A stretch of DNA of 64,000 nt from Caballeronia arationis (GTDB lineage Bacteria; Pseudomonadota; Gammaproteobacteria; Burkholderiales; Burkholderiaceae). The translations under genes and the position numbers were made by a program. The stretch covers positions 1 to 64,000 of the forward strand of contig NZ_FCOG02000026.1 of the NCBI RefSeq assembly GCF_001544975.2, given 5' to 3'. Of the stretch, positions 1-64,000 are shown piece after piece. Each line of letters starts with the position of its first letter. Position 1 is the stretch's first letter. A model generated the notes under the pieces. It made no database searches, was not told the DNA's origin, and was given only the letters and a program-made list of their open reading frames with translations.

Positions 1-1893
1 ACAGGCCATCGCGTGCTCGGCGCGGTCGCGGGTGGCGGCGTCGGCTTGCGCAAGCTTCGCGAGTGTCTTCGACAGATGCTTCGCTTGCTCGTCGCCCGGG
101 CCCGGATGCTCGTCGGCGGCGAGCGACAACTGGTTCGACAGGCGTTTGAGCGCCGCGACCCGCACCGCGTCCGTGACCGGCGCCGCGACCGGCTGGTTCA
201 GCGCGGGGAGCAACTGCGCGGCGGCCGCGCGGATCAGTTCGAGGTTCTTCGGCTGATCGTCGGGGATCAGCGAGTCGAGCGTCGTCACGCGGCCGACTTC
301 GGGCAGTTTCGCGAGTTTCTCGCCGATCGCCTTCGCGTCCGCGAGCGACGGCGCGAGCACGGCGACATCGTTGACCGACGCCTCGGGCGCGTCCTTCAGC
401 GCGAGCAGCGTCTCCATCGATTCGGTGTGCGGGTCCTTCAGATGCAGCGGATTGAAGTCGAAGCGCAGGTTCAGGAGCAGCGGCAGCGCGCCGATCACGA
501 CGATCAGCGTGCCGATCAGCACGGGTTTGCGATTGCGGTCGAGATATTCGTCGACGGGCGCGAGCGCCGGGAAGCCCGGCGCGCTCGGCTCGCCGGGCGG
601 CGCGAACACCTTCAGGAGCGCCGGCAGGAGCGTCATGTTGGTCACGAACGCGACGATCATCCCGACGCCCGCGATCAGCCCGAGTTCGGACACGCCGCGA
701 TAGGCGGTCGGCAGGAACGAGAAGAAGCTCGCGGCCGTGGCGGCAGCGGCGAGCGTCAGCGGCACGGCGACGTGCCGCGCGGTTTCGGCGAGCGCGACGT
801 CGAGCCGGCGGTGCCGGTGGCGTTCCTCGCGATAGCGCACGCCGAACTGGATGCCGAAATCGACGCCGAGGCCGACGAACAGCACCATGAATGCGACCGA
901 GATCATGTTGAGCGCGTGAACCATCAGCAGGCCGAGCGCGGCCGTGATCGCGAGCCCGACGAACACCGTAAGGAACACCGCGACGATCATTTTTCCCGAG
1001 CGCAGCGCGAGCCACAGGATCACCAGCACGACGATGAAGGTCGCCACGCCGTTCAGCACGGCGCCGTCCTTGACCGAAGCGAATTCCTCGTCGGCGAGCG
1101 GCTGGGCGCCCGTCAGCCGGACCGCCGCGCCGTATTTCTGCGCTAGGCCGAGCTCGTTCGCGGTGGCGCGGACGGCGTCGGAAGCGCCTGCGCCGGCTTC
1201 GAGCGCGTTGTAATCCAGCATCGGCTGCAAGGTGACGAATGCGTAGGCGAGCCTGCCTGAACCGGACGAATCCGCCGAATCCGCGAGATTGCGCCACGAG
1301 AACGCGGCCGGCTGGTTCGCCAGCACGCGGTCGAGCACGGTCGCGCTCTGGTTCAGCAGGTTCGACATCTGCCCGAGCGTCACCTGTCCCAGTTGCAGCG
1401 GCAGGTTCAGGCTCGTGTTGAGCGTCTGCGCGAGGCCGGTGAGCGACGGGTCGTGCGCCAGCGCATTGATGAGTGGCCGCGCCTGGGTGAGTTGCCCGGT
1501 GGTTTGTGCGACTTTGTCGGCCGACAGATAGAGCAGGCCGTTGTGCTCGAAGAAATCGCCGCCCGAAGGCTGCGATACCGACCTGAAGCGGTCCGGATGC
1601 TTCGCGAGCGCGCCGGCGAGTTCGTTCGCGGCGGCTTCGGCGAATTCAGGCGCCTCTGCCTCTACGACCACGAGCAGCGTCGAGCCGCGCTGCGGGAACG
1701 CCTGGTCGATCGCCTGGCTGCGCGCGGCCCACGCCGGCTCGGTTTCGATCAGCTGGCTGACGTCGGTGCTGATCCTGAAGTGATGGACGACGTAAATCGA
1801 GCTCAGCACGGCGAGGAGCAGCGATACGACGATGATCCACGCCGGCCGGCGAATGGAAATCGTGACGAGGCGGGTGAGGTGGGACGTCAGCAT
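1..1893 (-). CDS. hpnN: MMPL/RND-family hopanoid transporter HpnN, 3' end outside the window
   Basis: Inner-membrane RND-superfamily transporter thought to move hopanoids to the outer membrane. Translating the minus strand from the ATG at 1893 gives 631 uninterrupted codons up to base 1. There is a membrane segment at about residues 17-36, then a large periplasmic domain, then a block of hydrophobic helices (around [16 protein letters not shown] and [20 protein letters not shown]) typical of the MMPL core, then the start of the second periplasmic domain. HpnN proteins are usually about 850-880 residues, so roughly a quarter is missing beyond the left edge. It is divergent from the MlaC/HpnM-like gene, fitting a hopanoid-trafficking pair. 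The start has only a weak ribosome site. The family call is firm; the hopanoid assignment is supported by hpnH and hpnB nearby. Confidence 0.85.
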
Positions 1894-2154
1894 GAAGACG
1901 GGTACCGTTGGTGCTACTTTTTAAGTGCGGGCTGTGCTGGGCAAAATCTGCGCGTTTCGAAATCCGCGCTCGCGCACAGCCGGGAACCGCGCAAGTATAC
2001 CGGGCGGGGCACGAAGCGCTCCGGTGAACTGTCGGCGCGCGGGCGAGTCGATATACTGGCTTGCAGCCGCGGCGCATTCCGGCTTGCCACAAGGCGCGCC
2101 GCGCTGAAAACCCAAGCCCACGCGTTCAACTTTCCAATATAGAGAACGGGTTCC

Positions 2155-2769
2155 ATGAAACGCTATCTGTCTATTTGCTTCGCTTTTCTTGCCGCCTCGC
2201 TGTTCCATTCGGGCGAGGCCTTCGCCCAGGCGAGCCCCGATTCGGTCGTGAAGACTGCCGTCGAAGGCACGGTCAACGCCATGAAGGCCGACCCGCAAGC
2301 CCGCGGCGGCGACATGGCGAAGATCACACAGCTCGTCGAGACGCGCTTCGTGCCCGCCACCGACTTCGAGCGCATGACGCGCATCGCCGTCGGCAAAGCC
2401 TGGAGCACCGCCACGCCCGAGCAGCAAAAGCAGCTCTACGAGCAGTTCCAGAAGCTCTTCGTGCGCACCTACGCTTCGTCGCTCGCGCAATTGCGCGACC
2501 AGGACGTCAAGTTCGTCTTCGACACCCCCAAGGTCGACGCGAACGCGAAGGACGTCGTCGTCGAATCCCACGTGATTTCCACGGGCGGCGACAATCCGGT
2601 GCGCTACCGCCTCGCCAAGGGCGCCCAGGGCTGGAAAATCTACGACATCGACATGATGGGCGCCTGGCTCGTCCAGGTCTACCAGCAGCAGTTCGCAGGC
2701 CAGTTGTCGAAAGGCGGCGTGGATGGCCTCATCAAGTTCCTGACGGAGCACAACGCGCGCTCCGAATAA
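2155..2769 (+). CDS. MlaC/Ttg2D-family periplasmic lipid-binding protein (HpnM-like)
   Basis: 204-residue secreted protein. Residues 1-25 form a signal peptide ending in AFAQA. The rest reads as the MlaC/Ttg2D fold: an N-terminal helical part with the family-typical stretch FVPATDFERMTRIAVGKAW, then a C-terminal half ending in a GWKIYDIDMMGAWLVQVYQQQF segment, which is diagnostic of MlaC-type proteins. Family members carry phospholipids between membranes, and the version encoded beside hopanoid genes is called HpnM. Divergence from hpnN (261-bp gap) makes the hopanoid-linked version more likely than the canonical Mla version; no mlaFEDB genes are adjacent. The ATG at 2155 follows AGAGAACGGG. 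It converges on the response-regulator gene with 13 bp between stops. Confidence 0.85.
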   Translation: MKRYLSICFAFLAASLFHSGEAFAQASPDSVVKTAVEGTVNAMKADPQARGGDMAKITQLVETRFVPATDFERMTRIAVGKAWSTATPEQQKQLYEQFQKLFVRTYASSLAQLRDQDVKFVFDTPKVDANAKDVVVESHVISTGGDNPVRYRLAKGAQGWKIYDIDMMGAWLVQVYQQQFAGQLSKGGVDGLIKFLTEHNARSE

Positions 2770-2782
2770 GCCGCGTTGGCGT

Positions 2783-3421
2783 TCAGGTCCGGCGGTGTTC
2801 CACCGCGAACTTGATCAGTTCGGCCTGACCGTCGATATCGAGCTTGCGCTTCAGGTTCAGCCGGTGCGTTTCCACCGTACGCACCGACAACCCATGCTGC
2901 TGCGCGATCTGCTTGCTCGACAAACCTTCGGCAAGGGCATCGAGAATATCGCGCTCGCGCGGCGTCAGACGCTCGAGCAGCGTCTCGGCCGACCGCGCCT
3001 GGATCATCCGCATCGCGAGGCTCGCGCTGAAAAACGTCTTGCCGGCCAACACGGCGTCGATCGCGTGGATGATTTCCGTCGCCGGCGAATCCTTCAGCAC
3101 GTAGCCGCTCGCGCCGGCCCGTACCGCCTGCGTCACGTATTCCGCGTTGTCGTGCATCGACAGCATCAGCACGCGAATCGCCGGAAAACGCTCGTGAAAA
3201 AGCGCCGCCAGTTCGATCCCGCTCATTCCCGCCATGCCGACGTCCATCAGCGCGAGATCGGGCGGATTGGTTTCGTCGGCGGCGAGCGCGAGCGCCTCGG
3301 CCGCGTTGCCCGCCTCGCCGATCACGGTGAGATGCGGCGCCGCCTCCAGCCGGGCGCGCAAGCCGTCGCGCACGAGCGGATGGTCGTCGATCAGCACGAG
3401 GCGCGCAGGATTAGTGGTCAT
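2783..3421 (-). CDS. NarL/LuxR-family response regulator
   Basis: 212 residues. The N-terminal receiver domain has the acidic pair D12/D13, the phospho-acceptor D60 in LALMDVGMAG and the conserved lysine in YVLKDS. The C-terminal LuxR-type helix-turn-helix (about 148-205) contains LTPRERDILDALAEGLSSKQIA and VETHRLNLKRKL. It is encoded downstream of the histidine kinase on the same strand with an 11-nt overlap, so the two are translationally coupled partners. Position next to divergent cstA suggests it controls that uptake gene, a job that LytTR-type BtsSR does for pyruvate uptake in E. coli; here the regulator is of a different class. The target is inferred from the neighbourhood and from the TACGTA repeats in the shared upstream region. 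Confidence 0.93.
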   Translation of the reverse strand: MTTNPARLVLIDDHPLVRDGLRARLEAAPHLTVIGEAGNAAEALALAADETNPPDLALMDVGMAGMSGIELAALFHERFPAIRVLMLSMHDNAEYVTQAVRAGASGYVLKDSPATEIIHAIDAVLAGKTFFSASLAMRMIQARSAETLLERLTPRERDILDALAEGLSSKQIAQQHGLSVRTVETHRLNLKRKLDIDGQAELIKFAVEHRRT

Positions 3422-4832
3422 CGGTCAATCCTTGCAATGTGGGGACGGCGAGCGGCAGCGGCACCCTGGCGGCGAGCACCGTGCGCCCGACCTGCGATGC
3501 AATCGAGAGCGTCGCGCCGAGCGCATCGAGCCGCTCGCGCATGTTGCGCAGGCCGACGCCGCTCTGCGGATCGACGAGCGCGGCATCGACGTCGAATCCT
3601 TCGCCATTGTCCGCGATCGTGAGCGTCACCGCGTCCGGCGTGAGGTCGAGCGTGAGCAGGGCGCGCGTCGCCCGCGCGTGCCGGACGATGTTCGTGAGCG
3701 CTTCCTGCGCGATGCGAAACAGCACCGTGTTGACCGCATCGGGCAGCGCGGGACGCGCGCTCACCGGCGCCCGCGTCACCGATTCGAAGCGCACGTCGAG
3801 CGTGCCCTGTTCCCCGAGTTCGCGGGCAAGCTGTTCGAGCGCGGCGGCGAGGCCGAGGTCGTCGAGCATCGCGGGACGGAGCGCGTGCGAGATCTGACGC
3901 ACCTCGCGCAGCGTGTCGGCGAGGCGGCCGAGGCTGGTCGAGAGCGCCGCTTCGGCGGCGGGCACGCGCGTTTCGCCGCGCTCGAAGCGCGCGAGCGCCG
4001 ACTCCAGCAGCAATTTCACCGACACCAGCATCTGGCTGATGCCGTCGTGCAGTTCGCGCGAAAGGCGCGCGCGTTCCTGTTCCTGCGAATCGACCACCTG
4101 CCGCGCGAGCCGCTTGAGCTTGACGTCGGCGCTGCGATGCTCGCTGATGTTGAGCACGGCGCCGCACACCGCGATCACTCCGAGCGCGGCCAGCGCGATC
4201 GCGCCGATCCACATCATGGTGCGCTCGATGTTCGCCGACGCGTGTTCGTCGATGCGCGCGAGGGTCGTCTCGACATCCTCCAGATAAATGCCCGTGCCGA
4301 TCATCCAGCCCCAGCGTTCGAGCGGCACGACATAGCCGAGCTTCGGCGCGAGCTTGCCCGTCGACGGCCGGCGCCACACGTAGCGCACGTAGCCGCCGCC
4401 GCGCGATGCTTCGGTGACGAGCTTCTGGATGGTGAGCGCGCCCGCCGGATCGCGCATTTCCCACAGATCGCGGCCGACGAGATCCGGCTGGCGCGGATGC
4501 ATCAGTGAAGTGCCGTGCATCGTGTAGGCGAAGAAATAGCCGTCGGCGCCGAAATCGAGTTGCTGCAGCGCGTCGAGGGCCTGTTTCTGGCGCCGTTCTT
4601 CTTCGGCGGGCGTGCCGACGGGCGCATCGTAGAACGGCGCGATTGCACTCTTCGCGATCTCCACGTAATGACGCAGTTCGATTTCCTTGCTCGACATATA
4701 CGCGGACTGCATCGTCGCGTGCTGCGACTGCGCGAGCGTTGTGGCCTGCTGGCGCACGCCGTACTGGATGCCGCCGATCGCAAGCGCGAACGGCACGATC
4801 GCGAGCAGAAAGATCTTGGCTTTGAGATTCAT
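3411..4832 (-). CDS. Cache-domain sensor histidine kinase (HisKA_3 type)
   Basis: 473 residues. A membrane segment at about 7-25 is followed by a periplasmic single-Cache domain (about 30-200) with the typical DGYFFAYTMHGTSLMHP and WGWMIGTGIYLEDV motifs. A second membrane segment lies at about 207-229. The HisKA_3 dimerisation domain has phospho-acceptor H262 in RELHDGISQ, followed by a HATPase domain with IAQEALTNIVRHA and the glycine-rich NGEGFD and GVGLRNMRERL motifs. Such Cache domains usually bind small carboxylates or amino acids outside the cell. Paired with the overlapping NarL-type regulator and divergent from cstA, it probably senses pyruvate or a related carboxylate; the ligand is an inference. 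Confidence 0.93.
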   Translation of the reverse strand: MNLKAKIFLLAIVPFALAIGGIQYGVRQQATTLAQSQHATMQSAYMSSKEIELRHYVEIAKSAIAPFYDAPVGTPAEEERRQKQALDALQQLDFGADGYFFAYTMHGTSLMHPRQPDLVGRDLWEMRDPAGALTIQKLVTEASRGGGYVRYVWRRPSTGKLAPKLGYVVPLERWGWMIGTGIYLEDVETTLARIDEHASANIERTMMWIGAIALAALGVIAVCGAVLNISEHRSADVKLKRLARQVVDSQEQERARLSRELHDGISQMLVSVKLLLESALARFERGETRVPAAEAALSTSLGRLADTLREVRQISHALRPAMLDDLGLAAALEQLARELGEQGTLDVRFESVTRAPVSARPALPDAVNTVLFRIAQEALTNIVRHARATRALLTLDLTPDAVTLTIADNGEGFDVDAALVDPQSGVGLRNMRERLDALGATLSIASQVGRTVLAARVPLPLAVPTLQGLTDDH

Positions 4833-4866
4833 GTCGAGCTTGATGGACGGTGCATCCCGTCTCCCC

Positions 4867-4898
4867 TACGTAATTTTACGTAGTTCGCTTACGTAGTT
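4867..4898. promoter_or_regulatory. Triple TACGTA array between the two-component genes and cstA
   Basis: Three copies of the palindrome TACGTA start at 4867, 4877 and 4890. The second and third lie in a 10-bp direct repeat TTACGTAGTT with a 13-bp period. The array is in the 186-bp divergent region, 35-63 bp upstream of the kinase start and about 120-150 bp upstream of cstA. Short palindromes with helical spacing are typical targets of NarL/LuxR-type regulators, so binding by the adjacent response regulator is likely but unproven. Confidence 0.55.
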
Positions 4899-5018
4899 GT
4901 CCGCTTGTAAGGGCTGCGGCGAAGGCGAATACTACACGCCCATGGCGCCATTGGCGCAATACGTCCGCTTTGTCAATCGGATACGGCGGGAACTTCAAAC
5001 TAAAAGACAGGAGACACC

Positions 5019-7109
5019 ATGAATCGGGCTTCCGGATTCCTGGTCTGGATTGCGATCGCGCTACTTGGCGCGTTCTCTTTCGGCACCATTGCACTCGCGC
5101 ATGGAGAGCGCATCAGCGCGCTCTGGGTCGTAATCGCCGCGGTCTGCGTGTATCTCATCGCCTACCGTTTCTATTCGCGCTTCATCGCAAGCAAGGTGTT
5201 GCAACTCGACGGTCTGCGCATGACGCCGGCCGTGCGCCACAACGACGGTCTCGACTACGTTCCGACCAATAAATACGTGCTGTTCGGCCACCACTTCGCG
5301 GCGATTGCCGGCGCGGGTCCGCTCGTCGGTCCGGTGCTTGCCGCGCAGATGGGCTACACGCCCGGCATGCTCTGGATTCTCGCGGGCGTCGTATTCGCGG
5401 GCGCGGTGCAGGATTTCGTCGTGCTCTTCATCTCGACGCGTCGCGACGGCCGTTCGCTGGGCGACCTCGTCAAGATGGAACTGGGCCTCGTGCCCGGCGT
5501 GATCGCGCTGTTCGGGGCGTTCCTCATCATGGTGATCATTCTCGCGGTGCTCGCGCTGATCGTCGTGAAGGCGCTGACGGGCTCGCCGTGGGGCACGTTC
5601 ACGGTGGCCGCGACGATTCCGGTAGCGATCTTCATGGGCATCTACACGCGCTATATCCGGCCGGGCCGGATCGGCGAGGTGTCGATCATCGGCTTCTTCG
5701 GCCTGATGTTCGCGATCGTGTACGGCCAGCACGTGGCGGAATCGGCGACGCTCGCGCCGTTCTTCACGTTCACCGGCACGCAGCTGACGTGGATCCTGAT
5801 CGGCTACGGCTTCGTCGCTTCGGTGCTGCCGGTGTGGCTGCTGCTCGCGCCGCGCGATTACCTTTCGACGTTCCTCAAGATCGGCACGATTCTCGGCCTC
5901 GCGATCGGCATCCTGATCGTTGCGCCGGAACTGAAGATGCCGCAGTTCACGAAGTTCGTCGACGGCACCGGCCCGGTCTGGTCGGGCAGCCTGTTCCCGT
6001 TCCTCTTCATCACGATCGCGTGCGGCGCGGTGTCGGGCTTCCACGCGCTGATCTCGTCGGGCACGACGCCCAAGCTGATCGACAACGAAAGCAACATGCG
6101 CTTCATCGGCTACGGCGCGATGCTGATGGAATCGTTCGTCGCGATCATGGCGCTGGTCGCCGCGTCGGTGATCGAGCCGGGCATCTACTTCGCGATGAAC
6201 AGCCCGGCGGCCGTGCTCGGCACGACGCCCGAAGCAGTCGCGCAGACGGTGACGGGCTGGGGCTTCATGCTCACGCCCGACATGCTGACGTCCACGGCGA
6301 AGGCGGTCGGCGAGACGACGATCGTCGCGCGTGCGGGCGGCGCGCCGACGCTGGCGGTCGGCATGGCGCAGATCCTGCATCAGGTGATCGGCGGCCCGGC
6401 GATGATGGCGTTCTGGTACCACTTCGCGATTCTGTTCGAGGCGCTCTTCATCCTGACGGCGGTCGATGCCGGCACGCGCGCGGGCCGCTTCATGCTGCAG
6501 GACCTGCTCGGCACGTTCAACCCGGCGCTGCGCCGCACGGAATCGCTCCCGGCGAACCTGATCGCCACCGGCCTGTGCGTCGCGGCCTGGGGCTACTTCC
6601 TGTATCAGGGCGTGATCGATCCGCTCGGCGGCATCAATACGCTGTGGCCGCTCTTTGGCATCTCGAACCAGATGCTCGCGGGCATTGCGCTGACGCTCGG
6701 AACGGTCGTGCTGTTCAAGATGAAGCGCGAGCGTTTCGCGTGGGTGACGGTCGTGCCGACAGTGTGGCTTCTCATCTGCACGATGACGGCCGGCTGGCAG
6801 AAGATTTTCGACGCAAACCCGAAGGTCGGTTTCCTCGCGCATGCGTCGAAGCTGAACGAGGCGTTCGATGCGGGCAAGATCGTCGCGCCGGCGAAATCGC
6901 TGGATGAGATGAAACGGATCATCTTCAACGATTACATCGACGCCGCGCTGGCCGGGCTGTTCATTTTCGTGGTGGTGGCCATCGTGGTGTATGGTGTGAT
7001 GGCCGTGATGCGCGCGCGTCGCGAAACGCGTCCGACCGTGCGCGAAACGCCGTTCGAAGCAATGCCCGGCGGCACGCCGACGGGCGCCGCGATCCGTTCG
7101 GGACACTGA
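5019..7109 (+). CDS. cstA: CstA-family pyruvate/peptide transporter
   Basis: 696-residue polytopic membrane protein of the CstA family (about 690-720 residues in relatives). The conserved N-terminal portion includes [30 protein letters not shown], the family signature, followed by many hydrophobic helices and a final helix near 645-670. E. coli CstA and BtsT (YjiY) are pyruvate/H+ symporters, with older work implicating CstA in peptide use. The start follows a strong AGGAGACACC site. It is divergent from the Cache kinase pair and followed by a ybdD-type small gene, the same order as cstA-ybdD in E. coli. Expression is probably induced by the two-component system. Confidence 0.95.
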
Positions 7110-7173
7110 GATTCGAAAGCAACCAGTTGCATGGGCCGGAGTAAGCGCTAACTTTGGCCGACAGGAGAAAGCC

Positions 7174-7368
7174 ATGTTCACCGATCTTCGACAGGCAGGG
7201 CGGTATCTCGGGCAGGCGATGCGTCTGATGGTAGGCTTGCCCGATTACGACAACTACGTCTCGCACATGCAGGCGACACATCCGGATCGGCCCGTGATGA
7301 CCTATGAGGAATTTTTCCGCGAGAGGCAGGAAGCGCGGTATGGGTCGGGGGCGGGGAAGTGCTGCTGA
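7174..7368 (+). CDS. ybdD: YbdD/YjiX-family small protein
   Basis: 64 residues. The sequence pattern ([20 protein letters not shown], then H[25 protein letters not shown]) matches the YbdD/YjiX family almost along its whole length; relatives are 65-70 residues and always sit directly behind cstA or btsT. It is probably an accessory factor of the transporter, biochemical role undefined. It lies 64 bp after cstA with its own GACAGGAGAAAGCC ribosome site and a strong terminator follows. The last two residues are cysteines. Confidence 0.92.
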
Positions 7369-7394
7369 GGCAGTAGTTTTCTGCGTTGGAAATG

Positions 7395-7430
7395 AAAAAG
7401 CGCGACGGCGGAAGCCGTCGCGCTTTTTTT
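7395..7430. terminator. Bidirectional intrinsic terminator after cstA-ybdD
   Basis: A perfect 10-bp GC-rich stem (7400-7409 with 7414-7423) with loop GGAA is flanked by AAAAA on the left and seven T on the right. It can end transcription from ybdD rightwards and from the small convergent gene leftwards. Confidence 0.9.
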
Positions 7431-7464
7431 ATGCTGCGAGCGAAGCGGGCAAGCTGGAAGCGCC

Positions 7465-7716
7465 TCAAACCTCCGACACCAGCACCACCGCCTTCGCCGA
7501 CACACTCTTCGCCGACCTGAGCGCCTTGTCGCGCACGGCGGTCATGTCTTCGACCTCGCTCGAATACCGATAGCTCGCCGGCAGCAGCCGGAAATCGCCG
7601 CCCACCTGCGCGGCCTTCGTCTCGCTGAATCCGAGCTTGCGCAGCGTCCTGCCGAGCAGCGAGTAATCGTCGAGATCGGCCTTGCCGAGGTTGATCAGTA
7701 TGTTGAATTGAGCCAT
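7465..7716 (-). CDS. Small hypothetical protein, 83 residues
   Basis: Unrecognised small soluble protein beginning MAQFNILINLGKADLDDYSL and ending in KAVVLVSEV. The pattern is beta-strand, helix (LLGRTLRKLGFSETK), strand with LLPASYRYSS, then a helix with a conserved-looking AVRDKALRSA, and a last strand. This suggests a compact ferredoxin-like alpha/beta fold and is faintly reminiscent of DUF2622 (YdiZ-like) proteins, but I cannot confirm that. The ATG at 7716 is preferred over a longer upstream start at 7863 because GGAAAG lies at the right distance before it. No signal peptide or membrane helix. It shares the terminator at 7395-7430. Function unknown. Confidence 0.7.
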   Translation of the reverse strand: MAQFNILINLGKADLDDYSLLGRTLRKLGFSETKAAQVGGDFRLLPASYRYSSEVEDMTAVRDKALRSAKSVSAKAVVLVSEV

Positions 7717-7832
7717 GACTTTCCGTGCATCCTGTCGCAGAGCCGCGAATCGTACATCGGTCGGCGCCTGACGCCCGGACGCATCGACAAAAAGCATCAA
7801 AACGAAAGCGTCGCATCGTCGATCCGCGACGC

Positions 7833-7883
7833 CAAAACAAACGGGCAGATGAAGCCGCCGCAAAAGGCGACTTCATCTGCCCG
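7833..7883 (-). terminator. Terminator of the ispH-hpnH operon
   Basis: Long inverted repeat: CGGGCAGATGAAG at 7842-7854 pairs with 7871-7883, the stem continuing inward with one mismatch to a GCAAAA loop. Read on the minus strand it is followed by TTTGTTTT (7834-7841). It begins 25 bp downstream of the hpnH stop. Confidence 0.8.
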
Positions 7884-7908
7884 CGATCTCATCGCATCGT
7901 GACGAAGC

Positions 7909-9063
7909 TCAGTGCGCCGCCGCCGTCTGCTTTGCGCCCTTGTTCTTGCCCGCGCGGCCGATCTCTTCCAGCTTGATCTCGACGTGCTTCGAGAACACGT
8001 ATTCCGCCGGACGCTGCTTGTCGATCGGCAGTTCCTTTGCGTACGCGCCTTCCGTGCGCGGTCCGCGCAGCGACACGCCGAGCGCCTTCAGCGGATGCGC
8101 CACGGTATCCATCACCGCCGTCGCTTCGAAACCGCTGTGCACCATGCAGTCCGCGCACTTCTCGTAGTTGCCCGTGCCGTACTTTTCCCACTCGGTCGTT
8201 TCCATCAGTTCCTTGAAGGTCTTGGCATACCCTTCGCCGAGCAGATAGCACGGACGCTGCCAGCCGAACACCGTGCGCGCCGGGTTGCCCCAGGGCGTGC
8301 ACTGATACGTCTGGTTGCCCGCGAGGAAGTCGAGGAACATGCCCGACTGGCTGAACGACCAGTTCTTGCCGTTGTTGCCGCGCTTGAAGATTTCGCGGAA
8401 GAGCGTCTTCGTCTTGTCGCGGTTCAGGAAGTGCTGCTGGTCCGGCGCGCGCTCGTACGCGTAGCCCGGCGACACCGTGATGCCGTCGACGCCCATCGGC
8501 CCGAGCGTATCGAAGAACGCGGCCACGCGTTCCGGATTCGCATCGTTGAAGAGCGTGCAGTTGATGTTCACGCGAAAGCCGCGGCGCTTCGCTTCCTTGA
8601 TCGCGTTGACGGCCTTGTCGTACACGCCGTCCTGCGAGACCGAATGGTCGTGCGTCTGCCTGTCGCCGTCGAGGTGGACCGACCAGACGAAGTACGGGCT
8701 GGGCTCGTAGTCGTCCATCTTCTTTTCCATCAGAAGCGCGTTCGTGCAGAGATACACGAACTTCTTGCGCGCGATGATGCCCTTCACGACCTGCGGCATT
8801 TCCTTGTGCAGGAGCGGTTCGCCGCCCGCGATCGACACGACCGGCGCGCCGCATTCATCGACGGCGCCGAGGCATTCTTCCAGCGACAGACGCTGATTCA
8901 GGATCGGGTCCGGATAGTCGATCTTGCCGCAGCCGTTGCAGGCGAGATTGCAGCGGAACAGCGGTTCGAGCATCAGCGCGAGCGGATAACGCTTGTTGCG
9001 CATGAAATGCTGGCGCGCGATGTACGCGCCAACCCGGACTTTCTGCAGCATCGGAATAGACAA
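7909..9063 (-). CDS. hpnH: HpnH, hopanoid radical SAM protein (adenosylhopane synthase)
   Basis: 384-residue radical SAM enzyme. In other bacteria HpnH joins the 5'-deoxyadenosyl group of SAM to diploptene, giving adenosylhopane, the first step of extended hopanoid side chains. The [4Fe-4S] ligands are C38, C42 and C45 in FRCNLACNGCGKIDYPDP (CX3CX2C), and the SAM-binding GGEP motif follows in VVSIAGGEPLLHKEM. Further cysteine motifs (WQRPCYLLGEGY, EKCADCMVHSGFEA) are typical of HpnH. It lies 11 bp downstream of ispH on the same strand, so they are an operon. A terminator follows. Length and motifs match the family throughout. Confidence 0.96.
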   Translation of the reverse strand: MSIPMLQKVRVGAYIARQHFMRNKRYPLALMLEPLFRCNLACNGCGKIDYPDPILNQRLSLEECLGAVDECGAPVVSIAGGEPLLHKEMPQVVKGIIARKKFVYLCTNALLMEKKMDDYEPSPYFVWSVHLDGDRQTHDHSVSQDGVYDKAVNAIKEAKRRGFRVNINCTLFNDANPERVAAFFDTLGPMGVDGITVSPGYAYERAPDQQHFLNRDKTKTLFREIFKRGNNGKNWSFSQSGMFLDFLAGNQTYQCTPWGNPARTVFGWQRPCYLLGEGYAKTFKELMETTEWEKYGTGNYEKCADCMVHSGFEATAVMDTVAHPLKALGVSLRGPRTEGAYAKELPIDKQRPAEYVFSKHVEIKLEEIGRAGKNKGAKQTAAAH

Positions 9064-9074
9064 TTGGGTGCTCC

Positions 9075-10037
9075 TTATTCTTCCCGCGCGGCCGTCGCAT
9101 CGACCGCGGCGAGCGGTTGCGTCAGTTTCGCGGGGAGTTTGAATTCGACCTTTTCTTCACGGCCGCTCATCGTCGACACTTCGACGTGACCGAGCGCGCG
9201 CAAGGCGTCGATGACATGGTTGACCATTTCCTCGGGTGCCGAAGCGCCCGCGGTAATGCCGACGGTCTGCGCATTCGCAAACCATTCCGGCTTCACTTCC
9301 GAGCCGTCCGCGACGAGATAGCTCGGCACGCCGGTTTCGGCACCGATCTCGCGCAGGCGATTCGAGTTGGAACTGTTGGTGGCGCCGACCACGAGCAGCA
9401 CGTCCACTTGCTTCGACAGTTCGCGCACGGCGGCCTGCCGATTTTGCGTCGCGTAGCAGATGTCGCGCGTATCGGGGCCGACGATATCGGTGAAGCGGCG
9501 CTGCAGCGCGTCGATGATGCCGCGCGTGTCGTCCACCGAGAGCGTGGTTTGCGTGACGTAGGCAGCGGGCGTGTCGACGGGCAACTCGAGCGTGGCTACT
9601 TCGGCTTCGCTCTGCACCAGCACGACCTTGCCGGGAATCTGGCCGATCGTGCCTTCGACTTCCGGGTGCCCCGCGTGGCCGATCAGGATCAGCGTCCGGC
9701 CCTGCGAGACATACTGGCGGCCCTGTACGTGGACCTTCGTCACGAGCGGACAGGTTGCGTCCAGCACGTCGAGGCCGCGCGCCTGAGCGTCCGCCTCGAC
9801 GGCCTGCGCGACGCCATGCGCGCTGAAGATCGCGACAGCGCCGTGCGGCACTTCGTCGAGTTCCTCGACGAAACGCGCGCCTTTGTTCCGCAAATTGTCG
9901 ACGACGTGCCGATTGTGAACGATTTCGTGGCGCACGTAGACGGGCGCGCCATGCCGTTCGAGGGCCCGATCGACGATTTCGATCGCACGGACCACGCCCG
10001 CACAAAAGCCGCGGGGCTGAGCAAGGATGATACGCAT
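9075..10037 (-). CDS. ispH: 4-hydroxy-3-methylbut-2-enyl diphosphate reductase (IspH/LytB)
   Basis: Last enzyme of the MEP isoprenoid pathway: reduces HMBPP to IPP and DMAPP with a [4Fe-4S] cluster. With the start at 10037 it is 320 residues, close to the 316 of E. coli IspH. The three cluster cysteines are C12 (GFCAGV), C96 (DATCPLVTK) and C194 (ICYATQNRQ). Other hallmarks are [20 protein letters not shown] and [11 protein letters not shown]. An in-frame ATG at 10124 would add 29 residues unlike the family and is rejected. Co-transcription with hpnH suggests this copy feeds hopanoid precursor supply; Burkholderia commonly carry a second ispH elsewhere, which cannot be checked here. Confidence 0.95.
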
Positions 10038-10509
10038 ATTCGGGCGAACTCCGACTGGCGCGGGTTTCGGGTGAGCCGACGCGGGGGCGTACGGCCTTTC
10101 GAGTCCATCTCGTCCGGCGAGCAAAACGCTCGAGGACTCACAAAGACGATCGGTAATAAAGGAACGATTCTTTCAAACTTCGCGGCGAAGTTGACCGCGT
10201 ATTCTAACGCGTTCGCTTTTTGGATGCTTGTTACCCGCTTATGACGCGGCGAGTCGCGAAATAGATCAAATTACTGCGATCCGCAGAACCCAGTAAACTG
10301 TCCGGCGTTCCGGCGCTGGCCGGCTTTTCGTCATACATCCTGCGCGTCGATTCTGGCGGTTCTGAACGAATGCGGGCGGCGTTTTCGGCCGCCGTGCCGT
10401 TTGTTGTAGCCAAATCTTCGCGGTTGCGCTGCGTGAGCGTGCCTGCAGCCGGGCGATGCCCAGGTCCTGGCCGTTGCGCGCAGGCGCATTTTGTCGAAGG
10501 CTCATCCTC
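10038..10509. other. Intergenic region between divergent ispH and hpnB
   Basis: 472 bp without a convincing gene. It must contain the promoters for the ispH-hpnH operon and for hpnB. A short GC-rich hairpin (GGCGGCG, TTTT loop, CGGCCGCC) is visible near 10378-10396, but no clear -35/-10 pair or protein-binding palindrome was found. Confidence 0.6.
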
Positions 10510-11709
10510 ATGTTATTGATCGCCTGGTCGTCGTTTCTCATCTGGCTCGTCCTCGTCTTCGCACGTGGCGGGTTCTGGCGCGTGCAGCCGGCCGCGCCGC
10601 TTTCGGACACCACCTTGCACGCGGTCGGGAAGGCGGAGATCGCACGGCACGGCGCGTGGCCGGCGCTCGTCGCCGTGGTGCCGGCGCGCAACGAAGCCGA
10701 TGTGATCGGACGAGCGGTCGGCTCGCTGCTCAAGCAGGAATACGCGGGGTCGTTTCGCGTGATCGTCGTCGATGACCACAGCGCCGACGGAACCGCCGAC
10801 GCCGCGCAGTCCGCCGCCCGCGAACTGGGCCTCGAGGATCGGCTGACGGTGCTGACGGCTGCGCCGCTGCCGCCTGGCTGGTCGGGCAAGGTGTGGGCGC
10901 AGTCGCAGGGTATCGAGGCTATCGAGAAGCTCGGCCTGCCCGCGGAGTTCCTGCTCCTCACCGACGCCGACATCCATCATCCTGCCGATGCCGCGACGCA
11001 GCTCGTCGCGCGGGCGATTCTGGAGGACCGCGATCTGGTGTCGCTGATGGTGCGGCTGCGTTGCGATTCGCTGTGGGAGAAGGCGCTGATTCCGGCGTTC
11101 GTGTTTTTCTTTGCAAAGCTGTATCCGTTTTCGTGGGTGAGCGACGTGAGGAAGCCGACCGCTGGCGCGGCGGGTGGCTGCATGATGGTGCGGCGTAGCG
11201 CGCTGGAAGAGGCGGGCGGGATCGAATCGATCCGGGCGGAACTGATCGACGATTGCAGTCTTGCTGCGCGCCTGAAGCATGGCGACGGGCGCGGCGAGGC
11301 GCGGCCGATCCGGCTGGATCTTGCGGAGCGTAGTGAGTCGCTGCGTCCCTACGACGACTGGCGCCAGATCTGGAACATGATTGCGCGCACGGCGTTCACG
11401 CAGTTGCGGTATTCGCCGTGGCTGCTCGCGGGGACCGTGCTCGGGATGGTGGTGATCTATATCGTGCCGCCGGTGCTGGCGCTATGGCTCGGACCTCGCG
11501 CGTGGCCGGCCTGCGCGGCGTGGGCGTTGATGTGCATCGCGTATGCACCGATGCTGCGGTACTACCGCAGGTCGTTGTTGTGGGCGCCCATTTTGCCGGT
11601 CGTTGCGCTGTTCTACGTGAGTGCGACCGTCGGGTCGGCCGTGAGGTTCTGGCGCGGCAAAGGCGGACAGTGGAAGGCGCGGGTGCAGGCGCCGGGGAAA
11701 GGGTCTTAG
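10510..11709 (+). CDS. hpnB: HpnB, hopene-associated glycosyltransferase
   Basis: 399-residue membrane-anchored GT2-family glycosyltransferase. An N-terminal hydrophobic segment (IAWSSFLIWLVLVFA) is followed by the GT-A domain with AVVPARNEADVIGRAVGSLL, VDDHSADGTADAA and the metal-binding LLTDADIHH. The QIWNMIARTAFTQLRYSPW segment and two or three C-terminal membrane helices are characteristic of HpnB. It is predicted to glycosylate a hopanoid, though the exact product of HpnB has not been firmly established. The ATG at 10510 follows GAAGG. It is divergent from ispH-hpnH and convergent with gbdR. Confidence 0.9.
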   Translation: MLLIAWSSFLIWLVLVFARGGFWRVQPAAPLSDTTLHAVGKAEIARHGAWPALVAVVPARNEADVIGRAVGSLLKQEYAGSFRVIVVDDHSADGTADAAQSAARELGLEDRLTVLTAAPLPPGWSGKVWAQSQGIEAIEKLGLPAEFLLLTDADIHHPADAATQLVARAILEDRDLVSLMVRLRCDSLWEKALIPAFVFFFAKLYPFSWVSDVRKPTAGAAGGCMMVRRSALEEAGGIESIRAELIDDCSLAARLKHGDGRGEARPIRLDLAERSESLRPYDDWRQIWNMIARTAFTQLRYSPWLLAGTVLGMVVIYIVPPVLALWLGPRAWPACAAWALMCIAYAPMLRYYRRSLLWAPILPVVALFYVSATVGSAVRFWRGKGGQWKARVQAPGKGS

Positions 11710-11772
11710 CGGATGGGTTGGTTTTTAAACATCAGGCGGTGTCGAGCGACCCACCGCTAGCACCAGCGAAAC

Positions 11773-12855
11773 TCAAGCGACCATCACCGGCACAGCAGCC
11801 AGCGAAGGCGCCTGTTTGCGGCGCTCTCTGGTGGGCGCCGTCCCAAACGCATCACGATAGCTTTTAGAAAAATGACATGCGGACTGAAAACCGCAAGCCA
11901 TGGTGATGTGCATGATCGACATATCGGTCTGAAGCAGCAACTCCCGCGCGCGCCTCAACCGTAGCGTCAGATAGTAATGCGTCGGCGTCATGCCGAGATG
12001 CTCGCGAAAGAGCCGCTGCAACTGCCTTTGCGACATCCCCGCGAGCCGCGCGAGTTCTTCCCGCGACAAAGGCTCTTCGATGTTGTTCTCCATCAGCGAG
12101 ATCACCTCGAAGAGCGATTTGTTCGCCGACCCTAATCGCGCCACGAGCGGCATGCGTTGCTGCGCATTGGTGTCACGAACATGCTCGACGATGAACTGCT
12201 CCGCAATCTGCGTCACGCGCGCGGTGCCGACGCGCGCGGCAATCAGGTTAAGCATCATGTCGAGCGGCGCGACGCCGCCCGTGCAAGTCACACGATCGCG
12301 ATCGACGACGAACAACTCCTTCAGAAACCGCGTGTCCGGAAACTCCTCCTTGAGCGCGGACATGTTTTCCCAATGGATTGCGCACGCGTAGCCCGCAAGC
12401 AGTCCGGCGCGCGCAAGCGCGTAGGTTCCGGTGCAAAGGCTCCCGAGCACGCTGCCGAGCCGCGCGAAGCGGCGCAGTGCCACAAGATGCGCCGGCGTGG
12501 TCTCGCGCTGCACGTCGATGCCGCCGACCACGAACACGATGTCCGGCTGGCCGACGCATTCGACCGGTCCCGTATCGACGGACAAGCCGTTGCTCGCCGT
12601 GACCGGTCCGCCATCAGGACTGACGATCGACCAGCGGTAAAGCGGTTGCCCTGTCAGATAGTTCGCCATGCGCAACACTTCGATAGCGTTGGTGAACGCG
12701 ATCATCGTGAAGTTGGGGAGCGGCATGAATACGAAATGCGACAGCGACGCCGTGCGATCGGGGGACATGGGGACGGTGATTCCTTCGAATCTATAGTTTG
12801 ACGCCGGCGTGGGGAGCGACGGCTTGTTCATTTTGATTACTAGTGCAACTACCAT
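11773..12855 (-). CDS. gbdR: GbdR-like AraC-family activator of betaine catabolism
   Basis: Up to 360 residues. An N-terminal DJ-1/PfpI-like (GATase1) ligand domain begins FVFMPLPNFTMIAFTNAIEVLRMAN and includes the nucleophile-elbow region LGSLCTGTYALARAGLL and the AIHWENMSALKEEFPD segment. The C-terminal AraC domain carries LSREELARLAGMSQRQLQRLF and RARELLLQTDMSIMHITMACGFQSACHFSKSYR. GbdR of Pseudomonas responds to glycine betaine and dimethylglycine and activates gbcAB, dgcAB and related genes. Divergence from the glyA-dgc-gbc run strongly supports that role. The start is uncertain: ATGs at 12855, 12831 and 12770 are all possible and none has a strong ribosome site. Confidence 0.88.
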   Translation of the reverse strand: MVVALVIKMNKPSLPTPASNYRFEGITVPMSPDRTASLSHFVFMPLPNFTMIAFTNAIEVLRMANYLTGQPLYRWSIVSPDGGPVTASNGLSVDTGPVECVGQPDIVFVVGGIDVQRETTPAHLVALRRFARLGSVLGSLCTGTYALARAGLLAGYACAIHWENMSALKEEFPDTRFLKELFVVDRDRVTCTGGVAPLDMMLNLIAARVGTARVTQIAEQFIVEHVRDTNAQQRMPLVARLGSANKSLFEVISLMENNIEEPLSREELARLAGMSQRQLQRLFREHLGMTPTHYYLTLRLRRARELLLQTDMSIMHITMACGFQSACHFSKSYRDAFGTAPTRERRKQAPSLAAVPVMVA

Positions 12856-13009
12856 GCCATAAGGCTAAACCCTGAGCCGTTCATTTGCCGTGCCCCACGG
12901 AGGCGCGACGGCCGCACCGGAAACGGGTTGAGGCGCCCGCTGGACAAGCATCCGCGCTCTGCCGCAGTGCAGCACGCACACCGGCTACCTCAAATCGCGC
13001 GACGCCACT

Positions 13010-13038
13010 TGTCGAAAAAAGACGCGCATGTCGGAAAA
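13010..13038 (+). promoter_or_regulatory. Candidate GbdR direct-repeat site upstream of glyA
   Basis: TTGTCGAAAAAA (13009-13020) and ATGTCGGAAAA (13028-13038) form a direct repeat with TGTCG elements 19 bp apart, the spacing expected for an AraC-type dimer. It ends 27 bp before the candidate -35 box. The same 11-mer ATGTCGGAAAA recurs at 24617-24627 before another betaine gene. Assignment to GbdR is inferred. Confidence 0.4.
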
Positions 13039-13065
13039 GGCCAAGAACGCGTCTGAATTCGTAAA

Positions 13066-13094
13066 TTGACTTGAAGGACGTGAGACAAGAATAG
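13066..13094 (+). promoter_or_regulatory. Candidate sigma-70 promoter for the glyA-dgc-gbc run
   Basis: TTGACT (13066-13071), 17-bp spacer, GAATAG (13089-13094). The -10 is weak, as expected for an activator-dependent promoter; the direct repeat lies directly upstream. It would leave a leader of roughly 80 nt before glyA. Confidence 0.4.
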
Positions 13095-13182
13095 ACCCAT
13101 CGAAGCGCAGTAAAGGACGGCCAGCCGGGCCGGTCCCCGGCGCCTCGGAATCGTTCCATTTCCTTGACCCACGGACCTCACA

Positions 13183-14457
13183 ATGTCGAATCCGAATCCT
13201 TTCTTTGAAGAGTCGCTGGCGACGCGCGACGCCCTCGTGCGCGGCGCCGTACTGAAAGAACTCGAGCGCCAGCAGTCGCAAGTCGAACTGATCGCGTCGG
13301 AAAACATCGTGTCGCGCGCGGTGCTCGAAGCACAGGGTTCGGTGCTGACCAACAAGTATGCCGAAGGTTATCCGGGCAAGCGCTATTACGGCGGCTGCGA
13401 ATTCGTCGACGAAATCGAAGCGCTCGCCATCGACCGCATCAAGCAGCTCTTCAACGCGAAGTTCGCGAACGTGCAGCCGCATTCGGGCGCGCAAGCCAAC
13501 GGCGCCGTCATGCTCGCGCTCGCCAAACCGGGCGATACGATCCTCGGCATGTCGCTCGACGCCGGCGGCCACCTCACGCACGGCGCGAAGCCCGCGCTCT
13601 CCGGCAAGTGGTTCAACGCGGTCCAGTACGGCGTGAATCGCGAAACGATGCTGATCGATTACGAACAGATCGAAGAACTCGCGCAACAGCACAAGCCGTC
13701 GCTCCTGATCGCGGGTTTCTCCGCGTATCCGCGCAAGCTCGACTTCGCGCGCCTGCGTTCCATCGCGGACAGCGTCGGCGCGAAGCTCATGGTCGACATG
13801 GCGCACATCGCCGGCATCATCGCGGCGGGCCGCCACGACAATCCGGTCGATCATGCGCACGTCGTGACGTCCACGACGCACAAGACCCTGCGCGGCCCGC
13901 GCGGCGGCTTCGTGCTGACCAACGACGAAGACATCGCGAAGAAGATCAATTCCGCCGTGTTCCCCGGCCTGCAAGGCGGCCCGCTGATGCACGTGATCGC
14001 GGGCAAGGCAGTCGCGTTCGGCGAAGCGCTGCGGCCGGACTTCAAGACCTACATAGACAATGTGCTCGCCAACGCACAGGCGCTCGGCGACGTGCTGAAG
14101 CAAGGCGGCGTCGATCTCGTGACGGGCGGCACCGACAACCATCTGCTCCTCGTCGACCTGCGTCCGAAGGGTTTGAAGGGCAATCAGGTCGAGCAGGCGC
14201 TGGAGCGTGCGGGCATCACATGCAACAAGAACGGCATTCCGTTCGATACCGAGAAGCCGACGGTCACGTCAGGCATTCGCCTCGGCACGCCGGCGGGCAC
14301 GACGCGCGGCTTTGGCGTGAATGAATTCCGCGACATCGGGCGCCTGATTGTCGAGGTCTTCGATTCATTGCGCGACAACCCGGAAGGTCATGCCGCCACC
14401 GAACAGCGCGTGCGCCGCGAGATTTTCGCGCTGTGCGAACGCTTCCCCATCTACTGA
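13183..14457 (+). CDS. glyA: Serine hydroxymethyltransferase
   Basis: 424-residue cytosolic PLP enzyme interconverting glycine plus 5,10-methylene-THF and serine plus THF. Hallmarks in order: [66 protein letters not shown], and the PLP lysine K234 in [13 protein letters not shown]. It has full normal length. As first gene of the betaine run it would convert glycine from betaine demethylation, and the methyl carbon released as methylene-THF, into serine. This is probably a catabolic paralogue; a housekeeping glyA is expected elsewhere. The start at 13183 is supported by family alignment ([10 protein letters not shown]). Confidence 0.96.
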
Positions 14458-14476
14458 GAACGCCTGGAGCATTCAG

Positions 14477-15448
14477 ATGAGCAACCTGCACGAAAACAGC
14501 ATCATCATCGACGGCCTGAACATCTCGAAGTTCGAGCGCTCCGTGTTCGAGGACATGCGAAAGGGCGGCGTCACCGCCGTCAACTGCACGGTGTCGGTGT
14601 GGGAGGACTTCCAGAAGACCATCGACAACATCGCGGAAATGAAGCAGCAGATCCGCGAATACAGCGAGATCCTGACGCTCGTGCGCACGACCGACGACAT
14701 CCTGCGCGCGAAGAAGGAGAACAAGACCGGCATCATCTTCGGCTTCCAGAACTCGTACGCATTCGAGGACAACCTCGGCTATATCGAAGTGTTCAAGGAG
14801 CTCGGCGTGAACGTGGTGCAGCTCTGCTACAACACGCAGAACCTCGTCGGCACCGGTTGCTACGAAGCAGATGGCGGCCTGTCCGGCTACGGCCGCGAAG
14901 TCATTCAGGAAATGAACCGCGTTGGCATCCTGGTCGATCTCTCGCACGTCGGCGCCAAGACTTCGTCGGATGCAATCGCCTGCTCGAAGAAGCCGGTCAC
15001 GTACTCGCACTGCTGCCCTTCGGGCCTTAAGGAACATCCGCGCAACAAGTCAGACGAGCAACTCAAGGAGATTGCCGACGCACACGGCTTTGTCGGCGTG
15101 ACGATGTTCGCGCCGTTCCTGAAGCGCGGCGCCGAAGCGAACGTCGAGGACTATCTTGAAGCCATCGAATACGTGGTCGATCTCATCGGCGAAGACAAGG
15201 TGGGCATCGGCACCGACTTCACGCAGGGCTACTCCACCGAGTTCTTCGACTGGATCACGCACGACAAGGGCCGCTATCGCCGCCTGACGAACTTCGGCAA
15301 GGTCGTGAATCCGGAAGGCATTCGCACGATCGGCGAATTCCCGAACCTGACCGCCGCGATGGAAAGAGCGGGCTGGAGCGAGTCGCGCATCAAGAAAGTG
15401 ATGGGCGAGAACTGGATGCGTGTGTTCGGCGAAGTCTGGAACGTCTGA
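14477..15448 (+). CDS. Membrane-dipeptidase-family (M19) hydrolase of the dgc cluster
   Basis: 323 residues resembling renal-dipeptidase/M19 metallohydrolases: IIIDGLNISKFERSVFEDMRKG at the N-terminus (a modified version of the usual DxHxD region), GFQNSYAFEDNLGYIEVFKELG, VQLCYNTQNLVGTGCYE, GYGREVIQEMNRVGILVDLSHVG, TYSHCCPSGLKEHPRNKSDEQ and VGIGTDFTQGY. An orthologue lies next to dgcA in Pseudomonas aeruginosa (PA5396). The usual first metal motif DxHxD appears as D-G-L-N at residues 13-16, so metal binding and substrate probably differ from classical dipeptidases. It sits 19 bp after glyA and 29 bp before the DUF5943 gene. The exact reaction in betaine/sarcosine metabolism is not known to me. 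Confidence 0.85.
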   Translation: MSNLHENSIIIDGLNISKFERSVFEDMRKGGVTAVNCTVSVWEDFQKTIDNIAEMKQQIREYSEILTLVRTTDDILRAKKENKTGIIFGFQNSYAFEDNLGYIEVFKELGVNVVQLCYNTQNLVGTGCYEADGGLSGYGREVIQEMNRVGILVDLSHVGAKTSSDAIACSKKPVTYSHCCPSGLKEHPRNKSDEQLKEIADAHGFVGVTMFAPFLKRGAEANVEDYLEAIEYVVDLIGEDKVGIGTDFTQGYSTEFFDWITHDKGRYRRLTNFGKVVNPEGIRTIGEFPNLTAAMERAGWSESRIKKVMGENWMRVFGEVWNV

Positions 15449-15477
15449 CGCCAACCAAAAGAACAAGGAACCCTGCG

Positions 15478-16014
15478 ATGCAACCTCAACTGCCCATCGA
15501 CGTCGATCCGAAGACTGGCGTCTGGACCACCGACGCGCTGCCGATGCTCTACGTGCCGCGCCACTTCTTCACGAACAACCACACGGCGGTGGAAGAAGCG
15601 CTCGGGCGCGACGTCTATGCCGAGATTCTTTACAAGGCCGGCTACAAGTCGGCGTATCACTGGTGCGACAAGGAAGCGAAGCAGCACGGCATCGCGGGCA
15701 TGGCCGTGTTCGAGCATTACCTGAACCGCCTGTCGCAACGCGGCTGGGGCCTCTTCACGATCAGCCAGGCCGATCCTTCGTCTTCCCGCGCACGTATCGA
15801 ACTTCATCACTCGTCGTTCGTGCTCGCGCAGCCGGGCAAGGAGGGCAAGCTTTGCTACATGTTCGCGGGCTGGTTTGCAGGCGCTATGGACTGGGTGAAC
15901 GACACGGCAGCGCCCGAAGCAACGAAAGGTCCGCGCTCGCATTCCGTCGAAACGCAGTGTGCCGCCGAAGGGCATGACCACTGCGTGTTCGAAGTGTCGC
16001 CGCTCGCGTCGTAG
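15478..16014 (+). CDS. DUF5943-family protein of the dimethylglycine cluster
   Basis: 178 residues, conserved beside dgcA in Pseudomonas (PA5397-like) and Burkholderia but without an established function. The C-terminal [18 protein letters not shown] segment resembles the cysteine-containing end of V4R (4-vinyl-reductase) small-molecule-binding domains (E-x-x-C-A-x-E-G-x-x-x-C-x-F-x-V). Mid-protein features are [14 protein letters not shown] and a GWFAGAMDW segment. No signal peptide or transmembrane helix. It could bind a ligand or metal, or act as an assembly factor for the flavin/iron-sulfur demethylase that follows. Family identity is good; role unknown. Confidence 0.85.
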
Positions 16015-16061
16015 CGAACACGCGCCAGCTGCCAAGCCAAACTATTCCGAGGTCGATCGCG

Positions 16062-18125
16062 ATGCGTTACCCCAACCTTTTCAAGCCTCTCACGCTGAAC
16101 AAGCTGACCTTGCGCAACCGCATCGTCAGCACCGCGCACGCCGAGGTCTATGCGGAACCGGGCGGCTTGCCGGGCGACCGTTATATCCGCTACTACGAAG
16201 AGAAGGCGAAGGGCGGGGTCGGGCTTGCCGTGTGTGGCGGGTCGAGCCCGGTCTCGATCGACAGCCCGCAAGGCTGGTGGAAGTCGGTCAATCTCTCTAC
16301 CGACAAGATCATCGATCCGCTTGCGCGTCTTGCCGAAGCGATGCATCGCCATGGCGCGAAGATCATGATCCAGGCGACGCACATGGGGCGCCGCTCGGCA
16401 TGGCATGGCGAGAGCTGGCCTCATCTGATGTCGCCTTCGGGCGTGCGTGAGCCGGTGCACCGCGGCAACGCGAAGATCATCGAAGTGGAAGAGATTCGCC
16501 GCATCATCACGGACTTCGCGGCTGCCGCGAAGCGCGTGAAGGATGCGGGCATGGACGGCATCGAGATTTCGGCGGCGCACCAGCATCTGATCGACCAGTT
16601 CTGGAGCCCGCGCACGAACTTCCGCACCGACGAATGGGGCGGCTCGCTCGAAAATCGCCTGCGCTTCGGCACGGAAGTATTGAAGGCCGTGCGCGAAGCG
16701 GTGGGCGCGGACTTCTGCGTCGGCCTGCGCATGTGCGGCGACGAATTCCACGAAGACGGCCTCGATCACGAACAGTTGAAGGAGATTGCGCAGGCGATGT
16801 CGGAGTCGGGTTTGATCGACTACGTCGGCGTGATCGGGTCGGGCGCGGACACGCACAACACCCTCGCGAACTGTATGCCGCCGATGGCGCTGCCGCCCGA
16901 GCCGTTCGTGCATCTCGCGGCCGGCATCAAGTCGGTGGTGAAGCTGCCGGTAATGCATGCGCAGAGCATCCGCGATGCAGGTCAGGCCGAGCGTCTGCTC
17001 GCGAGCGGCATGATCGATCTGGTCGGCATGACGCGCGCGCAGATCGCCGACCCGCACATGGTCATCAAGATCCGCGATGGCCGCGAAGACGAGATCAAGC
17101 AGTGCGTCGGCGCGAACTACTGCATCGACCGCCAGTACAACGGGCTTGACGTGCTGTGCGTGCAGAACGCCGCGACCTCGCGCGAAGAAACGATGCCGCA
17201 TGTGATCGAAAAGACGCGCGGGCCGAAGCGCAAGGTGGTCGTGGTCGGCGCGGGTCCGGCGGGACTCGAAGCGGCGCGCGTGGCGAAGTCGCGCGGGCAT
17301 GACGTCGTGCTGTTCGAGAAGAACGACTACGTCGGCGGCCAGATCATGATCGCCGCAAAGGCGCCGCAGCGCGAGCAGATGGCGGGCATCGTGCGCTGGT
17401 TCGACATGGAGACGAAGCGCCTGGGCATCGATCGCCGTCTGGGTGTCGCCGCCGACGACAAAATGATCATGGCCGAGAAGCCGGACATCATCGTGCTGGC
17501 GACAGGCGGCTCGGCGTTCACGCAACAAGTTCCCGCTTGGGGCGTCGAGGAAGGGCTCGCCGTGAGTTCGTGGGACGTGCTCTCGGGCAAGGTCGAGCCG
17601 GGCAAGAACGTGCTCGTCTACGATGGAGTCAGCACGCATGCCGGCGCCGGCGTCGCGGACTTCATGTCGAGCCGGGGGGCGAATGTCGAGATCGTCACGC
17701 CGGACGTGAAGGTCGCGGACGACGTCGGCGGCACGACGTTCCCCATTTTCTATCGACGGCTTTATGCGCAGGGTGTGATCCACACGCCGAACTACTGGCT
17801 CGACAAGGTGTACGAGGAAGACGGCAAGAAGATCGCCGTACTTCGCAACGAGTACACGGAAGAGCAGGAAGAGCGCGTGGTCGATCAGGTGGTGATCGAG
17901 AACGGCAGCACGCCGAACGACGAACTCTACTGGAAGCTCAAGCCAGAGTCGCTCAATCGCGGACAAGTCGACGTGCAGAAGCTCTTCGCGTCCGAGCCGC
18001 AGCCGTCGCTCGCGGAAGAGCTCGGCAATGGCCGCTTCCTGCTGTTTCGTGTAGGCGACTGCATCTCCATGCACAACATCCACGGCGCGATCTACGACGC
18101 GCTGCGTCTTTGCAAGGACTTTTGA
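16062..18125 (+). CDS. dgcA: Dimethylglycine demethylase subunit DgcA
   Basis: 687-residue flavoprotein of the trimethylamine-dehydrogenase/2,4-dienoyl-CoA-reductase type. The N-terminal Old Yellow Enzyme TIM barrel (about 1-345) has [32 protein letters not shown] cysteine region (348-366) is followed by an FAD/NAD-type Rossmann domain starting [21 protein letters not shown] near residue 390. With DgcB it demethylates dimethylglycine to sarcosine. The iron-sulfur motif is C348-x2-A351-x2-C354-x11-C366: the second ligand of the usual CxxCxxC is alanine, leaving three cysteines. It is followed after 2 bp by dgcB. Confidence 0.93.
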
Positions 18126-18127
18126 CG

Positions 18128-20044
18128 ATGAGCCCCGTGTTTGTCATCACCGTCTTGCTGTGGGTTTCGGTCGCCGGCCTCGCGTTTGCCGTGGCCAGGC
18201 GCGCGGCTTACTGGCGCGAAGGGCGCGCGACCGCGGCGGGTGCCTACGGCTGGGCCAACCTGCTTTCGATCCCGAAGCGCTATTTCGTCGATCTGCATCA
18301 TGTGGTCGCGCGCGATCCGTATATCGCGAAGACGCACGTCGCGACCGCGGGCGGCGCGATCCTCGCGATGGCGCTCGTCTTCGTGAACTACGGTCTCGCG
18401 ATCTATTCGCCGTGGCTCGACAAGGCGATCTTTCTCGCGTCCTTGATCATGCTGGTCGGCGCGGTGTTCGTGTGGCGTCGCCGGCATGGCGCCAAAGCCG
18501 TGCCCGCGCGGTTGTCGCGCGGTCCGTGGGACAGCCTGCCGCTGCTGCTCGGTTCGTTCGCGCTCGGCCTCGCGCTGTTCGTGGCGCTGCCGGCGGGCGC
18601 GATGTCGGGTGCGCTCGCGGTCATCATCGCGTTGCTGATCGCGGCCGGGGCCTTCACCATGACCTTCGGCGCGGCGCGCGGCGGTCCGATGAAGCATGCG
18701 ACTGCGGGCCTCTTGCATCTCGCGTTCCATCCGCGTCAGGAGCGCTTCACGAACAAGGACCATGCAAACGACCTCGTGCCGCCGACCGCGCTCAAGATGC
18801 CCGTCCTCGACGCAAAGGAATACGGCGTCGGCAAGCCGGTGGAGTTTCGCTGGAACCAGTTGCTGAGCTTCGATGCGTGCGTGCAATGCGGCAAATGCGA
18901 AGCCGCGTGCCCCGCGTTCGCATCGGGCCAGCCGCTCAATCCGAAGAAGCTGATCCAGGATCTCGTGACGGGCATGGTCGGCGGAACGGACGCGGCCTAC
19001 GCAGGCAGCCCGACGCCCGGCATTCCGGTCGGCCGTCATGGCGGTGCGCCGGGCAAGCCGCTGATTTCGAGCCTGATCGAAGCGGACACGATCTGGTCCT
19101 GCACCACCTGCCGCGCCTGCGTGCAGGAGTGCCCGATGCTGATCGAGCACGTCGATGCGATCGTCGACATGCGTCGCAACCAGACGCTCGTCGAGGGCGT
19201 CGTGCCTGGCAAGGGACCGATCACGCTTGCGAACCTGAGAGAGACGGGCAGCGCGAACGGGTACGACATCGGCGCGCGCTATGACTGGGCGGTGGACCTG
19301 CAGGTGCAGGTCGCGCAGCCGGGACGTCATGTCGATGTGCTGCTGATCGCGGGCGAGGGTGCGTTCGACATGCGCTATCAGCGCACGCTGCGAGCGCTCG
19401 TCAAGGTGCTGAACAAGGCGGGAATCGACTATGCGGTGCTCGGCGGCGTGGAGACCGACACGGGCGACACGGCCCGTCGTCTCGGCGATGAAGCCACCTT
19501 CCAGCAGCTCGCGAAGCAACTGATCGGCACGCTCTCGCAGTACTCGTTCGGCAAGATCGTGACCGCCGATCCGCACGTGATGCACAGCCTGCGCAACGAG
19601 TATCGCGCGCTTGGCGGCTTTTACGACGTGCAGCATCACACGTCGCTGATCGCGGAGATCGTCGCGAGCGGCAAGCTTTCACCGCGTGTTGCCGCCGCGC
19701 TCGCCGAGAAGAAGATCACGTATCACGATCCCTGCTACCTGGGCCGTTACAACGGCGAGACGGAAGCGCCACGCAAGCTGCTGAAGACCATCGGCATCAA
19801 GGTGGTCGAGATGGAACGGCACGGCATGCGCGGTCGCTGCTGCGGCGGCGGTGGCGGAGCGCCGCTCACCGACATCCCCGGCAAGCAGCGCATTCCCGAC
19901 ATCCGTATCGCCGACGCACGCGCCATCGACGCGGAGATCGTCGCGGTCGGCTGCCCGAACTGCACGGCGATGCTCGAAGGCGTCGTGGGCCCGCGTCCGG
20001 AAGTGCTCGACGTGGCGGAACTCGTTGCAGCGGCGCTGGAGTAA
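18128..20044 (+). CDS. dgcB: Dimethylglycine demethylase electron-transfer subunit DgcB
   Basis: 638 residues. The N-terminal part is membrane-bound with several hydrophobic helices (first at about 4-22, others near 75-180). Two [4Fe-4S] motifs follow, C251-x2-C254-x2-C257-x3-C261P and C325-x2-C328-x2-C331-x3-C335P. A C-terminal CCG (heterodisulfide-reductase/GlpC-like) domain has HDPCYLGRYNG and C571-C572-GGGGG. It probably passes electrons from DgcA towards the membrane quinone pool, with the Etf proteins encoded next. The ATG at 18128 is 2 bp after the dgcA stop; a longer upstream frame only overlaps dgcA. The next start is 3 bp downstream. Confidence 0.93.
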   Translation: MSPVFVITVLLWVSVAGLAFAVARRAAYWREGRATAAGAYGWANLLSIPKRYFVDLHHVVARDPYIAKTHVATAGGAILAMALVFVNYGLAIYSPWLDKAIFLASLIMLVGAVFVWRRRHGAKAVPARLSRGPWDSLPLLLGSFALGLALFVALPAGAMSGALAVIIALLIAAGAFTMTFGAARGGPMKHATAGLLHLAFHPRQERFTNKDHANDLVPPTALKMPVLDAKEYGVGKPVEFRWNQLLSFDACVQCGKCEAACPAFASGQPLNPKKLIQDLVTGMVGGTDAAYAGSPTPGIPVGRHGGAPGKPLISSLIEADTIWSCTTCRACVQECPMLIEHVDAIVDMRRNQTLVEGVVPGKGPITLANLRETGSANGYDIGARYDWAVDLQVQVAQPGRHVDVLLIAGEGAFDMRYQRTLRALVKVLNKAGIDYAVLGGVETDTGDTARRLGDEATFQQLAKQLIGTLSQYSFGKIVTADPHVMHSLRNEYRALGGFYDVQHHTSLIAEIVASGKLSPRVAAALAEKKITYHDPCYLGRYNGETEAPRKLLKTIGIKVVEMERHGMRGRCCGGGGGAPLTDIPGKQRIPDIRIADARAIDAEIVAVGCPNCTAMLEGVVGPRPEVLDVAELVAAALE

Positions 20045-20047
20045 GCG

Positions 20048-21214
20048 ATGAACGACAACATCAAACGAATCGATCCGCGCCGGCCGTTCACGATCACGGC
20101 CGAAGGGCTCAGGCGCATCACGCTCGGCGCGGTGGGCACGGGCGGCATGATCGATCTCGCGGCCGCGCTAGGCGGCGGCCATCGCGAGCAGCCGAAGCAG
20201 CTTCGCACGACGGCCGTTGCGCAGCGCACGCTGCTGGTGGCGGCGCATACGGATCGCGGCGCGCTCGACGATCACGGCCGCCAGACGCTGGCCGCAGCCG
20301 CATTGATCGCGGATGCGCACACGGAAGTGGTGCTGCTCGCGTTCGGCGAGTTCAACGACGACGCAGCCGCACTCGGCGCGGACAAGCTCATCGCTTTGCC
20401 TGCGTTCGACCGGCGCGGCTTTGCGCCGGAAGACGAACTGAACGCGCTGGCCGCTTACGTCGCCGCGTTTTCGCCCGCGCACGTTTTCCTGCCGGACAAC
20501 GCGACCGGCGATGGCGACCTCGGCCGCCGGTACGCGGCGCGCGCGAACGCGAGCGTCGCGACGCATGTGGTCGAGATCGATGCGAAGCACGTGGCTGCGT
20601 ACGCGCAGGGCGGCAAGGCGTTCGCGACGCGCGCGCTGCCCGAAGTGGTGCTGCTCGCGCCGAATGCCGTCGACCCGAAGCTGCCCTTCGTGGGCGCGGG
20701 TGAGCGGATCGAAAGCATCGGCGTGGTGGCGTCGAAGGGCGCGTATCGCGATCTCGGCATCGAAGAGATCGACGCCGCGCAGGTCGCGCTGGAAGAAGCG
20801 GACTTCATCGTGTCGGCGGGCAACGGCGTGTCCGACGTGCCTGCGTTCGAGCGTCTCGCCCGAACGCTTGGCGCCGCGATCGGCGCGAGCCGGGTCGCGG
20901 TCGACGACGGCAAGTTCACGCGCGACAAGCAGATCGGCGCGACCGGCAAGACCGTCGATGCAAGCGTCTATATCGCGTTCGGCATCTCGGGCGCGGTGCA
21001 GCACTTGCAGGGCATCAAGGATTGCCGCCATGTGATCGCGGTGAACCTCGACGCGAGTTCGCCGATCGCCAAGCGCGCAAACCTGACGATTGTCGCGGAC
21101 ACGCAGGAAACCATCGCCGCGCTGACCGAGGCGGCATCCGCCGCGCGCGGCTCGAAGGGCACGGGCGCGGCGTTGCTGAACACGAAGCCCGTCTCGGAAG
21201 GAGCACTGGCATGA
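20048..21214 (+). CDS. etfA: Electron transfer flavoprotein alpha subunit
   Basis: 388 residues. The N-terminal extension is longer than in classical EtfA. The C-terminal FAD-binding domain is clear: GNGVSDVPAFERLARTLGAAIGASR, then IGATGKTVDASVYIAFGISGAVQHLQGI. ETF alpha/beta heterodimers carry FAD (and AMP) and accept electrons from dehydrogenases. Located right behind dgcAB and overlapping etfB by 4 bp (ATGA), it is the likely redox partner for dimethylglycine demethylation, as in the orthologous Pseudomonas cluster (PA5400-PA5401). Alpha precedes beta here, the reverse of most fatty-acid etf operons but the same as that cluster. Confidence 0.93.
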   Translation: MNDNIKRIDPRRPFTITAEGLRRITLGAVGTGGMIDLAAALGGGHREQPKQLRTTAVAQRTLLVAAHTDRGALDDHGRQTLAAAALIADAHTEVVLLAFGEFNDDAAALGADKLIALPAFDRRGFAPEDELNALAAYVAAFSPAHVFLPDNATGDGDLGRRYAARANASVATHVVEIDAKHVAAYAQGGKAFATRALPEVVLLAPNAVDPKLPFVGAGERIESIGVVASKGAYRDLGIEEIDAAQVALEEADFIVSAGNGVSDVPAFERLARTLGAAIGASRVAVDDGKFTRDKQIGATGKTVDASVYIAFGISGAVQHLQGIKDCRHVIAVNLDASSPIAKRANLTIVADTQETIAALTEAASAARGSKGTGAALLNTKPVSEGALA

Positions 21215-21969
21215 AGATCGCCGTACTGGTTTCCATCGGACGACACCCGGTGAGCGGCACCGCGCGCTACAGCCGCAACGACGCCGCCGCGCTCACCATG
21301 GCGCTTTCCATCGCGAAGGAACGCCGCGCGACGCTCGATGTGCTGCATGCAGGCGATCCGTCGAATCCCGCGCTGCAGGAATATCTCGCGCTCGGCGCGG
21401 CACGCGTCGAAGTGCTCGATGTGGAAGGCGACGCCATCGCGGCGCTCGCCGCGCGCCTGAAAGGCTACGACCTCGTCATGACCGGCACGCGTGCCGAAGG
21501 CGCGTTCGACAGCGGCATGCTGCCCTACCGTCTCGCCGATGCGCTCAACATGGCGCTCGTCGGCTCGGCGGTCGATGTGTCGGTCAAGGATGCGGCCGTC
21601 GAAGTGCGGCAGTTCATGCCGAAAGGCTTGCGCCGCCGCGTGGAGGCGTCGCTGCCCGCGCTCGTCGCCGTGCATCCGATGGCGAACGCGGCGCCGCGCT
21701 ACGCCTACGCCCGCCTGCGCGAAGGCACGGTCGCGCCCGTAATTACACGCGCGCCGGCGGACGCCGAAAGCGCGCAGTGGACCATCAAGCCCGCGACGGC
21801 AAAACCCGTGCGTCTCGCCGCCGCCGAAAAGCGCTCGGGCCACGCACGCATGCTTTCCGCGACGACGACAGAGAGCCGCGGCGGCAGCGTCGTAATTGAA
21901 GGAAGTTCCGTCGAAAAAGCACAAGTGATCCTGGCGTATTTGCGCGAGCATCAACTCGTGGATTACTGA
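21211..21969 (+). CDS. etfB: Electron transfer flavoprotein beta subunit
   Basis: 252 residues beginning MKIAVLVSIGRHPVSG; the start overlaps the etfA stop in ATGA and follows GGAAGGAGCACTGGC. The central region DLVMTGTRAEGAFDSGMLPYRLADALNMALVGSAVDV matches the ETF beta signature area. The C-terminal 60 residues (RSGHARMLSATTTESRGG onward) are less conserved, ending with a helix AQVILAYLREHQLVDY. It is expected to bind AMP and pair with EtfA. A 71-bp gap separates it from gbcA. Confidence 0.92.
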   Translation: MKIAVLVSIGRHPVSGTARYSRNDAAALTMALSIAKERRATLDVLHAGDPSNPALQEYLALGAARVEVLDVEGDAIAALAARLKGYDLVMTGTRAEGAFDSGMLPYRLADALNMALVGSAVDVSVKDAAVEVRQFMPKGLRRRVEASLPALVAVHPMANAAPRYAYARLREGTVAPVITRAPADAESAQWTIKPATAKPVRLAAAEKRSGHARMLSATTTESRGGSVVIEGSSVEKAQVILAYLREHQLVDY

Positions 21970-22040
21970 TTTTTCGTTTCGCAGACAACCTGCCGGCACG
22001 AACGCTCGAGCGGGTCACCCCAGGCACAACGGAGCACACG

Positions 22041-23354
22041 ATGAAAGTTTCGGCAGACGTTCGCGTAATGATCGAACGCCGCAAAAAGGGCTACACGCTC
22101 GAAGCGCCGTTCTACACGAGCGAGGACATTCATGCGCTCGATCTCGACGTAATTTTCCGCAAGCACTGGATTCAGGTCGCGGTGGAACCGGACGTGCCCG
22201 AGCCGGGCGATTACGTGACGGTCGAGATCGGCAATGATTCGGTGCTGATCGTGCGCGACGACGACATGCAGATCCGTGCTTTCCACAACGTCTGCCGCCA
22301 TCGCGGCGCACGCCTGTGCAATTCGGAGAAGGGCTCGCTCGGCAACATCGTGTGCCCGTATCACAGCTGGACCTACAACCTGAGCGGCGACCTGATGTTC
22401 GCCGAGCACATGGGCGACCAGTTCGACCGCTGCAAGCACAGCCTGAAGAGCGTTCATCTGGAGAATCTGGCGGGCCTCATCTTCATCTGCCTCGCCGACG
22501 AGCCGCCCGCCGACTTCGGCGTGATGCGCGCGGCGATGGAGCCGTATATGCTGCCGCACGGCCTCAACGAGACCAAGATCGCCGCCTCGATCGACATCGT
22601 GGAGGAAGGCAACTGGAAGCTCACGATGGAGAACAACCGCGAGTGCTATCACTGCGTCGCTAACCATCCCGAGCTTACGGTTTCCCTCTACGAATACGGC
22701 TTCGGCTATCAGCGCACGCCGGCCAACGAGGAAGGCATGGCCGCGTTCGAAGAGACTGTCGCGCGCCGCACCGCGCAGTGGGAAGCGATGAACCTGCCGT
22801 CGGCGGAGATCGAACGTCTCGCCGATCTGGTCACCGGCTTTCGCACGCAACGCCTGCCGCTCGACCGCGACGGCGAATCGCAGACGCTCGACGCCAAGGT
22901 CGCTTCGAAGAAGCTGCTCGGCGGCTTCGAGCAGGCGGACCTCGGCGGCCTGTCGTTCTGGACTCAGCCGAATTCGTGGCATCACTTCATGAGCGATCAC
23001 ATCGTGACGTTCTGCGTGATTCCGCTGTCCGCAGGCAGGACGCTCGTGCGCACGAAGTGGCTCGTGCACAAGGACGCGCGCGAGGGCATCGATTACGACG
23101 TGAACAACCTCACGGCCGTGTGGCGCGCGACGAACGACCAGGACCGCACGCTCGTCGAGTACTCGCATCGTGGCGCGACGAGCAGCGCCTATGAACCGGG
23201 CCCGTACTCGCCGTTCACAGAAGGTCTGGTCGAGAAGTTCTGCGAGTGGTACATCGCGCGTCTCGCGGACTACGCAGACGCGCCCGAAACGAAACTTCCG
23301 GTTGATTCCGAACCGGCATCGCACGGCGAGAAAGTCGTGTCCTTCATGCGCTAA
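22041..23354 (+). CDS. gbcA: Glycine betaine monooxygenase, Rieske oxygenase component GbcA
   Basis: 437-residue ring-hydroxylating-type oxygenase alpha subunit used here for N-demethylation of glycine betaine to dimethylglycine and formaldehyde. The Rieske [2Fe-2S] site is C85-x-H87 and C105-x2-H108 (NVCRHRGARLC and IVCPYHSWTYN). The mononuclear iron region is MENNRECYHCVANHPELT with H204 and H209. It has full length for the family. It lies in the same direction as etfB and is followed 34 bp later by its reductase gbcB. In P. aeruginosa GbdR activates gbcA; the candidate GbdR site seen upstream of glyA is not repeated immediately upstream here, so read-through from glyA is possible. Confidence 0.95.
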   Translation: MKVSADVRVMIERRKKGYTLEAPFYTSEDIHALDLDVIFRKHWIQVAVEPDVPEPGDYVTVEIGNDSVLIVRDDDMQIRAFHNVCRHRGARLCNSEKGSLGNIVCPYHSWTYNLSGDLMFAEHMGDQFDRCKHSLKSVHLENLAGLIFICLADEPPADFGVMRAAMEPYMLPHGLNETKIAASIDIVEEGNWKLTMENNRECYHCVANHPELTVSLYEYGFGYQRTPANEEGMAAFEETVARRTAQWEAMNLPSAEIERLADLVTGFRTQRLPLDRDGESQTLDAKVASKKLLGGFEQADLGGLSFWTQPNSWHHFMSDHIVTFCVIPLSAGRTLVRTKWLVHKDAREGIDYDVNNLTAVWRATNDQDRTLVEYSHRGATSSAYEPGPYSPFTEGLVEKFCEWYIARLADYADAPETKLPVDSEPASHGEKVVSFMR

Positions 23355-23388
23355 AGGCGCCGCCTGAAACGAGAAGCAGGAGAAACAC

Positions 23389-24576
23389 ATGATGCGCGAT
23401 CAGGCGATCCTCGAGGCGACGAGCCGCGTGACCCAGCCGCAATTCTGGGGCACGCTGCCGGCGCGCTGGGATAGCGATACCGACGACACACTCGTTTGTT
23501 GCCACGTCCGGCAGGAAACGCACGACGTGAAAAGCTTTTTCTTCCGCGCGCCGGGCGAACGCGCGTTCGTCTTCGAGCCGGGACAGTTCATCACACTCGA
23601 ACTCGACATCGACGGCGAGACGATCAACCGCTGCTACACGATCTCGTCGCCGCCGACGCGTCCGCACACGATCTCGATCACGGTCAAGCGCGTGCCGGGC
23701 GGCAAGGTCTCGAACTGGCTGCACGACAATCTTCGGCCCGGAGCGAGCGTGCGTGTGCTCGGGCCGTCCGGCGAATTCACCTGCGCGCGGCATCCGGCGC
23801 GCAAGTTCCTGTTCCTCTCCGCGGGCTCGGGCGTCACGCCGCTGATGTCGATGAGCCGCGCGCACCATGAGCTTGGCGAGGACAGCGACATCGTGTTCAT
23901 GCATAGCGCCCGCACGCCCGACGACATCATCTTCGCGCGCGAGCTGGACCTGATCGCGTCGAATCAGTCGAACTTCCGCACGGCGTTCGTCTGCGAGCGG
24001 ATCGGCGCGCGCACGAACTGGCCGGGCATCACGGGTTTCCTGACGCTGCCGCTCCTCAAGCTGATCGCACCGGATTTTCTTGAGCGCGAAATCTTCACAT
24101 GCGGCCCCGCGCCGTACATGAAGGCGGTGCGCGACCTGCTCGACGCCGGCGGTTTCGATCGCGAGCACTATCACGAAGAAAGCTTCTCGTTCGAGACGGT
24201 TTCCGAAGTCGCCGCGCAACTGACCACCGCTCATGTCGCCGACGCATTGCAGGGCAACGGGCATTTGGCAGAGGAATCGGTCGGCTTCGCACCGGCGCCC
24301 GCCGAGGTCGAAACGAAGTTCAAGGTGAGCTTCGCGAAGAGCAATCGCGAGATCGAATGCGGCGGCGCACAACACGTGCTCGACGCCGCGAAGAAAGCTG
24401 GCGTGCGGCTGGCCGCTTCGTGCACGCAGGGCATGTGCGGCACCTGCAAGGTCAAGCTCGTGTCGGGCGCAGTCGACATGAAGCACGCGGGTGGTATCCG
24501 TCAGCGCGAAATCGATCAGGGGATGGTGCTGCTGTGTTGCAGCAAGCCGTTATCCGATCTCGTCGTCGACAAGTAG
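23389..24576 (+). CDS. gbcB: Glycine betaine monooxygenase reductase GbcB
   Basis: 395 residues: FAD-binding ferredoxin-reductase domain (ETINRCYTISSPPTRPHTISITVKRVPGG), NAD-binding domain (FLFLSAGSGVTPLMSMSR and EREIFTCGPAPYMKAVRDLL), and a C-terminal plant-type [2Fe-2S] ferredoxin domain with ASCTQGMCGTCKVKLVSG and the last cysteine in MVLLCCSKPLSDLVVDK. It passes electrons from NAD(P)H to the GbcA Rieske centre. The first of two adjacent Met codons (23389) is chosen because AGGAGAAACAC precedes it at ideal spacing. Confidence 0.95.
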   Translation: MMRDQAILEATSRVTQPQFWGTLPARWDSDTDDTLVCCHVRQETHDVKSFFFRAPGERAFVFEPGQFITLELDIDGETINRCYTISSPPTRPHTISITVKRVPGGKVSNWLHDNLRPGASVRVLGPSGEFTCARHPARKFLFLSAGSGVTPLMSMSRAHHELGEDSDIVFMHSARTPDDIIFARELDLIASNQSNFRTAFVCERIGARTNWPGITGFLTLPLLKLIAPDFLEREIFTCGPAPYMKAVRDLLDAGGFDREHYHEESFSFETVSEVAAQLTTAHVADALQGNGHLAEESVGFAPAPAEVETKFKVSFAKSNREIECGGAQHVLDAAKKAGVRLAASCTQGMCGTCKVKLVSGAVDMKHAGGIRQREIDQGMVLLCCSKPLSDLVVDK

Positions 24577-24616
24577 GACGCAGGGAAAACAGCCGACGTC
24601 GCATCCGGACAACTCG

Positions 24617-24627
24617 ATGTCGGAAAA
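24617..24627 (+). promoter_or_regulatory. ATGTCGGAAAA motif upstream of the betaine-binding protein gene
   Basis: Exact match to the proximal half of the direct repeat in front of glyA (13028-13038). It lies 73 bp upstream of the start codon in the 123-bp gap after gbcB, suggesting shared control by GbdR. The partner half-site is less clear here. Confidence 0.35.
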
Positions 24628-24699
24628 CAGCGTTACAGCGCATTTCTGGCTGGCGATTCTGAATGCTCAACGGCTTGAACCGCGAACGGGAGAACGACG

Positions 24700-25557
24700 A
24701 TGAGACTGATCAAAAAACTGCTGGTACTTAGTACTTTGAGCGCGGCACTGGCTGCAACTAGCGTAGGGGTTTCCGCCGATACGAAACCGACCATCAAAAT
24801 CGGCTACGTGGAAGGCTGGGACGATAGCGTCGCGACGTCCAACGTGGCCGCGCGCATCATCGAGAAGCGCTTGGGCTATCAGGTGCAACTGGTGCCGGTC
24901 GCGGCCGGCGTGATGTGGCAGGGCGTGGCGCGCGGCGATCTCGACGCGACGCTTTCGGCGTGGCTGCCGATCACGCACGGCGCCTACTGGAACAACTTCA
25001 AGGAAAAGGTGGTCGATCTCGGTCCCAACTTCAACGATGCGAAGATCGGCCTGATCGTGCCCGAGAACGTCGATGTGAAGAGCCTCGACGACCTTCAGGC
25101 GAAGAAGGCGGAGTTCGGTTCGCGCATCGTCGGGATCGACGCAGGCGCGGGTGTGATGCAGAAGGCGAGCGAGGCGATCAAGGCCTACAAGCTCGACTAT
25201 CAGCTGATGCCGAGTTCGGGCAGCGCGATGACGGCCGAACTGGCACGCTCGGAAGCGGCGAACAAGCCGATCATCGTAACCGGCTGGAAGCCGCACTGGA
25301 TGTTCGCGAAGTACAAGCTCAAGTTCCTCGAGGACCCGAAGAAGGTGTTCGGTGAAGCCGAGCACGTCGACAGCGTCGTGAATCCGGAACTGGAAAAGAA
25401 GGCGCCGCCGGTCGTCGCGTTCCTGAAGAAATTCCAGTGGAAGCCGGGCGAGATCGACAGCGTGATGCTCGCGACGCAGAACGGCGAGAAGCCGACCGCT
25501 GCCGCCGATGCATGGATCGGCGCGCATGGCGATCGGGTGGACAGCTGGGTGAAGTAA
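24700..25557 (+). CDS. Periplasmic glycine betaine/quaternary-amine binding protein (OpuAC type)
   Basis: 285 residues. Signal peptide of about 27 residues (KKLLVLSTLSAALAATSVGVSADT), then the OpuAC fold: TIKIGYVEGWDDSVATSNVAARIIEKRLGY, WQGVARGDLDATLSAWLPITHG, GIDAGAGVMQKASEAI, and VTGWKPHWMFAKYKLKFLEDP, containing tryptophans that usually form the aromatic box for quaternary ammonium groups. No ATPase or permease gene is adjacent, so it probably docks on a transporter encoded elsewhere, as CbcX, CaiX and BetX do with CbcVW in Pseudomonas. Substrate is most likely glycine betaine from context. Confidence 0.88.
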   Translation: MRLIKKLLVLSTLSAALAATSVGVSADTKPTIKIGYVEGWDDSVATSNVAARIIEKRLGYQVQLVPVAAGVMWQGVARGDLDATLSAWLPITHGAYWNNFKEKVVDLGPNFNDAKIGLIVPENVDVKSLDDLQAKKAEFGSRIVGIDAGAGVMQKASEAIKAYKLDYQLMPSSGSAMTAELARSEAANKPIIVTGWKPHWMFAKYKLKFLEDPKKVFGEAEHVDSVVNPELEKKAPPVVAFLKKFQWKPGEIDSVMLATQNGEKPTAAADAWIGAHGDRVDSWVK

Positions 25558-25580
25558 CGCTCTCTTTGCAGGCCAGTCAG

Positions 25581-25610
25581 CAAAACGCCGCTTTTAAAAG
25601 CGGCGTTTTG
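25581..25610. terminator. Bidirectional terminator between the binding-protein gene and purU
   Basis: A perfect 30-bp palindrome: CAAAACGCCGCTTTT (25581-25595) followed by its exact complement. GC-rich stem with A- and T-tracts on either side allows termination in both directions. The purU stop is 2 bp to its right. Confidence 0.88.
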
Positions 25611-25612
25611 CG

Positions 25613-26500
25613 TTACTGCAGCACGACCGTGCGGTCGCCGTTGATGAACACACGCCGCTCGATGAACGCCTTCACCGCGCGCGCAAGCGTGATGCATTCG
25701 ACGTCGCGCCCGGTGGCGAGCAGCCGCTCCGGGCTGTACGAATGATCGACGCGCTCCACTTCCTGTTCGATGATCGGGCCTTCGTCGAGATCGTCGGTGA
25801 CGAAATGCGCCGTCGCGCCGATCAGCTTCACGCCGCGCGCGTGAGCCTGGTGATACGGCTTCGCACCCTTGAAGCCGGGCAGGAACGAGTGGTGGATGTT
25901 GATCGCGCGGCCCGCCAGCTTGCGGCTCGTGTCGCCGGAAAGAATCTGCATGTAACGCGCGAGGATCATCAGTTCGGCGCCGCAGGTGTCGAACAGGTCG
26001 AGAACGCGCGCCTCCTGTTGCGGCTTGGTGTCCGCGGTGATCGGCAGATGATGGAACGGCAGGCCGTGCTGCACTGCGAGCGGCTCCAGATCCCGGTGAT
26101 TCGAGCCGATCCCGACGATATCCATCTTCAGTTCGCCCATGCGCCAGCGGAACAGGAGATCGGCGAGACAGTGTTCCAGCTTGGACACCATGATCAGCAC
26201 CTTCGGCCGCGCGGCGACGTCGTGAATCGCCCAGGTCATGTGAAAGCGCACGGCGATTGCTTCGAATTCGCGCTTGAGCGCCTCAATCTGCAGCGTCTCG
26301 TCGCGCTCGACGCCATGAAACACGCAGCGCACGAAGAAGCGCTCGCTCAAGTCGTCGTCGAAGACGGTCAGTTCGTCGATATAGCACTGATGCCGGTCGA
26401 GAAAGCCGACGACGGCGGCAACCTGGCCCGCCGCGCTCGGACAGGCGACGGTCAGCACCAGTTGATGCGGACGGGAAATGGCACTGGAATCGGCGGACAT
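25613..26500 (-). CDS. purU: Formyltetrahydrofolate deformylase
   Basis: 295 residues. An N-terminal ACT-like domain (LVLTVACPSAAGQVAAVVGFLDRHQCYIDEL) precedes a formyltransferase-like catalytic domain with RPKVLIMVSKLEHCLADLLFRWR, ILARYMQILSG, INIHHSFLPGFKGAKPYHQA and GATAHFVTDDLDEGPII. It hydrolyses 10-formyl-THF to formate and THF, relieving one-carbon load. purU genes are often placed with sarcosine/dimethylglycine genes because demethylation generates C1-folates. It converges on the binding-protein gene across a terminator. Confidence 0.95.
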   Translation of the reverse strand: MSADSSAISRPHQLVLTVACPSAAGQVAAVVGFLDRHQCYIDELTVFDDDLSERFFVRCVFHGVERDETLQIEALKREFEAIAVRFHMTWAIHDVAARPKVLIMVSKLEHCLADLLFRWRMGELKMDIVGIGSNHRDLEPLAVQHGLPFHHLPITADTKPQQEARVLDLFDTCGAELMILARYMQILSGDTSRKLAGRAINIHHSFLPGFKGAKPYHQAHARGVKLIGATAHFVTDDLDEGPIIEQEVERVDHSYSPERLLATGRDVECITLARAVKAFIERRVFINGDRTVVLQ

Positions 26501-26681
26501 GCGCTCTCCACTAGTCGATCAGAGTCAGCTCTTTGACGCTTACTCTGGTCCCATGCAAGATACTTGCTGGACGATTGGGCTTCGCCGCGGACGCGGCACT
26601 GCATGATCGAAGTAGAGCAAACCGGAGCGGCCCCCGGATAGAAGCTAAACGCCGTCGAACTGGAACGGGAGCGTCAGGTAC

Positions 26682-27590
26682 TCATTCAATGCCGCATTCG
26701 TCTAGCAGCCACTGGCGGAACGCGTTGATGGTCGGCGTCGGGGTGCGCTGCGTGACGAGGAGATAGCCACGCTCGGTCACGACGGGCACGTCGAACAGTC
26801 GCACGAGCTGGCCGGTCGCGATCAGTTCGTCGACGAGCGGCGCCCAGCCGAGCGCGACGCCTTCGCCCATGACCGCCGCATGCGCCACGAACGCGTAGCT
26901 GTTGAACGTGATGCCGCGATGCGCCGGCGGAGAATCGAGCCCATGCGCCGCGAACCAGCCGTCCCACGAGAGCCAGCGGGCGGGCGTCGTCGGCTGGAGA
27001 TGCAGAAGCGGCAGTGCGGCGAGATCGGCGGCCGTGTGCGGCTTCGCGTTGCCCGCGAGGAACGACGGGCTGCAGACCGGCGTGACTTCCTCCGCGAACA
27101 GCTTCACGACCTCGCGCGCGCCCCAGTCGCCGTGCGCATCGCCGAATGCGATGGCGATATCCGCATGATCGTGCGACGTATCGAACACGTTCTGCGACGT
27201 GATGATCTTCACGTCGACGTCGGGCATCAGCGCCTTGAACTGCGAGAGCCGCGGCATCAGCCAGTAGGTGGCGAAGCCGAAATCGGTGGAGAGCGTCAGC
27301 GTGCGCGGCGTGTGGCGCGCGCGAATGTCGGCGGTGGCGAGGCGGATGGTGTCGAGAGCCTGCCGTACCGCTTCGAGGAGACGCGCCCCGTCTTCAGTCA
27401 GCGTGACGCCGCGATGGCCGCGCTCGAAGAGCGCTGCACCGAGCGCCTCTTCGAGCTGAATGACGCGCTGGCTCACGGCCGGCTGCGTCGAGCCGAGTTC
27501 GCGCGCGGCGGCAGTGAAGCTCGCGAGGCGCGCGGCGGATTCGAACATCGATAGCGCCTGCATCGGCGGCAAGCGATCCTGCCTCGGCAT
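26682..27590 (-). CDS. LysR-family regulator of choline sulfate use
   Basis: 302 residues with an N-terminal LysR helix-turn-helix (LPPMQALSMFESAARLASFTAAARELGSTQPAVSQRVIQLEEALG) and a substrate-binding co-inducer domain (TLTLSTDFGFATYWLMPRL to INAFRQWLLDECGIE) of the GcvA-like branch. Its position directly divergent from betC matches the family of putative choline-sulfate-utilisation regulators that accompany betC in many proteobacteria. The inverted repeat at 27600-27613, 10 bp before its start, is a candidate operator. It is probably autoregulated and inducer-responsive; the inducer is not shown by the sequence. Confidence 0.9.
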   Translation of the reverse strand: MPRQDRLPPMQALSMFESAARLASFTAAARELGSTQPAVSQRVIQLEEALGAALFERGHRGVTLTEDGARLLEAVRQALDTIRLATADIRARHTPRTLTLSTDFGFATYWLMPRLSQFKALMPDVDVKIITSQNVFDTSHDHADIAIAFGDAHGDWGAREVVKLFAEEVTPVCSPSFLAGNAKPHTAADLAALPLLHLQPTTPARWLSWDGWFAAHGLDSPPAHRGITFNSYAFVAHAAVMGEGVALGWAPLVDELIATGQLVRLFDVPVVTERGYLLVTQRTPTPTINAFRQWLLDECGIE

Positions 27591-27599
27591 AACTCCCCC

Positions 27600-27613
27600 T
27601 TATGGCCACATAA
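27600..27613. promoter_or_regulatory. Candidate LysR operator between lysR and betC
   Basis: TTATG-GCCA-CATAA, a perfect 5-bp inverted repeat with 4-bp spacer, in the 136-bp divergent region. It lies 10-23 bp upstream of the regulator start and about 115 bp upstream of betC, a normal position for a LysR autoregulatory/activation site. Confidence 0.45.
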
Positions 27614-27726
27614 CGAAATGCCGTCTTCACAGCCCGGATATGGACGGCAATAGTGACGCTCATGGCCGCTTGCGCATCCACGCGGCCATCTGCACTTCTG
27701 TTCGATTCTATTCGAGGCACGCACAC

Positions 27727-29268
27727 ATGCTCAGCACGAAACAAAATATCGTCATCCTCATGGCCGACCAGATGACCCCGTTCGCGCTTGCCGCGCACGG
27801 TCATCGCCTCACGAAGACGCCGCATCTCGACCGGCTCGCGAAGGAGGGCGTCGTGTTCGATTCGGCCTATTGTGCGAGCCCGCTGTGTGCACCTTCGCGC
27901 TTTTCTCTTCTCTCGGGCAAGCTGCCTTCGGCCATCGGCGCTTACGACAATGCCGCCGAGTTTCCCTCGCAGACGCTGACCTTTGCGCACTATCTTCGCG
28001 CCGAGGGCTATCGCACGGTGCTGTCGGGCAAGATGCACTTCTGCGGCGCCGACCAGTTGCACGGGTTCGAGGAACGCCTCACCACCGACATCTATCCCGC
28101 CGACTTCGGGTGGACGCCCGACTGGGAGCACTTTGAAGAGCGTCCGACCTGGTATCACAACATGAGTTCGGTGATCGATGCCGGGCCGTGCGTGCGCACG
28201 AACCAGCTCGACTTCGACGACGAAGTGACCTTCACCACGCGCCAGAAGCTCTTCGACATCGCGCGCGAACGCAACGCGGGCAAGGATGCACGGCCGTTCT
28301 GCATGGTTGCGTCGCTTACGCATCCGCACGATCCGTACGCGATTCCGCAGAAGTACTGGGACATGTATCGCGACGAAGACATCGACATGCCAGTGCATCG
28401 CGATTCGCTCGAAGAATGCGACGCGCATTCGAAACGCCTGCGCTACGTGTGCGAAGCGGACCGCACGCCGCCGACCGACCAGCAGATCCGCAACGCGCGC
28501 CGCGCCTACTACGGCGCGATCTCGTACGTGGACGACCAGTTCGGCTCGATCCTCGAAGCCCTCAGGCAGTCTGGTCTCGATGAGAACACCATCGTGATCG
28601 TCACGTCCGATCACGGCGAGATGCTTGGCGAACGTGGCCTCTGGTACAAGATGACCTTCTTCGAAGGCGGCTGCCGCGTGCCGCTGATCGTGCATGCGCC
28701 AAAGCAGTTCGACGCGCATCGCGTCAGCGCTTCGGTCTCGCATCTGGATCTGCTGCCGACGCTCGTCGAACTCGCTCGTGGCAAGCCGCGCGACGCTTGG
28801 CCCGATTCGCTCGACGGCAGAAGCCTCGTGCCGCATCTGCTGAATGCGCGCGATGCGCACGACGAAGCCATCGGCGAGTATCTCGGCGAAGGCGCGATTG
28901 CACCGATCGTGATGCTGCGGCGCGGGCGCTTCAAGTTCATCCACACGCCGGCCGATCCGGACCAGCTCTACGACGTCGAGGCCGATCCGCTGGAGCGGAA
29001 CAACCTCGCTTCGAACGCGGACTACAAGGCAGAAGCGGCTGCATTCCGCGACGAAATCGCCAGCCGCTGGAATCTCGCTGCGCTGCATGACGCTGTGCTT
29101 CAAAGCCAGCGCCGCCGCCGCTTTCACTTCGACGCGACCACACGCGGCGTAATCCAGTCGTGGGACTGGCAGCCGCACGTCGATGCGAGCCAGCGCTACA
29201 TGCGCAATCACATCGACCTCGACACGCTCGAAGCGATGGCCCGCTTTCCCCCAGTCGCCCATCCCTGA
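27727..29268 (+). CDS. betC: Choline sulfatase
   Basis: 513-residue alkaline-phosphatase-superfamily sulfatase that hydrolyses choline-O-sulfate to choline and sulfate. The N-terminal metal region is IVILMADQMTPFALAAHG. The formylglycine cysteine is C54 in C54-A-P-S-R58, the sulfatase signature, followed by FSLLSGKLPS. The other metal ligands lie in VIVTSDHGEMLGERGLWYK. The C-terminal region ending in RYMRNHIDLDTLEAMARFP is the choline-sulfatase-specific extension. The start at 27727 matches family length. No signal peptide is present, so it acts in the cytoplasm. A choline-type binding protein follows 32 bp later. Confidence 0.96.
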   Translation: MLSTKQNIVILMADQMTPFALAAHGHRLTKTPHLDRLAKEGVVFDSAYCASPLCAPSRFSLLSGKLPSAIGAYDNAAEFPSQTLTFAHYLRAEGYRTVLSGKMHFCGADQLHGFEERLTTDIYPADFGWTPDWEHFEERPTWYHNMSSVIDAGPCVRTNQLDFDDEVTFTTRQKLFDIARERNAGKDARPFCMVASLTHPHDPYAIPQKYWDMYRDEDIDMPVHRDSLEECDAHSKRLRYVCEADRTPPTDQQIRNARRAYYGAISYVDDQFGSILEALRQSGLDENTIVIVTSDHGEMLGERGLWYKMTFFEGGCRVPLIVHAPKQFDAHRVSASVSHLDLLPTLVELARGKPRDAWPDSLDGRSLVPHLLNARDAHDEAIGEYLGEGAIAPIVMLRRGRFKFIHTPADPDQLYDVEADPLERNNLASNADYKAEAAAFRDEIASRWNLAALHDAVLQSQRRRRFHFDATTRGVIQSWDWQPHVDASQRYMRNHIDLDTLEAMARFPPVAHP

Positions 29269-29300
29269 GCACACGACCCCACCCTACAAAGGAAGCCGAC

Positions 29301-30248
29301 ATGAAAAAGCCCTTTGCACAAGCGGTATTCGGCGCGTTACTGCTATGCGCGGCGACGCTCGCATCGGCGGCCGAGCCGGAGGCCTGCACGCAGGTGAGGA
29401 TGGCAGGGCCCGGCTGGACCGACATCGATGCGACCAACGCGATGAGCGGCGTCGTGCTGAAGGCGCTTGGCTACAAGCAGAACGTAGCGAATCTCTCGGT
29501 GCCGATCACCTATCAGGGCCTGAAGAAAGGGCAGATCGACGTGTTCCTCGGTAACTGGATGCCCGCGCAGGCGCCGCTCGTGAAGCCTTTCGTCGACGAG
29601 AAGTCGGTTGAGGTCGTGCGTCCCAATCTGAGCAACGCGAAGTTCACGCTGGCGGTTCCCGAGTATGTGGCCGCGGCGGGTGTCCATACGTTCGCCGATC
29701 TCGCCAAGAACGCCGACAAGTTCGACAGTAGGATCTACGGCATCGAGCCGGGCGCGCCGGCGAACCAGAACATCAAGAAAATGGTCGACGACAAGGCGTT
29801 CGGGCTTGGCGGCTGGAAGGTCGTCGAGTCGAGCGAGACCGGCATGCTCACTCAGGTCGAGCGTGCCGTGCGCGACAAGAAGTGGATCGTCTTCCTCGCG
29901 TGGGAACCGCACCTGATGAACACCAAGTTCAAGCTTACCTATCTCGATGGCGGAGATCGGTACTTCGGGCCGAACTACGGCGGCGCGACTGTCAACACGG
30001 TGGCGCGCTCGGGCTATGAGGCGCAGTGTCCGAACGTCGCGCGTCTGTTCAGGCAGCTCACCTTCAATGTCGATCTGGAAAACGGCGTGATCACCGAGGT
30101 GCTCGACAAGAAGACCAATATCGACATGGCCGCGACCGATGCACTGAAGCGCCATCCCGAGTTGCTCAAGACATGGCTCGACGGCGTGACTACCGCGAAC
30201 GGCGGCAACGGTCTGCAAGCGGTGCAGAGCGCGCTCGGCGTCAAGTGA
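29301..30248 (+). CDS. choX: Choline ABC transporter periplasmic binding protein (ChoX-like)
   Basis: 315 residues; signal peptide about 1-23 (LLLCAATLASAAEP). The OpuAC/ChoX fold reads CTQVRMAGPGWTDIDATNAMSGVVLKALGYK, DVFLGNWMPAQ, AGVHTFADLAKNADKFDSRIYGIEPGAPANQNIKKM and VFLAWEPHLMNTKFKLTYLDGGD. Co-directional with betC at 32 bp and behind a sulfatase gene, it probably delivers choline or choline sulfate. No choV/choW genes are present. It is paralogous to CaiX at 33475-34428, sharing long motifs such as IYGIEPG and a WEPH-x-MN segment. Confidence 0.88.
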   Translation: MKKPFAQAVFGALLLCAATLASAAEPEACTQVRMAGPGWTDIDATNAMSGVVLKALGYKQNVANLSVPITYQGLKKGQIDVFLGNWMPAQAPLVKPFVDEKSVEVVRPNLSNAKFTLAVPEYVAAAGVHTFADLAKNADKFDSRIYGIEPGAPANQNIKKMVDDKAFGLGGWKVVESSETGMLTQVERAVRDKKWIVFLAWEPHLMNTKFKLTYLDGGDRYFGPNYGGATVNTVARSGYEAQCPNVARLFRQLTFNVDLENGVITEVLDKKTNIDMAATDALKRHPELLKTWLDGVTTANGGNGLQAVQSALGVK

Positions 30249-30374
30249 GGAACTGGTCGCAACTGGACAGATTCGCGTCGCAATCGGTCGAGCCGTGATC
30301 AATATGGTCTCTTACTTTTACATCATCGGTGCTTGAGCTTGCCGCTAGGGCTTTTTTGTTCACACCGGTTGATG

Positions 30375-31006
30375 TTTCTGCGCTTTCGTGAAACTTGCTT
30401 TCTTAGTGGTCTATTAGCACTGCCCCTGTCCGGGGCGGCAGTCACTTTCTTTGCTGCTGCAAAGAAAGTAACCAAAGAAAGCAGCTTTTTCAGGCAACAG
30501 TCTTAGGACGGCAACGCACTGGCAATACCGATTGGCCCAGCCCCTAAGTGTCGTCCTCAAAAGACCGAGGGGCTTGGCGCGCGGCACGCACTGTGAAATC
30601 GCGCAGTGAACGAGTTGGCACAGCAGTCATTCATCCGTTTTCGCTTCGCTGGACGAGAGGTACATTTGTCGCGTGGTTGAGGTTCGCGGTCGAGGTTGAA
30701 AACCGCTGGTTTTCGGACGCCCGTCGTCCGAGCGAAGCGCGGACGGATCGGAACGAAGTGCTTACCACTTTGTTGGACTGCGAGGGGTGTCAGTGCGTGC
30801 GCGCGCCAAGTCGCGTCGATGTTTGAGGGCGACACTTAGGCGCTGCACCACTCGGTAATGCGAGTGCGTTGCCGGTTTGTGACTGGTGCCAGAAAAGCTG
30901 CTTTCTTTGCTTACTTTATTTGCAGCAGCAAAGAAAGTAAGTCCCGCCCCGGACAGGGGCAGAGCTAATAGACCACTAAGAAAACAAGTTTCATAGAAGC
31001 GCAGAA
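30375..31006. mobile_element. Foldback (long inverted repeat) element, copy 1
   Basis: About 630 bp, filling most of the 866-bp gap 30249-31114. The left arm (30390-30490) and right arm (30893-30992) are inverted repeats of about 100 bp with only a few mismatches. Weaker complementarity continues inward to about 30595 and 30785 (for example 30543-30561 against 30821-30840). Each arm contains a GCCCC-TGTCC-GGGGC hairpin and a second hairpin around CTTTGC-TGCT-GCAAAG. The centre has a 42-nt block (30615-30656) identical to copy 2 and a GTCCG/CGGAC hairpin at 30726-30744. No transposase and no clear target duplication. A non-autonomous element or intergenic repeat family is the best reading. Confidence 0.75.
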
Positions 31007-31114
31007 GGTCAAAAACCCATACGAGCCATCCCGAGCGAACGAGGGAATTCCGAGCGGCGGGGGCTCGTCCTTGTCCAACGAAACACGCAACGACAGCAGC
31101 AAGGGGATAAGCAA

Positions 31115-32263
31115 ATGAGAAAGGGAAATGCCGCCAGACTCGCGGGACTCGCACTAGCAGCGGGCGTGTCGAGTGCGCCCGCGATCGTTCATGCTCAGAG
31201 CAGCGTCACGCTGTACGGCATTCTCGACGCCGGCATCACCTACGTGAACAACACGGGCGGTGCGCATGTGTGGAAATTCGACGACGGCATTTCGTACGGC
31301 AACCGTATCGGCTTCAAGGGCGTCGAGGATCTCGGCGGCGGCCTTCAGGCGGTCTTCGTGCTCGAGTCTGGCTTTCACCTCGGTAACGGGCAATACGGCT
31401 TCGGCGGCGCAGAGTTCGGCCGGCAGGCCTATGTGGGCCTCAAGAATGCGTGGGGCACGGTCTCGCTCGGTAACCAGCTCGACATGACCGAGGAGTTCGT
31501 CTATCTCTACAACATTTCCGCGTGGGCAAGCGGCTATGCGATCCACCAGGGCGACTTCGACCGCATGAACGGCGACCGCTTGCCGAACTCGATCAAGTTC
31601 CTCTCGAGCGATTTCTCCGGCTTCACGTTCGGCGGCATGTATTCGTTCGGCAACAACGCGGGCGACTTCCATCGGAACAGCGCATGGAGCGTGGGCGCGC
31701 ACTACGCGCGCAACACGTTCAACATCGGTGCGGCCTATACGCAGCTGAACAATCCATTCGGCATCTACGCGTTCGATCCTTACGCGATGATCGGCACGCG
31801 CACTTTCCTCGGCCAGCCGACGGTGTCCGTCGATCCGGCAACCGGCGCGGTGACCGATCTCTATATCGCGAATTCGTTCCCCGTCGACAAGCAAGGCGCC
31901 TTCGCGATCGGCGCGGCCTATACGATCGGCGACGTGATGCTCTCGGGCAACTTCACCTATACGACGATCAAGGGCCTGGGCGTGACGTCGCACATGCAGG
32001 TGTACGAAGGCGGCGCGTCGTACAGCTTCACGCCGGCGCTCGCGCTGTACGGCGGCTACCAGCACACGAGCTTCGAAGGCAATCACTGGAATCAGGGCTC
32101 GCTCGGACTGCACTACCTGCTCTCCAAGCGCACCGACGTCTACATCTCCGGCGACTATCTGCGCGCCTCTGATGGCGTGAACGCGGTGATCGGCTATAGC
32201 TTCACGCCGTCGTCGTCGAATACGCAAAGCGACGTGCGCATCGGCATGCGCCATTCGTTCTGA
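31115..32263 (+). CDS. Gram-negative trimeric porin
   Basis: 382 residues. Signal peptide 1-28 ending in IVHAQ, then SSVTLYGILDAGITYVNN, the standard first strand of beta-proteobacterial general porins. Repeated amphipathic strands include GFKGVEDLGGGLQAVFVLESGF and RQAYVGLKNAWGTVSLGNQ, and the chain ends IGMRHSF with the terminal phenylalanine needed for outer-membrane assembly. The ribosome site AAGGGG lies 8 bp before the ATG. It is placed among choline and carnitine genes and 108 bp from foldback copy 1, so it may serve quaternary-amine uptake, but substrate cannot be told from sequence. It converges on cdhR with 3 bp between stops. Confidence 0.92.
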   Translation: MRKGNAARLAGLALAAGVSSAPAIVHAQSSVTLYGILDAGITYVNNTGGAHVWKFDDGISYGNRIGFKGVEDLGGGLQAVFVLESGFHLGNGQYGFGGAEFGRQAYVGLKNAWGTVSLGNQLDMTEEFVYLYNISAWASGYAIHQGDFDRMNGDRLPNSIKFLSSDFSGFTFGGMYSFGNNAGDFHRNSAWSVGAHYARNTFNIGAAYTQLNNPFGIYAFDPYAMIGTRTFLGQPTVSVDPATGAVTDLYIANSFPVDKQGAFAIGAAYTIGDVMLSGNFTYTTIKGLGVTSHMQVYEGGASYSFTPALALYGGYQHTSFEGNHWNQGSLGLHYLLSKRTDVYISGDYLRASDGVNAVIGYSFTPSSSNTQSDVRIGMRHSF

Positions 32264-32266
32264 GCC

Positions 32267-33250
32267 TCAGTTGATCGCGGCGGCTTCCATCGACTGAGCG
32301 GAAGCCGTCGTGCGCAGTGCGCTGCGGTCGTGCCGCGGACTCGTGCCGAAGCGCGCGCGATACGTGCGCGAGAAATGCGAAGGCGATTCGAAGCCGCACG
32401 CCACGCAGACCGCCATGATCGACATGTCGGTCTGTTGCAGCAATTCGCGGGCGCGTGTGAGACGCAGGCCCAGATAGAAATGCGTCGGCGTGTCCTTCAT
32501 TGCCGAGCAGAAGAGGCGTTCCAGTTGCCGTCGCGTCACGCCGATCGAATCAGCGAGTTCGTCCGGCGAAAGCGGCTCTTCCATGTGCTGCTCCATCACC
32601 CCGATCACCTGGATCAGCTTGCGGCTGTGGATGCCGTAACGCGCCGCGATCTGCATGCGCTGATGATCCGAACGCTGCCGGATGCGCCCGAGCACGAATT
32701 GCTCGGAGACCTGCGCAGCCAGCTCCGCGCCATGACGGCGCCCGATCACGTCCAGCATGAGATCGATCGATGCGGTGCCGCCCGCGCACGTGATGCGCCG
32801 CTCGTCGATTTCGAACAACTCCTCGCTCACTTCGAGCGACGGATAGCGCTCCTTGAATGCCGACGCCGCTTCCCAATGCACGGTCACGCGCTTGTCCTGG
32901 AGCAGACCCGCTTCGGCGAGAATGAAGCTGCCCGTATCGATGCCCCCGAGCGTCACGTTCGCGCGGTCGAGCCGCCGCAGCCATTCGCCCGTCTCGCGCG
33001 TATAGCGCGCAAGCGGCTCGAAGCCCGCGACCACGAACACGGCGCTCGCATCCTTCACGCTGCCGAATGCGCCTTCCGCGTTCAGTGATATGCCGTTGCT
33101 CGCAGCGACCGGTCCACCATCCGCGCTGACAATGTGCCATCGGTACAGCGTGCCGCTGAACCGGTTCGCGACGCGCAGCGGTTCGATCGCCGACATGAAT
33201 CCGATCGACGAGAACTCGGGCAACAGCAGGAAATAGAAGTCTTCGGTCAT
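32267..33250 (-). CDS. cdhR: CdhR-like AraC-family activator of carnitine catabolism
   Basis: 327 residues: N-terminal DJ-1/PfpI-like domain (FYFLLLPEFSSIGFMSAIEPLRVANRF, WHIVSADGGPVAASNGIS) with LGGIDTGSFILAEAGLL, where aspartate replaces the cysteine present in the GbdR paralogue, then an AraC domain (LSPDELADSIGVTRRQLERLF and RARELLQQTDMSIMAVCVACGFESPSHFSRTYR). In Pseudomonas CdhR activates caiX-cdhCAB in response to carnitine. Here it is divergent from caiX across 197 bp, matching that arrangement. The ATG at 33250 is preferred; a TTG at 33277 would add nine residues. Confidence 0.9.
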   Translation of the reverse strand: MTEDFYFLLLPEFSSIGFMSAIEPLRVANRFSGTLYRWHIVSADGGPVAASNGISLNAEGAFGSVKDASAVFVVAGFEPLARYTRETGEWLRRLDRANVTLGGIDTGSFILAEAGLLQDKRVTVHWEAASAFKERYPSLEVSEELFEIDERRITCAGGTASIDLMLDVIGRRHGAELAAQVSEQFVLGRIRQRSDHQRMQIAARYGIHSRKLIQVIGVMEQHMEEPLSPDELADSIGVTRRQLERLFCSAMKDTPTHFYLGLRLTRARELLQQTDMSIMAVCVACGFESPSHFSRTYRARFGTSPRHDRSALRTTASAQSMEAAAIN

Positions 33251-33474
33251 CGGGTGCGCGCGCGGTTTCTTGAACAAGACACGCTAGCAAGCCGAAATTA
33301 GCCGCGCAATCGGGCGTCGCCCGGAGCATCGGGCGAAGGCCGACGGCACGTCGCAGGCAGTCAACTCGCGGTCGCAACCGGTCGCCTGCGCGCCTTTATG
33401 CGGCGGTACTTTCATGCACGGGCAGACAGAACGCCCGCCTCACAGAAACGCAAAGTCAACGGAACCCCGACGCT

Positions 33475-34428
33475 ATGAGACCTCTTTTCAAATCAGTGCT
33501 CGCCAGCCTGTGCATCGCATCGGCGTCGGCCGGCGCGGCCCACGCGCAGGCGAAGGAAGACGAGTCGTGCCGCACCGTGCGCTTCGTCGATATCGGCTGG
33601 ACCGACATCACATCGACGACCGCGCTCGCCTCGGTTGTCTTCGAAGGGCTCGGCTATGCGCCGAAGACGACGGTCGCCTCGGTGCCGATCTCGCTCGCGG
33701 GCCTGAAGAGCAAGCAGATCGACGTGTCGCTCGGCTACTGGTGGCCGGTGCAGCAAAAGGCGGTCGAACCGTTCCTCGAATCGAAGTCGATCCAGAAGAT
33801 CGAACCGCCGAATCTGTCGGGCGCGAAGGCGACGCTAGCCGTGCCGAGCTACGAATACGAGGCGGGGTTGAAGACGTTTGCCGACATCGCAAAACATCGC
33901 GACGAACTCGACGGCAAGATCTACGGCATCGAGCCCGGCAGCAGCGCGAACGCGAAGATCCAGAAGATGATCGACACGAACCAGTTCGGTCTTGGCGGTT
34001 TCAAGCTCGTGCAATCGAGCGAGGCGGGCATGCTCGTGACGGTCGAGCGCGCGATCCGCGACAAGAAGTGGGTCGTCTTCCTCGGCTGGGAGCCGCATCC
34101 GATGAACATCCAGATGAAGATCGACTATCTCTCGGGCGGCGATGAAGTGTTCGGCCCGAACTACGGCGAAGCGCGCGTCTATACGCTGACCAATACCGAC
34201 TTCATCGCGCGCTGCCCGAACGCGGGCAAGCTCGTCACGAACCTGCGCTTCACGACGCAACTGGAGAACCAGTTGATGCAGCCGGTGATGAACAAGGAGC
34301 GTCCCGCCGACGCGGCGAAGGCTTACCTGAAGAAGAATCCGCAGGTGCTCGATGCGTGGCTTGCGGGCGTGAAGACGGTTGACGGCAAGGACGGCTTGCC
34401 GGCGGTCAGGCAGTACCTCGGTCTGTGA
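33475..34428 (+). CDS. caiX: Carnitine periplasmic binding protein CaiX
   Basis: 317 residues, signal peptide about 1-24 ([13 protein letters not shown]). Same OpuAC/ChoX-like fold as the protein at 29301-30248: [69 protein letters not shown] and [24 protein letters not shown]. First gene of the carnitine unit and divergent from cdhR, as in P. aeruginosa caiX-cdhCAB. It works with an ABC ATPase/permease pair not encoded here. 29 bp separate it from cdhC. Confidence 0.9.
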
Positions 34429-34457
34429 ATGTAGGACACACAAAGGACGGCGCGAAC

Positions 34458-35384
34458 ATGAACTACGAAGTGATCGTGACCTGCGCGGTAACGGGCGCGG
34501 GCGATACGACGAACAAGCACCCGGCGATTCCGGTCACGCCGAAGCAGATCGCCGAGGCGGCCATCGAAGCGGCGCGCGCGGGCGCCACGGTAGCGCATTG
34601 CCACGTGCGCGATCCGCGGACAGGGCGCGGCAGTCGCGATCCCGCGCTGTATCGCGAACTGATGGATCGCATCCGGTCGTCGGACGTGGATGTCATCATC
34701 AACCTGACCGCGGGCATGGGCGGCGATCTGGAGATCGGAAGGGGCGAAGCGCCGATGCAGTTCGGTGCGGGCACGGATCTCGTTGGCGGGCTGACGCGGC
34801 TTGCGCACGTCGAGGAACTGCTGCCGGAGATCTGCACGCTGGATTGCGGCACGCTCAATTTCGGCGATGGCGACTACATCTATGTATCCACGCCCGCGCA
34901 ATTGCGGGCGGGCGCGAAGCGCATTCAGGAACTCGGCGTGAAGCCTGAGCTTGAGATCTTCGATACGGGTCATCTGTGGTTTGCCAAGCAGATGCTGAAG
35001 GAAGGTCTGCTTGACGATCCGCCCTTGTTCCAGCTTTGCATGGGCATTCCGTGGGGCGCACCGCCGGATACCGGCACAATGAAGTCGATGGTCGACAACA
35101 TGCCGCCGGGGGCGCACTGGGCCGGGTTCGGTATCGGCCGGATGCAGATGCCGATGGTCGCGCAGGCGATGCTGCTCGGGGGGCACGTGCGTGTCGGGCT
35201 CGAGGACAATCTTTATCTCGATCGCGGGGTGCATGCGAGCAATGGGTCGCTTGTGCAACGCGCTGTCGAGATCATCGAGCGGCTTGGCGGGCGGGCGCTT
35301 ACTCCTGCGGAAGGGCGCAGGAAGATTGGGCTGCCTCCGCGGGGGGAGCGGGCGTTGGACCGGCGGGCGTTCAACACCGCTTGA
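34458..35384 (+). CDS. cdhC: 3-dehydrocarnitine cleavage enzyme CdhC (BKACE/DUF849 family)
   Basis: 308-residue beta-keto acid cleavage enzyme. It condenses 3-dehydrocarnitine with acetyl-CoA to give acetoacetate and betainyl-CoA. Zn-binding and family motifs: [97 protein letters not shown] and [26 protein letters not shown]. The TGA at 35382-35384 lies in the sequence CCG-x-TTGATGTTT that also occurs at the left edge of foldback copy 1, so the element boundary may have supplied the stop codon and last residues. Confidence 0.93.
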
Positions 35385-36009
35385 TGTTTTTTTCGCTTCC
35401 ATGGAACTTGCTTTCTTAGCGGTCTATTAGCTCTGCCCCTGTCCGGGGCGGGACTTACTTTCTTTGCTGCTGCAAAGAAAGTAAGCAAAGAAAGCAGCTA
35501 GGGGGCCAACGGTGTTAGGACGTAACCACACTAGCACTACTGAGTGGCCCAGCGCCTAAGTGTCGCCCTCAAAGGACTTCAGGGGCTTGGCCGCGCGGCA
35601 CGCACTGTGTCATCGCACAGCCAACGAATTGGCACAGCAGTCATTCATCCGTTTTCGCTTCGCTGGACGAAAGGTGCATCAGTCGTGCGGTTTAGGTTCG
35701 CGGTCGTTGCAATCCGCTGGTTTTCGGTTGGGCCCCTCGTCCGAGCGAAGCGCGGACGGACCGGAACGCAGCGCATACCACTCCGGCGGAGCCTCAGTGG
35801 TGTCAGTGCGTGCCGCGCACCAAGCCGCGTGGATGGTTGAGGGAGACACTTAGGCGCTGCGCCACTCGGTATTGCTAGTGTGTTGACGTGTTGTGACTGC
35901 TGCCAGAAAAGCTGCTTTCTTTGCTTACTTTCTTTGCAGCAGCAAAGAAAGTAAGTCCCGCCCCGGACAGGGGCAGAGCTAACAGACCACTAAGAAAGCA
36001 AGTTTCACG
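35385..36009. mobile_element. Foldback (long inverted repeat) element, copy 2, between cdhC and cdhA
   Basis: Same element as at 30375-31006. Left arm about 35403-35500 and right arm about 35911-36007 are inverted repeats of about 97 bp with about four differences. Each carries a perfect 14-bp stem with 4-nt loop (35454-35467 with 35472-35485; 35924-35937 with 35942-35955) and a GCCCC-TGTCC-GGGGC hairpin. The central 42 nt (35629-35670) are identical to copy 1 at 30615-30656. It fills nearly all of the 727-bp gap between cdhC and cdhA, genes that are adjacent in the Pseudomonas operon. No coding sequence is credible inside. Confidence 0.78.
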
Positions 36010-36010
36010 A

Positions 36011-36046
36011 GAGAAAGAGAAAGAGAAAGAGAAAGAGAAAGAGAAA
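36011..36046. repeat. Hexanucleotide microsatellite (GAGAAA)6
   Basis: Six perfect tandem copies of GAGAAA start immediately at the right edge of foldback copy 2 and end 65 bp before cdhA. Unusual purine-only tract for this GC-rich genome and prone to length change by slippage. Confidence 0.9.
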
Positions 36047-36111
36047 GAGCAAGCGAAGCGACTAGCAGCAAAGCAGGGACCACCCTCAACCTCCGTCAGG
36101 AAATAACCGGT

Positions 36112-37059
36112 ATGCAAGTAAAAACCTTCGCCGCGCTGGGCGCCGGCGTCATCGGCAGCGGCTGGATAGCCCGCGCGCTCGCGCATGGCCTCGACGTGAT
36201 CGCCTGGGACCCGGCGCCTTCAGCTGAACAGCAACTGCGCGCCAACGTAGCCAACGCATGGCCCGCATTGGAACGCGCAGGCCTCAAGGAAGGCGCATCG
36301 CAAACAAGATTGCGCTTCGTCCCGACGGTCGAAGAATGTGTCACACAAGCAGACTTCATCCAGGAAAGCGCGCCCGAACGCGAAGACCTGAAGCTCACCC
36401 TGCACGAGCGCGTGAGCCGCGCAGCAAAGCCCGATGCGATCATCGCCTCTTCGACATCGGGTCTCCTGCCCACCGATTTCTACGCCCGTGCGATCCACCC
36501 CGAACGCTGCATCGTCGGGCATCCGTTCAATCCGGTGTATCTGCTGCCGCTCGTCGAAGTGCTCGGCGGCGAACGCACGTCGGGCGAAACCATCGATGCA
36601 GCGATAAGCTTCTACGCCTCCATCGGCATGCGGCCGCTGAAAGTGCGCAAGGAAGTGCCCGGCTTTATCGCGGACCGCCTGCTCGAAGCGCTCTGGCGCG
36701 AGGCGCTGCATCTCGTGAACGAAGGCGTCGCGACGACCGGCGAAATCGACGACGCCATTCGCTTCGGCGCAGGCATCCGCTGGTCGTTCATGGGGACGTT
36801 CCTCACCTACACGCTGGCGGGCGGCGAGTCCGGCATGCGACACTTCATGCAGCAGTTCGGCCCTGCGCTCGAATTGCCCTGGACCAAACTGGTCGCGCCG
36901 AAACTCACCGACGAACTGATCGACCGCGTGGTCGACGGCACATCGCGGCAAACGGGCGGACGCAGCATCAAGGAACTGGAGCGCTATCGCGACGACTGCA
37001 TCACGAGCGTGATCGATGCAATCGCCGCCGCGAAGGCGCGCCATGGAATCGAAGACTGA
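36112..37059 (+). CDS. cdhA: L-carnitine 3-dehydrogenase CdhA
   Basis: 315-residue NAD-dependent enzyme of the 3-hydroxyacyl-CoA-dehydrogenase superfamily that oxidises L-carnitine to 3-dehydrocarnitine. The Rossmann motif is [19 protein letters not shown] at the N-terminus. The catalytic histidine lies in [21 protein letters not shown], and [11 protein letters not shown] is a conserved substrate-side motif. The C-terminal helical domain includes [22 protein letters not shown]. Start supported by AGGAAA before ATG. Separated from cdhC by foldback copy 2 and the GAGAAA tract, so it may need its own promoter. cdhB follows 13 bp later. Confidence 0.94.
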
Positions 37060-37072
37060 CGACGGGGGCGAG

Positions 37073-37567
37073 ATGGCCGCTGCATTCACGATCTACCGCG
37101 ATACGGTGCGGCCCGAATGGGTCGACTACAACGGCCATCTGCGCGATGCGTTCTACATGCTGATCTACAGCCTCGCGACCGATGCGTTCATGGACCGCAT
37201 CGGTCTCGACGACGCCACGCGCCGCGCCCGTCATCGCACCATCTACACACTGGAAGCGCATGTGAACTTTCTGCGTGAGATGAAGGAGGGCGCGCCGCTT
37301 CGCATCGATGCGCAGGTGCTCGCACGCGACGCAAAGCGCGTTCATCTGTACATGGAGATGTTCGAGGGCGAGGAAAGCGAGCCGGTGTCGGCAAGCGAGC
37401 AGATGCTACTGCACATCGATTCGAGCAGCGAGCCGAAGTCGGCTGTATTCGATGAAGACGTCGCCGGGCGGATCGCCGCGTTGTGCAGCGACGCGCCGGC
37501 AGCACGTTACGCGGGACGCGTGATTGGCCTGCCGGTACGGTCTTCGGCAACAGCCGATCCCGCCTGA
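37073..37567 (+). CDS. cdhB: Betainyl-CoA thioesterase CdhB (hotdog fold)
   Basis: 164 residues of the 4HBT hotdog family: [34 protein letters not shown] contains the acidic active-site region, and [17 protein letters not shown] matches the family's central helix/strand. It hydrolyses betainyl-CoA from the CdhC reaction to glycine betaine. The ATG at 37073 follows GGGGGCGAG; an alternative ATG at 37043 inside cdhA would add ten residues. Its 3' end overlaps the copA 3' end on the other strand by 61 bp. Confidence 0.87.
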
Positions 37568-39759
37568 GCATGCCACGTCCTTAGCAGGAGCGCGTTCGTC
37601 ACGACGCTCACGCTCGAAAACGCCATCGCGGCGCCCGCGAACATAGGATCGAGCAACCCGAATGCCGCGAGCGGAATGCCGATCAGGTTATAGGCGAACG
37701 CCCAGAAGAGGTTCTGCTGGATCTTCCGGTACGTGCGCCGCGAAATGTCGATGGCATCCGCGACGAGCGCCGGATCGCCGCGCATCAGTGTGATGCCGGC
37801 GGCTTCGATCGCGACGTCGGTGCCGCTCGCCATCGCGATGCCGATGTCGGCGGCGGCGAGCGCCGGGGCGTCGTTGATGCCGTCGCCGGCCATCGCGACC
37901 ACGCCGTCCGTCGTCGTTTTGAGTTGCGCGATCACGCGCGCCTTGTCTTCGGGCAGGACCTGCGCGTGAACGTCCCCGGGCGCGATGCCGAGCGCCGCCG
38001 CGACGCTCGCCGCGCTGCCCGCGTTGTCGCCCGTGACGAGCACGCTTCTCACGCCCATCGATGCCAGACGCTCGACCGCGGCTCGGGCCGTCGGCTTCAC
38101 CGTATCGCCGAAAGCGATCAGGGCCAGCGCGCGCGGGCCTTCCATTGCGATCAGCCACGACACGGTATTGCCCTTTGCTTCGAGTTCGCGCGCCCGCGCG
38201 GCGAGCGCCAGCGGCACGTCCGCGTTCAGTTCGTCGAGCCAGCGTCCGCTGCCGATCGCCAGCCTGTTCGCGCCATCGGGGGCGACATTCGCCTCGACGC
38301 CGCGCCCCGCGACCGCCCGCGCTTCGCTCGCTTCGAGGCGAGGCGCGCCCGCCTCGTCGGCGGCAGCGACGACCGCCCGCGCAAGCGGATGATCGCTCAT
38401 GCGCTGCACGGCGGCCGCGAAGCCCAGCGCCTGCGTGCGATCGACGCCCGGCGCGGCTTCGAAGGCCGTCACGGTGGGACGGCCGACCGTCAGCGTGCCG
38501 GTTTTGTCGAAGGCGACGACCTTGATCCGGTGCGCGAGTTCGAGCGCCCCGGCGTCCTTGATGAGCACGCCGTGCCGCGCCGCGACGCCGGTGCCGGCCA
38601 TGATCGCGGTCGGTGTCGCGAGTCCGAGCGCGCACGGGCACGCGATCACCAGCACGGCGACCGCGTTCAGCAGCGCGGTCTCGGCGCCCGCGCCATGCAC
38701 GAGCCAGCCAATGAGCGTCATGAGCGCAATGGCGAGAATCGCCGGCACGAACACTGCCGACACGCGATCGACGAGCCGCTGGATCGGCGCCTTCTCCGCC
38801 TGCGCGGATTCGACGAGCCGGATGATGCGCGCGAGCGTCGTTTCTGCGCCGATCGCCATCGTCTCGATCGAGATCACGCCTTCGCCGTTGATCGATCCGG
38901 CGGTCGCGCGCGCGCCCGGTTCCTTCGCGACGGGCAGGCTTTCGCCCGTAATCAGCGATTCGTCAATATGCGTGCGGCCCTCGCGCACGACGCCGTCCAC
39001 CGGCACGCGCTCGCCCGGCCGCACGATCGCGATGTCGCCGATGCGCACCTCGGCAAGCGGAATCTCGCGCTCGCCCGACGCGCCGCGCACTCGCGCGCGG
39101 TCCGGGCGCAATGCGTTGAGCGCGCGGATCGCGTCGGTGGTCTGGCGCTTCGCGCGCGCTTCGAGCCATTTGCCGAAGCGCACCAGCGTGATGACGACCG
39201 CCGACGCCTCGAAGTACAGGTGCATCGCGTCGCCAGGATGCGCGAACATCTGATAGACGCTCAGTCCCCAGGCCGCCGACGTGCCGAGGGCGACGAGCAG
39301 GTCCATGTTGCCGGCCCTAGCCCGCACCGCGTGCCACGCGCCCACGTAGAAGCGCGCGCCGAGCACGAACTGCACGACGCTCGCGAGCGCTAGCTGAACC
39401 CACATATTGAGTTCGAACGCGGAGCCGAGCATCGGCAGGACGAGCGGCAACGTGATGAGCGCCGAGACGATCACCGCGACGAGTTCTCCGTTGCGCGTCG
39501 GCGACGGCGCGGCGGGCGGCGCTTCGGGCTGGATCGGCGTGGCTTCGTAGCCGGCCTTGGTGATTGCGGCGACGAGCTGTTCGTCGCTCACGGACGCGCT
39601 CGCGTGCACGGTCGCTTTCTCGGTCGCGAGGTTGACAGACACGCGCTCGACGCCCGGCACGCGCGTCAGGACCTTCTCGACGCGCGCCACGCACGACGCG
39701 CACGTCATCCCTCCGACGGCGAATTCAGCAGTTTTCGACGGTGCTTCTGCACTGGACAT
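37507..39759 (-). CDS. copA: Copper-exporting P1B-type ATPase
   Basis: 750-residue inner-membrane P-type ATPase. One N-terminal heavy-metal domain with C20-x2-C23 in GGMTCASC, the transmembrane CPC motif in [14 protein letters not shown] that defines Cu(+) transporters, the TGES actuator motif ([11 protein letters not shown]), the phosphorylation loop [22 protein letters not shown] and the hinge [21 protein letters not shown]. The ATG at 39759 follows GGGAG at good spacing; a longer upstream frame reads through the promoter and is rejected. A CueR-type promoter lies just upstream. Exports Cu(+) from cytoplasm to periplasm. The last 20 codons overlap cdhB antisense. Confidence 0.96.
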
Positions 39760-39827
39760 GACAATCCACTCCCGGTCTGGCTGGGCTATTCGAATTTTTT
39801 GAACGTTCGGCGAGCCCCGATAGACAC

Positions 39828-39858
39828 AGTATTGACCTTCCAATGCTTGGAAGGTCAA
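39828..39858 (-). promoter_or_regulatory. CueR-type (MerR-family) copper-responsive promoter of copA
   Basis: Perfect inverted repeat TTGACCTTCCAA (39832-39843), TGC, TTGGAAGGTCAA (39847-39858). On the minus strand the -35 TTGACC (39858-39853) is followed by a 19-bp spacer holding the dyad and then -10 AATACT (39833-39828). The overlong 19-bp spacer and the CCTTCC/GGAAGG dyad are classic for CueR activation. It is about 70 bp upstream of the copA start. No cueR gene is in the window. Confidence 0.9.
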
Positions 39859-39877
39859 GCGCGGGAGGCCGGGCAGC

Positions 39878-40528
39878 TTATTTGATCAGAGGCGGCGCGG
39901 CGAGCATCGCGCCGGCGAGCGCGTGCGCCTGGGGTTCGTCGCGCGTGCGCAGGCCTTCGGCTGCGCCGCGCCGGTCGGCGTCGCTCTTGTTCTGCGAAAG
40001 CTTCGCCTTGCCGACGAGCCGCGTCACCTCGATCTCGATCCCGACGATCGCTCCCAGCATCTGATTGATGAAATCGGCGGGCGCGTCGCCCATTTTCCAG
40101 GGTACGGGCTGGCCGGCTTCCATCTTGCGCGTGAGGCGCGCGACGAGGCCGCGCACGAACGCTTCGTCGTCGCGCACGGTGATCCGGCCGTGCGCGTGCA
40201 CGACGAGATAGTTGTAAGTCGGCACCTGCCGGTGCGCCTCGTGCTTGCTCGGATACCAGTTCGGCGAGATATAGCCCGTCGGGCCCTGGAAAATCACGAG
40301 CACGTCCGACTGCGGCCCGACTTCGCGCCACACCGGGTTCGCCCGCGCGACGTGCGCCCGCAGCGTGCCGGGCGCGCCCGGGTCCTTGCCCGCGTCCAAT
40401 TCAAATGGCACATGATTCGCGTCGAGGCCGTTCGGCCCGGACGTCACGAGCGCCCCGAGCGGATGCGCCGCGATCAGGGCGTGGAGCGCTTCCGGGCGCG
40501 TTTCTTCGAAATGGGCGGGGAGGTACAT
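39878..40528 (-). CDS. PaiB-like FMN-binding protein
   Basis: 216 residues of the PaiB (FMN-binding negative transcriptional regulator) family: [31 protein letters not shown] at the N-terminus, [46 protein letters not shown] and [15 protein letters not shown], all typical of the split-barrel flavin fold. Bacillus PaiB represses sporulation and protease genes, but most proteobacterial members have unknown roles, and the sequence shows no DNA-binding domain. A longer frame upstream of 40528 has no family support. It is unlinked functionally to copA as far as can be seen. Confidence 0.88.
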
Positions 40529-40805
40529 CGTCGGCTCGGATTGTGGGATGGACAGGCGTCGATGGTACGCGATGCGGGCTGGCGCCGAAAGGCGGCGCCG
40601 CAAGCCGGGCGCCGCCATTGTCGAGCCGTGGACCCCCGGTTGCGCGCGCGATGCGACGCGCTTCTTGCCTATCCTTAATAGATAAGATAAAACCCGGATT
40701 CCAAGATGGAAAAATTCGTGGAAAAACAGCGCGGCGTCGAGGTGGGGCACGGCCACGGCAGATCGCGTCGCATGGACACACAGTAAAAGAACCGGATCGA
40801 CTCGA

Positions 40806-42293
40806 ATGAAAACCAATCCACGCTGGGCATTCCCGTTGCATTCGGTTGCCTGCGCGGCTGCCGTTCTCGGCGCCGCGGCCCTTATGGCGGGGTGCGCCAC
40901 GAAAACACAGCAGCCGAAACCGAGCGGCGGCTGGCTGAAGGATCAGGTCGCCGACGCCTACACGTTCGGTTTTCCCCTCGTCGCGACCGACCTCGCGCGC
41001 GAGCGGGCTGCGGGCGGCGACGCCAGCCGGCCCGGTCAGGCGCCGCTCAACACGCTGCGCCACGCGACGGCGCTCCCGCCGGTCGGCGCGCGCGGCTTCC
41101 CGAGCGTCGACACGCTCGATTCGAGCGCCTGGCTCGACCTCGCGAGCGAGCCGGTGCTTGTGTCGCTGCCCGCCGCGCCGCGCGGCCGCTACTACGACGC
41201 CCGCGCATTCGACGCCTGGACCAACTCGCTCTATTCGAGCGCCGAGCGCATGCCATTCCCGAAAGCGCAAACGATAGCGTTCGTCCCGGCCGGCTGGAAA
41301 GGCGTGCTGCCGGCGGGTGCGCTGCGCGTCGATTCGCCGACACGTTACGTCTGGCTTTCAATCCGGGTGCGGGTGAACGGTCAGCGCGACGTGCGCGAAG
41401 CGCGCAAGCTGCAGACGGCGATGGAGATCGAGACGGTGCCGGGCACAGGCGGCGTGAAAAGCGCGAAGAGCACGGCGAACGACGCGGCAGCCAACGCCGC
41501 CCTCGCCACGCCCGCTACGGCGGGCGCCTGGCCGACCGGCGCCGCCGAGCGCACGACGGCGCCGCCCGTGTCGATGTCGCCGGCCGAGCAGGCTGCGTCG
41601 CTCGACGCCAACGCGTTCTTCGCGCGGCTCGCGCGCGCCCTCGACGACAATCCGCCTGCCCCCGACGACGCTCACGAAATGAACCAACTCGGCGAGCTCG
41701 GCGTGGTGCCGGGCGAGCCGGTGCAGTTCCGCAAGAGCGACGCCGAGCTGCTGGCCACCGGTCTCACCGATGCCCGCGAGCGGCTCGCGACGGTGCCGTC
41801 GAACGCGCTTTCCAAGAACGGCTGGACCTGGTTCGGCGACGGCGCCGGCAACTACGGCTCCGACTACACGCTGCGTGCGTTCCTTGCGCGCAACCAGCCG
41901 GGTACTGGAACGAAGGACAGCGAAGTGCGGCCGGTCGCGCGGGTCGACAGCGACGATCACCCGTTGAACGGCGCGAATACCTACGTGCTGCATATCGCGC
42001 CGAACCAGGTGCCGCCCGTACGCGGCTTCTGGACGCTGACCGCGTACACGAAGGACGGCTCGCTCGCCGATTCGAAAGTGCCGCGCCTGTCGATTTCCGA
42101 TCGCGACAAGCTGAAGAAGAACCGCGACGGCTCGGTCGACGTGATCGTGTCGGAGAGTTCGCCCGGCAAGGCGCGCGCGTCGAACTGGCTGCCGGCGCCC
42201 GGCGGCGACTTCCAGCTCGTGATGCGGCTCTATGCGCCGAAGCCGCAGGCCACCGACGGAACCTGGGCGCCGCCCGTCATCGAGCGGCAGTGA
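40806..42293 (+). CDS. DUF1254/DUF1214-domain lipoprotein
   Basis: 495 residues. Type II signal peptide with lipobox LMAGC, acylated cysteine C30. DUF1254 region (about 45-200): DAYTFGFPLVATDLARERA, LPPVGARGFPSVDTLDSSAWLDLASEPVLVSLPAAPRGRYY. A low-complexity Ala/Thr-rich linker at about 215-255. DUF1214 region (about 330-490): NGWTWFGDGAGNYGSDYTLRAFLA, LNGANTYVLHIAPNQVPPVRGFWTLTAY and ASNWLPAPGGDFQLVMRLY. Proteins of this pair of domains are widespread and often described only as cell-envelope or stress-related; no enzymatic role is established. It is outer-membrane or periplasm anchored by prediction. Confidence 0.88.
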   Translation: MKTNPRWAFPLHSVACAAAVLGAAALMAGCATKTQQPKPSGGWLKDQVADAYTFGFPLVATDLARERAAGGDASRPGQAPLNTLRHATALPPVGARGFPSVDTLDSSAWLDLASEPVLVSLPAAPRGRYYDARAFDAWTNSLYSSAERMPFPKAQTIAFVPAGWKGVLPAGALRVDSPTRYVWLSIRVRVNGQRDVREARKLQTAMEIETVPGTGGVKSAKSTANDAAANAALATPATAGAWPTGAAERTTAPPVSMSPAEQAASLDANAFFARLARALDDNPPAPDDAHEMNQLGELGVVPGEPVQFRKSDAELLATGLTDARERLATVPSNALSKNGWTWFGDGAGNYGSDYTLRAFLARNQPGTGTKDSEVRPVARVDSDDHPLNGANTYVLHIAPNQVPPVRGFWTLTAYTKDGSLADSKVPRLSISDRDKLKKNRDGSVDVIVSESSPGKARASNWLPAPGGDFQLVMRLYAPKPQATDGTWAPPVIERQ

Positions 42294-42441
42294 GGTGATG
42301 CGCGTCGCGTGAACGACGCGGCGCGGTAATCTCCGTTTTAGTGCAACGTTTGCTTTACGCATCGTCGTATACTCGGGCATCACAATTCCCTGACCGCGCG
42401 GCGCGTGCTTCGCCTGCACCGAGCCGCGCCGAACGCATCGC

Positions 42442-45400
42442 ATGGCAAGCGTCACCAAGTCTTCGCTGGCATCGGCCGGACAAACCCTGCGTGGCGTGGC
42501 CAGTGCGCGCCGCACCCGACGCATCTTCATCGGCCTCCTGATAGCGCTCGCCGTCATCGGGCTCCTCGGATTCTTCGCAGCGCCGCCACTCATCCGGCAC
42601 GTCGCCGAGCAACAACTGAGCACGCAACTCGACCGTCCGGTGACGATCGGGCGCATCGCGCTCAATCCCTACACGCTCGAATTCGAGGCGGACCGCGTGC
42701 ACATCGGCGAGTCGGCGGCGAACCTGAAGGGCGCGCCGGCCAGCGCCGCGAACTTCATCGACGTCGAGCGGCTCATCGTGCGGACTTCGTGGTCGTCGTT
42801 GTTCCGGCTCGCGCCCATCGTCGACGAAGTGAAGATCGACTCGCCGCGCCTCGCCCTCGTCCGCTACGACGCCGAGCGCTTCAATTTCTCCGACCTGATC
42901 GCGAAATTCTCGAAGCCGTCGCCGGAGCCGTCGAAGGGTCCGGCGCGCTTTTCCGTTTCGAACATCCGGCTGGAGAACGGCCGCATCGATTTCGACGACC
43001 GGCTGCTGAACGCGCGCCACGTGATCGACCGCTGGGCGCTCGGCATTCCGTTCGTTGCAACGCTGCCGTCCGCCACCGACATTTTCGTGACGCCTTCGCT
43101 GCAGGCGCACATCGACGGCTCGCCGCTTTCGATCAAAGGCCGCACCAAGCCTTTCGCGCAGTCGCGCGAGTCGGAGATCGCGCTCACGCTCGACGGGCTC
43201 GACGTGCCGAAGGTGGCCTCGTATGCGCCGGCTTCGGTGCCGGTGGCCGTGAAAAGCGGCCAGCTTTCGACCGACCTGAACGTGCGTTTCTCGATTGCCG
43301 ACGGCGCGCCCGCGATCCACATCGACGGCACCGCCGATCTCGCCGACCTTGCCGTGACCGACAGGCAGAACGCGCCGCTCGTGGCGGCGCGCGCGCTGCA
43401 CGTGACGATCGCCAATGCCGAGCCGCTGCGCAACGTCTACCGGATCGACGAGTTGCGCATCTCGCAGCCGGACGTGTCGCTCGAACGCGACAAATCGGGC
43501 ACGCTCAATTTCGCGAAGCTTGCGCCGCCCGCCAGGCCGGACGAGCCAGCGGCGAAGGACGCGAAGGCGCCGGAGCAGGCCGCGCCGCCGCTCGATCTCG
43601 CGGTGAAGCATCTCGGAATCGACGGCGGGCGGATCGCGCTGGATGACCGTCTGCTGGCGCAGCGCACGCAAGAGACGCTTTCGAATCTGCAAGTGACCGT
43701 CGACGATTTCTCGACACTCGCGAAGACGCCCGCGCGCTACACGCTCAAGACGGCGGTCGACAAGGGCGGCAAGCTCGATGCGTCGGGCAGCTTCACGCTC
43801 GCCGCCAAGACCGCCGATCTCAAGCTCGCCGTCGACGCGCTCGCGCTGCCGCCGTTTCAGCCATATATCGACAATGCGCTGGCCGCACGCGTCACCGACG
43901 GTTCGCTCGGCGTGAACCTGCCTTTGAGCGTCGACTGGTCGAAGCCCGAACCCGTGATCCGGGTCGGCGCTGGAGACGTGACGCTCAAGTCGCTCAGGCT
44001 CGTGCCGGAGTCGGACGCGGCGCCGGTCGCGCTGGCGTCGGCGGTCGCGAAGATCCAGAAAGTCGATGTCGCCGCGCGCACGGCCGCCATCGACAGCGTG
44101 CAGATCACGGGCCTTTCCGTCGACGCGACGCGCATGAAGGACGGCACGATCGACCTCGCTTCTTTGGCCGGCCCGCACGAGGCGGCGCCCGAGCCGAGCG
44201 CCACGCGCAAGATCCAGAAAGCGCAGGCGGCAGGGCCGGCGTGGCGCTATCAGATCGGCCAGATCGCACTCGCCGACGCGAGCGCGAACTTCACCGACGA
44301 AACCACGACGCAGCCCGTCAAGCTGCGTGTCGCGCCGCTGAACGTGAACGTCAGGCAGGTGAGCGACGATCTGTCGAAGCCGCTCGCCGTCGACGGCAAG
44401 CTCACGCTGAACGGGAAGGGCGCGCTCGGCGTGGCCGGCACGGTGACGGTGAATCCGCTGAAAGTGGCGCTGCACGTCGACGGCAATCAGGTCGATGCCG
44501 CCGCGTTCGAGCCGTATTTCGGCAACAAGCTCAACGTCGCGATCGCAAGCGCGCTCGTGAACGCGAACGGCGACGTTGCGATGGCGGGCAGCGGGCGCGA
44601 CCTGAAGGCGTCGTACAAGGGCGACGTGTCGCTCAGCAACGTGCGCATGATCGACAAGGCCACCTCCGACCCGTTCGCCGGCTGGAAGCTCCTGGGCCTC
44701 ACGAACGTCAAGGCCGACTACAGCGAGCGCGGCACGGACGTCGAGGCGGCGCGCGTCGTGTTCGCGAACTTCTACGGCCGCGTGCTGCTCAACGCGCAGG
44801 GCAAGCTGAATTTGCGCGATGTCGTCGCGAGCCGGAGCGGGCCGGCTCAGTCCGTCACGCGCGACAAGGACGCGCCAGCCGAAGCCTCCGCGCCGGTGCC
44901 GGCCAGCGCGCCGCAGAACGTGACCGCCGCGAGCGGCCCCGAGAGCCCGGTGAACCTGCGTTTCGGGCAGCTCGTGTTGCAGAACGGGCGCGTCACCTAC
45001 ACCGACAACTTCATCAAGCCGAATTTCACCGCGAACCTGGTGGGCATCACCGGGACGATCGGCGCATTCGGCACGCACTCGACGACGCCCGCGCCGGTCG
45101 ATGTCGCCGCGAAGCTGGCCGCAAACGGGCCGGTGTCGATCAAGGGGCAGGTGAATCCGCTCATCAAGAAGCCGTCGCTCGACCTGACCGCGAGCGCGCA
45201 CGATGTCGAGCTGACCAACCTCACGCCCTATTCGTCGAAATATGCGGGCTATCCGATCACGAAAGGCAAGCTCAACGTCGATCTGCACTACATGCTCGCG
45301 GACGATCAGCTCACCGCGAACAATCACCTGTTCATCGATCAGCTGACGTTCGGCGATCACGTCGACAACCCGAGCGCCACCAAGCTGCCGGTGCGGCTCG

Positions 45401-46140
45401 CGGTGTCGCTGCTGAAGAATTCGCGCGGTGAAATCGACGTGAACATTCCGATTTCCGGGTCGTTGTCGAATCCGGAATTCTCGATCGGCGGGCTTGTCTG
45501 GCAGGCCATCGTCAACCTCGTGCAGAAGGCCGTGACCGCGCCGTTCTCGCTGCTCGCGCATGCGTTCGGCGGCAATGGCGAGGAACTGGGTTACGTCGAA
45601 TTCGATCCCGGCTCGGACGACCTGACCGATGCCGCGAAGAAGAAGCTCGACATGATCGCGAAGGCGCTCGCCGACAAGCCGTCGATCAAGCTCGATCTGT
45701 CGGCGCGCGTGGACCCGGCGGTCGACGGTCCGGCGCTGCGGGCCGCGTATGTCGAGCGGCAGGTGCGGATTGCAAAGCTGCGCGACCAGGTCGGCAGCGG
45801 CGCGAGCGTCGATCCGTCGACCGTGAAGGTGTCCGCCGACGAGTACAGCAAGTATCTGGAGAAGGCCTACAAGTCGGCGGACTTCAAGAAGCCGCGCAAC
45901 ATGATCGGCTTGACCAAGACGCTGCCGGACGAGGAGATGAAGAAGGCGCTCGCCGAGAATGCTCCGGTCGATGACGCAGCGCTCAGGGCGCTCGCGCAGA
46001 GCCGGGCAGCGGCGGTGCAGGAATTCTTCGATGGGAAGATCGACAGCAAGCGGATTTTTGTCGTCGCGCCGAAGATGGATACCGATGGCATCAAGGACAA
46101 GGGCGCTGCCACGCGAGTGGACTTCGGGTTGAAGTCATAG
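42442..46140 (+). CDS. Giant AsmA-like DUF748 protein
   Basis: 1232 residues. One N-terminal membrane anchor (IFIGLLIALAVIGLLGFFAAPPLI, about 30-55), then a very long periplasmic region of beta-rich AsmA/DUF748 repeats (first repeat QLDRPVTIGRIALNPYTLEFEADRVHIGE). The C-terminal part contains ELGYVEFDPGSDDLTDAAKKKLDMIAKALADKPSIKLDLSARVDP, which resembles an OmpA/MotB-like domain. AsmA-like proteins such as YhdP and TamB form hydrophobic grooves that move phospholipids to the outer membrane; a similar bridging role is plausible here. It stands alone, with DUF1254 lipoprotein gene 148 bp upstream. Confidence 0.88.
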   Translation: MASVTKSSLASAGQTLRGVASARRTRRIFIGLLIALAVIGLLGFFAAPPLIRHVAEQQLSTQLDRPVTIGRIALNPYTLEFEADRVHIGESAANLKGAPASAANFIDVERLIVRTSWSSLFRLAPIVDEVKIDSPRLALVRYDAERFNFSDLIAKFSKPSPEPSKGPARFSVSNIRLENGRIDFDDRLLNARHVIDRWALGIPFVATLPSATDIFVTPSLQAHIDGSPLSIKGRTKPFAQSRESEIALTLDGLDVPKVASYAPASVPVAVKSGQLSTDLNVRFSIADGAPAIHIDGTADLADLAVTDRQNAPLVAARALHVTIANAEPLRNVYRIDELRISQPDVSLERDKSGTLNFAKLAPPARPDEPAAKDAKAPEQAAPPLDLAVKHLGIDGGRIALDDRLLAQRTQETLSNLQVTVDDFSTLAKTPARYTLKTAVDKGGKLDASGSFTLAAKTADLKLAVDALALPPFQPYIDNALAARVTDGSLGVNLPLSVDWSKPEPVIRVGAGDVTLKSLRLVPESDAAPVALASAVAKIQKVDVAARTAAIDSVQITGLSVDATRMKDGTIDLASLAGPHEAAPEPSATRKIQKAQAAGPAWRYQIGQIALADASANFTDETTTQPVKLRVAPLNVNVRQVSDDLSKPLAVDGKLTLNGKGALGVAGTVTVNPLKVALHVDGNQVDAAAFEPYFGNKLNVAIASALVNANGDVAMAGSGRDLKASYKGDVSLSNVRMIDKATSDPFAGWKLLGLTNVKADYSERGTDVEAARVVFANFYGRVLLNAQGKLNLRDVVASRSGPAQSVTRDKDAPAEASAPVPASAPQNVTAASGPESPVNLRFGQLVLQNGRVTYTDNFIKPNFTANLVGITGTIGAFGTHSTTPAPVDVAAKLAANGPVSIKGQVNPLIKKPSLDLTASAHDVELTNLTPYSSKYAGYPITKGKLNVDLHYMLADDQLTANNHLFIDQLTFGDHVDNPSATKLPVRLAVSLLKNSRGEIDVNIPISGSLSNPEFSIGGLVWQAIVNLVQKAVTAPFSLLAHAFGGNGEELGYVEFDPGSDDLTDAAKKKLDMIAKALADKPSIKLDLSARVDPAVDGPALRAAYVERQVRIAKLRDQVGSGASVDPSTVKVSADEYSKYLEKAYKSADFKKPRNMIGLTKTLPDEEMKKALAENAPVDDAALRALAQSRAAAVQEFFDGKIDSKRIFVVAPKMDTDGIKDKGAATRVDFGLKS

Positions 46141-46145
46141 GGTTT

Positions 46146-46182
46146 GGCTGTCGCTCGCCCAGTCTGGGTCCGGGCGACAGCC
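46146..46182. terminator. Hairpin between convergent DUF748 and MFS genes
   Basis: GGCTGTCGC (46146-46154) pairs perfectly with GCGACAGCC (46174-46182), with further partial pairing inside. It lies just beyond the DUF748 stop and ends 4 bp before the MFS stop. No strong T-tract, so efficiency is uncertain. Confidence 0.45.
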
Positions 46183-46186
46183 GCCT

Positions 46187-47782
46187 TCAGTGGGCTCCGG
46201 CCGCCGCCCCTCCGCCGCCGCCCTTGGCCCGCTTGGTAATCCAGATCAGCGGAATGATCGCAAGAAAGATCACCGCCGAGATAAAGAAAATGTCGTTGAG
46301 TCCCATCATCGCCGCTTGCGTGCTGAGGTTGAAGTTGAACACCCCGCGCGCTTGTGCGTCGTTCACGTTGAGCACCGTCTGCGATGTCCCGAGCGACTGC
46401 AGGAACACCGGGTTATAGACATTCGCCTGCTCCGTGAGCCGTTCGTGGTGCAACGCGATCCGGTTGTCCCACGCATTGCCGAACAGCGACGTCCCCACCG
46501 CGCCGCAAAACACCCGCGCGAAATTCGACAACCCGGCCGCCGCCGGAATCTTCGAAGGCGGCAAGCCCGACAGCACGATCGACGTAAGCGGCACGAAGAA
46601 AAGCGCCATCGGAATGCCCTGCAGAAGCGTCGGCAAGACGAGATGCCACGTGTCGATCTCGATCACATACTTCGAACGTATGTAGAACACGATCGCAAAG
46701 CCGACGAACGCCATCGTCGCGATCACGCGCGCGTCGGTGCGCGGCAGCACTTTGCCCATCACCGGCGCGAGGATCACTGCGAAGATGCCGAGCGGCGCCG
46801 TGACGAGACCCGCATCCACCGACCTGTAGTTCAGATACTGCTGCATCCATTGCGGCAACAGCACGAGGTTGCCGAAGAACACGCCATACGCGACCGAAAT
46901 CGCCACCGTCCCGCCGAAGAAATTGCGCCCCGCGAAAAGCCGCAAGTCGACGACCGGGTTCTCGTCGGTCAATTCCCACACGACGAAGAACGCAAACGCG
47001 ATCACCGCGACAATCGCGAGCACGACGATCACCGGCGACGAAAACCAGTCGAGGTCGCGGCCCTTGTCGAGCATGACCTGCAGCGACGCCACCCACGCGA
47101 CGAGCAGCGCGAGTCCGACCGCGTCGATGGGCGCCTTCTTCGTCGGCGACTCGCGCTTGCGGTAGATGATCCACGTGACCGCAGCCGCGAAGAGGCCGAC
47201 CGGGATGTTGATGTAGAAGATCCACGACCACGAATAGCTGTCGGTGATCCAGCCGCCCAGCGCGGGGCCCGCGATCGGGCCGACGGTCGCGGTCATCGCC
47301 CAGAGTGAGAGCGCCATCGACGACTTCTCCTTCGGATACGAACCGAGCAGGATCGCCTGCGAAAGCGGAATCAGCGGCCCGGCCACGGCGCCTTGCAGGA
47401 CACGGGCGACGAGCAGCACCGGCAGGTTCGGCGCGAGCCCGCAGAGCCAGGACGAGATTACAAACAGGAGAATGGCGCCGACAAACAGCTTGATCTGGCC
47501 GATGCGCTGCGTGAGCCAGCCGGTGAGCGGAATCGAGACGGCGTTGGCCGCCGCGAACACGGTGATGACCCACGTGCCTTCATTGACCGAGACGCCGAGG
47601 TTGCCGGAGATCGTCGGAATCGCGACGTTCGCAATCGACGAGTCCAGCACGTTCATGAAGGTGGCGAGCGCGACGGCGAAGGTCGCGAGGACGAGCTGGC
47701 CGCCCGCGAGCGGAGGGGGCGCGGGCTGGCCGGAGGGCGCCCGGGATGCGGGCGCGGCGGCGTTCGAGGGCGGCGTGCTCAT
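46187..47782 (-). CDS. DHA2-family MFS multidrug exporter (EmrB/QacA type)
   Basis: 531 residues with about 14 membrane helices. Family motifs: FMNVLDSSIANVAIPTISGNLGVSVNEGTWVITVFAAANAVSIPLTGWLTQRIGQ (motifs D1 and A), VLLVARVLQGAVAGPLIPLSQAIL (motif B) and ALWAM-like motif C TATVGPIAGPALGGWITD. A proline/alanine-rich cytosolic N-terminus and a glycine-rich C-terminal tail flank the core. It is a proton-driven drug or metabolite exporter; EmrB partners usually need an EmrA membrane-fusion protein and an outer-membrane channel, neither of which is adjacent. Substrate unknown. Confidence 0.93.
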   Translation of the reverse strand: MSTPPSNAAAPASRAPSGQPAPPPLAGGQLVLATFAVALATFMNVLDSSIANVAIPTISGNLGVSVNEGTWVITVFAAANAVSIPLTGWLTQRIGQIKLFVGAILLFVISSWLCGLAPNLPVLLVARVLQGAVAGPLIPLSQAILLGSYPKEKSSMALSLWAMTATVGPIAGPALGGWITDSYSWSWIFYINIPVGLFAAAVTWIIYRKRESPTKKAPIDAVGLALLVAWVASLQVMLDKGRDLDWFSSPVIVVLAIVAVIAFAFFVVWELTDENPVVDLRLFAGRNFFGGTVAISVAYGVFFGNLVLLPQWMQQYLNYRSVDAGLVTAPLGIFAVILAPVMGKVLPRTDARVIATMAFVGFAIVFYIRSKYVIEIDTWHLVLPTLLQGIPMALFFVPLTSIVLSGLPPSKIPAAAGLSNFARVFCGAVGTSLFGNAWDNRIALHHERLTEQANVYNPVFLQSLGTSQTVLNVNDAQARGVFNFNLSTQAAMMGLNDIFFISAVIFLAIIPLIWITKRAKGGGGGAAAGAH

Positions 47783-47857
47783 GCGTCAGTCCGTTGAGAT
47801 CGAGCCGCCAGTGTGCCAGCGCCGATAAAACGGCGCACGAACCCGCCCGTGCGAGGC

Positions 47858-48652
47858 TTACTTCGCCGAGATGTCGATGTCGCCGAGATACTTCTTCGCG
47901 TACTTGTCGATGGTGCCGTCGGCCCGGACCTTCTCGATCGCGGCGTTGAGCTTCGCCTTCAGCGCGTCGTCGCCCTTGCGCACGCCGTACGCGATACCGC
48001 TGCCGAGGATCTTGTCGTCGCGCACGGGCGCGCCGGCGAAGCTGTAGCCCTTGCCGTCCGGCTTCGAGAGGAAGCCGGTCTGTCCGGCGGGCGCGAGCAC
48101 CAGCGTGCCGTCCAGCCGCCCGGCGACGAGATCGGTATAGACCTGGTTCTGGTCCTGATACGCGACGACGTTCACACCCGCGTTTGCCCAGTGCGCCTTG
48201 GCATACGTTTCCTGAATCGATCCCTGCAATACGCCGACGCTCTTGCCCTTGAGCGATTCGACGCTCGGCTGCAGGCCGCTGCCGGTCTTCGCGATGAGCT
48301 GCGTCGGCACGCGATACACGACGGTCGTGAAATCGATGGCCTGGCGGCGCGCGTCGGTTGCGTTCATCGCGGAGTTGATCGCGTCGAACTTGCGGCCCTG
48401 CAGCGCGGGAATCAGACCGTCGAACGAAGTCTCGACCCACTGGCAGGTCATCTTCGCGGCGGCGCAAACTGCCTTGCCGACGTCGATGTCGAGCCCCTGC
48501 AACTCGCCCGTCGACGACTTCGATTCGAACGGCGGGTATTGCGCTTCGAGGCCGAAGCGCAGCGTGTCGGCAGCGAGCGCCGCCGTGCTCGCGCCCGCGA
48601 ACGAGCACGCGAGCAGCACTGCGGCGGCCAGCTTGTGATTCAGTTTGATCAT
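47858..48652 (-). CDS. Periplasmic amino-acid binding protein (basic amino acid type)
   Basis: 264 residues. Signal peptide about 1-28 (AAAVLLACSFAGASTAALAAD), then a bacterial extracellular solute-binding family 3 fold: LRFGLEAQYPPFESKSSTGELQGLDIDVGKAVCAAAKMTCQWVETSFDGLIPALQGRKFDAI and KGKSVGVLQGSIQETYA. The motif set matches lysine/arginine/ornithine- or histidine-type binding proteins. It lies 29 bp downstream of the aminotransferase gene in the same direction, so the two may be co-expressed. No permease or ATPase genes are adjacent. Confidence 0.9.
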   Translation of the reverse strand: MIKLNHKLAAAVLLACSFAGASTAALAADTLRFGLEAQYPPFESKSSTGELQGLDIDVGKAVCAAAKMTCQWVETSFDGLIPALQGRKFDAINSAMNATDARRQAIDFTTVVYRVPTQLIAKTGSGLQPSVESLKGKSVGVLQGSIQETYAKAHWANAGVNVVAYQDQNQVYTDLVAGRLDGTLVLAPAGQTGFLSKPDGKGYSFAGAPVRDDKILGSGIAYGVRKGDDALKAKLNAAIEKVRADGTIDKYAKKYLGDIDISAK

Positions 48653-48681
48653 CCTGGGTCTCCCGGATCGAATGTGTTTGG

Positions 48682-49836
48682 TCAGATCGAAGCAAGGCGG
48701 CGCGCGCCTTCGAGCAGCGTGTCGTCGTCCTTCGCGAACGAAAAGCGGATCACGCGGTTGTCCGTGCCGTCGGCGTAGAACGCGGACAGCGGAATGGTCG
48801 CGACCCGCGCCTCGCGGATCAGGCGCAGCACGAAGTCGCTGTCGCTTTCCTCGGAGAACGCGCCAAAGCGTGCAAGCATGAAGAAACTGCCCGCGCTCGG
48901 CAAGAGTTCAAAACGCGAACCCGCGAGCGCTTTCGCGAGCAGGTCGCGCTTCTTCTGATAGAACGGTCCGAGGCCGAGATAGCTCGATTCGTCGGCGAGC
49001 GCTTCGGCGAACGCGATCTGCATCGGCGTGTCGGCGGAAAACGTCATGAACTGGTGGACCTTGCGGATCTCGGCGGTGAGCTCGGCCGGCGCGAGGCAGA
49101 AGCCGACGCGCCAGCCCGTCACGTGATACGACTTGCCGAACGACGACACGATCACGCTGCGCTCGGCAAGCGCCGGATGGCGCGCCATGCTCTGATGCAG
49201 CGCACCGTCGAACACGACGTGCTCGTACACTTCGTCGGAGAGCACGATGATCTGCGTGTCGCGCGTGAGCGCCGTCAGGCGTTCGATGTCGTGGGCGGTG
49301 AACGCGCTGCCGCTCGGATTGTGCGGCGTATTGACGAGGATCATGCGCGTCTTCGGCGTGATCTTCGCGGCGACTTCGTCCCAGTCGATCTGGAAGGTCT
49401 CCCCCGACAGCTTGATCGCGACCGGCGTCGCGCCCTGCAACTGGACGATCGGCCCGTAGCTGTCGAACGACGGCTCGAAATAGATCACCTCGTCGCCGGG
49501 ATGCACGAGCGCGCTGATCGACGCATAGAGGCCCTCGCTCGCGCTCGCGACCACGGTGATTTCGCTGCCCGGATCGTACTTCGCGCCGTAGAGCTTTTCG
49601 GTCTTCGCGGCGAGCGCCTCGCGCAGCGCGACCACGCCCGACATCGGGGAATACTGGTTATGTCCTGCCCGCATGGCTCGCGAAACCGCTTCGACGAGTT
49701 TCGGATCGCAGGCGAAGTTCGGCGCGCCCTGCGACAGGTTCAGCGCCTTGTGTTCCTCGGCGAGCTGGCCGATCACGGTGAAAATGGTGGTGCCGACGTT
49801 CGGCAGTTTCGATTGAGGCGTGCAGGCACTTTTCAC
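48682..49836 (-). CDS. Class I PLP aminotransferase (methionine/glutamine-type, YbdL-like)
   Basis: 384 residues from a GTG start. Motifs: PQSKLPNVGTTIFTVIGQLAEEHKALNLSQGAPNF, QYSPMSGVVALREALA, VNTPHNPSGSAF, VLSDEVYEHVVFDG and the PLP lysine in SSFGKSYHVTGWRVGF. The pattern follows E. coli YbdL (methionine aminotransferase, 386 residues) almost colinearly. The GTG at 49836 is chosen because GGAG sits 8 bp before it and the product then begins where YbdL begins. Upstream ATGs at 49938-49920 would add residues unlike the family and leave almost no promoter space with the divergent LysR gene. Confidence 0.88.
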   Translation of the reverse strand: MKSACTPQSKLPNVGTTIFTVIGQLAEEHKALNLSQGAPNFACDPKLVEAVSRAMRAGHNQYSPMSGVVALREALAAKTEKLYGAKYDPGSEITVVASASEGLYASISALVHPGDEVIYFEPSFDSYGPIVQLQGATPVAIKLSGETFQIDWDEVAAKITPKTRMILVNTPHNPSGSAFTAHDIERLTALTRDTQIIVLSDEVYEHVVFDGALHQSMARHPALAERSVIVSSFGKSYHVTGWRVGFCLAPAELTAEIRKVHQFMTFSADTPMQIAFAEALADESSYLGLGPFYQKKRDLLAKALAGSRFELLPSAGSFFMLARFGAFSEESDSDFVLRLIREARVATIPLSAFYADGTDNRVIRFSFAKDDDTLLEGARRLASI

Positions 49837-49955
49837 GACGACGGCTCCAGAAGCGGTTGCGATGAGTCTTTTGTCGATTGAACCGCGGCAATAATGGGCG
49901 GACAATCGAAAGTTTGTCATACTAGCCATGCTTCGCACTCATGCCTGGAACCCCG

Positions 49956-50873
49956 ATGAAAGCGCTTCCGTCTATCGACGTGCTCAAAACGTTTCTCGTC
50001 GTCGCGCAGAAGCTCAACTTCACGCGCGCGGCGGACGTCCTCAATCTTACGCAGGGCGCGGTGAGCCGGCAGATTTCCGGGCTGGAATCGCATCTAGGCT
50101 ACGCGCTCTTCGTGCGCCAGGCGCGCGGGCTCGCGCTCACGCCGCACGGGGCGATCCTGCTCGCGCCCTTGCAGCAGGCGTTCGCGCAGATCGGCGAGGC
50201 GCTCGCGAAGAGCGGAGCGCAGTCCGGCACGCTGCGGGTGAAATGCCCGACCTGCGCGATGCGCTGGATTCTGCCGCGCGTGATCCGGCTGCAAAACGAG
50301 CGGCCCGAGCTGGTGGTGGAAGTGACGGCGGCGGTGTCGCACGGTGTCGAGTTCAACGCCGAGCAGTTCGATGCCGCGATCGTCTTCGGCAAGCCGACAG
50401 TGAAGGGTGTGAGCACGCATCATCTGTTCGACGAGGTGCTGACGCCGGTTTGCGCGCCGGGCCTGTGGAAGGGCAAGAAGGGGCGGGCCGCGACGCCCGA
50501 CGATCTCGCCGACAAGACGCTCCTGCATCCCACCCGCGACCGGCGCGACTGGCTGCGCTGGCTGGAGGCGTATGGCTATCGCGGTTTGCCGTCGACGAAG
50601 GCACAGCATTTCGATACGCTCGATCTGGCGATTTCGTCGGCGATGCAGGGACTTGGCGTCACGATCGGCGATCTTTCGCTGATCGATGAGGATTTGCGCG
50701 CGAAGCGCATCGTCACGCCGTTTTCGCTGTGCGTGCCGAGCGGCGCGGCGTATTACCTGATTTATCCGGAGCGGCCCGCGCCGTCGCCCGCGTTGCAGCA
50801 GTTCGCAGAGTGGCTGGAGGACGAGGCGGCACAGACTCGCGCGAGCCTGTCCGCCTATCTGCAAGCGGCGTGA
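49956..50873 (+). CDS. LysR-family regulator (GcvA-like)
   Basis: 305 residues: N-terminal helix-turn-helix (LPSIDVLKTFLVVAQKLNFTRAADVLNLTQGAVSRQISGLESHLG) and a co-inducer-binding domain (GTLRVKCPTCAMRWILPRVIRLQNERPELVVEV to PAPSPALQQFAEWLEDEA). It is divergent from the aminotransferase/binding-protein pair, which it probably controls. The ATG at 49956 has GGAA at usable distance; the in-frame ATG at 49941 has none. Only 3 bp separate its stop from the convergent binding-protein gene. Confidence 0.9.
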   Translation: MKALPSIDVLKTFLVVAQKLNFTRAADVLNLTQGAVSRQISGLESHLGYALFVRQARGLALTPHGAILLAPLQQAFAQIGEALAKSGAQSGTLRVKCPTCAMRWILPRVIRLQNERPELVVEVTAAVSHGVEFNAEQFDAAIVFGKPTVKGVSTHHLFDEVLTPVCAPGLWKGKKGRAATPDDLADKTLLHPTRDRRDWLRWLEAYGYRGLPSTKAQHFDTLDLAISSAMQGLGVTIGDLSLIDEDLRAKRIVTPFSLCVPSGAAYYLIYPERPAPSPALQQFAEWLEDEAAQTRASLSAYLQAA

Positions 50874-50876
50874 TGC

Positions 50877-52034
50877 TTACATGCCGCTCTTCGTGACGAT
50901 CGACACCCATGCGCCGTTCTTGACCTGATACAGCGTCGACGATGCGTTCTTCAGCGCGCCGTTGTCGTCGAAAGCGATCGGGCCGGTGATGCCGTCGAAT
51001 GAAATCTTCTTCAGCACCGGCCGATACACCTTCGGATCGGTCGAGTTCGCCTTCTGCATCGCGTGGATCGCGGCCCAGGCGGCGTCGTAGCCGAACGGCG
51101 CGTACGACAGGATCGCCACGCCGAAGCGCTTCTTGAACTTCTCGTCGAACGCCTTGCCGTGCGGCAGCTTGTCGAGCGGGCTGCCGTATTCCCACGCCTG
51201 CGCCCCTTCGGCCGGATCGCCCGCGAGCTTCAGGAAATCCGCGTCCATCACGCCGCCGCCGCCGACGAACTGCGCGTTCATGCCGAGCTGCTTCATCCGC
51301 TTGACGACCGCCGCCGCCTGCCGGTCGAGGCCGCCGAAGAAGATCAGGGCGGCGTTCGTCGCCTTGATGCGCGTGAGTTGCGCGCTGAAATCGACGGTCT
51401 GGTTGTCGCTGAATTCGCGCGCGACGATCGTGCCGCCCTTCGCTTTCACCGCTTTTTCGAACTCGTCGGCTTCGCCCTGGCCGAAGGCCGTGCGGTCGTC
51501 GATGATCGCGATGCGCTTCGCCTTCGTTGTCGTCACGGCGTAGATGCCGGCGTTGCCCGCGTTCTGCGCGTCGCTCGAAATCACGGTGAAGACGTTCGCG
51601 AAGCCCTGCGTCGTGATGGTCGGATTGGTCGCGGCCGGGTCGATCACCGGGATGCCGGCGTTCTCATACACGCGCGACGCGGGCAGCGTCGTGCCGGAAT
51701 TGAAGTGGCCGACGACGACCGCGACGCCATCGTCCACGAGCTTTTGCGCCGCCTGCACGCCGACGCGCGGGTCGGCTTGATCGTCTTCTGCGGCGATTTC
51801 GAATTTCGCGGTCTTGCCGCCGATCTTGATGTTCTTCGCGTTGGCCTCGTCGAGCGCCAGTTGCACGCCGTTCTGCAAGTCCTTGCCATAGCCCGCGTTT
51901 GCGCCGGTGAGCGGCGCGGCAAAGCCGACCTTGACGGCGAGGTCTTCCGCCGAAGCCGCGAGCGGCATTGCGGTGAGGGTGCCGGCACAGGCCAGCATCA
52001 AGGCAAGCGGTTTCAAGCTCGGGCGAACACGCAT
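50877..52034 (-). CDS. Branched-chain amino acid-type ABC binding protein (LivJ-like)
   Basis: 385 residues. Signal peptide about 1-29 (ALMLACAGTLTAMPLAASAED) and a type I periplasmic binding fold: VKVGFAAPLTGANAGYGKDLQNGVQLALDEANA, FEIAAEDDQADPRVGVQAAQKLVDDGVAVVVGHFNSGTTLPASRVYENAGIPVIDPAATNPTIT. LivJ/LivK-type proteins bind leucine, isoleucine and valine, though many relatives bind other amino acids or amides. Strong ribosome site (AAAAGGAGAGGAAACC). It stands alone without livHMGF; the core transporter must be elsewhere. Confidence 0.92.
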   Translation of the reverse strand: MRVRPSLKPLALMLACAGTLTAMPLAASAEDLAVKVGFAAPLTGANAGYGKDLQNGVQLALDEANAKNIKIGGKTAKFEIAAEDDQADPRVGVQAAQKLVDDGVAVVVGHFNSGTTLPASRVYENAGIPVIDPAATNPTITTQGFANVFTVISSDAQNAGNAGIYAVTTTKAKRIAIIDDRTAFGQGEADEFEKAVKAKGGTIVAREFSDNQTVDFSAQLTRIKATNAALIFFGGLDRQAAAVVKRMKQLGMNAQFVGGGGVMDADFLKLAGDPAEGAQAWEYGSPLDKLPHGKAFDEKFKKRFGVAILSYAPFGYDAAWAAIHAMQKANSTDPKVYRPVLKKISFDGITGPIAFDDNGALKNASSTLYQVKNGAWVSIVTKSGM

Positions 52035-52273
52035 GGTTTCCTCTCCTTTTAGTTGGCAATCGACTGGAACACGGCCGGATTCGTCGGCGCAAGAAGGGCT
52101 TGCACCGATGCGGGACGCGTCTGGTTGCGCGCGTGGAATCCGGCTCCCCGCTGAATCCGCAATTTAGGAAGCCAAAATCCGTGCGTCTTGGCTTTTCGGC
52201 GCGCCGCGAATGCGGATTTCGGCATAGGGGACATATCGGAGCCGCTTCCGCGCGTACGGAAGAACGGTTCCAC

Positions 52274-52307
52274 TTGACAAAGTGCATATGCACAACTAGG
52301 CTACAAT
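52274..52307 (+). promoter_or_regulatory. marR promoter with overlapping palindromic operator
   Basis: -35 TTGACA (52274-52279), 17-bp spacer, -10 TAGGCT (52297-52302). The perfect palindrome GTGCATATGCAC (52282-52293) fills the spacer, so bound MarR would block RNA polymerase. The identical palindrome occurs at 52817-52828. The predicted transcription start is at or next to the ATG at 52309. Confidence 0.72.
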
Positions 52308-52308
52308 C

Positions 52309-52761
52309 ATGACTTCCAGTTCAACCTCCGCCCCGGCCTCCAGGTCGTCCTACCTGGATTGCAATTGCTTTGCGATTCGGCAGGCCGCGCGCTACGTCTC
52401 GCAGTTGTACGAGCGCCATTTGAGCGGCGTGGGTCTCACCGGCGCGCAGTTCACGCTGGTGGCCGCGATCGGGCGCAGTCCCGGCATCCAGATGGCCGAT
52501 CTCGCCGAGGCGATGGTGATGGACCGCACGACGCTCGTTCGTGCGCTCAAGCCGTTGCAGCGCGATGGCATCGTCGAGGCGGCGCCGCAGTCGTCGGGCA
52601 CGCGCGCGGTTGGCTTGCGCCTCTCCGCGGCGGGCAAGGAAGCGCTCGCGCGGGCGTCGCTCTGCTGGCAGGCGGCGCAGGCGGAATTCGAGGAGAAGTT
52701 CGGGCAGGACCGCGCGCGGCAGTTGCGCCAGTCGTTGTTCGAATTGACTTCGGGCGGTTGA
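52309..52761 (+). CDS. MarR-family regulator
   Basis: 150 residues. The winged-helix region is LTGAQFTLVAAIGRSPGIQMADLAEAMVMDRTTLVRALKPLQRDGIVEAAPQSSGTRAVGLRLSAAGKEAL; flanking helices provide dimerisation. An N-terminal SYLDCNCFAIRQAARYV segment carries a Cys-x-Cys pair that could sense oxidants or electrophiles. No ribosome site is visible before the ATG, consistent with a leaderless transcript. It probably represses itself and the downstream SDR-thiolase genes through the two identical palindromes. A terminator follows the gene. Confidence 0.92.
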   Translation: MTSSSTSAPASRSSYLDCNCFAIRQAARYVSQLYERHLSGVGLTGAQFTLVAAIGRSPGIQMADLAEAMVMDRTTLVRALKPLQRDGIVEAAPQSSGTRAVGLRLSAAGKEALARASLCWQAAQAEFEEKFGQDRARQLRQSLFELTSGG

Positions 52762-52778
52762 AACGAAAGGCAGCGCAG

Positions 52779-52804
52779 GACCCGCATTGAGCCGGGTCTT
52801 TTTT
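52779..52804 (+). terminator. Intrinsic terminator after marR
   Basis: GACCCG (52779-52784), 8-nt loop, CGGGTC (52793-52798), then TTTTTT (52799-52804). It isolates marR from the SDR gene, which therefore has its own operator-bearing promoter region. Confidence 0.82.
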
Positions 52805-52816
52805 CTGGCCGTGAAA

Positions 52817-52828
52817 GTGCATATGCAC
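52817..52828. promoter_or_regulatory. Second MarR operator, upstream of the SDR-thiolase genes
   Basis: GTGCATATGCAC, identical in all 12 bp to the operator in the marR promoter. It lies 35 bp before the SDR start codon. The -35/-10 boxes of this promoter are not obvious. Confidence 0.7.
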
Positions 52829-52863
52829 TAAGGCGCGGCAAGGCATTCATTGGAGCGAAGCAC

Positions 52864-53571
52864 ATGCAGATCAAGGGCAAAGTGGTACTCGTCACCGGCG
52901 CCAATCGCGGCCTCGGCAAGCAATTTGCGAAGTCGCTCGTCGAGGCAGGCGCGGCGAAGGTTTATGCGGCGGCACGCGATCCGGGCAGCGTGAAGATCGA
53001 AGGCGTCGAAGCGATCCGGCTCGACGTGGCGAATCCCGCCGACGTCGCGGCCGCCGCCGAGCGTTACACCGACGTGCAGGTGCTGATCAACAACGCCGGC
53101 GCGACGCTGCGTGGCGACCTGATCGATCCGGCTTCGACGCAAGGCGTGCGCGAACTCTTCGAAGTCAACGTGATCGGGCCGCTGACGCTCACGCAGGCCT
53201 TCGCGCCGATCCTCAAGCGCAATGGCGGCGGCGCGGTGGTGAACGTGCTGTCCGTGCTGAGCTGGGTCGCGCTGCCGTCGGGCGGTGCGTACAGCGTGTC
53301 GAAGTCGGCGGCGTGGGCTGTGACGAACGTGCAGCGCCAGGAATTGCGCGAGCAGGGCACGCTCGTGGTCGCCGTGCACCCCGGCTATATCGACACCGAC
53401 ATGACCGCTGGCGTCAACGCGCCGAAGACTACGCCCGAGCACGTCGTGCGCGAGGTGCTGCAGGCGATCGAGAAAGACCAGGAAGAAGTCCTCGTCGACG
53501 ATACCGGCCGCTCGGTCAAGGAATCGCTGTCCACCGCGAGTCCGCTCTATCTCACGGGCATTCCGCGCTAA
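52864..53571 (+). CDS. Short-chain dehydrogenase/reductase
   Basis: 235 residues, classical SDR: cofactor motif VTGANRGLGKQF, NNAGATLRG, catalytic serine in VLSVLSW and the Tyr-Lys pair in SGGAYSVSKSAAW, then VHPGYIDTDM. The cofactor-proximal R suggests NADP preference. Ribosome site TTGGAGCG before ATG. It sits 40 bp upstream of a thiolase gene and downstream of a MarR operator, so the two enzymes are a co-regulated unit probably acting on the same carbonyl or acyl compound; substrate unknown. Confidence 0.92.
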   Translation: MQIKGKVVLVTGANRGLGKQFAKSLVEAGAAKVYAAARDPGSVKIEGVEAIRLDVANPADVAAAAERYTDVQVLINNAGATLRGDLIDPASTQGVRELFEVNVIGPLTLTQAFAPILKRNGGGAVVNVLSVLSWVALPSGGAYSVSKSAAWAVTNVQRQELREQGTLVVAVHPGYIDTDMTAGVNAPKTTPEHVVREVLQAIEKDQEEVLVDDTGRSVKESLSTASPLYLTGIPR

Positions 53572-53611
53572 GCGCCTGCGGCAATCAGCATTCCGACGGA
53601 GGAACTGCATC

Positions 53612-54805
53612 ATGAATTCGCATGAAATCGTGCTGTGTCATCCAGTGCGCACGGCGATCGGCGCGTTCAACGGGTCGTTGCGCGACGTCCCCGCGACCGA
53701 ACTCGGCGCGGCCGCGGTGCGCGAGACGCTGCGGCGCGCGGGCGAGCGATTCGACCCATCGGCCATCGATACAGTCGTGCTCGGCAACGTCATCCAGGCG
53801 GGCAACCGCATGAACCCCGCGCGGCAGGCGTCGGTTGCGGGCGGCGTGCCGGTGTCGGTGCCGGCGCTGACGGTGAACCGCGTTTGCGGCTCGGGCGCCC
53901 AGGCGATCGCGACCGTCGCGACGGAGATCGCGTCGGGCATCGCGCAACTGGGCGTTGCGGGCGGCATGGAGAACATGGACCGCGCGCCGTATCTGCTCGA
54001 CGGCGGCCGCCACGGCTACCGGATGGGCAACGCGCAGATTCACGACAGCTTGTTACGCGACGGCCTCGTCGATGCGTTTTCCGGCGAGCATTCCGGCTGG
54101 CACACGGAAGACCTCGTGACGCAGTCCGACATCACGCGCGAAGCGCAGGACCGCTGGGCGGAGCGTTCGCAGCAGCGTTTCGCGGCGGCGCAGGCGAAGG
54201 GTCTGTTCGATGCGGAGATCGTCGGCATCGACGTGAAGGCGGGCAAGCAGATGGTGGCGTTCGCCCGCGACGAACAGCCGCGCCCGGACACAACCGTTGC
54301 GACGCTCGGCCGCTTGCGTCCGGCGTTCCGCCCGGACGGCACGATCACCGCGGGCAACGCGCCGGGGCTAAACAGCGGCGCGGCGGCGATGCTGGTCGCG
54401 GACAGGCGCGTGGCGGACCGGCGCGGGATCGAGCCGTTCGTGCGGCTCGTCGCGTTCGGTATCGGCGCGGTCGAACCGGGGATGTTCGGACTCGGGCCCG
54501 TGCCCGCCGTGCAGCAGGCGCTGCAACGCGCGGGCTGGACGCTGAGCGATCTGGAACGCATCGAGATCAACGAGGCGTTCGCGGCGGTGCCAATCGCGGT
54601 GGCGCGCAAGCTCGGCCTGCCGGACGACATCGTGAACGTCGATGGCGGCGCGATCGCTCACGGGCATCCGATCGGCGCGACGGGCGCGGTGCTGACGACG
54701 CGCCTCGCGCACGCGATGCGCCGCGACGGCGTGCGGCGCGCGATGGTGACGCTATGCATCGGCGGCGGGCAGGGCATTGCGCTCGCGCTGGAAACCCTGA
54801 ACTGA
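53612..54805 (+). CDS. Acetyl-CoA C-acyltransferase (thiolase)
   Basis: 397-residue thiolase with the three active-site blocks: acyl-accepting C92 in NRVCGSGAQAI, the histidine in GGAIAHGHPIGATGA, and the second cysteine in LCIGGGQGIALALE. NEAFAAVP is the usual oxyanion-side motif. Degradative and biosynthetic thiolases cannot be told apart from sequence alone; the MarR control and SDR neighbour favour an inducible catabolic role. GGAGG precedes the ATG. It converges on the YCII gene. Confidence 0.94.
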   Translation: MNSHEIVLCHPVRTAIGAFNGSLRDVPATELGAAAVRETLRRAGERFDPSAIDTVVLGNVIQAGNRMNPARQASVAGGVPVSVPALTVNRVCGSGAQAIATVATEIASGIAQLGVAGGMENMDRAPYLLDGGRHGYRMGNAQIHDSLLRDGLVDAFSGEHSGWHTEDLVTQSDITREAQDRWAERSQQRFAAAQAKGLFDAEIVGIDVKAGKQMVAFARDEQPRPDTTVATLGRLRPAFRPDGTITAGNAPGLNSGAAAMLVADRRVADRRGIEPFVRLVAFGIGAVEPGMFGLGPVPAVQQALQRAGWTLSDLERIEINEAFAAVPIAVARKLGLPDDIVNVDGGAIAHGHPIGATGAVLTTRLAHAMRRDGVRRAMVTLCIGGGQGIALALETLN

Positions 54806-54832
54806 GCGCACGCGGCTGGCGGCCGCGCCGCG

Positions 54833-55243
54833 TCACTTCTTTGTCTGCATGTCCTGAAAGCCGGCAGCCGCTTCCTGCACGTCCTGCGGGAAGTCGGCGA
54901 ATTCCTGCACTTGCCGCACTTCGATCACTTCGTTGCCCGAACCCGGGCAACGCTTCGCCCACTCGATCGCTTCCTCGCGCGACTTCACCTGGATCATCCA
55001 ATATCCGCCGACGACTTCCTTCGCCTCCGCGAACGGTCCGTCGGTCACGCGCGGCTTGCCGCCTTCGAACGAAACCCGCGCGCCCATCGAAGGCGGATGC
55101 AGTCCATCGAGCGCGAGCAGCACGCCGGCCTTTTGCAAATCCTCGTTGTATCGCATCATGGCGGCGACGGCATCCGCGCTCGGCATCGTGCCCGGTTCTG
55201 CAGTTTCGTAGCCGTGGGGAATCATCAGCATCATGAATCGCAT
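54833..55243 (-). CDS. YCII-related (DGPF-domain) protein
   Basis: 136 residues. The family signature DGPFAEAKEVVGGYWMIQVKSREEAIEWAKRCP is clear, with the N-terminal MRFMMLMIPHGYE strand. Proteins of this family form small dimeric alpha/beta barrels, are often encoded near ECF sigma factors, and have no settled activity. No sigma gene is adjacent here. AAGGAGC precedes the start on the minus strand. Confidence 0.9.
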   Translation of the reverse strand: MRFMMLMIPHGYETAEPGTMPSADAVAAMMRYNEDLQKAGVLLALDGLHPPSMGARVSFEGGKPRVTDGPFAEAKEVVGGYWMIQVKSREEAIEWAKRCPGSGNEVIEVRQVQEFADFPQDVQEAAAGFQDMQTKK

Positions 55244-55399
55244 TTGAAAGCTCCTTGTCGTTGTGATTGAAAGCGAAACAGCGCGCTCTCAACCTTACGA
55301 CGCCCGGTGCTTCACATAATCGACATGACCCGTGAAATTGCGTCTTAAGCGTTTGTCCCTATCCGATTCGTCTTGCGAACGCAGTGCAGTACAACCAAT

Positions 55400-55417
55400 A
55401 ATGTAATCCATTACATT
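55400..55417. promoter_or_regulatory. LacI-family operator upstream of the sugar operon
   Basis: AATGTAAT-CC-ATTACATT, a perfect 8-bp inverted repeat with 2-bp centre, typical size and symmetry of LacI/GalR operators. It is 20 bp before the lacI-type start codon, so the regulator probably controls its own operon. Confidence 0.78.
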
Positions 55418-55437
55418 TCCATCTGCGCCAAGCCGCG

Positions 55438-56463
55438 ATGACCGTGTCCGAGACCGCACGACCGATTGAGGAAGTGTCGATTGCCGATGTCGCCGAGAGA
55501 GCGGGCGTGTCGGTCGCGACGGTATCGCGCGTGCTCAACGGCCATACGAACGTCCGTCAGCCGACGCGCGAAAAAGTGCTCGCCGCCGTTGCGGAAAGCG
55601 GCTATCGCATCAACGAACTCGCGCGCAACCTGCGCACCGCCGAGAGCCGCCTGCTGCTCACGATGGTCCCCGACTTCGGCAATCCGTTCTACGCGGCGAT
55701 CGTGCGCGGCATCGACAGCGTCGCGCGCCAAAACGGTTACTTCATGCTTCTCTGCGACACGGGCGCCGACCCGCTGCGCGAGCGCAGCTACTTCGACCTG
55801 TTGCGCGGCCGCCGTGCCGACGGCGCGATCTGCCTCGATCCGGCCGCCGTGCAGAAGGCGCTCGCCGAAGAGGCGTCGGCGCTGCCGTGGGTCGCGTGCT
55901 GTGAATTCGATCCTGCTGCGGGCGTGCCCTTCGTCGGTATCGACAACCACGCGGCCGCCGGCGACGTCGTGCGCTACCTGATAGGGCGCGGTCACCGCAA
56001 GATCGCGCTGATCAATTCGGGCCACGGCTATCTCTACGGGCGACAGCGCCTCGCGGGCTATCGCGACGCGCTTCATGCCGCAGGCATCGATCCGCTTCCG
56101 GCGTGGCAGATCGAACTCGACAGTCTCGACTACACCGCGGGCGAAGACGCCGCGCGGCAGCTCGCGGCGCTCGGCGAAAACCGGCCGAGCGCGGTGTTCG
56201 CCGTCTCCGATACGCTCGCCATCGGCGTGATCAACGGGCTGCGCGGCGTGGCGCTCAGGGTGCCGGAAGACGTGGCGGTGGTCGGCTTCGACGACATCGC
56301 CGTTGCCGCGCACATCGATCCGCCGCTCACGACCGTCGCGCAACCGATGCAGGAACTCGGCGAAACGGCCGCGCACTTGTTGCTGCGGCGCCTGCGCGAG
56401 CCGAAGGTGCAGGTCGGCGGCGTGCTGCTGCCGCATCAGCTGATCCTGCGAAGGAGCGCGTGA
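55438..56463 (+). CDS. LacI-family transcriptional repressor of a sugar operon
   Basis: 341 residues. The HTH and hinge are SIADVAERAGVSVATVSRVLNGHTNVRQPTREKVLAAVAESGYRINELARNLRT, followed by a periplasmic-binding-protein-like effector domain (LLTMVPDFGNPFYAAIVRGIDSVAR, ALINSGHGYLYGRQRLAGYRDAL, VVGFDDIAVAAHIDPPLTTVAQP). First gene of an operon; the ATPase gene starts 1 bp after its stop. The palindrome at 55400-55417 is its likely operator. The effector should be a sugar imported by the adjacent transporter. Confidence 0.94.
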   Translation: MTVSETARPIEEVSIADVAERAGVSVATVSRVLNGHTNVRQPTREKVLAAVAESGYRINELARNLRTAESRLLLTMVPDFGNPFYAAIVRGIDSVARQNGYFMLLCDTGADPLRERSYFDLLRGRRADGAICLDPAAVQKALAEEASALPWVACCEFDPAAGVPFVGIDNHAAAGDVVRYLIGRGHRKIALINSGHGYLYGRQRLAGYRDALHAAGIDPLPAWQIELDSLDYTAGEDAARQLAALGENRPSAVFAVSDTLAIGVINGLRGVALRVPEDVAVVGFDDIAVAAHIDPPLTTVAQPMQELGETAAHLLLRRLREPKVQVGGVLLPHQLILRRSA

Positions 56464-56464
56464 G

Positions 56465-57961
56465 ATGAGCCTTGCCGTGCGCTTCGACGCGATCGAGAAA
56501 CAGTTCGGCCCGGTGCGCGTGCTGCACGGCGTGAGCTTCGATCTCGCGCCCGGACGCATCTACGGCCTGCTCGGCGAGAACGGTGCGGGCAAGTCGACGC
56601 TGATGAAAATCCTCGCGGGCTACGAGCGCGCGAGCGGCGGCACGGTGTCGGTCCAGGGTGCGCCGGTCGCGTTCGACAGTTCGCGCGATGCCGAGGCTGC
56701 CGGTATCGTGCTGATCCACCAGGAACTGAATCTCGCGGACCACCTGAGCATCGTGCAGAACATGTTCCTCGGCCACGAGAAGCGGCGCCACTTCCTGCTC
56801 GACGAAGCCGCGATGCGCGAAGCGGCCCGCGCGCGTCTCGCGGATGTCGGCCTGCACAAGCATCCGGACACGAAGGTGCGCGACCTGATCGTCGCGGAGA
56901 AGCAACTGGTCGAGATCGCCAAGGCGATGCTGCGCGACGCGCGCCTGCTCATCATGGACGAACCGACCGCAACGCTCACGCCCGCCGAAACGCAGCGCCT
57001 CTTCAAGCTGATGGCGCGGCTGAAGGAAGACGGCGTGACGATCGTCTATATCTCGCACAAGCTCGACGAAGTGGAACGCGTGACCGACGAAGTGATCGTG
57101 ATGCGCGACGGCCGCTTCGTGACCCGCGCGCCGACCGTCGAACTCACGCGCCAGCAGATGGCGAACCTGATGGTGGGCCGCGAAGTGTCGGACATGTTTC
57201 CGGACAAGCCCGCACTCGCCGCCGACGCGCCCGTCGCGTTGCAGGTGGAAGGCGTCTACGTGCCCGGTTGGGCGCGCAACGTGAGCTTCGCCGTGCGCGC
57301 GGGCGAAGTGTTCGGTTTTGCGGGACTGGTCGGCGCGGGGCGCACGGAACTGTTCGAATCGCTGATCGGCGTGAGGAAGCGCACCGCGGGACGCATTTCG
57401 CTCGATGGCCGCGCGCTTGCTTCGGCACGCCCGCACGATCCGCGCGACGCGATGAATCTCGGCCTCACGTATCTGAGCGAAGACCGCAAGGGGCGCGGGC
57501 TGCACGTCGACATGTCGCTGAAGGACAACCTCACGCTGATGACGCTCGAACGCTACGCGCATCCGTTCATCGACGGTGCGGCGGAGCGTCAGGCGCTGAA
57601 GCAAGCGGTCGGCGATTTCGACATCCGCACGGGCAATCTCGCGAGCCGCGCGCGCATGCTGTCCGGCGGCAACCAGCAGAAGCTCGCCCTCGCGAAGTTC
57701 CTGCATCCCGACCCGCGCGTGATCGTGCTCGACGAGCCGACGCGCGGCGTCGACGTCGGTGCGAAGCGCGACATCTATTTCCTGATCCACCGGCTCGCCG
57801 CCGAAGGGCGCGCGGTGATCGTGATCTCGTCCGAACTCATCGAGCTGATCGGCTTGTGCCATCGCGTCGCCGTGATGCGCGCGGGCGAGCTCGTCGCGAC
57901 GCTCGACATCGAACACCTGACCGAAGAGAGGTTGATCGCGCATGCGACCGGCACACACTGA
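56465..57961 (+). CDS. Sugar ABC transporter ATPase (RbsA-like, double cassette)
   Basis: 498 residues with two ATP-binding cassettes, as in RbsA/MglA. Cassette 1: Walker [16 protein letters not shown]-loop [11 protein letters not shown], Walker [16 protein letters not shown]. Cassette 2 is degenerate in Walker A ([18 protein letters not shown]) but has the signature [15 protein letters not shown] and Walker [21 protein letters not shown], the usual asymmetry of carbohydrate uptake transporter-2 ATPases. Its stop overlaps the permease start by 20 bp. Confidence 0.95.
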
Positions 57962-58958
57962 AGGCGCCGAACGAACCAGCCGCGTCGGCGGCTTCGCGCG
58001 GCGGCTGCACGGCATCGGGCCGCTCGTCGGCCTGATCGCGCTGTGCATCGGCGGCACGTTCCTCAACGGCGACTTTGCTACGCTCGACAACGCGATGAAC
58101 GTGCTCACGCGCACCTCGTTCATCGGCATCATCGCGGTGGGCATGACGTTCGTGATCATCTCGGGCGGCATCGATCTTTCGGTCGGATCGATGGCGGCGC
58201 TGATAGCGGGCACGATGATCTGGCTGATGAACGGGCTGAAGGAAGGCGTGGGCGGCCACACCTTCGCGCCGCTCACGATCGTTACGCTCGGCATCGTTTT
58301 AGCCCTTGTTTTAGGGGGTCTTTTCGGCCTCGCGCATGGATTGCTCGTGACCAAGGGACGCATCGAGCCGTTCATCGTGACGCTCGGCACGCTCGGCATG
58401 TTCCGCGCGCTGCTCACGTGGCTCGCTGACGGCGGCGCGCTCACGCTCGACAATTCGCTCGCCGATCTCTACGGCCCTGTCTACTACGCGAGCCTCTTCG
58501 GCGTGCCGGTGCCGATCTGGGTGTTTCTGATCGTCGCGGCGGGCGGCACGCTGCTGCTCAACCGCACGGTGTTCGGACGTCATGTGCAGGCAATCGGCTC
58601 GAACGAACAGGTCGCGCGTTACGCGGCGATTCGCGTCGACAGCGTGAAGATCGCGACTTACGTGCTGCTGGGGCTTTGCGTCGGCGTCGCGACGGTGCTG
58701 TATGTGCCGCGCCTCGGCTCGGCAACGCCGACCACGGGCCTTCTGTGGGAACTTGAAGCCATCGCGGCGGTGGTCGTCGGCGGGACGGCGCTCAAGGGCG
58801 GCGAAGGGCGCGTGATTGGCACGGTGATCGGCGCGATATTGCTCTCGGTCATCAGCAATATCCTCAATCTCACGAGCATCATCAGCGTGTATCTGAATGC
58901 GGCGGTGCAGGGCGCCGTGATCATCTTCGTGGCTTTCCTGCAGCGTGGACGTCGTTGA
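57942..58958 (+). CDS. Sugar ABC transporter permease (RbsC-like)
   Basis: 338 residues, about nine membrane helices. BPD_transp_2 family motifs: [58 protein letters not shown], and [25 protein letters not shown]; the C-terminal part has [23 protein letters not shown]. Translationally coupled to the ATPase gene. It forms the membrane channel of a ribose/allose/inositol-type importer. Confidence 0.94.
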
Positions 58959-59025
58959 TCGTTTGGGCAGTGAATCGACAACCAACCGGGCGCGCAATGC
59001 GTGCTGAAAATCTGGAGACATCACC

Positions 59026-59988
59026 ATGAAAAAAATGCTTCGCGCGCTCGGCGCCCTGACCCTCGCGACGAGCGCGCTAGCCGCGACTTCGTCCGCATTC
59101 GCCGCCGACAAGGTCATCCTCGGCGTCGCGATTCCCACCGCGACGCACGGCTTCACGGGCGGCATCGTCTGGTGGGCGAACGAAGCGAAAAAGGAACTGG
59201 AGAAGGCGCATCCCGACCTGAAGGTGATCGTGAAGACGGCGGGCGGCGCGCCCGAGCAGGCGAACCAGTTGCAGGACCTCGTCACTGTCAACAAGATCAA
59301 CGCGCTCGTGATCTTCCCGTTCGAATCGGCGTCGCTCACGCAGCCGGTCGCGCAGGTGAAGAAGAAAGGCGTGTACGTGACGGTGGTCGATCGCGGGCTG
59401 ACCGACACGAGCGCGCAGGACGCGTACGTCGCCGGCGACAACACCGCCTTCGGCAAGCTGCCGGCGGAATATCTCGCGAAGACGCTCAACGGCAAGGGCG
59501 ACATTGTCGCGCTGCGCGGCATTCCGACGACGCTCGACAACGAGCGCTGGGCCGCGTTTGAATCGGTGATGAAACAGCATCCGGACATCAAGATTCTTGA
59601 CGCGAAGTACGCAAACTGGAATCGCGACGATGCGTTCAAGGTGATGCAGGATTACCTCACGCGCTTCAAGCACATCGACGCCGTCTGGGCCGCCGACGAC
59701 GACATGATGGTCGGCGTACTGAAGGCGATCGACCAGGCGAAGCGCACGGACATCAAGGAAGTGTTCGGCGGGGCGGGGTCGAAGGAAGCGGTCAAGCGCA
59801 TCATCGACGGCGATCCGCGCGTGAAGGCCGATGTCTCGTACTCGCCGAAGTTCATCTACGACGCGATCAAGATGACGGCCGAAGCGCGCCTGAAGGGCGA
59901 CAAGCTGCCGCCGACGACGATCATCCCCTCGGTGCTGATCACGAAGGACAACGCGAAGCAGTTCTACTATCCGAACTCGCCGTTCTGA
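59026..59988 (+). CDS. Periplasmic sugar-binding protein (RbsB-like)
   Basis: 320 residues. Signal peptide about 1-27 ([21 protein letters not shown]). Type I sugar-binding fold of the RbsB family: [111 protein letters not shown] and [16 protein letters not shown]. Good TGGAGA ribosome site. A GC-rich hairpin follows the gene, as often seen behind binding-protein genes to set higher expression. Confidence 0.93.
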
Positions 59989-60006
59989 GTCTGCTTATTT
60001 CGCGTC

Positions 60007-60036
60007 GCGCGCGTTCGCTGGCGAGCGCGCGCTTGT
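60007..60036 (+). terminator. Attenuator-like hairpin after the binding-protein gene
   Basis: GCGCGCGTTCGC (60007-60018) pairs with GCGAGCGCGCGC (60021-60032) with one wobble, followed by TTGTT. It lies between the binding-protein gene and the isomerase gene within one operon, so partial termination or mRNA protection is more likely than a full stop. Confidence 0.5.
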
Positions 60037-60052
60037 TCATGGAGCAAGCGAC

Positions 60053-61114
60053 ATGAAAACCATCAAAGGCCCGGCGATCTTTCTCGCGCAGTTTCTCGGC
60101 GACGAGCTGCCCTTCGACAATCTCGCGCACCTCGCGCAATGGGCGAAAGGGCTGGGCTATGAGGGCATCCAGGTGCCCGCCGACCCGCGCCTGATCGACC
60201 TGGAAAAAGCCGCGACGAGCGATGCCTATTGCGACGAGTTGCGCCAGACCGTGAGCGACGCAGGCGTGTGCATTACCGAATTGTCGACGCATCTGCAGGG
60301 GCAGCTCGTCGCGGTGCATCCGGCGTACGACACGCTCTTCGACGGCTTCGCCGCGCCGCATGTGCGCGGCAATCCGGCGGCGCGCACCGAGTGGGCGATC
60401 GCGCAGATGAAGCACGCGGCGGCGGCTTCGCGACGGCTCGGGCTGTCGGCGCATGTGTCGTTTTCGGGCGCGCTCGCGTGGCCGTATTTCTATCCGTGGC
60501 CGCAGCGCCCGGCGGGTCTCGTCGAAGCGGCGTTCGAAGAGCTCGCCGCGCGCTGGCGCCCGATCCTCGACGCGTTCGACGAAGCGGGCGTCGATGTCTG
60601 CTACGAGCTGCATCCGGGCGAAGACCTGCACGACGGCGTGACGTTCGAGAGGTTTCTCGCAGCAGTCGGCAATCATCCGCGCGCGAACATCCTGTTCGAT
60701 CCGAGCCATTACGTCTTGCAGCAGCTCGACTACCTGCAGTTCATCGACATCTATCACGAGCGCATCAAGGCGTTTCATGTGAAGGACGCGGAGTTTCGTC
60801 CCAATGGAAGGCAGGGCGTCTACGGCGGCTACTCGGGCTGGGTCGAGCGCGCAGGGCGCTTCCGTTCGCTCGGCGACGGCCAGATCGACTTCAAGGCGAT
60901 CTTCTCGAAGATGGCGCAATACGACTTTCCCGGCTGGGCCGTGCTCGAATGGGAATGCGCGCTGAAGCATCCGGAAGACGGCGCGCGCGAGGGCGCGGTC
61001 TTTATCCGCGATCGCATCATCCGCGTGGCGGAGCGCGCCTTCGATGACTTCGCCGGCAGTGGCGCGAACCGCGAGCAGTTGCGCGGCGTGCTCGGCATCG
61101 GAGAACGGCCATGA
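60053..61114 (+). CDS. Sugar phosphate isomerase/epimerase-like TIM-barrel enzyme
   Basis: 353 residues of the xylose-isomerase-like/AP-endonuclease-2 superfamily. Probable divalent-metal ligands lie in CYELHPGEDLHDG (Glu), LFDPSHYVLQQ (Asp, His), AFHVKDAE (His) and VLEWECALKHP (Glu). Longer than most members (260-290 residues), with extra N- and C-terminal helices. Paired with a Gfo/Idh/MocA dehydrogenase (4-bp overlap), it resembles units that process 3-keto-glycosides or inositols, but the substrate is not identifiable from sequence. Confidence 0.87.
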   Translation: MKTIKGPAIFLAQFLGDELPFDNLAHLAQWAKGLGYEGIQVPADPRLIDLEKAATSDAYCDELRQTVSDAGVCITELSTHLQGQLVAVHPAYDTLFDGFAAPHVRGNPAARTEWAIAQMKHAAAASRRLGLSAHVSFSGALAWPYFYPWPQRPAGLVEAAFEELAARWRPILDAFDEAGVDVCYELHPGEDLHDGVTFERFLAAVGNHPRANILFDPSHYVLQQLDYLQFIDIYHERIKAFHVKDAEFRPNGRQGVYGGYSGWVERAGRFRSLGDGQIDFKAIFSKMAQYDFPGWAVLEWECALKHPEDGAREGAVFIRDRIIRVAERAFDDFAGSGANREQLRGVLGIGERP

Positions 61115-62250
61115 AGCGGCGTCTCAGGCTCGGGATGGTCGGTGGCGGCGAGGGCGCGTTCATCGGCGCGGTGCACCGGATCGCGTCGCGTATCGACGAC
61201 CGGTTCGAACTCGTAGCGGGCGCATTGTCGTCGGACCCGGAGCGGGCGGCGGCGAGCGCGGCGGCGGTCGGCATCGCGCGCAGCTACGCCGACTTCCGCG
61301 AGATGGCGACGACGGAAGCCGCGCGCGAGGACGGCATCGACGCGGTCGCGATCGTCACGCCGAATCATCTGCATGCGCCCGTCGCGACGGCGTTTCTCGA
61401 TGCCGGCATTCACGTGATCTGCGACAAGCCGCTCGCCGTATCGCTCGACGAGGGCGAGTCGCTCGCTCGTCTCGCGCGCGAGAAGGGGCTCGTGTTTGCC
61501 GTCACTTACACGTATTCGGGCTATCCGCTCGTGCGTCATGCGCGCGCGCTGGTGCAGGACGGCGCGCTCGGTGACGTGCGGCTCGTGAACGTCGAGTACG
61601 CACAGGACTGGCTCTCGCTGCCGGTCGAACATCAGTCGAACCGGCAGGCGGCGTGGCGCACCGATCCGGCGCTGGCGGGCCCGGCCGGCTGTCTCGGCGA
61701 TATCGGCACGCATGCGTATCAGCTTGCGGAATTCGTGACCGGGATGCGGCCGTCGGAGGTGTCGGCGGAGGTGGCGACGTTCGTGCCGAACCGTCCGATC
61801 GACGATCACGTGCAGGCGATGCTGCGCTATGCGAATGGCGCGCGCGGCATGCTGTGGGCGAGCCAGGTCGCGGCGGGCGAGGAGAACGCGCTGCGGCTGC
61901 GCGTCTACGGGACGAAGGCGGGGCTCTCGTTCGATCAGCAGAACCCGAACGAGTTGTGGATCACGCCGCTTGGCGGGGCGTCGGAGCGGATCACGCGCGG
62001 ACGGTTGCAGGGCAAGGAAGCGCTGCACGCGACGCGCGTCCCGGCCGGGCATCCCGAAGGCTATCTGGAAGCGTTCGCGCAGCTTTATACCGATGCGGCG
62101 TCGCAGATTGCGGCGGCGATCGATGCGGATTCACCGCCGCCGGAAAGCGAGTGGCTGACGACTGTCGACGACGGCGTCGCGGGGCTTCGGTTCATCGACG
62201 CGGTGTTGACGAGCAGCCGGGCGAATGCGGCGTGGGTGAAGATCGAATGA
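61111..62250 (+). CDS. Gfo/Idh/MocA-family NAD(P)-dependent sugar oxidoreductase
   Basis: 379 residues. The N-terminal Rossmann domain begins LRLGMVGGGEGAFIGAVHRIASRI; the usual EKP appears as DKP in VICDKPLAVSL, keeping the catalytic lysine. The active-site histidine is in LGDIGTHAYQLAEFVTG. C-terminal substrate domain runs to SSRANAAWVKIE. Starts in ATGA overlap with the isomerase gene and is the last gene of the LacI-controlled operon before a strong terminator. It probably oxidises a sugar hydroxyl (for example C3 of a glycoside or an inositol); specificity unknown. Confidence 0.9.
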   Translation: MKRRLRLGMVGGGEGAFIGAVHRIASRIDDRFELVAGALSSDPERAAASAAAVGIARSYADFREMATTEAAREDGIDAVAIVTPNHLHAPVATAFLDAGIHVICDKPLAVSLDEGESLARLAREKGLVFAVTYTYSGYPLVRHARALVQDGALGDVRLVNVEYAQDWLSLPVEHQSNRQAAWRTDPALAGPAGCLGDIGTHAYQLAEFVTGMRPSEVSAEVATFVPNRPIDDHVQAMLRYANGARGMLWASQVAAGEENALRLRVYGTKAGLSFDQQNPNELWITPLGGASERITRGRLQGKEALHATRVPAGHPEGYLEAFAQLYTDAASQIAAAIDADSPPPESEWLTTVDDGVAGLRFIDAVLTSSRANAAWVKIE

Positions 62251-62255
62251 AAAAA

Positions 62256-62284
62256 GGGCGGTCCCGCAACGGGACCGCCCTTTT
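62256..62284. terminator. Bidirectional terminator between the sugar operon and gnd
   Basis: Perfect 10-bp stem GGGCGGTCCC (62256-62265) with GGGACCGCCC (62271-62280), loop GCAAC, flanked by A5 on the left and T4 on the right. It serves the sugar operon rightwards and gnd leftwards. Confidence 0.9.
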
Positions 62285-62305
62285 CTGCTCACTCAGTCAG
62301 GCAGG

Positions 62306-63712
<1,407 letters not shown>

Positions 63713-64000
63713 GCTTTCTCTCCGGATGACCGGCGCGCTGGCTGCTCGTGACGGACAGCGCGCCGGGTGAATGTGTCGATTGGGCGGCGCTCGCGGCTTG
63801 CTGCTGCATCGCATCCTGCCGTTCATCCGGCAGGCGGCGCAGTGCGCCCAGACGGTGCGCGGGCGCGGGCGAGCCACGGCACCGCGCCGAATGCCGCGCG
63901 AGCGCAGACGGACCCGAGATTACCACTTCGGCACGCGTCTGGCTGGGACGCCGCGCGCCGTCCGGACGAGCGTGCGCGCCGATCCGGCATGCGCCGCGCG
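63713..64000. other. Region upstream of gnd, no gene recognised
   Basis: 288 bp up to the window edge. It should contain the gnd promoter on the minus strand. I see no convincing coding sequence, palindrome or RNA gene; long open frames here are high-GC artefacts. Confidence 0.5.

Follow-up and report, generated by a model that had tools for sequence, protein, structure and literature searches.

What are the two long palindromes of the window, the whole 64,000-nt stretch of Caballeronia arationis DNA analysed here, and what keeps them recognisable? A sequence-only reading had described two copies of a foldback element with a common architecture, at 30375-31006 and about 35385-36009, and both are present. 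The explanation preferred here, at a probability of roughly 0.57, is that they belong to a family of non-autonomous, MITE-like long palindromes that is homogenised by recombination and whose arms perhaps terminate transcription. Many copies are dispersed, at sites filled or empty according to species and mostly just behind stop codons. In most of the pairs tested, copies of the same genome resemble each other more than orthologous copies do, and at a site with one copy per genome in a related genus the arms have been homogenised with each other and the centre has been inverted.

Architecture and conserved blocks

The whole element is an imperfect palindrome of 570-640 bp with an asymmetric centre and two halves, A and B. 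The terminal inverted arms are of high identity, as had been claimed, with 91% over 114 nt in copy 1 (30376-30489/30893-31006) and 83% over 193 nt in copy 2 (35380-35572/35837-36029). The weaker complementarity further inward is also real, identity to the own reverse complement being 0.76 in copy 1 and 0.73 in copy 2 by a measure without shuffled control. Copy 1 folds as a single hairpin at -419 kcal/mol, with a z-score of -30 relative to 20 shuffles. Conservation over 25 own-genome copies delimits a unit that starts with GGTCTATTAGC and ends with GCTAATAGACC, located at 30408-30974 in copy 1 and 35421-35988 in copy 2, both on the plus strand with the A half to the left. A weaker outer end, ACACCGTTTGATG, lies about 46 nt beyond this unit and is retained in only part of the arms. 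Outer ends included, copy 1 spans 30362-31006 (+; ACACCGGTTGATG on the left, the right end degraded) and copy 2 spans 35370-36009 (+), where the left outer end, TTCAACACCGCTTGATG, extends over the final codons and the stop codon of the gene upstream. The 26-bp dyad ACTTTCTTTGC-TGCT-GCAAAGAAAGT, found at 30444-30469 in the left arm of copy 1, is among the most conserved own-genome blocks and served as the family-wide search pattern; its counterparts are at 30913-30938 in the right arm (one base off) and at 35457-35482 and 35927-35952 in the left and right arms of copy 2. A coding interior was rejected: for six ORFs lying over or next to the copies, all Pfam and NCBIfam matches were sub-threshold, and small indels vary among copies.

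The identity of 42 nt between 30615-30656 and 35629-35670 was confirmed, and this core is the centre of the A half (+ in both copies). Its diverged mirror partner, the centre of the B half, is TCGTCCGAGCGAAGCGCGGACGGAT at 30724-30748 (+) in copy 1 and lies at 35737-35761 (+) in copy 2. A 50-nt stretch of the right arm is likewise identical between the copies, and the core is therefore one conserved block among several. Of 26 own-genome copies, 17 carry the exact 42-mer and 21 have no more than one mismatch to it; among 30 copies from other genomes one is exact and one has a single mismatch (both in genome G051), the remainder carrying 6-23 mismatches, and arms in other genomes match at about 83-99%. 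Private substitutions per site amount to 0.145 in the arms, 0.167 in the core and 0.41 in the interior (L007 and L040 left out of this count, L040 of the own-genome alignment, and L051 and L061 of the genus alignment). Of the proposal that an invariant core is under selection, the constraint stands and extends to the arms, but the core drifts between species and is not the invariant part of the family.

A dispersed family behind genes

The genome of the window (G000) contains 79 exact arm dyads, corresponding to about 40 copies, and elements occur in 54 of 58 Caballeronia genomes, G000 counted. This is a dispersed multi-copy family and not one local duplication, and it accounts for many contig breaks in the draft genome. 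Two further genera contain relatives: one is probably Paraburkholderia, and the other, probably Burkholderia (we infer both names), has one copy per genome at one site. The family has some attributes of a MITE, namely terminal inverted repeats, a length below about 1 kb and no transposase gene; none was found for the family, in agreement with the earlier reading, and no related autonomous element with matching ends was seen in the loci examined. In a tree of 56 elements grouping is mainly by lineage, the exceptions being L025 of G000, placed among G051 copies, and two G051 copies that join L031; loci without two recognisable anchors were left out of this tree and of the polarity counts below.

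Presence/absence polymorphism was observed at orthologous sites. At site A, none of the 13 relatives' loci with both flanking genes has an arm between them, and site D is filled in G007. Site B (33311-33347; junctions read by eye), located between divergent genes, is empty in G000, with a small hairpin CGGGCGTCGCCCG and 24 nt, and filled in G013 and G053. As had been noted, no target duplication is visible, here at sites A, B and C, with ends too ragged to exclude very short ones. The motif GCTGGCGCT stands beside element ends in 19 of 65 arms against an expectation of 0.06 per arm, and could be the true element end or the target. A candidate for cargo inside an own-genome copy, at G000:C245:45438, was rejected as a lone arm adjoining a prophage-like stretch (terminase). 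An IS as carrier was likewise rejected, since the IS481-type IS of L159 looks inserted into a copy.

In G000 the copies lie behind genes, 17 in codirectional, 8 in convergent and none in divergent position (n=25), against a baseline for divergent placement of 14 in 75 gene pairs (P 0.006) and 43% of intergenic bases. Of the codirectional cases, 13 of 14 have the A half towards the upstream gene. Elsewhere this polarity is weaker, with 13 of 16 in the original calls, 13 of 18 once L063 and L067 had been re-read (p 0.10) and one further exception in an annotated record. These counts omit elements with unclear A and B (3 in G000, 10 elsewhere) or without a gene call (2 and 3), and are non-independent, some loci of other species being orthologous to G000 loci.

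Such placement and polarity favour a selected 3'-end module, in which both arms are intrinsic terminators and the copy is kept as an insulator behind the gene. Both arms carry inward-facing, terminator-like hairpins, in copy 1 at 30426-30441 (+, 5 pairs) and 30943-30963 (-, 8 pairs) and in copy 2 at 35432-35452 (+, 8 pairs) and 35957-35977 (-, 8 pairs), and private substitutions are depleted in the arms. However, their T-rich tails are weak, and such sites do not exceed shuffles (2 found against 1.7 expected in the copy 1 region, 2 against 1.2 in that of copy 2). The weaker polarity elsewhere, the many orthologous sites without a copy and the divergent genes around site B also argue against it. 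The module is compatible with the preferred explanation, and we regard it as a credible, if tentative, minority reading.

Exchange among copies and between arms

Among the 12 shared-site pairs with a comparison set, 9 do not rise above the range of non-orthologous copies (for example, identities of.802,.699,.697,.567 and.602 against non-orthologous means of.790,.708,.708,.563 and.606), and the G000 members of these example pairs are.80-.85 alike to their own paralogues. The pair L016/L041 (.837) is over the mean and inside the range. Three pairs exceed every non-orthologous comparison, L043/L182 clearly (.926 against a maximum of.877) and L063/L168 (.649 against.634) and L067/L168 (.645 against.643) slightly, with 7 comparisons each for the latter two. 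In L005/L169 the outer ends are common to both and the inside is not; clearly common outer ends were seen in only part of the 9 shared-site pairs displayed, so that repeated insertion at hot spots may have occurred. Mosaic tracts are evident in G000, where the mean longest identical run among 24 copies is 14.5, compared with 10.1 (sd 0.2) after shuffling of columns, and 15.2 against 10.6 with L007 included. L004 and L007 differ by one base between the edges of the conserved unit, L007 being at a contig end. Within copies of G000, arm covariation is weak at best (.813 within,.807 for random A-B pairs, reached by 48 of 1000 random pairings; 24 copies, with L007, L019, L023 and L040 left out of the arm-pairing tests). 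The pattern is one of concerted evolution, in which recombination seems to preserve the likeness of copies within a genome.

The same data bear on an actively transposing MITE or foldback element, spread in lineage bursts from master copies by an existing transposase in trans and re-inserted at preferred gene ends, with no gene conversion. The lineage clades, the gain and loss of sites and the sharp GGTCTATTAGC/GCTAATAGACC edges are consistent with it, as are outer arms stacked in tandem in L060, L064, L068 and L069 and the identity of L175 and L176 in G010, which ends at the outer end CATCAAACGGTGTA. Yet only 1 of 300 own-genome pairs is more than 95% identical, which argues against a recent burst, and the mosaic tracts, the L005/L169 pattern and the failure to find a transposase also weigh against it. 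Transposition on its own is a doubtful account.

The clearest exchange between arms is seen at the Burkholderia-like single site, where arms within one genome are.936 alike against.8745 for random pairing (0 of 2000; 27 genomes). The centre is inverted between the same flanks in four genomes (L197, L156, L194 and L193; 5 of 22 comparisons, L193 resting on weak scores), between species and not within a strain. No dedicated invertase was found among 10 cargo ORFs scanned, and general recombination would be sufficient. The site sometimes holds cargo, PAAR-Tae4, and acts as a slot for T6SS effector genes. One might envisage a cassette platform, its two inverted arms of about 280 bp recombining, flipping and homogenising around a centre that is an exchangeable slot, usually empty and repeatedly given foreign cargo at one old site. 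We consider this unlikely; if true, it would be a general means of exchanging cassettes of genes behind a host gene with no integrase of its own.

For the preferred explanation, we propose that a trans-acting enzyme, for which no candidate was found, places a copy beside a gene end or a hairpin. The recombinase acting in trans that the sequence-only reading had suggested may exist, likewise without a candidate found. Conversion and inversion through general recombination of a copy's two arms would then preserve the palindrome, ectopic conversion with other copies would maintain genome-wide uniformity, and the arm hairpins may be conserved for stopping transcription entering from either side, or as recognition sites. 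Weighing against this explanation are the failure to find a transposase or an autonomous copy, the absence of a visible target duplication, the ragged outer ends, the three shared-site pairs above all non-orthologous comparisons and the position of the L004/L007 identity at a contig end. So do terminator-like sites no more numerous than in shuffles, the L025 and G051 copies that depart from the lineage grouping in the tree and within-copy conversion in G000 that is at most weak.

RNA, REP-like repeats and known systems

Each arm is homologous over its outer ~110 nt to Rfam RF02421 (Bp1_684; the Burkholderia sRNA Bp1_Cand684_SIPHT). Of 17 own-genome arms scored as candidates, 6 passed the gathering cut-off of 44 bits (best 53.5 bits), and the four arms of the window reached 43.7, 36.3, 32.9 and 25.4 bits. 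A structured RNA selected for its hairpin, possibly this sRNA, had been suggested in kind by the sequence-only reading and has in its favour these scores, the fold of copy 1, central stems that differ in step between species (by eye) and the slight within-copy arm excess. PMC3521395 reports RT-PCR validation of Bp1_Cand684 in B. pseudomallei and gives its place as pdhB-lpdA. This fits the strong Burkholderia-like match, a solo arm adjoining a gene read as dihydrolipoamide acyltransferase, and the RT-PCR signal could thus be read-through. Neither copy 1 nor copy 2 has a promoter-like site, and arm mismatches at the Burkholderia-like locus are without wobble bias (130 and 127 of the wobble type on the two strands, transversions 227), which together with the at most weak within-copy covariation argues against a conserved RNA hairpin. 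The suggestion is weakened accordingly, and we find it quite unlikely. The element had also been called undescribed: no description of the whole was recognised in literature listings and the openings of abstracts, a search of little weight as regards RF02421, but the outer arm was already described as an sRNA candidate. A family of mirror images of about 600 bases behind Caballeronia genes is apparently undescribed, and a listed sRNA family is re-read as the end of a repeat.

REP/BIME-like repeats mobilised by a RAYT-type tyrosine transposase are most improbable: inverted hairpin units lie behind genes, a Y1_Tnp match exceeds the Pfam cut-off in 57 of 58 genomes (mostly 31-36 bits) and the element-bearing G010 has a further strong one, but the units greatly exceed 20-40 nt in length, the conserved match does not track copy number and is equally present in genomes without the dyad (20 of 58), and the other further matches, in G020, G029, G046 and G055, all fall in such genomes. 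On C265, the Y1_Tnp-bearing contig of G000, no element match was found among the 40 of 82 candidates scored. REP/BIME sequences with RAYT (PMC2817692, PMC3733652) are dispersed extragenic palindromes near gene ends with inverted units, a likeness shared by our element, which differs in its unit of about 570-640 bp against 20-40 nt and in having no RAYT link shown. The main text of PMC3733652 lacks the words Burkholderia, Ralstonia and Cupriavidus, and has 'C. taiwanensis' among species with CGTC repeats.

RF02421 models one arm as an sRNA, whereas the element pairs that arm in mirror around 570-640 bp. Long palindromes that are nearly perfect are generally regarded as unstable in bacteria; many Caballeronia genomes nonetheless keep dozens of them. 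With shared sites of largely unshared sequence, exchange tracts and an invertible centre in a related genus, the family is a tractable, natural test case for concerted evolution of dispersed bacterial repeats. Mobile insertion cassettes have inverted ends around cargo genes and no transposase, as has the Burkholderia-like locus, which differs in its arms of ~280 bp, in cargo found at one shared site and in empty forms being commoner than filled ones. MITEs and foldback elements have long inverted ends, no coding capacity, many intergenic copies and presence/absence among relatives. The present element resembles them in its long inverted ends, lack of detected coding capacity, many intergenic copies and presence/absence; it differs in that no target duplication or partner transposase was found, in being nearly wholly palindromic and in that its copies are homogenised within the genome.

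Architecture and distribution of the element

The two foldback copies picked out by the sequence-only reading are real, and each (conserved units at 30408-30974 and 35421-35988) is palindromic nearly end to end, including the inner complementarity. Self reverse-complement alignment of 49 fetched elements with both arms, a measure without shuffled control, gave identities of 0.53-0.82 (0.70-0.79 in 36 of them), and copy 1 is predicted to fold as a single hairpin at -419 kcal/mol, with a z of -30 relative to 20 shuffles. The conserved unit is sharply edged (GGTCTATTAGC...GCTAATAGACC), and each arm carries one GC hairpin and one 26-bp dyad, ACTTTCTTTGC-TGCT-GCAAAGAAAGT. The element centre is asymmetric, with the 42-nt core (30615-30656 and 35629-35670) in the A half and a diverged mirror version of it in the B half. 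This centre occurs in both orientations across copies, and the relatives' genomes G012, G040, G047, G048 and G049 have the same arms around a different interior. A GAGAAA hexamer array abuts the right end of copy 2 (36010-36050). At loci L060, L064, L068 and L069, tandem stacks of outer arm pieces adjoin the element on its outside, a pattern resembling later insertion of copies at the margins of existing ones.

Many copies exist elsewhere, and the pair is not the product of one local duplication. The exact dyad pattern, searched over 398 family genomes in 25 genera, is present in 72 genomes and 3 genera, with 79 occurrences in the own genome (G000), 208 in G019 and none in 20 of the 58 genomes of the genus; a control pattern was absent from the matches listed. 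DNA similarity search matched 54 of the 58, own genome counted. The exact 42-mer matched one database record, of Caballeronia telluris, in a search where own-genome records were possibly excluded, and partial plasmid matches (12-30% of the query) comprised five records from Caballeronia and two from Paraburkholderia. Rfam family RF02421 (Bp1_684), homologous to the outer arm, matches 28 of 39 chosen genomes and 5 of 10 genera (0 of 7 genomes in genus g3). A scan of 200 genomes sampled from the order, with stricter filtering, gave 3 matches; in g11, a genus which we infer to be Burkholderia, the count is 39 of 41.

Contigs C154, C164, C199, C203, C211, C221, C231, C293, C303, C308 and C393 of G000 end in or beside element copies, and this draft assembly breaks at the repeats. 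An IS481-type insertion sequence apparently lies within a copy in G038 (L159, 1638-2917), a lone arm in the own genome adjoins prophage-like DNA that includes a small terminase (L157, 1939-5690), and G010, a close relative with elements, has a strong Y1_Tnp match (C25, 10759-11124; 151 bits).

Turnover of sites and conservation of core and arms

No arm lies between the genes flanking copy 1 in any of the 13 relatives' loci holding both genes, and a third site, site B (33311-33347), flanked by the AraC-type gene and the second ChoX-type gene of the window, is empty in G000 and filled in G013 and G053. There the insertion directly follows a small hairpin, about 24 bases of G000 sequence are absent, and neither genome shows a target duplication. 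G007 carries an element at a fourth site. An element end follows the gene preceding copy 2 also in G010, and none does in G037, G056, G038 or G033.

The core had been held to be invariant. It is indeed constrained in the own genome, being exact in 17 of 26 copies and within one mismatch in 21, but among 30 copies of other genomes one was exact and one had a single mismatch (both in G051), the remainder differing at 6-23 positions. Private substitutions, counted over 24 own-genome copies, came to 0.145 per site for the arms, 0.167 for the core and 0.41 for the interior, and privately changed sites numbered 21 of 159 in the arms versus 146 of 410 in the interior (p 4e-8). Judged from these alignments, the constraint on the core is local and the family is defined by its arms, because the core drifts elsewhere and the arms from other genomes still agree at about 83-99% across at least 79 nt.

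Proposed exchange between arms and between copies

A locus in g11 carries an inverted arm pair whose neighbours are ORFs interpreted as an AraC-type regulator on one side and an acetylornithine-aminotransferase-like gene on the other. Of 27 fetched loci, 24 entered a flank comparison, and all 24 have matching flanks on both sides. Over the 27 genomes, arms of one genome were.936 alike, versus.8745 under random pairing (0/2000), and the nearest arm was the own partner for 17 of 27 left and 20 of 27 right arms. Arm mismatches there show no wobble bias (130 vs 127, transversions 227). L197, L156, L194 and L193 carry the centre in inverted orientation with respect to the flanks (5 of 22 comparisons; L193 with weak scores). 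Recombination between the inverted arms would account for the palindrome, the arm homogeneity and these inversions together.

Some arm pairs also enclose cargo. Among 33 same-contig pairs of the g11 survey (positions checked in part), 27 have a short gap of 0.4-0.8 kb, and in 6 the arms enclose 2-4.3 kb; cargo was found in 4 of 7 pairs from the 39-genome RF02421 survey, 3 of whose 7 genomes recur in the g11 survey. In L150 (3578-5146), arms 97.5% identical surround a T6SS effector set of PAAR protein (1.3e-9) and Tae4 (4.2e-25), accompanied by two ORFs of no assigned family; the cargo includes a small membrane-type ORF. L151 and L152 are homologous to this cargo. L153 holds a Mutator-type (PF00872) transposase, and in L158, of a g20 (read as Paraburkholderia) genome, 238-bp arms enclose LuxR-type and DUF535 ORFs within 3.7 kb. 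The strong g11 RF02421 match in L120-L126 (around 1501-1613) is a solo arm beside a dihydrolipoamide acyltransferase-like gene; read-through could be the source of the sRNA named after it.

Shared sites, identified by flank comparison among fetched loci, yielded 15 pairs, not independent of one another, of which 12 have a non-orthologous comparison set. In 9 of the 12, identity stayed within or below the range seen for non-orthologous copies: L005/L169 (.802), L016/L041 (.837) and L029/L171 (.686), each against a mean of.790; L006/L177 (.699) and L025/L174 (.697), against.708; L010/L055 (.567, mean.563), L010/L068 (.602, mean.606), L025/L065 (.562, mean.551) and, at the maximum, L065/L174 (.556, mean.553). 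L043/L182 was above the range (.926, mean.826), and L063/L168 (.649, mean.622) and L067/L168 (.645, mean.632) were slightly so. For L005/L169 and L043/L182 the outer ends can be aligned at both edges; in the remaining 7 displayed pairs they are common on one side or unclear. The element tree groups mainly by lineage (G000 with G051; G010; G013 with G053), with L025, L031, L170 and L172 crossing between G000 and G051, and the copies form mosaics, their longest identical run averaging 14.5 versus 10.1 (sd 0.2) in column shuffles. Exchange between copies would produce such concerted evolution, with genome-uniform families, in Caballeronia.

Covariance between the arms, suggested as a check, gave a slight within-copy excess in G000 (A-B likeness.813, versus.807 for random pairs), but 48 of 1000 random pairings reached it, so within-copy pairing is kept weakly if at all.

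Genomic setting, possible function and affinity

By GC3-based gene calls, 28 own-genome copies comprise 17 in codirectional, 8 in convergent and none in divergent settings, with 3 undetermined; in the baseline, 14 of 75 gene pairs are divergent (P 0.006 for 0/25), as are 43% of intergenic bases. In other species, 21 elements gave 12 codirectional, 4 convergent, 2 divergent and 3 undetermined calls. In both divergent ones (L063, L067) a stop codon immediately precedes the element, and they look codirectional; the site B element of G013 and G053 is located between divergent genes. The start of most elements is no more than about 60 bases from a stop codon, and copy 2 overlaps its upstream gene's last codons and stop. 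Among codirectional own-genome cases with both halves typable, 13 of 14 have the A half toward the upstream gene (p 0.002); in other genomes the figure is 13 of 16 as called, or 13 of 18 once L063 and L067 are re-read (p 0.10); annotated record L210 is an additional exception, and the polarity is suggestive. Beyond the 3' end of the ChoX-like gene, about 30 nt at 30256-30285 (GTCGCAACTGGACAGATTCGCGTCGCAAT) are nearly identical in three relatives, with differing surroundings, and are possibly a regulator site.

The arm hairpins resemble inward-facing terminators, a role consistent with their placement; since their number is not above that in shuffles, they are candidates for it. The lack of promoter-like sites and wobble bias makes the expressed structured RNA proposed earlier a weaker possibility. 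The element had also been called undescribed, which holds insofar as no published description was recognised in the open-licence literature, but its arm was already in Rfam. We file the element with the non-autonomous interspersed repeats, as a variant of them.
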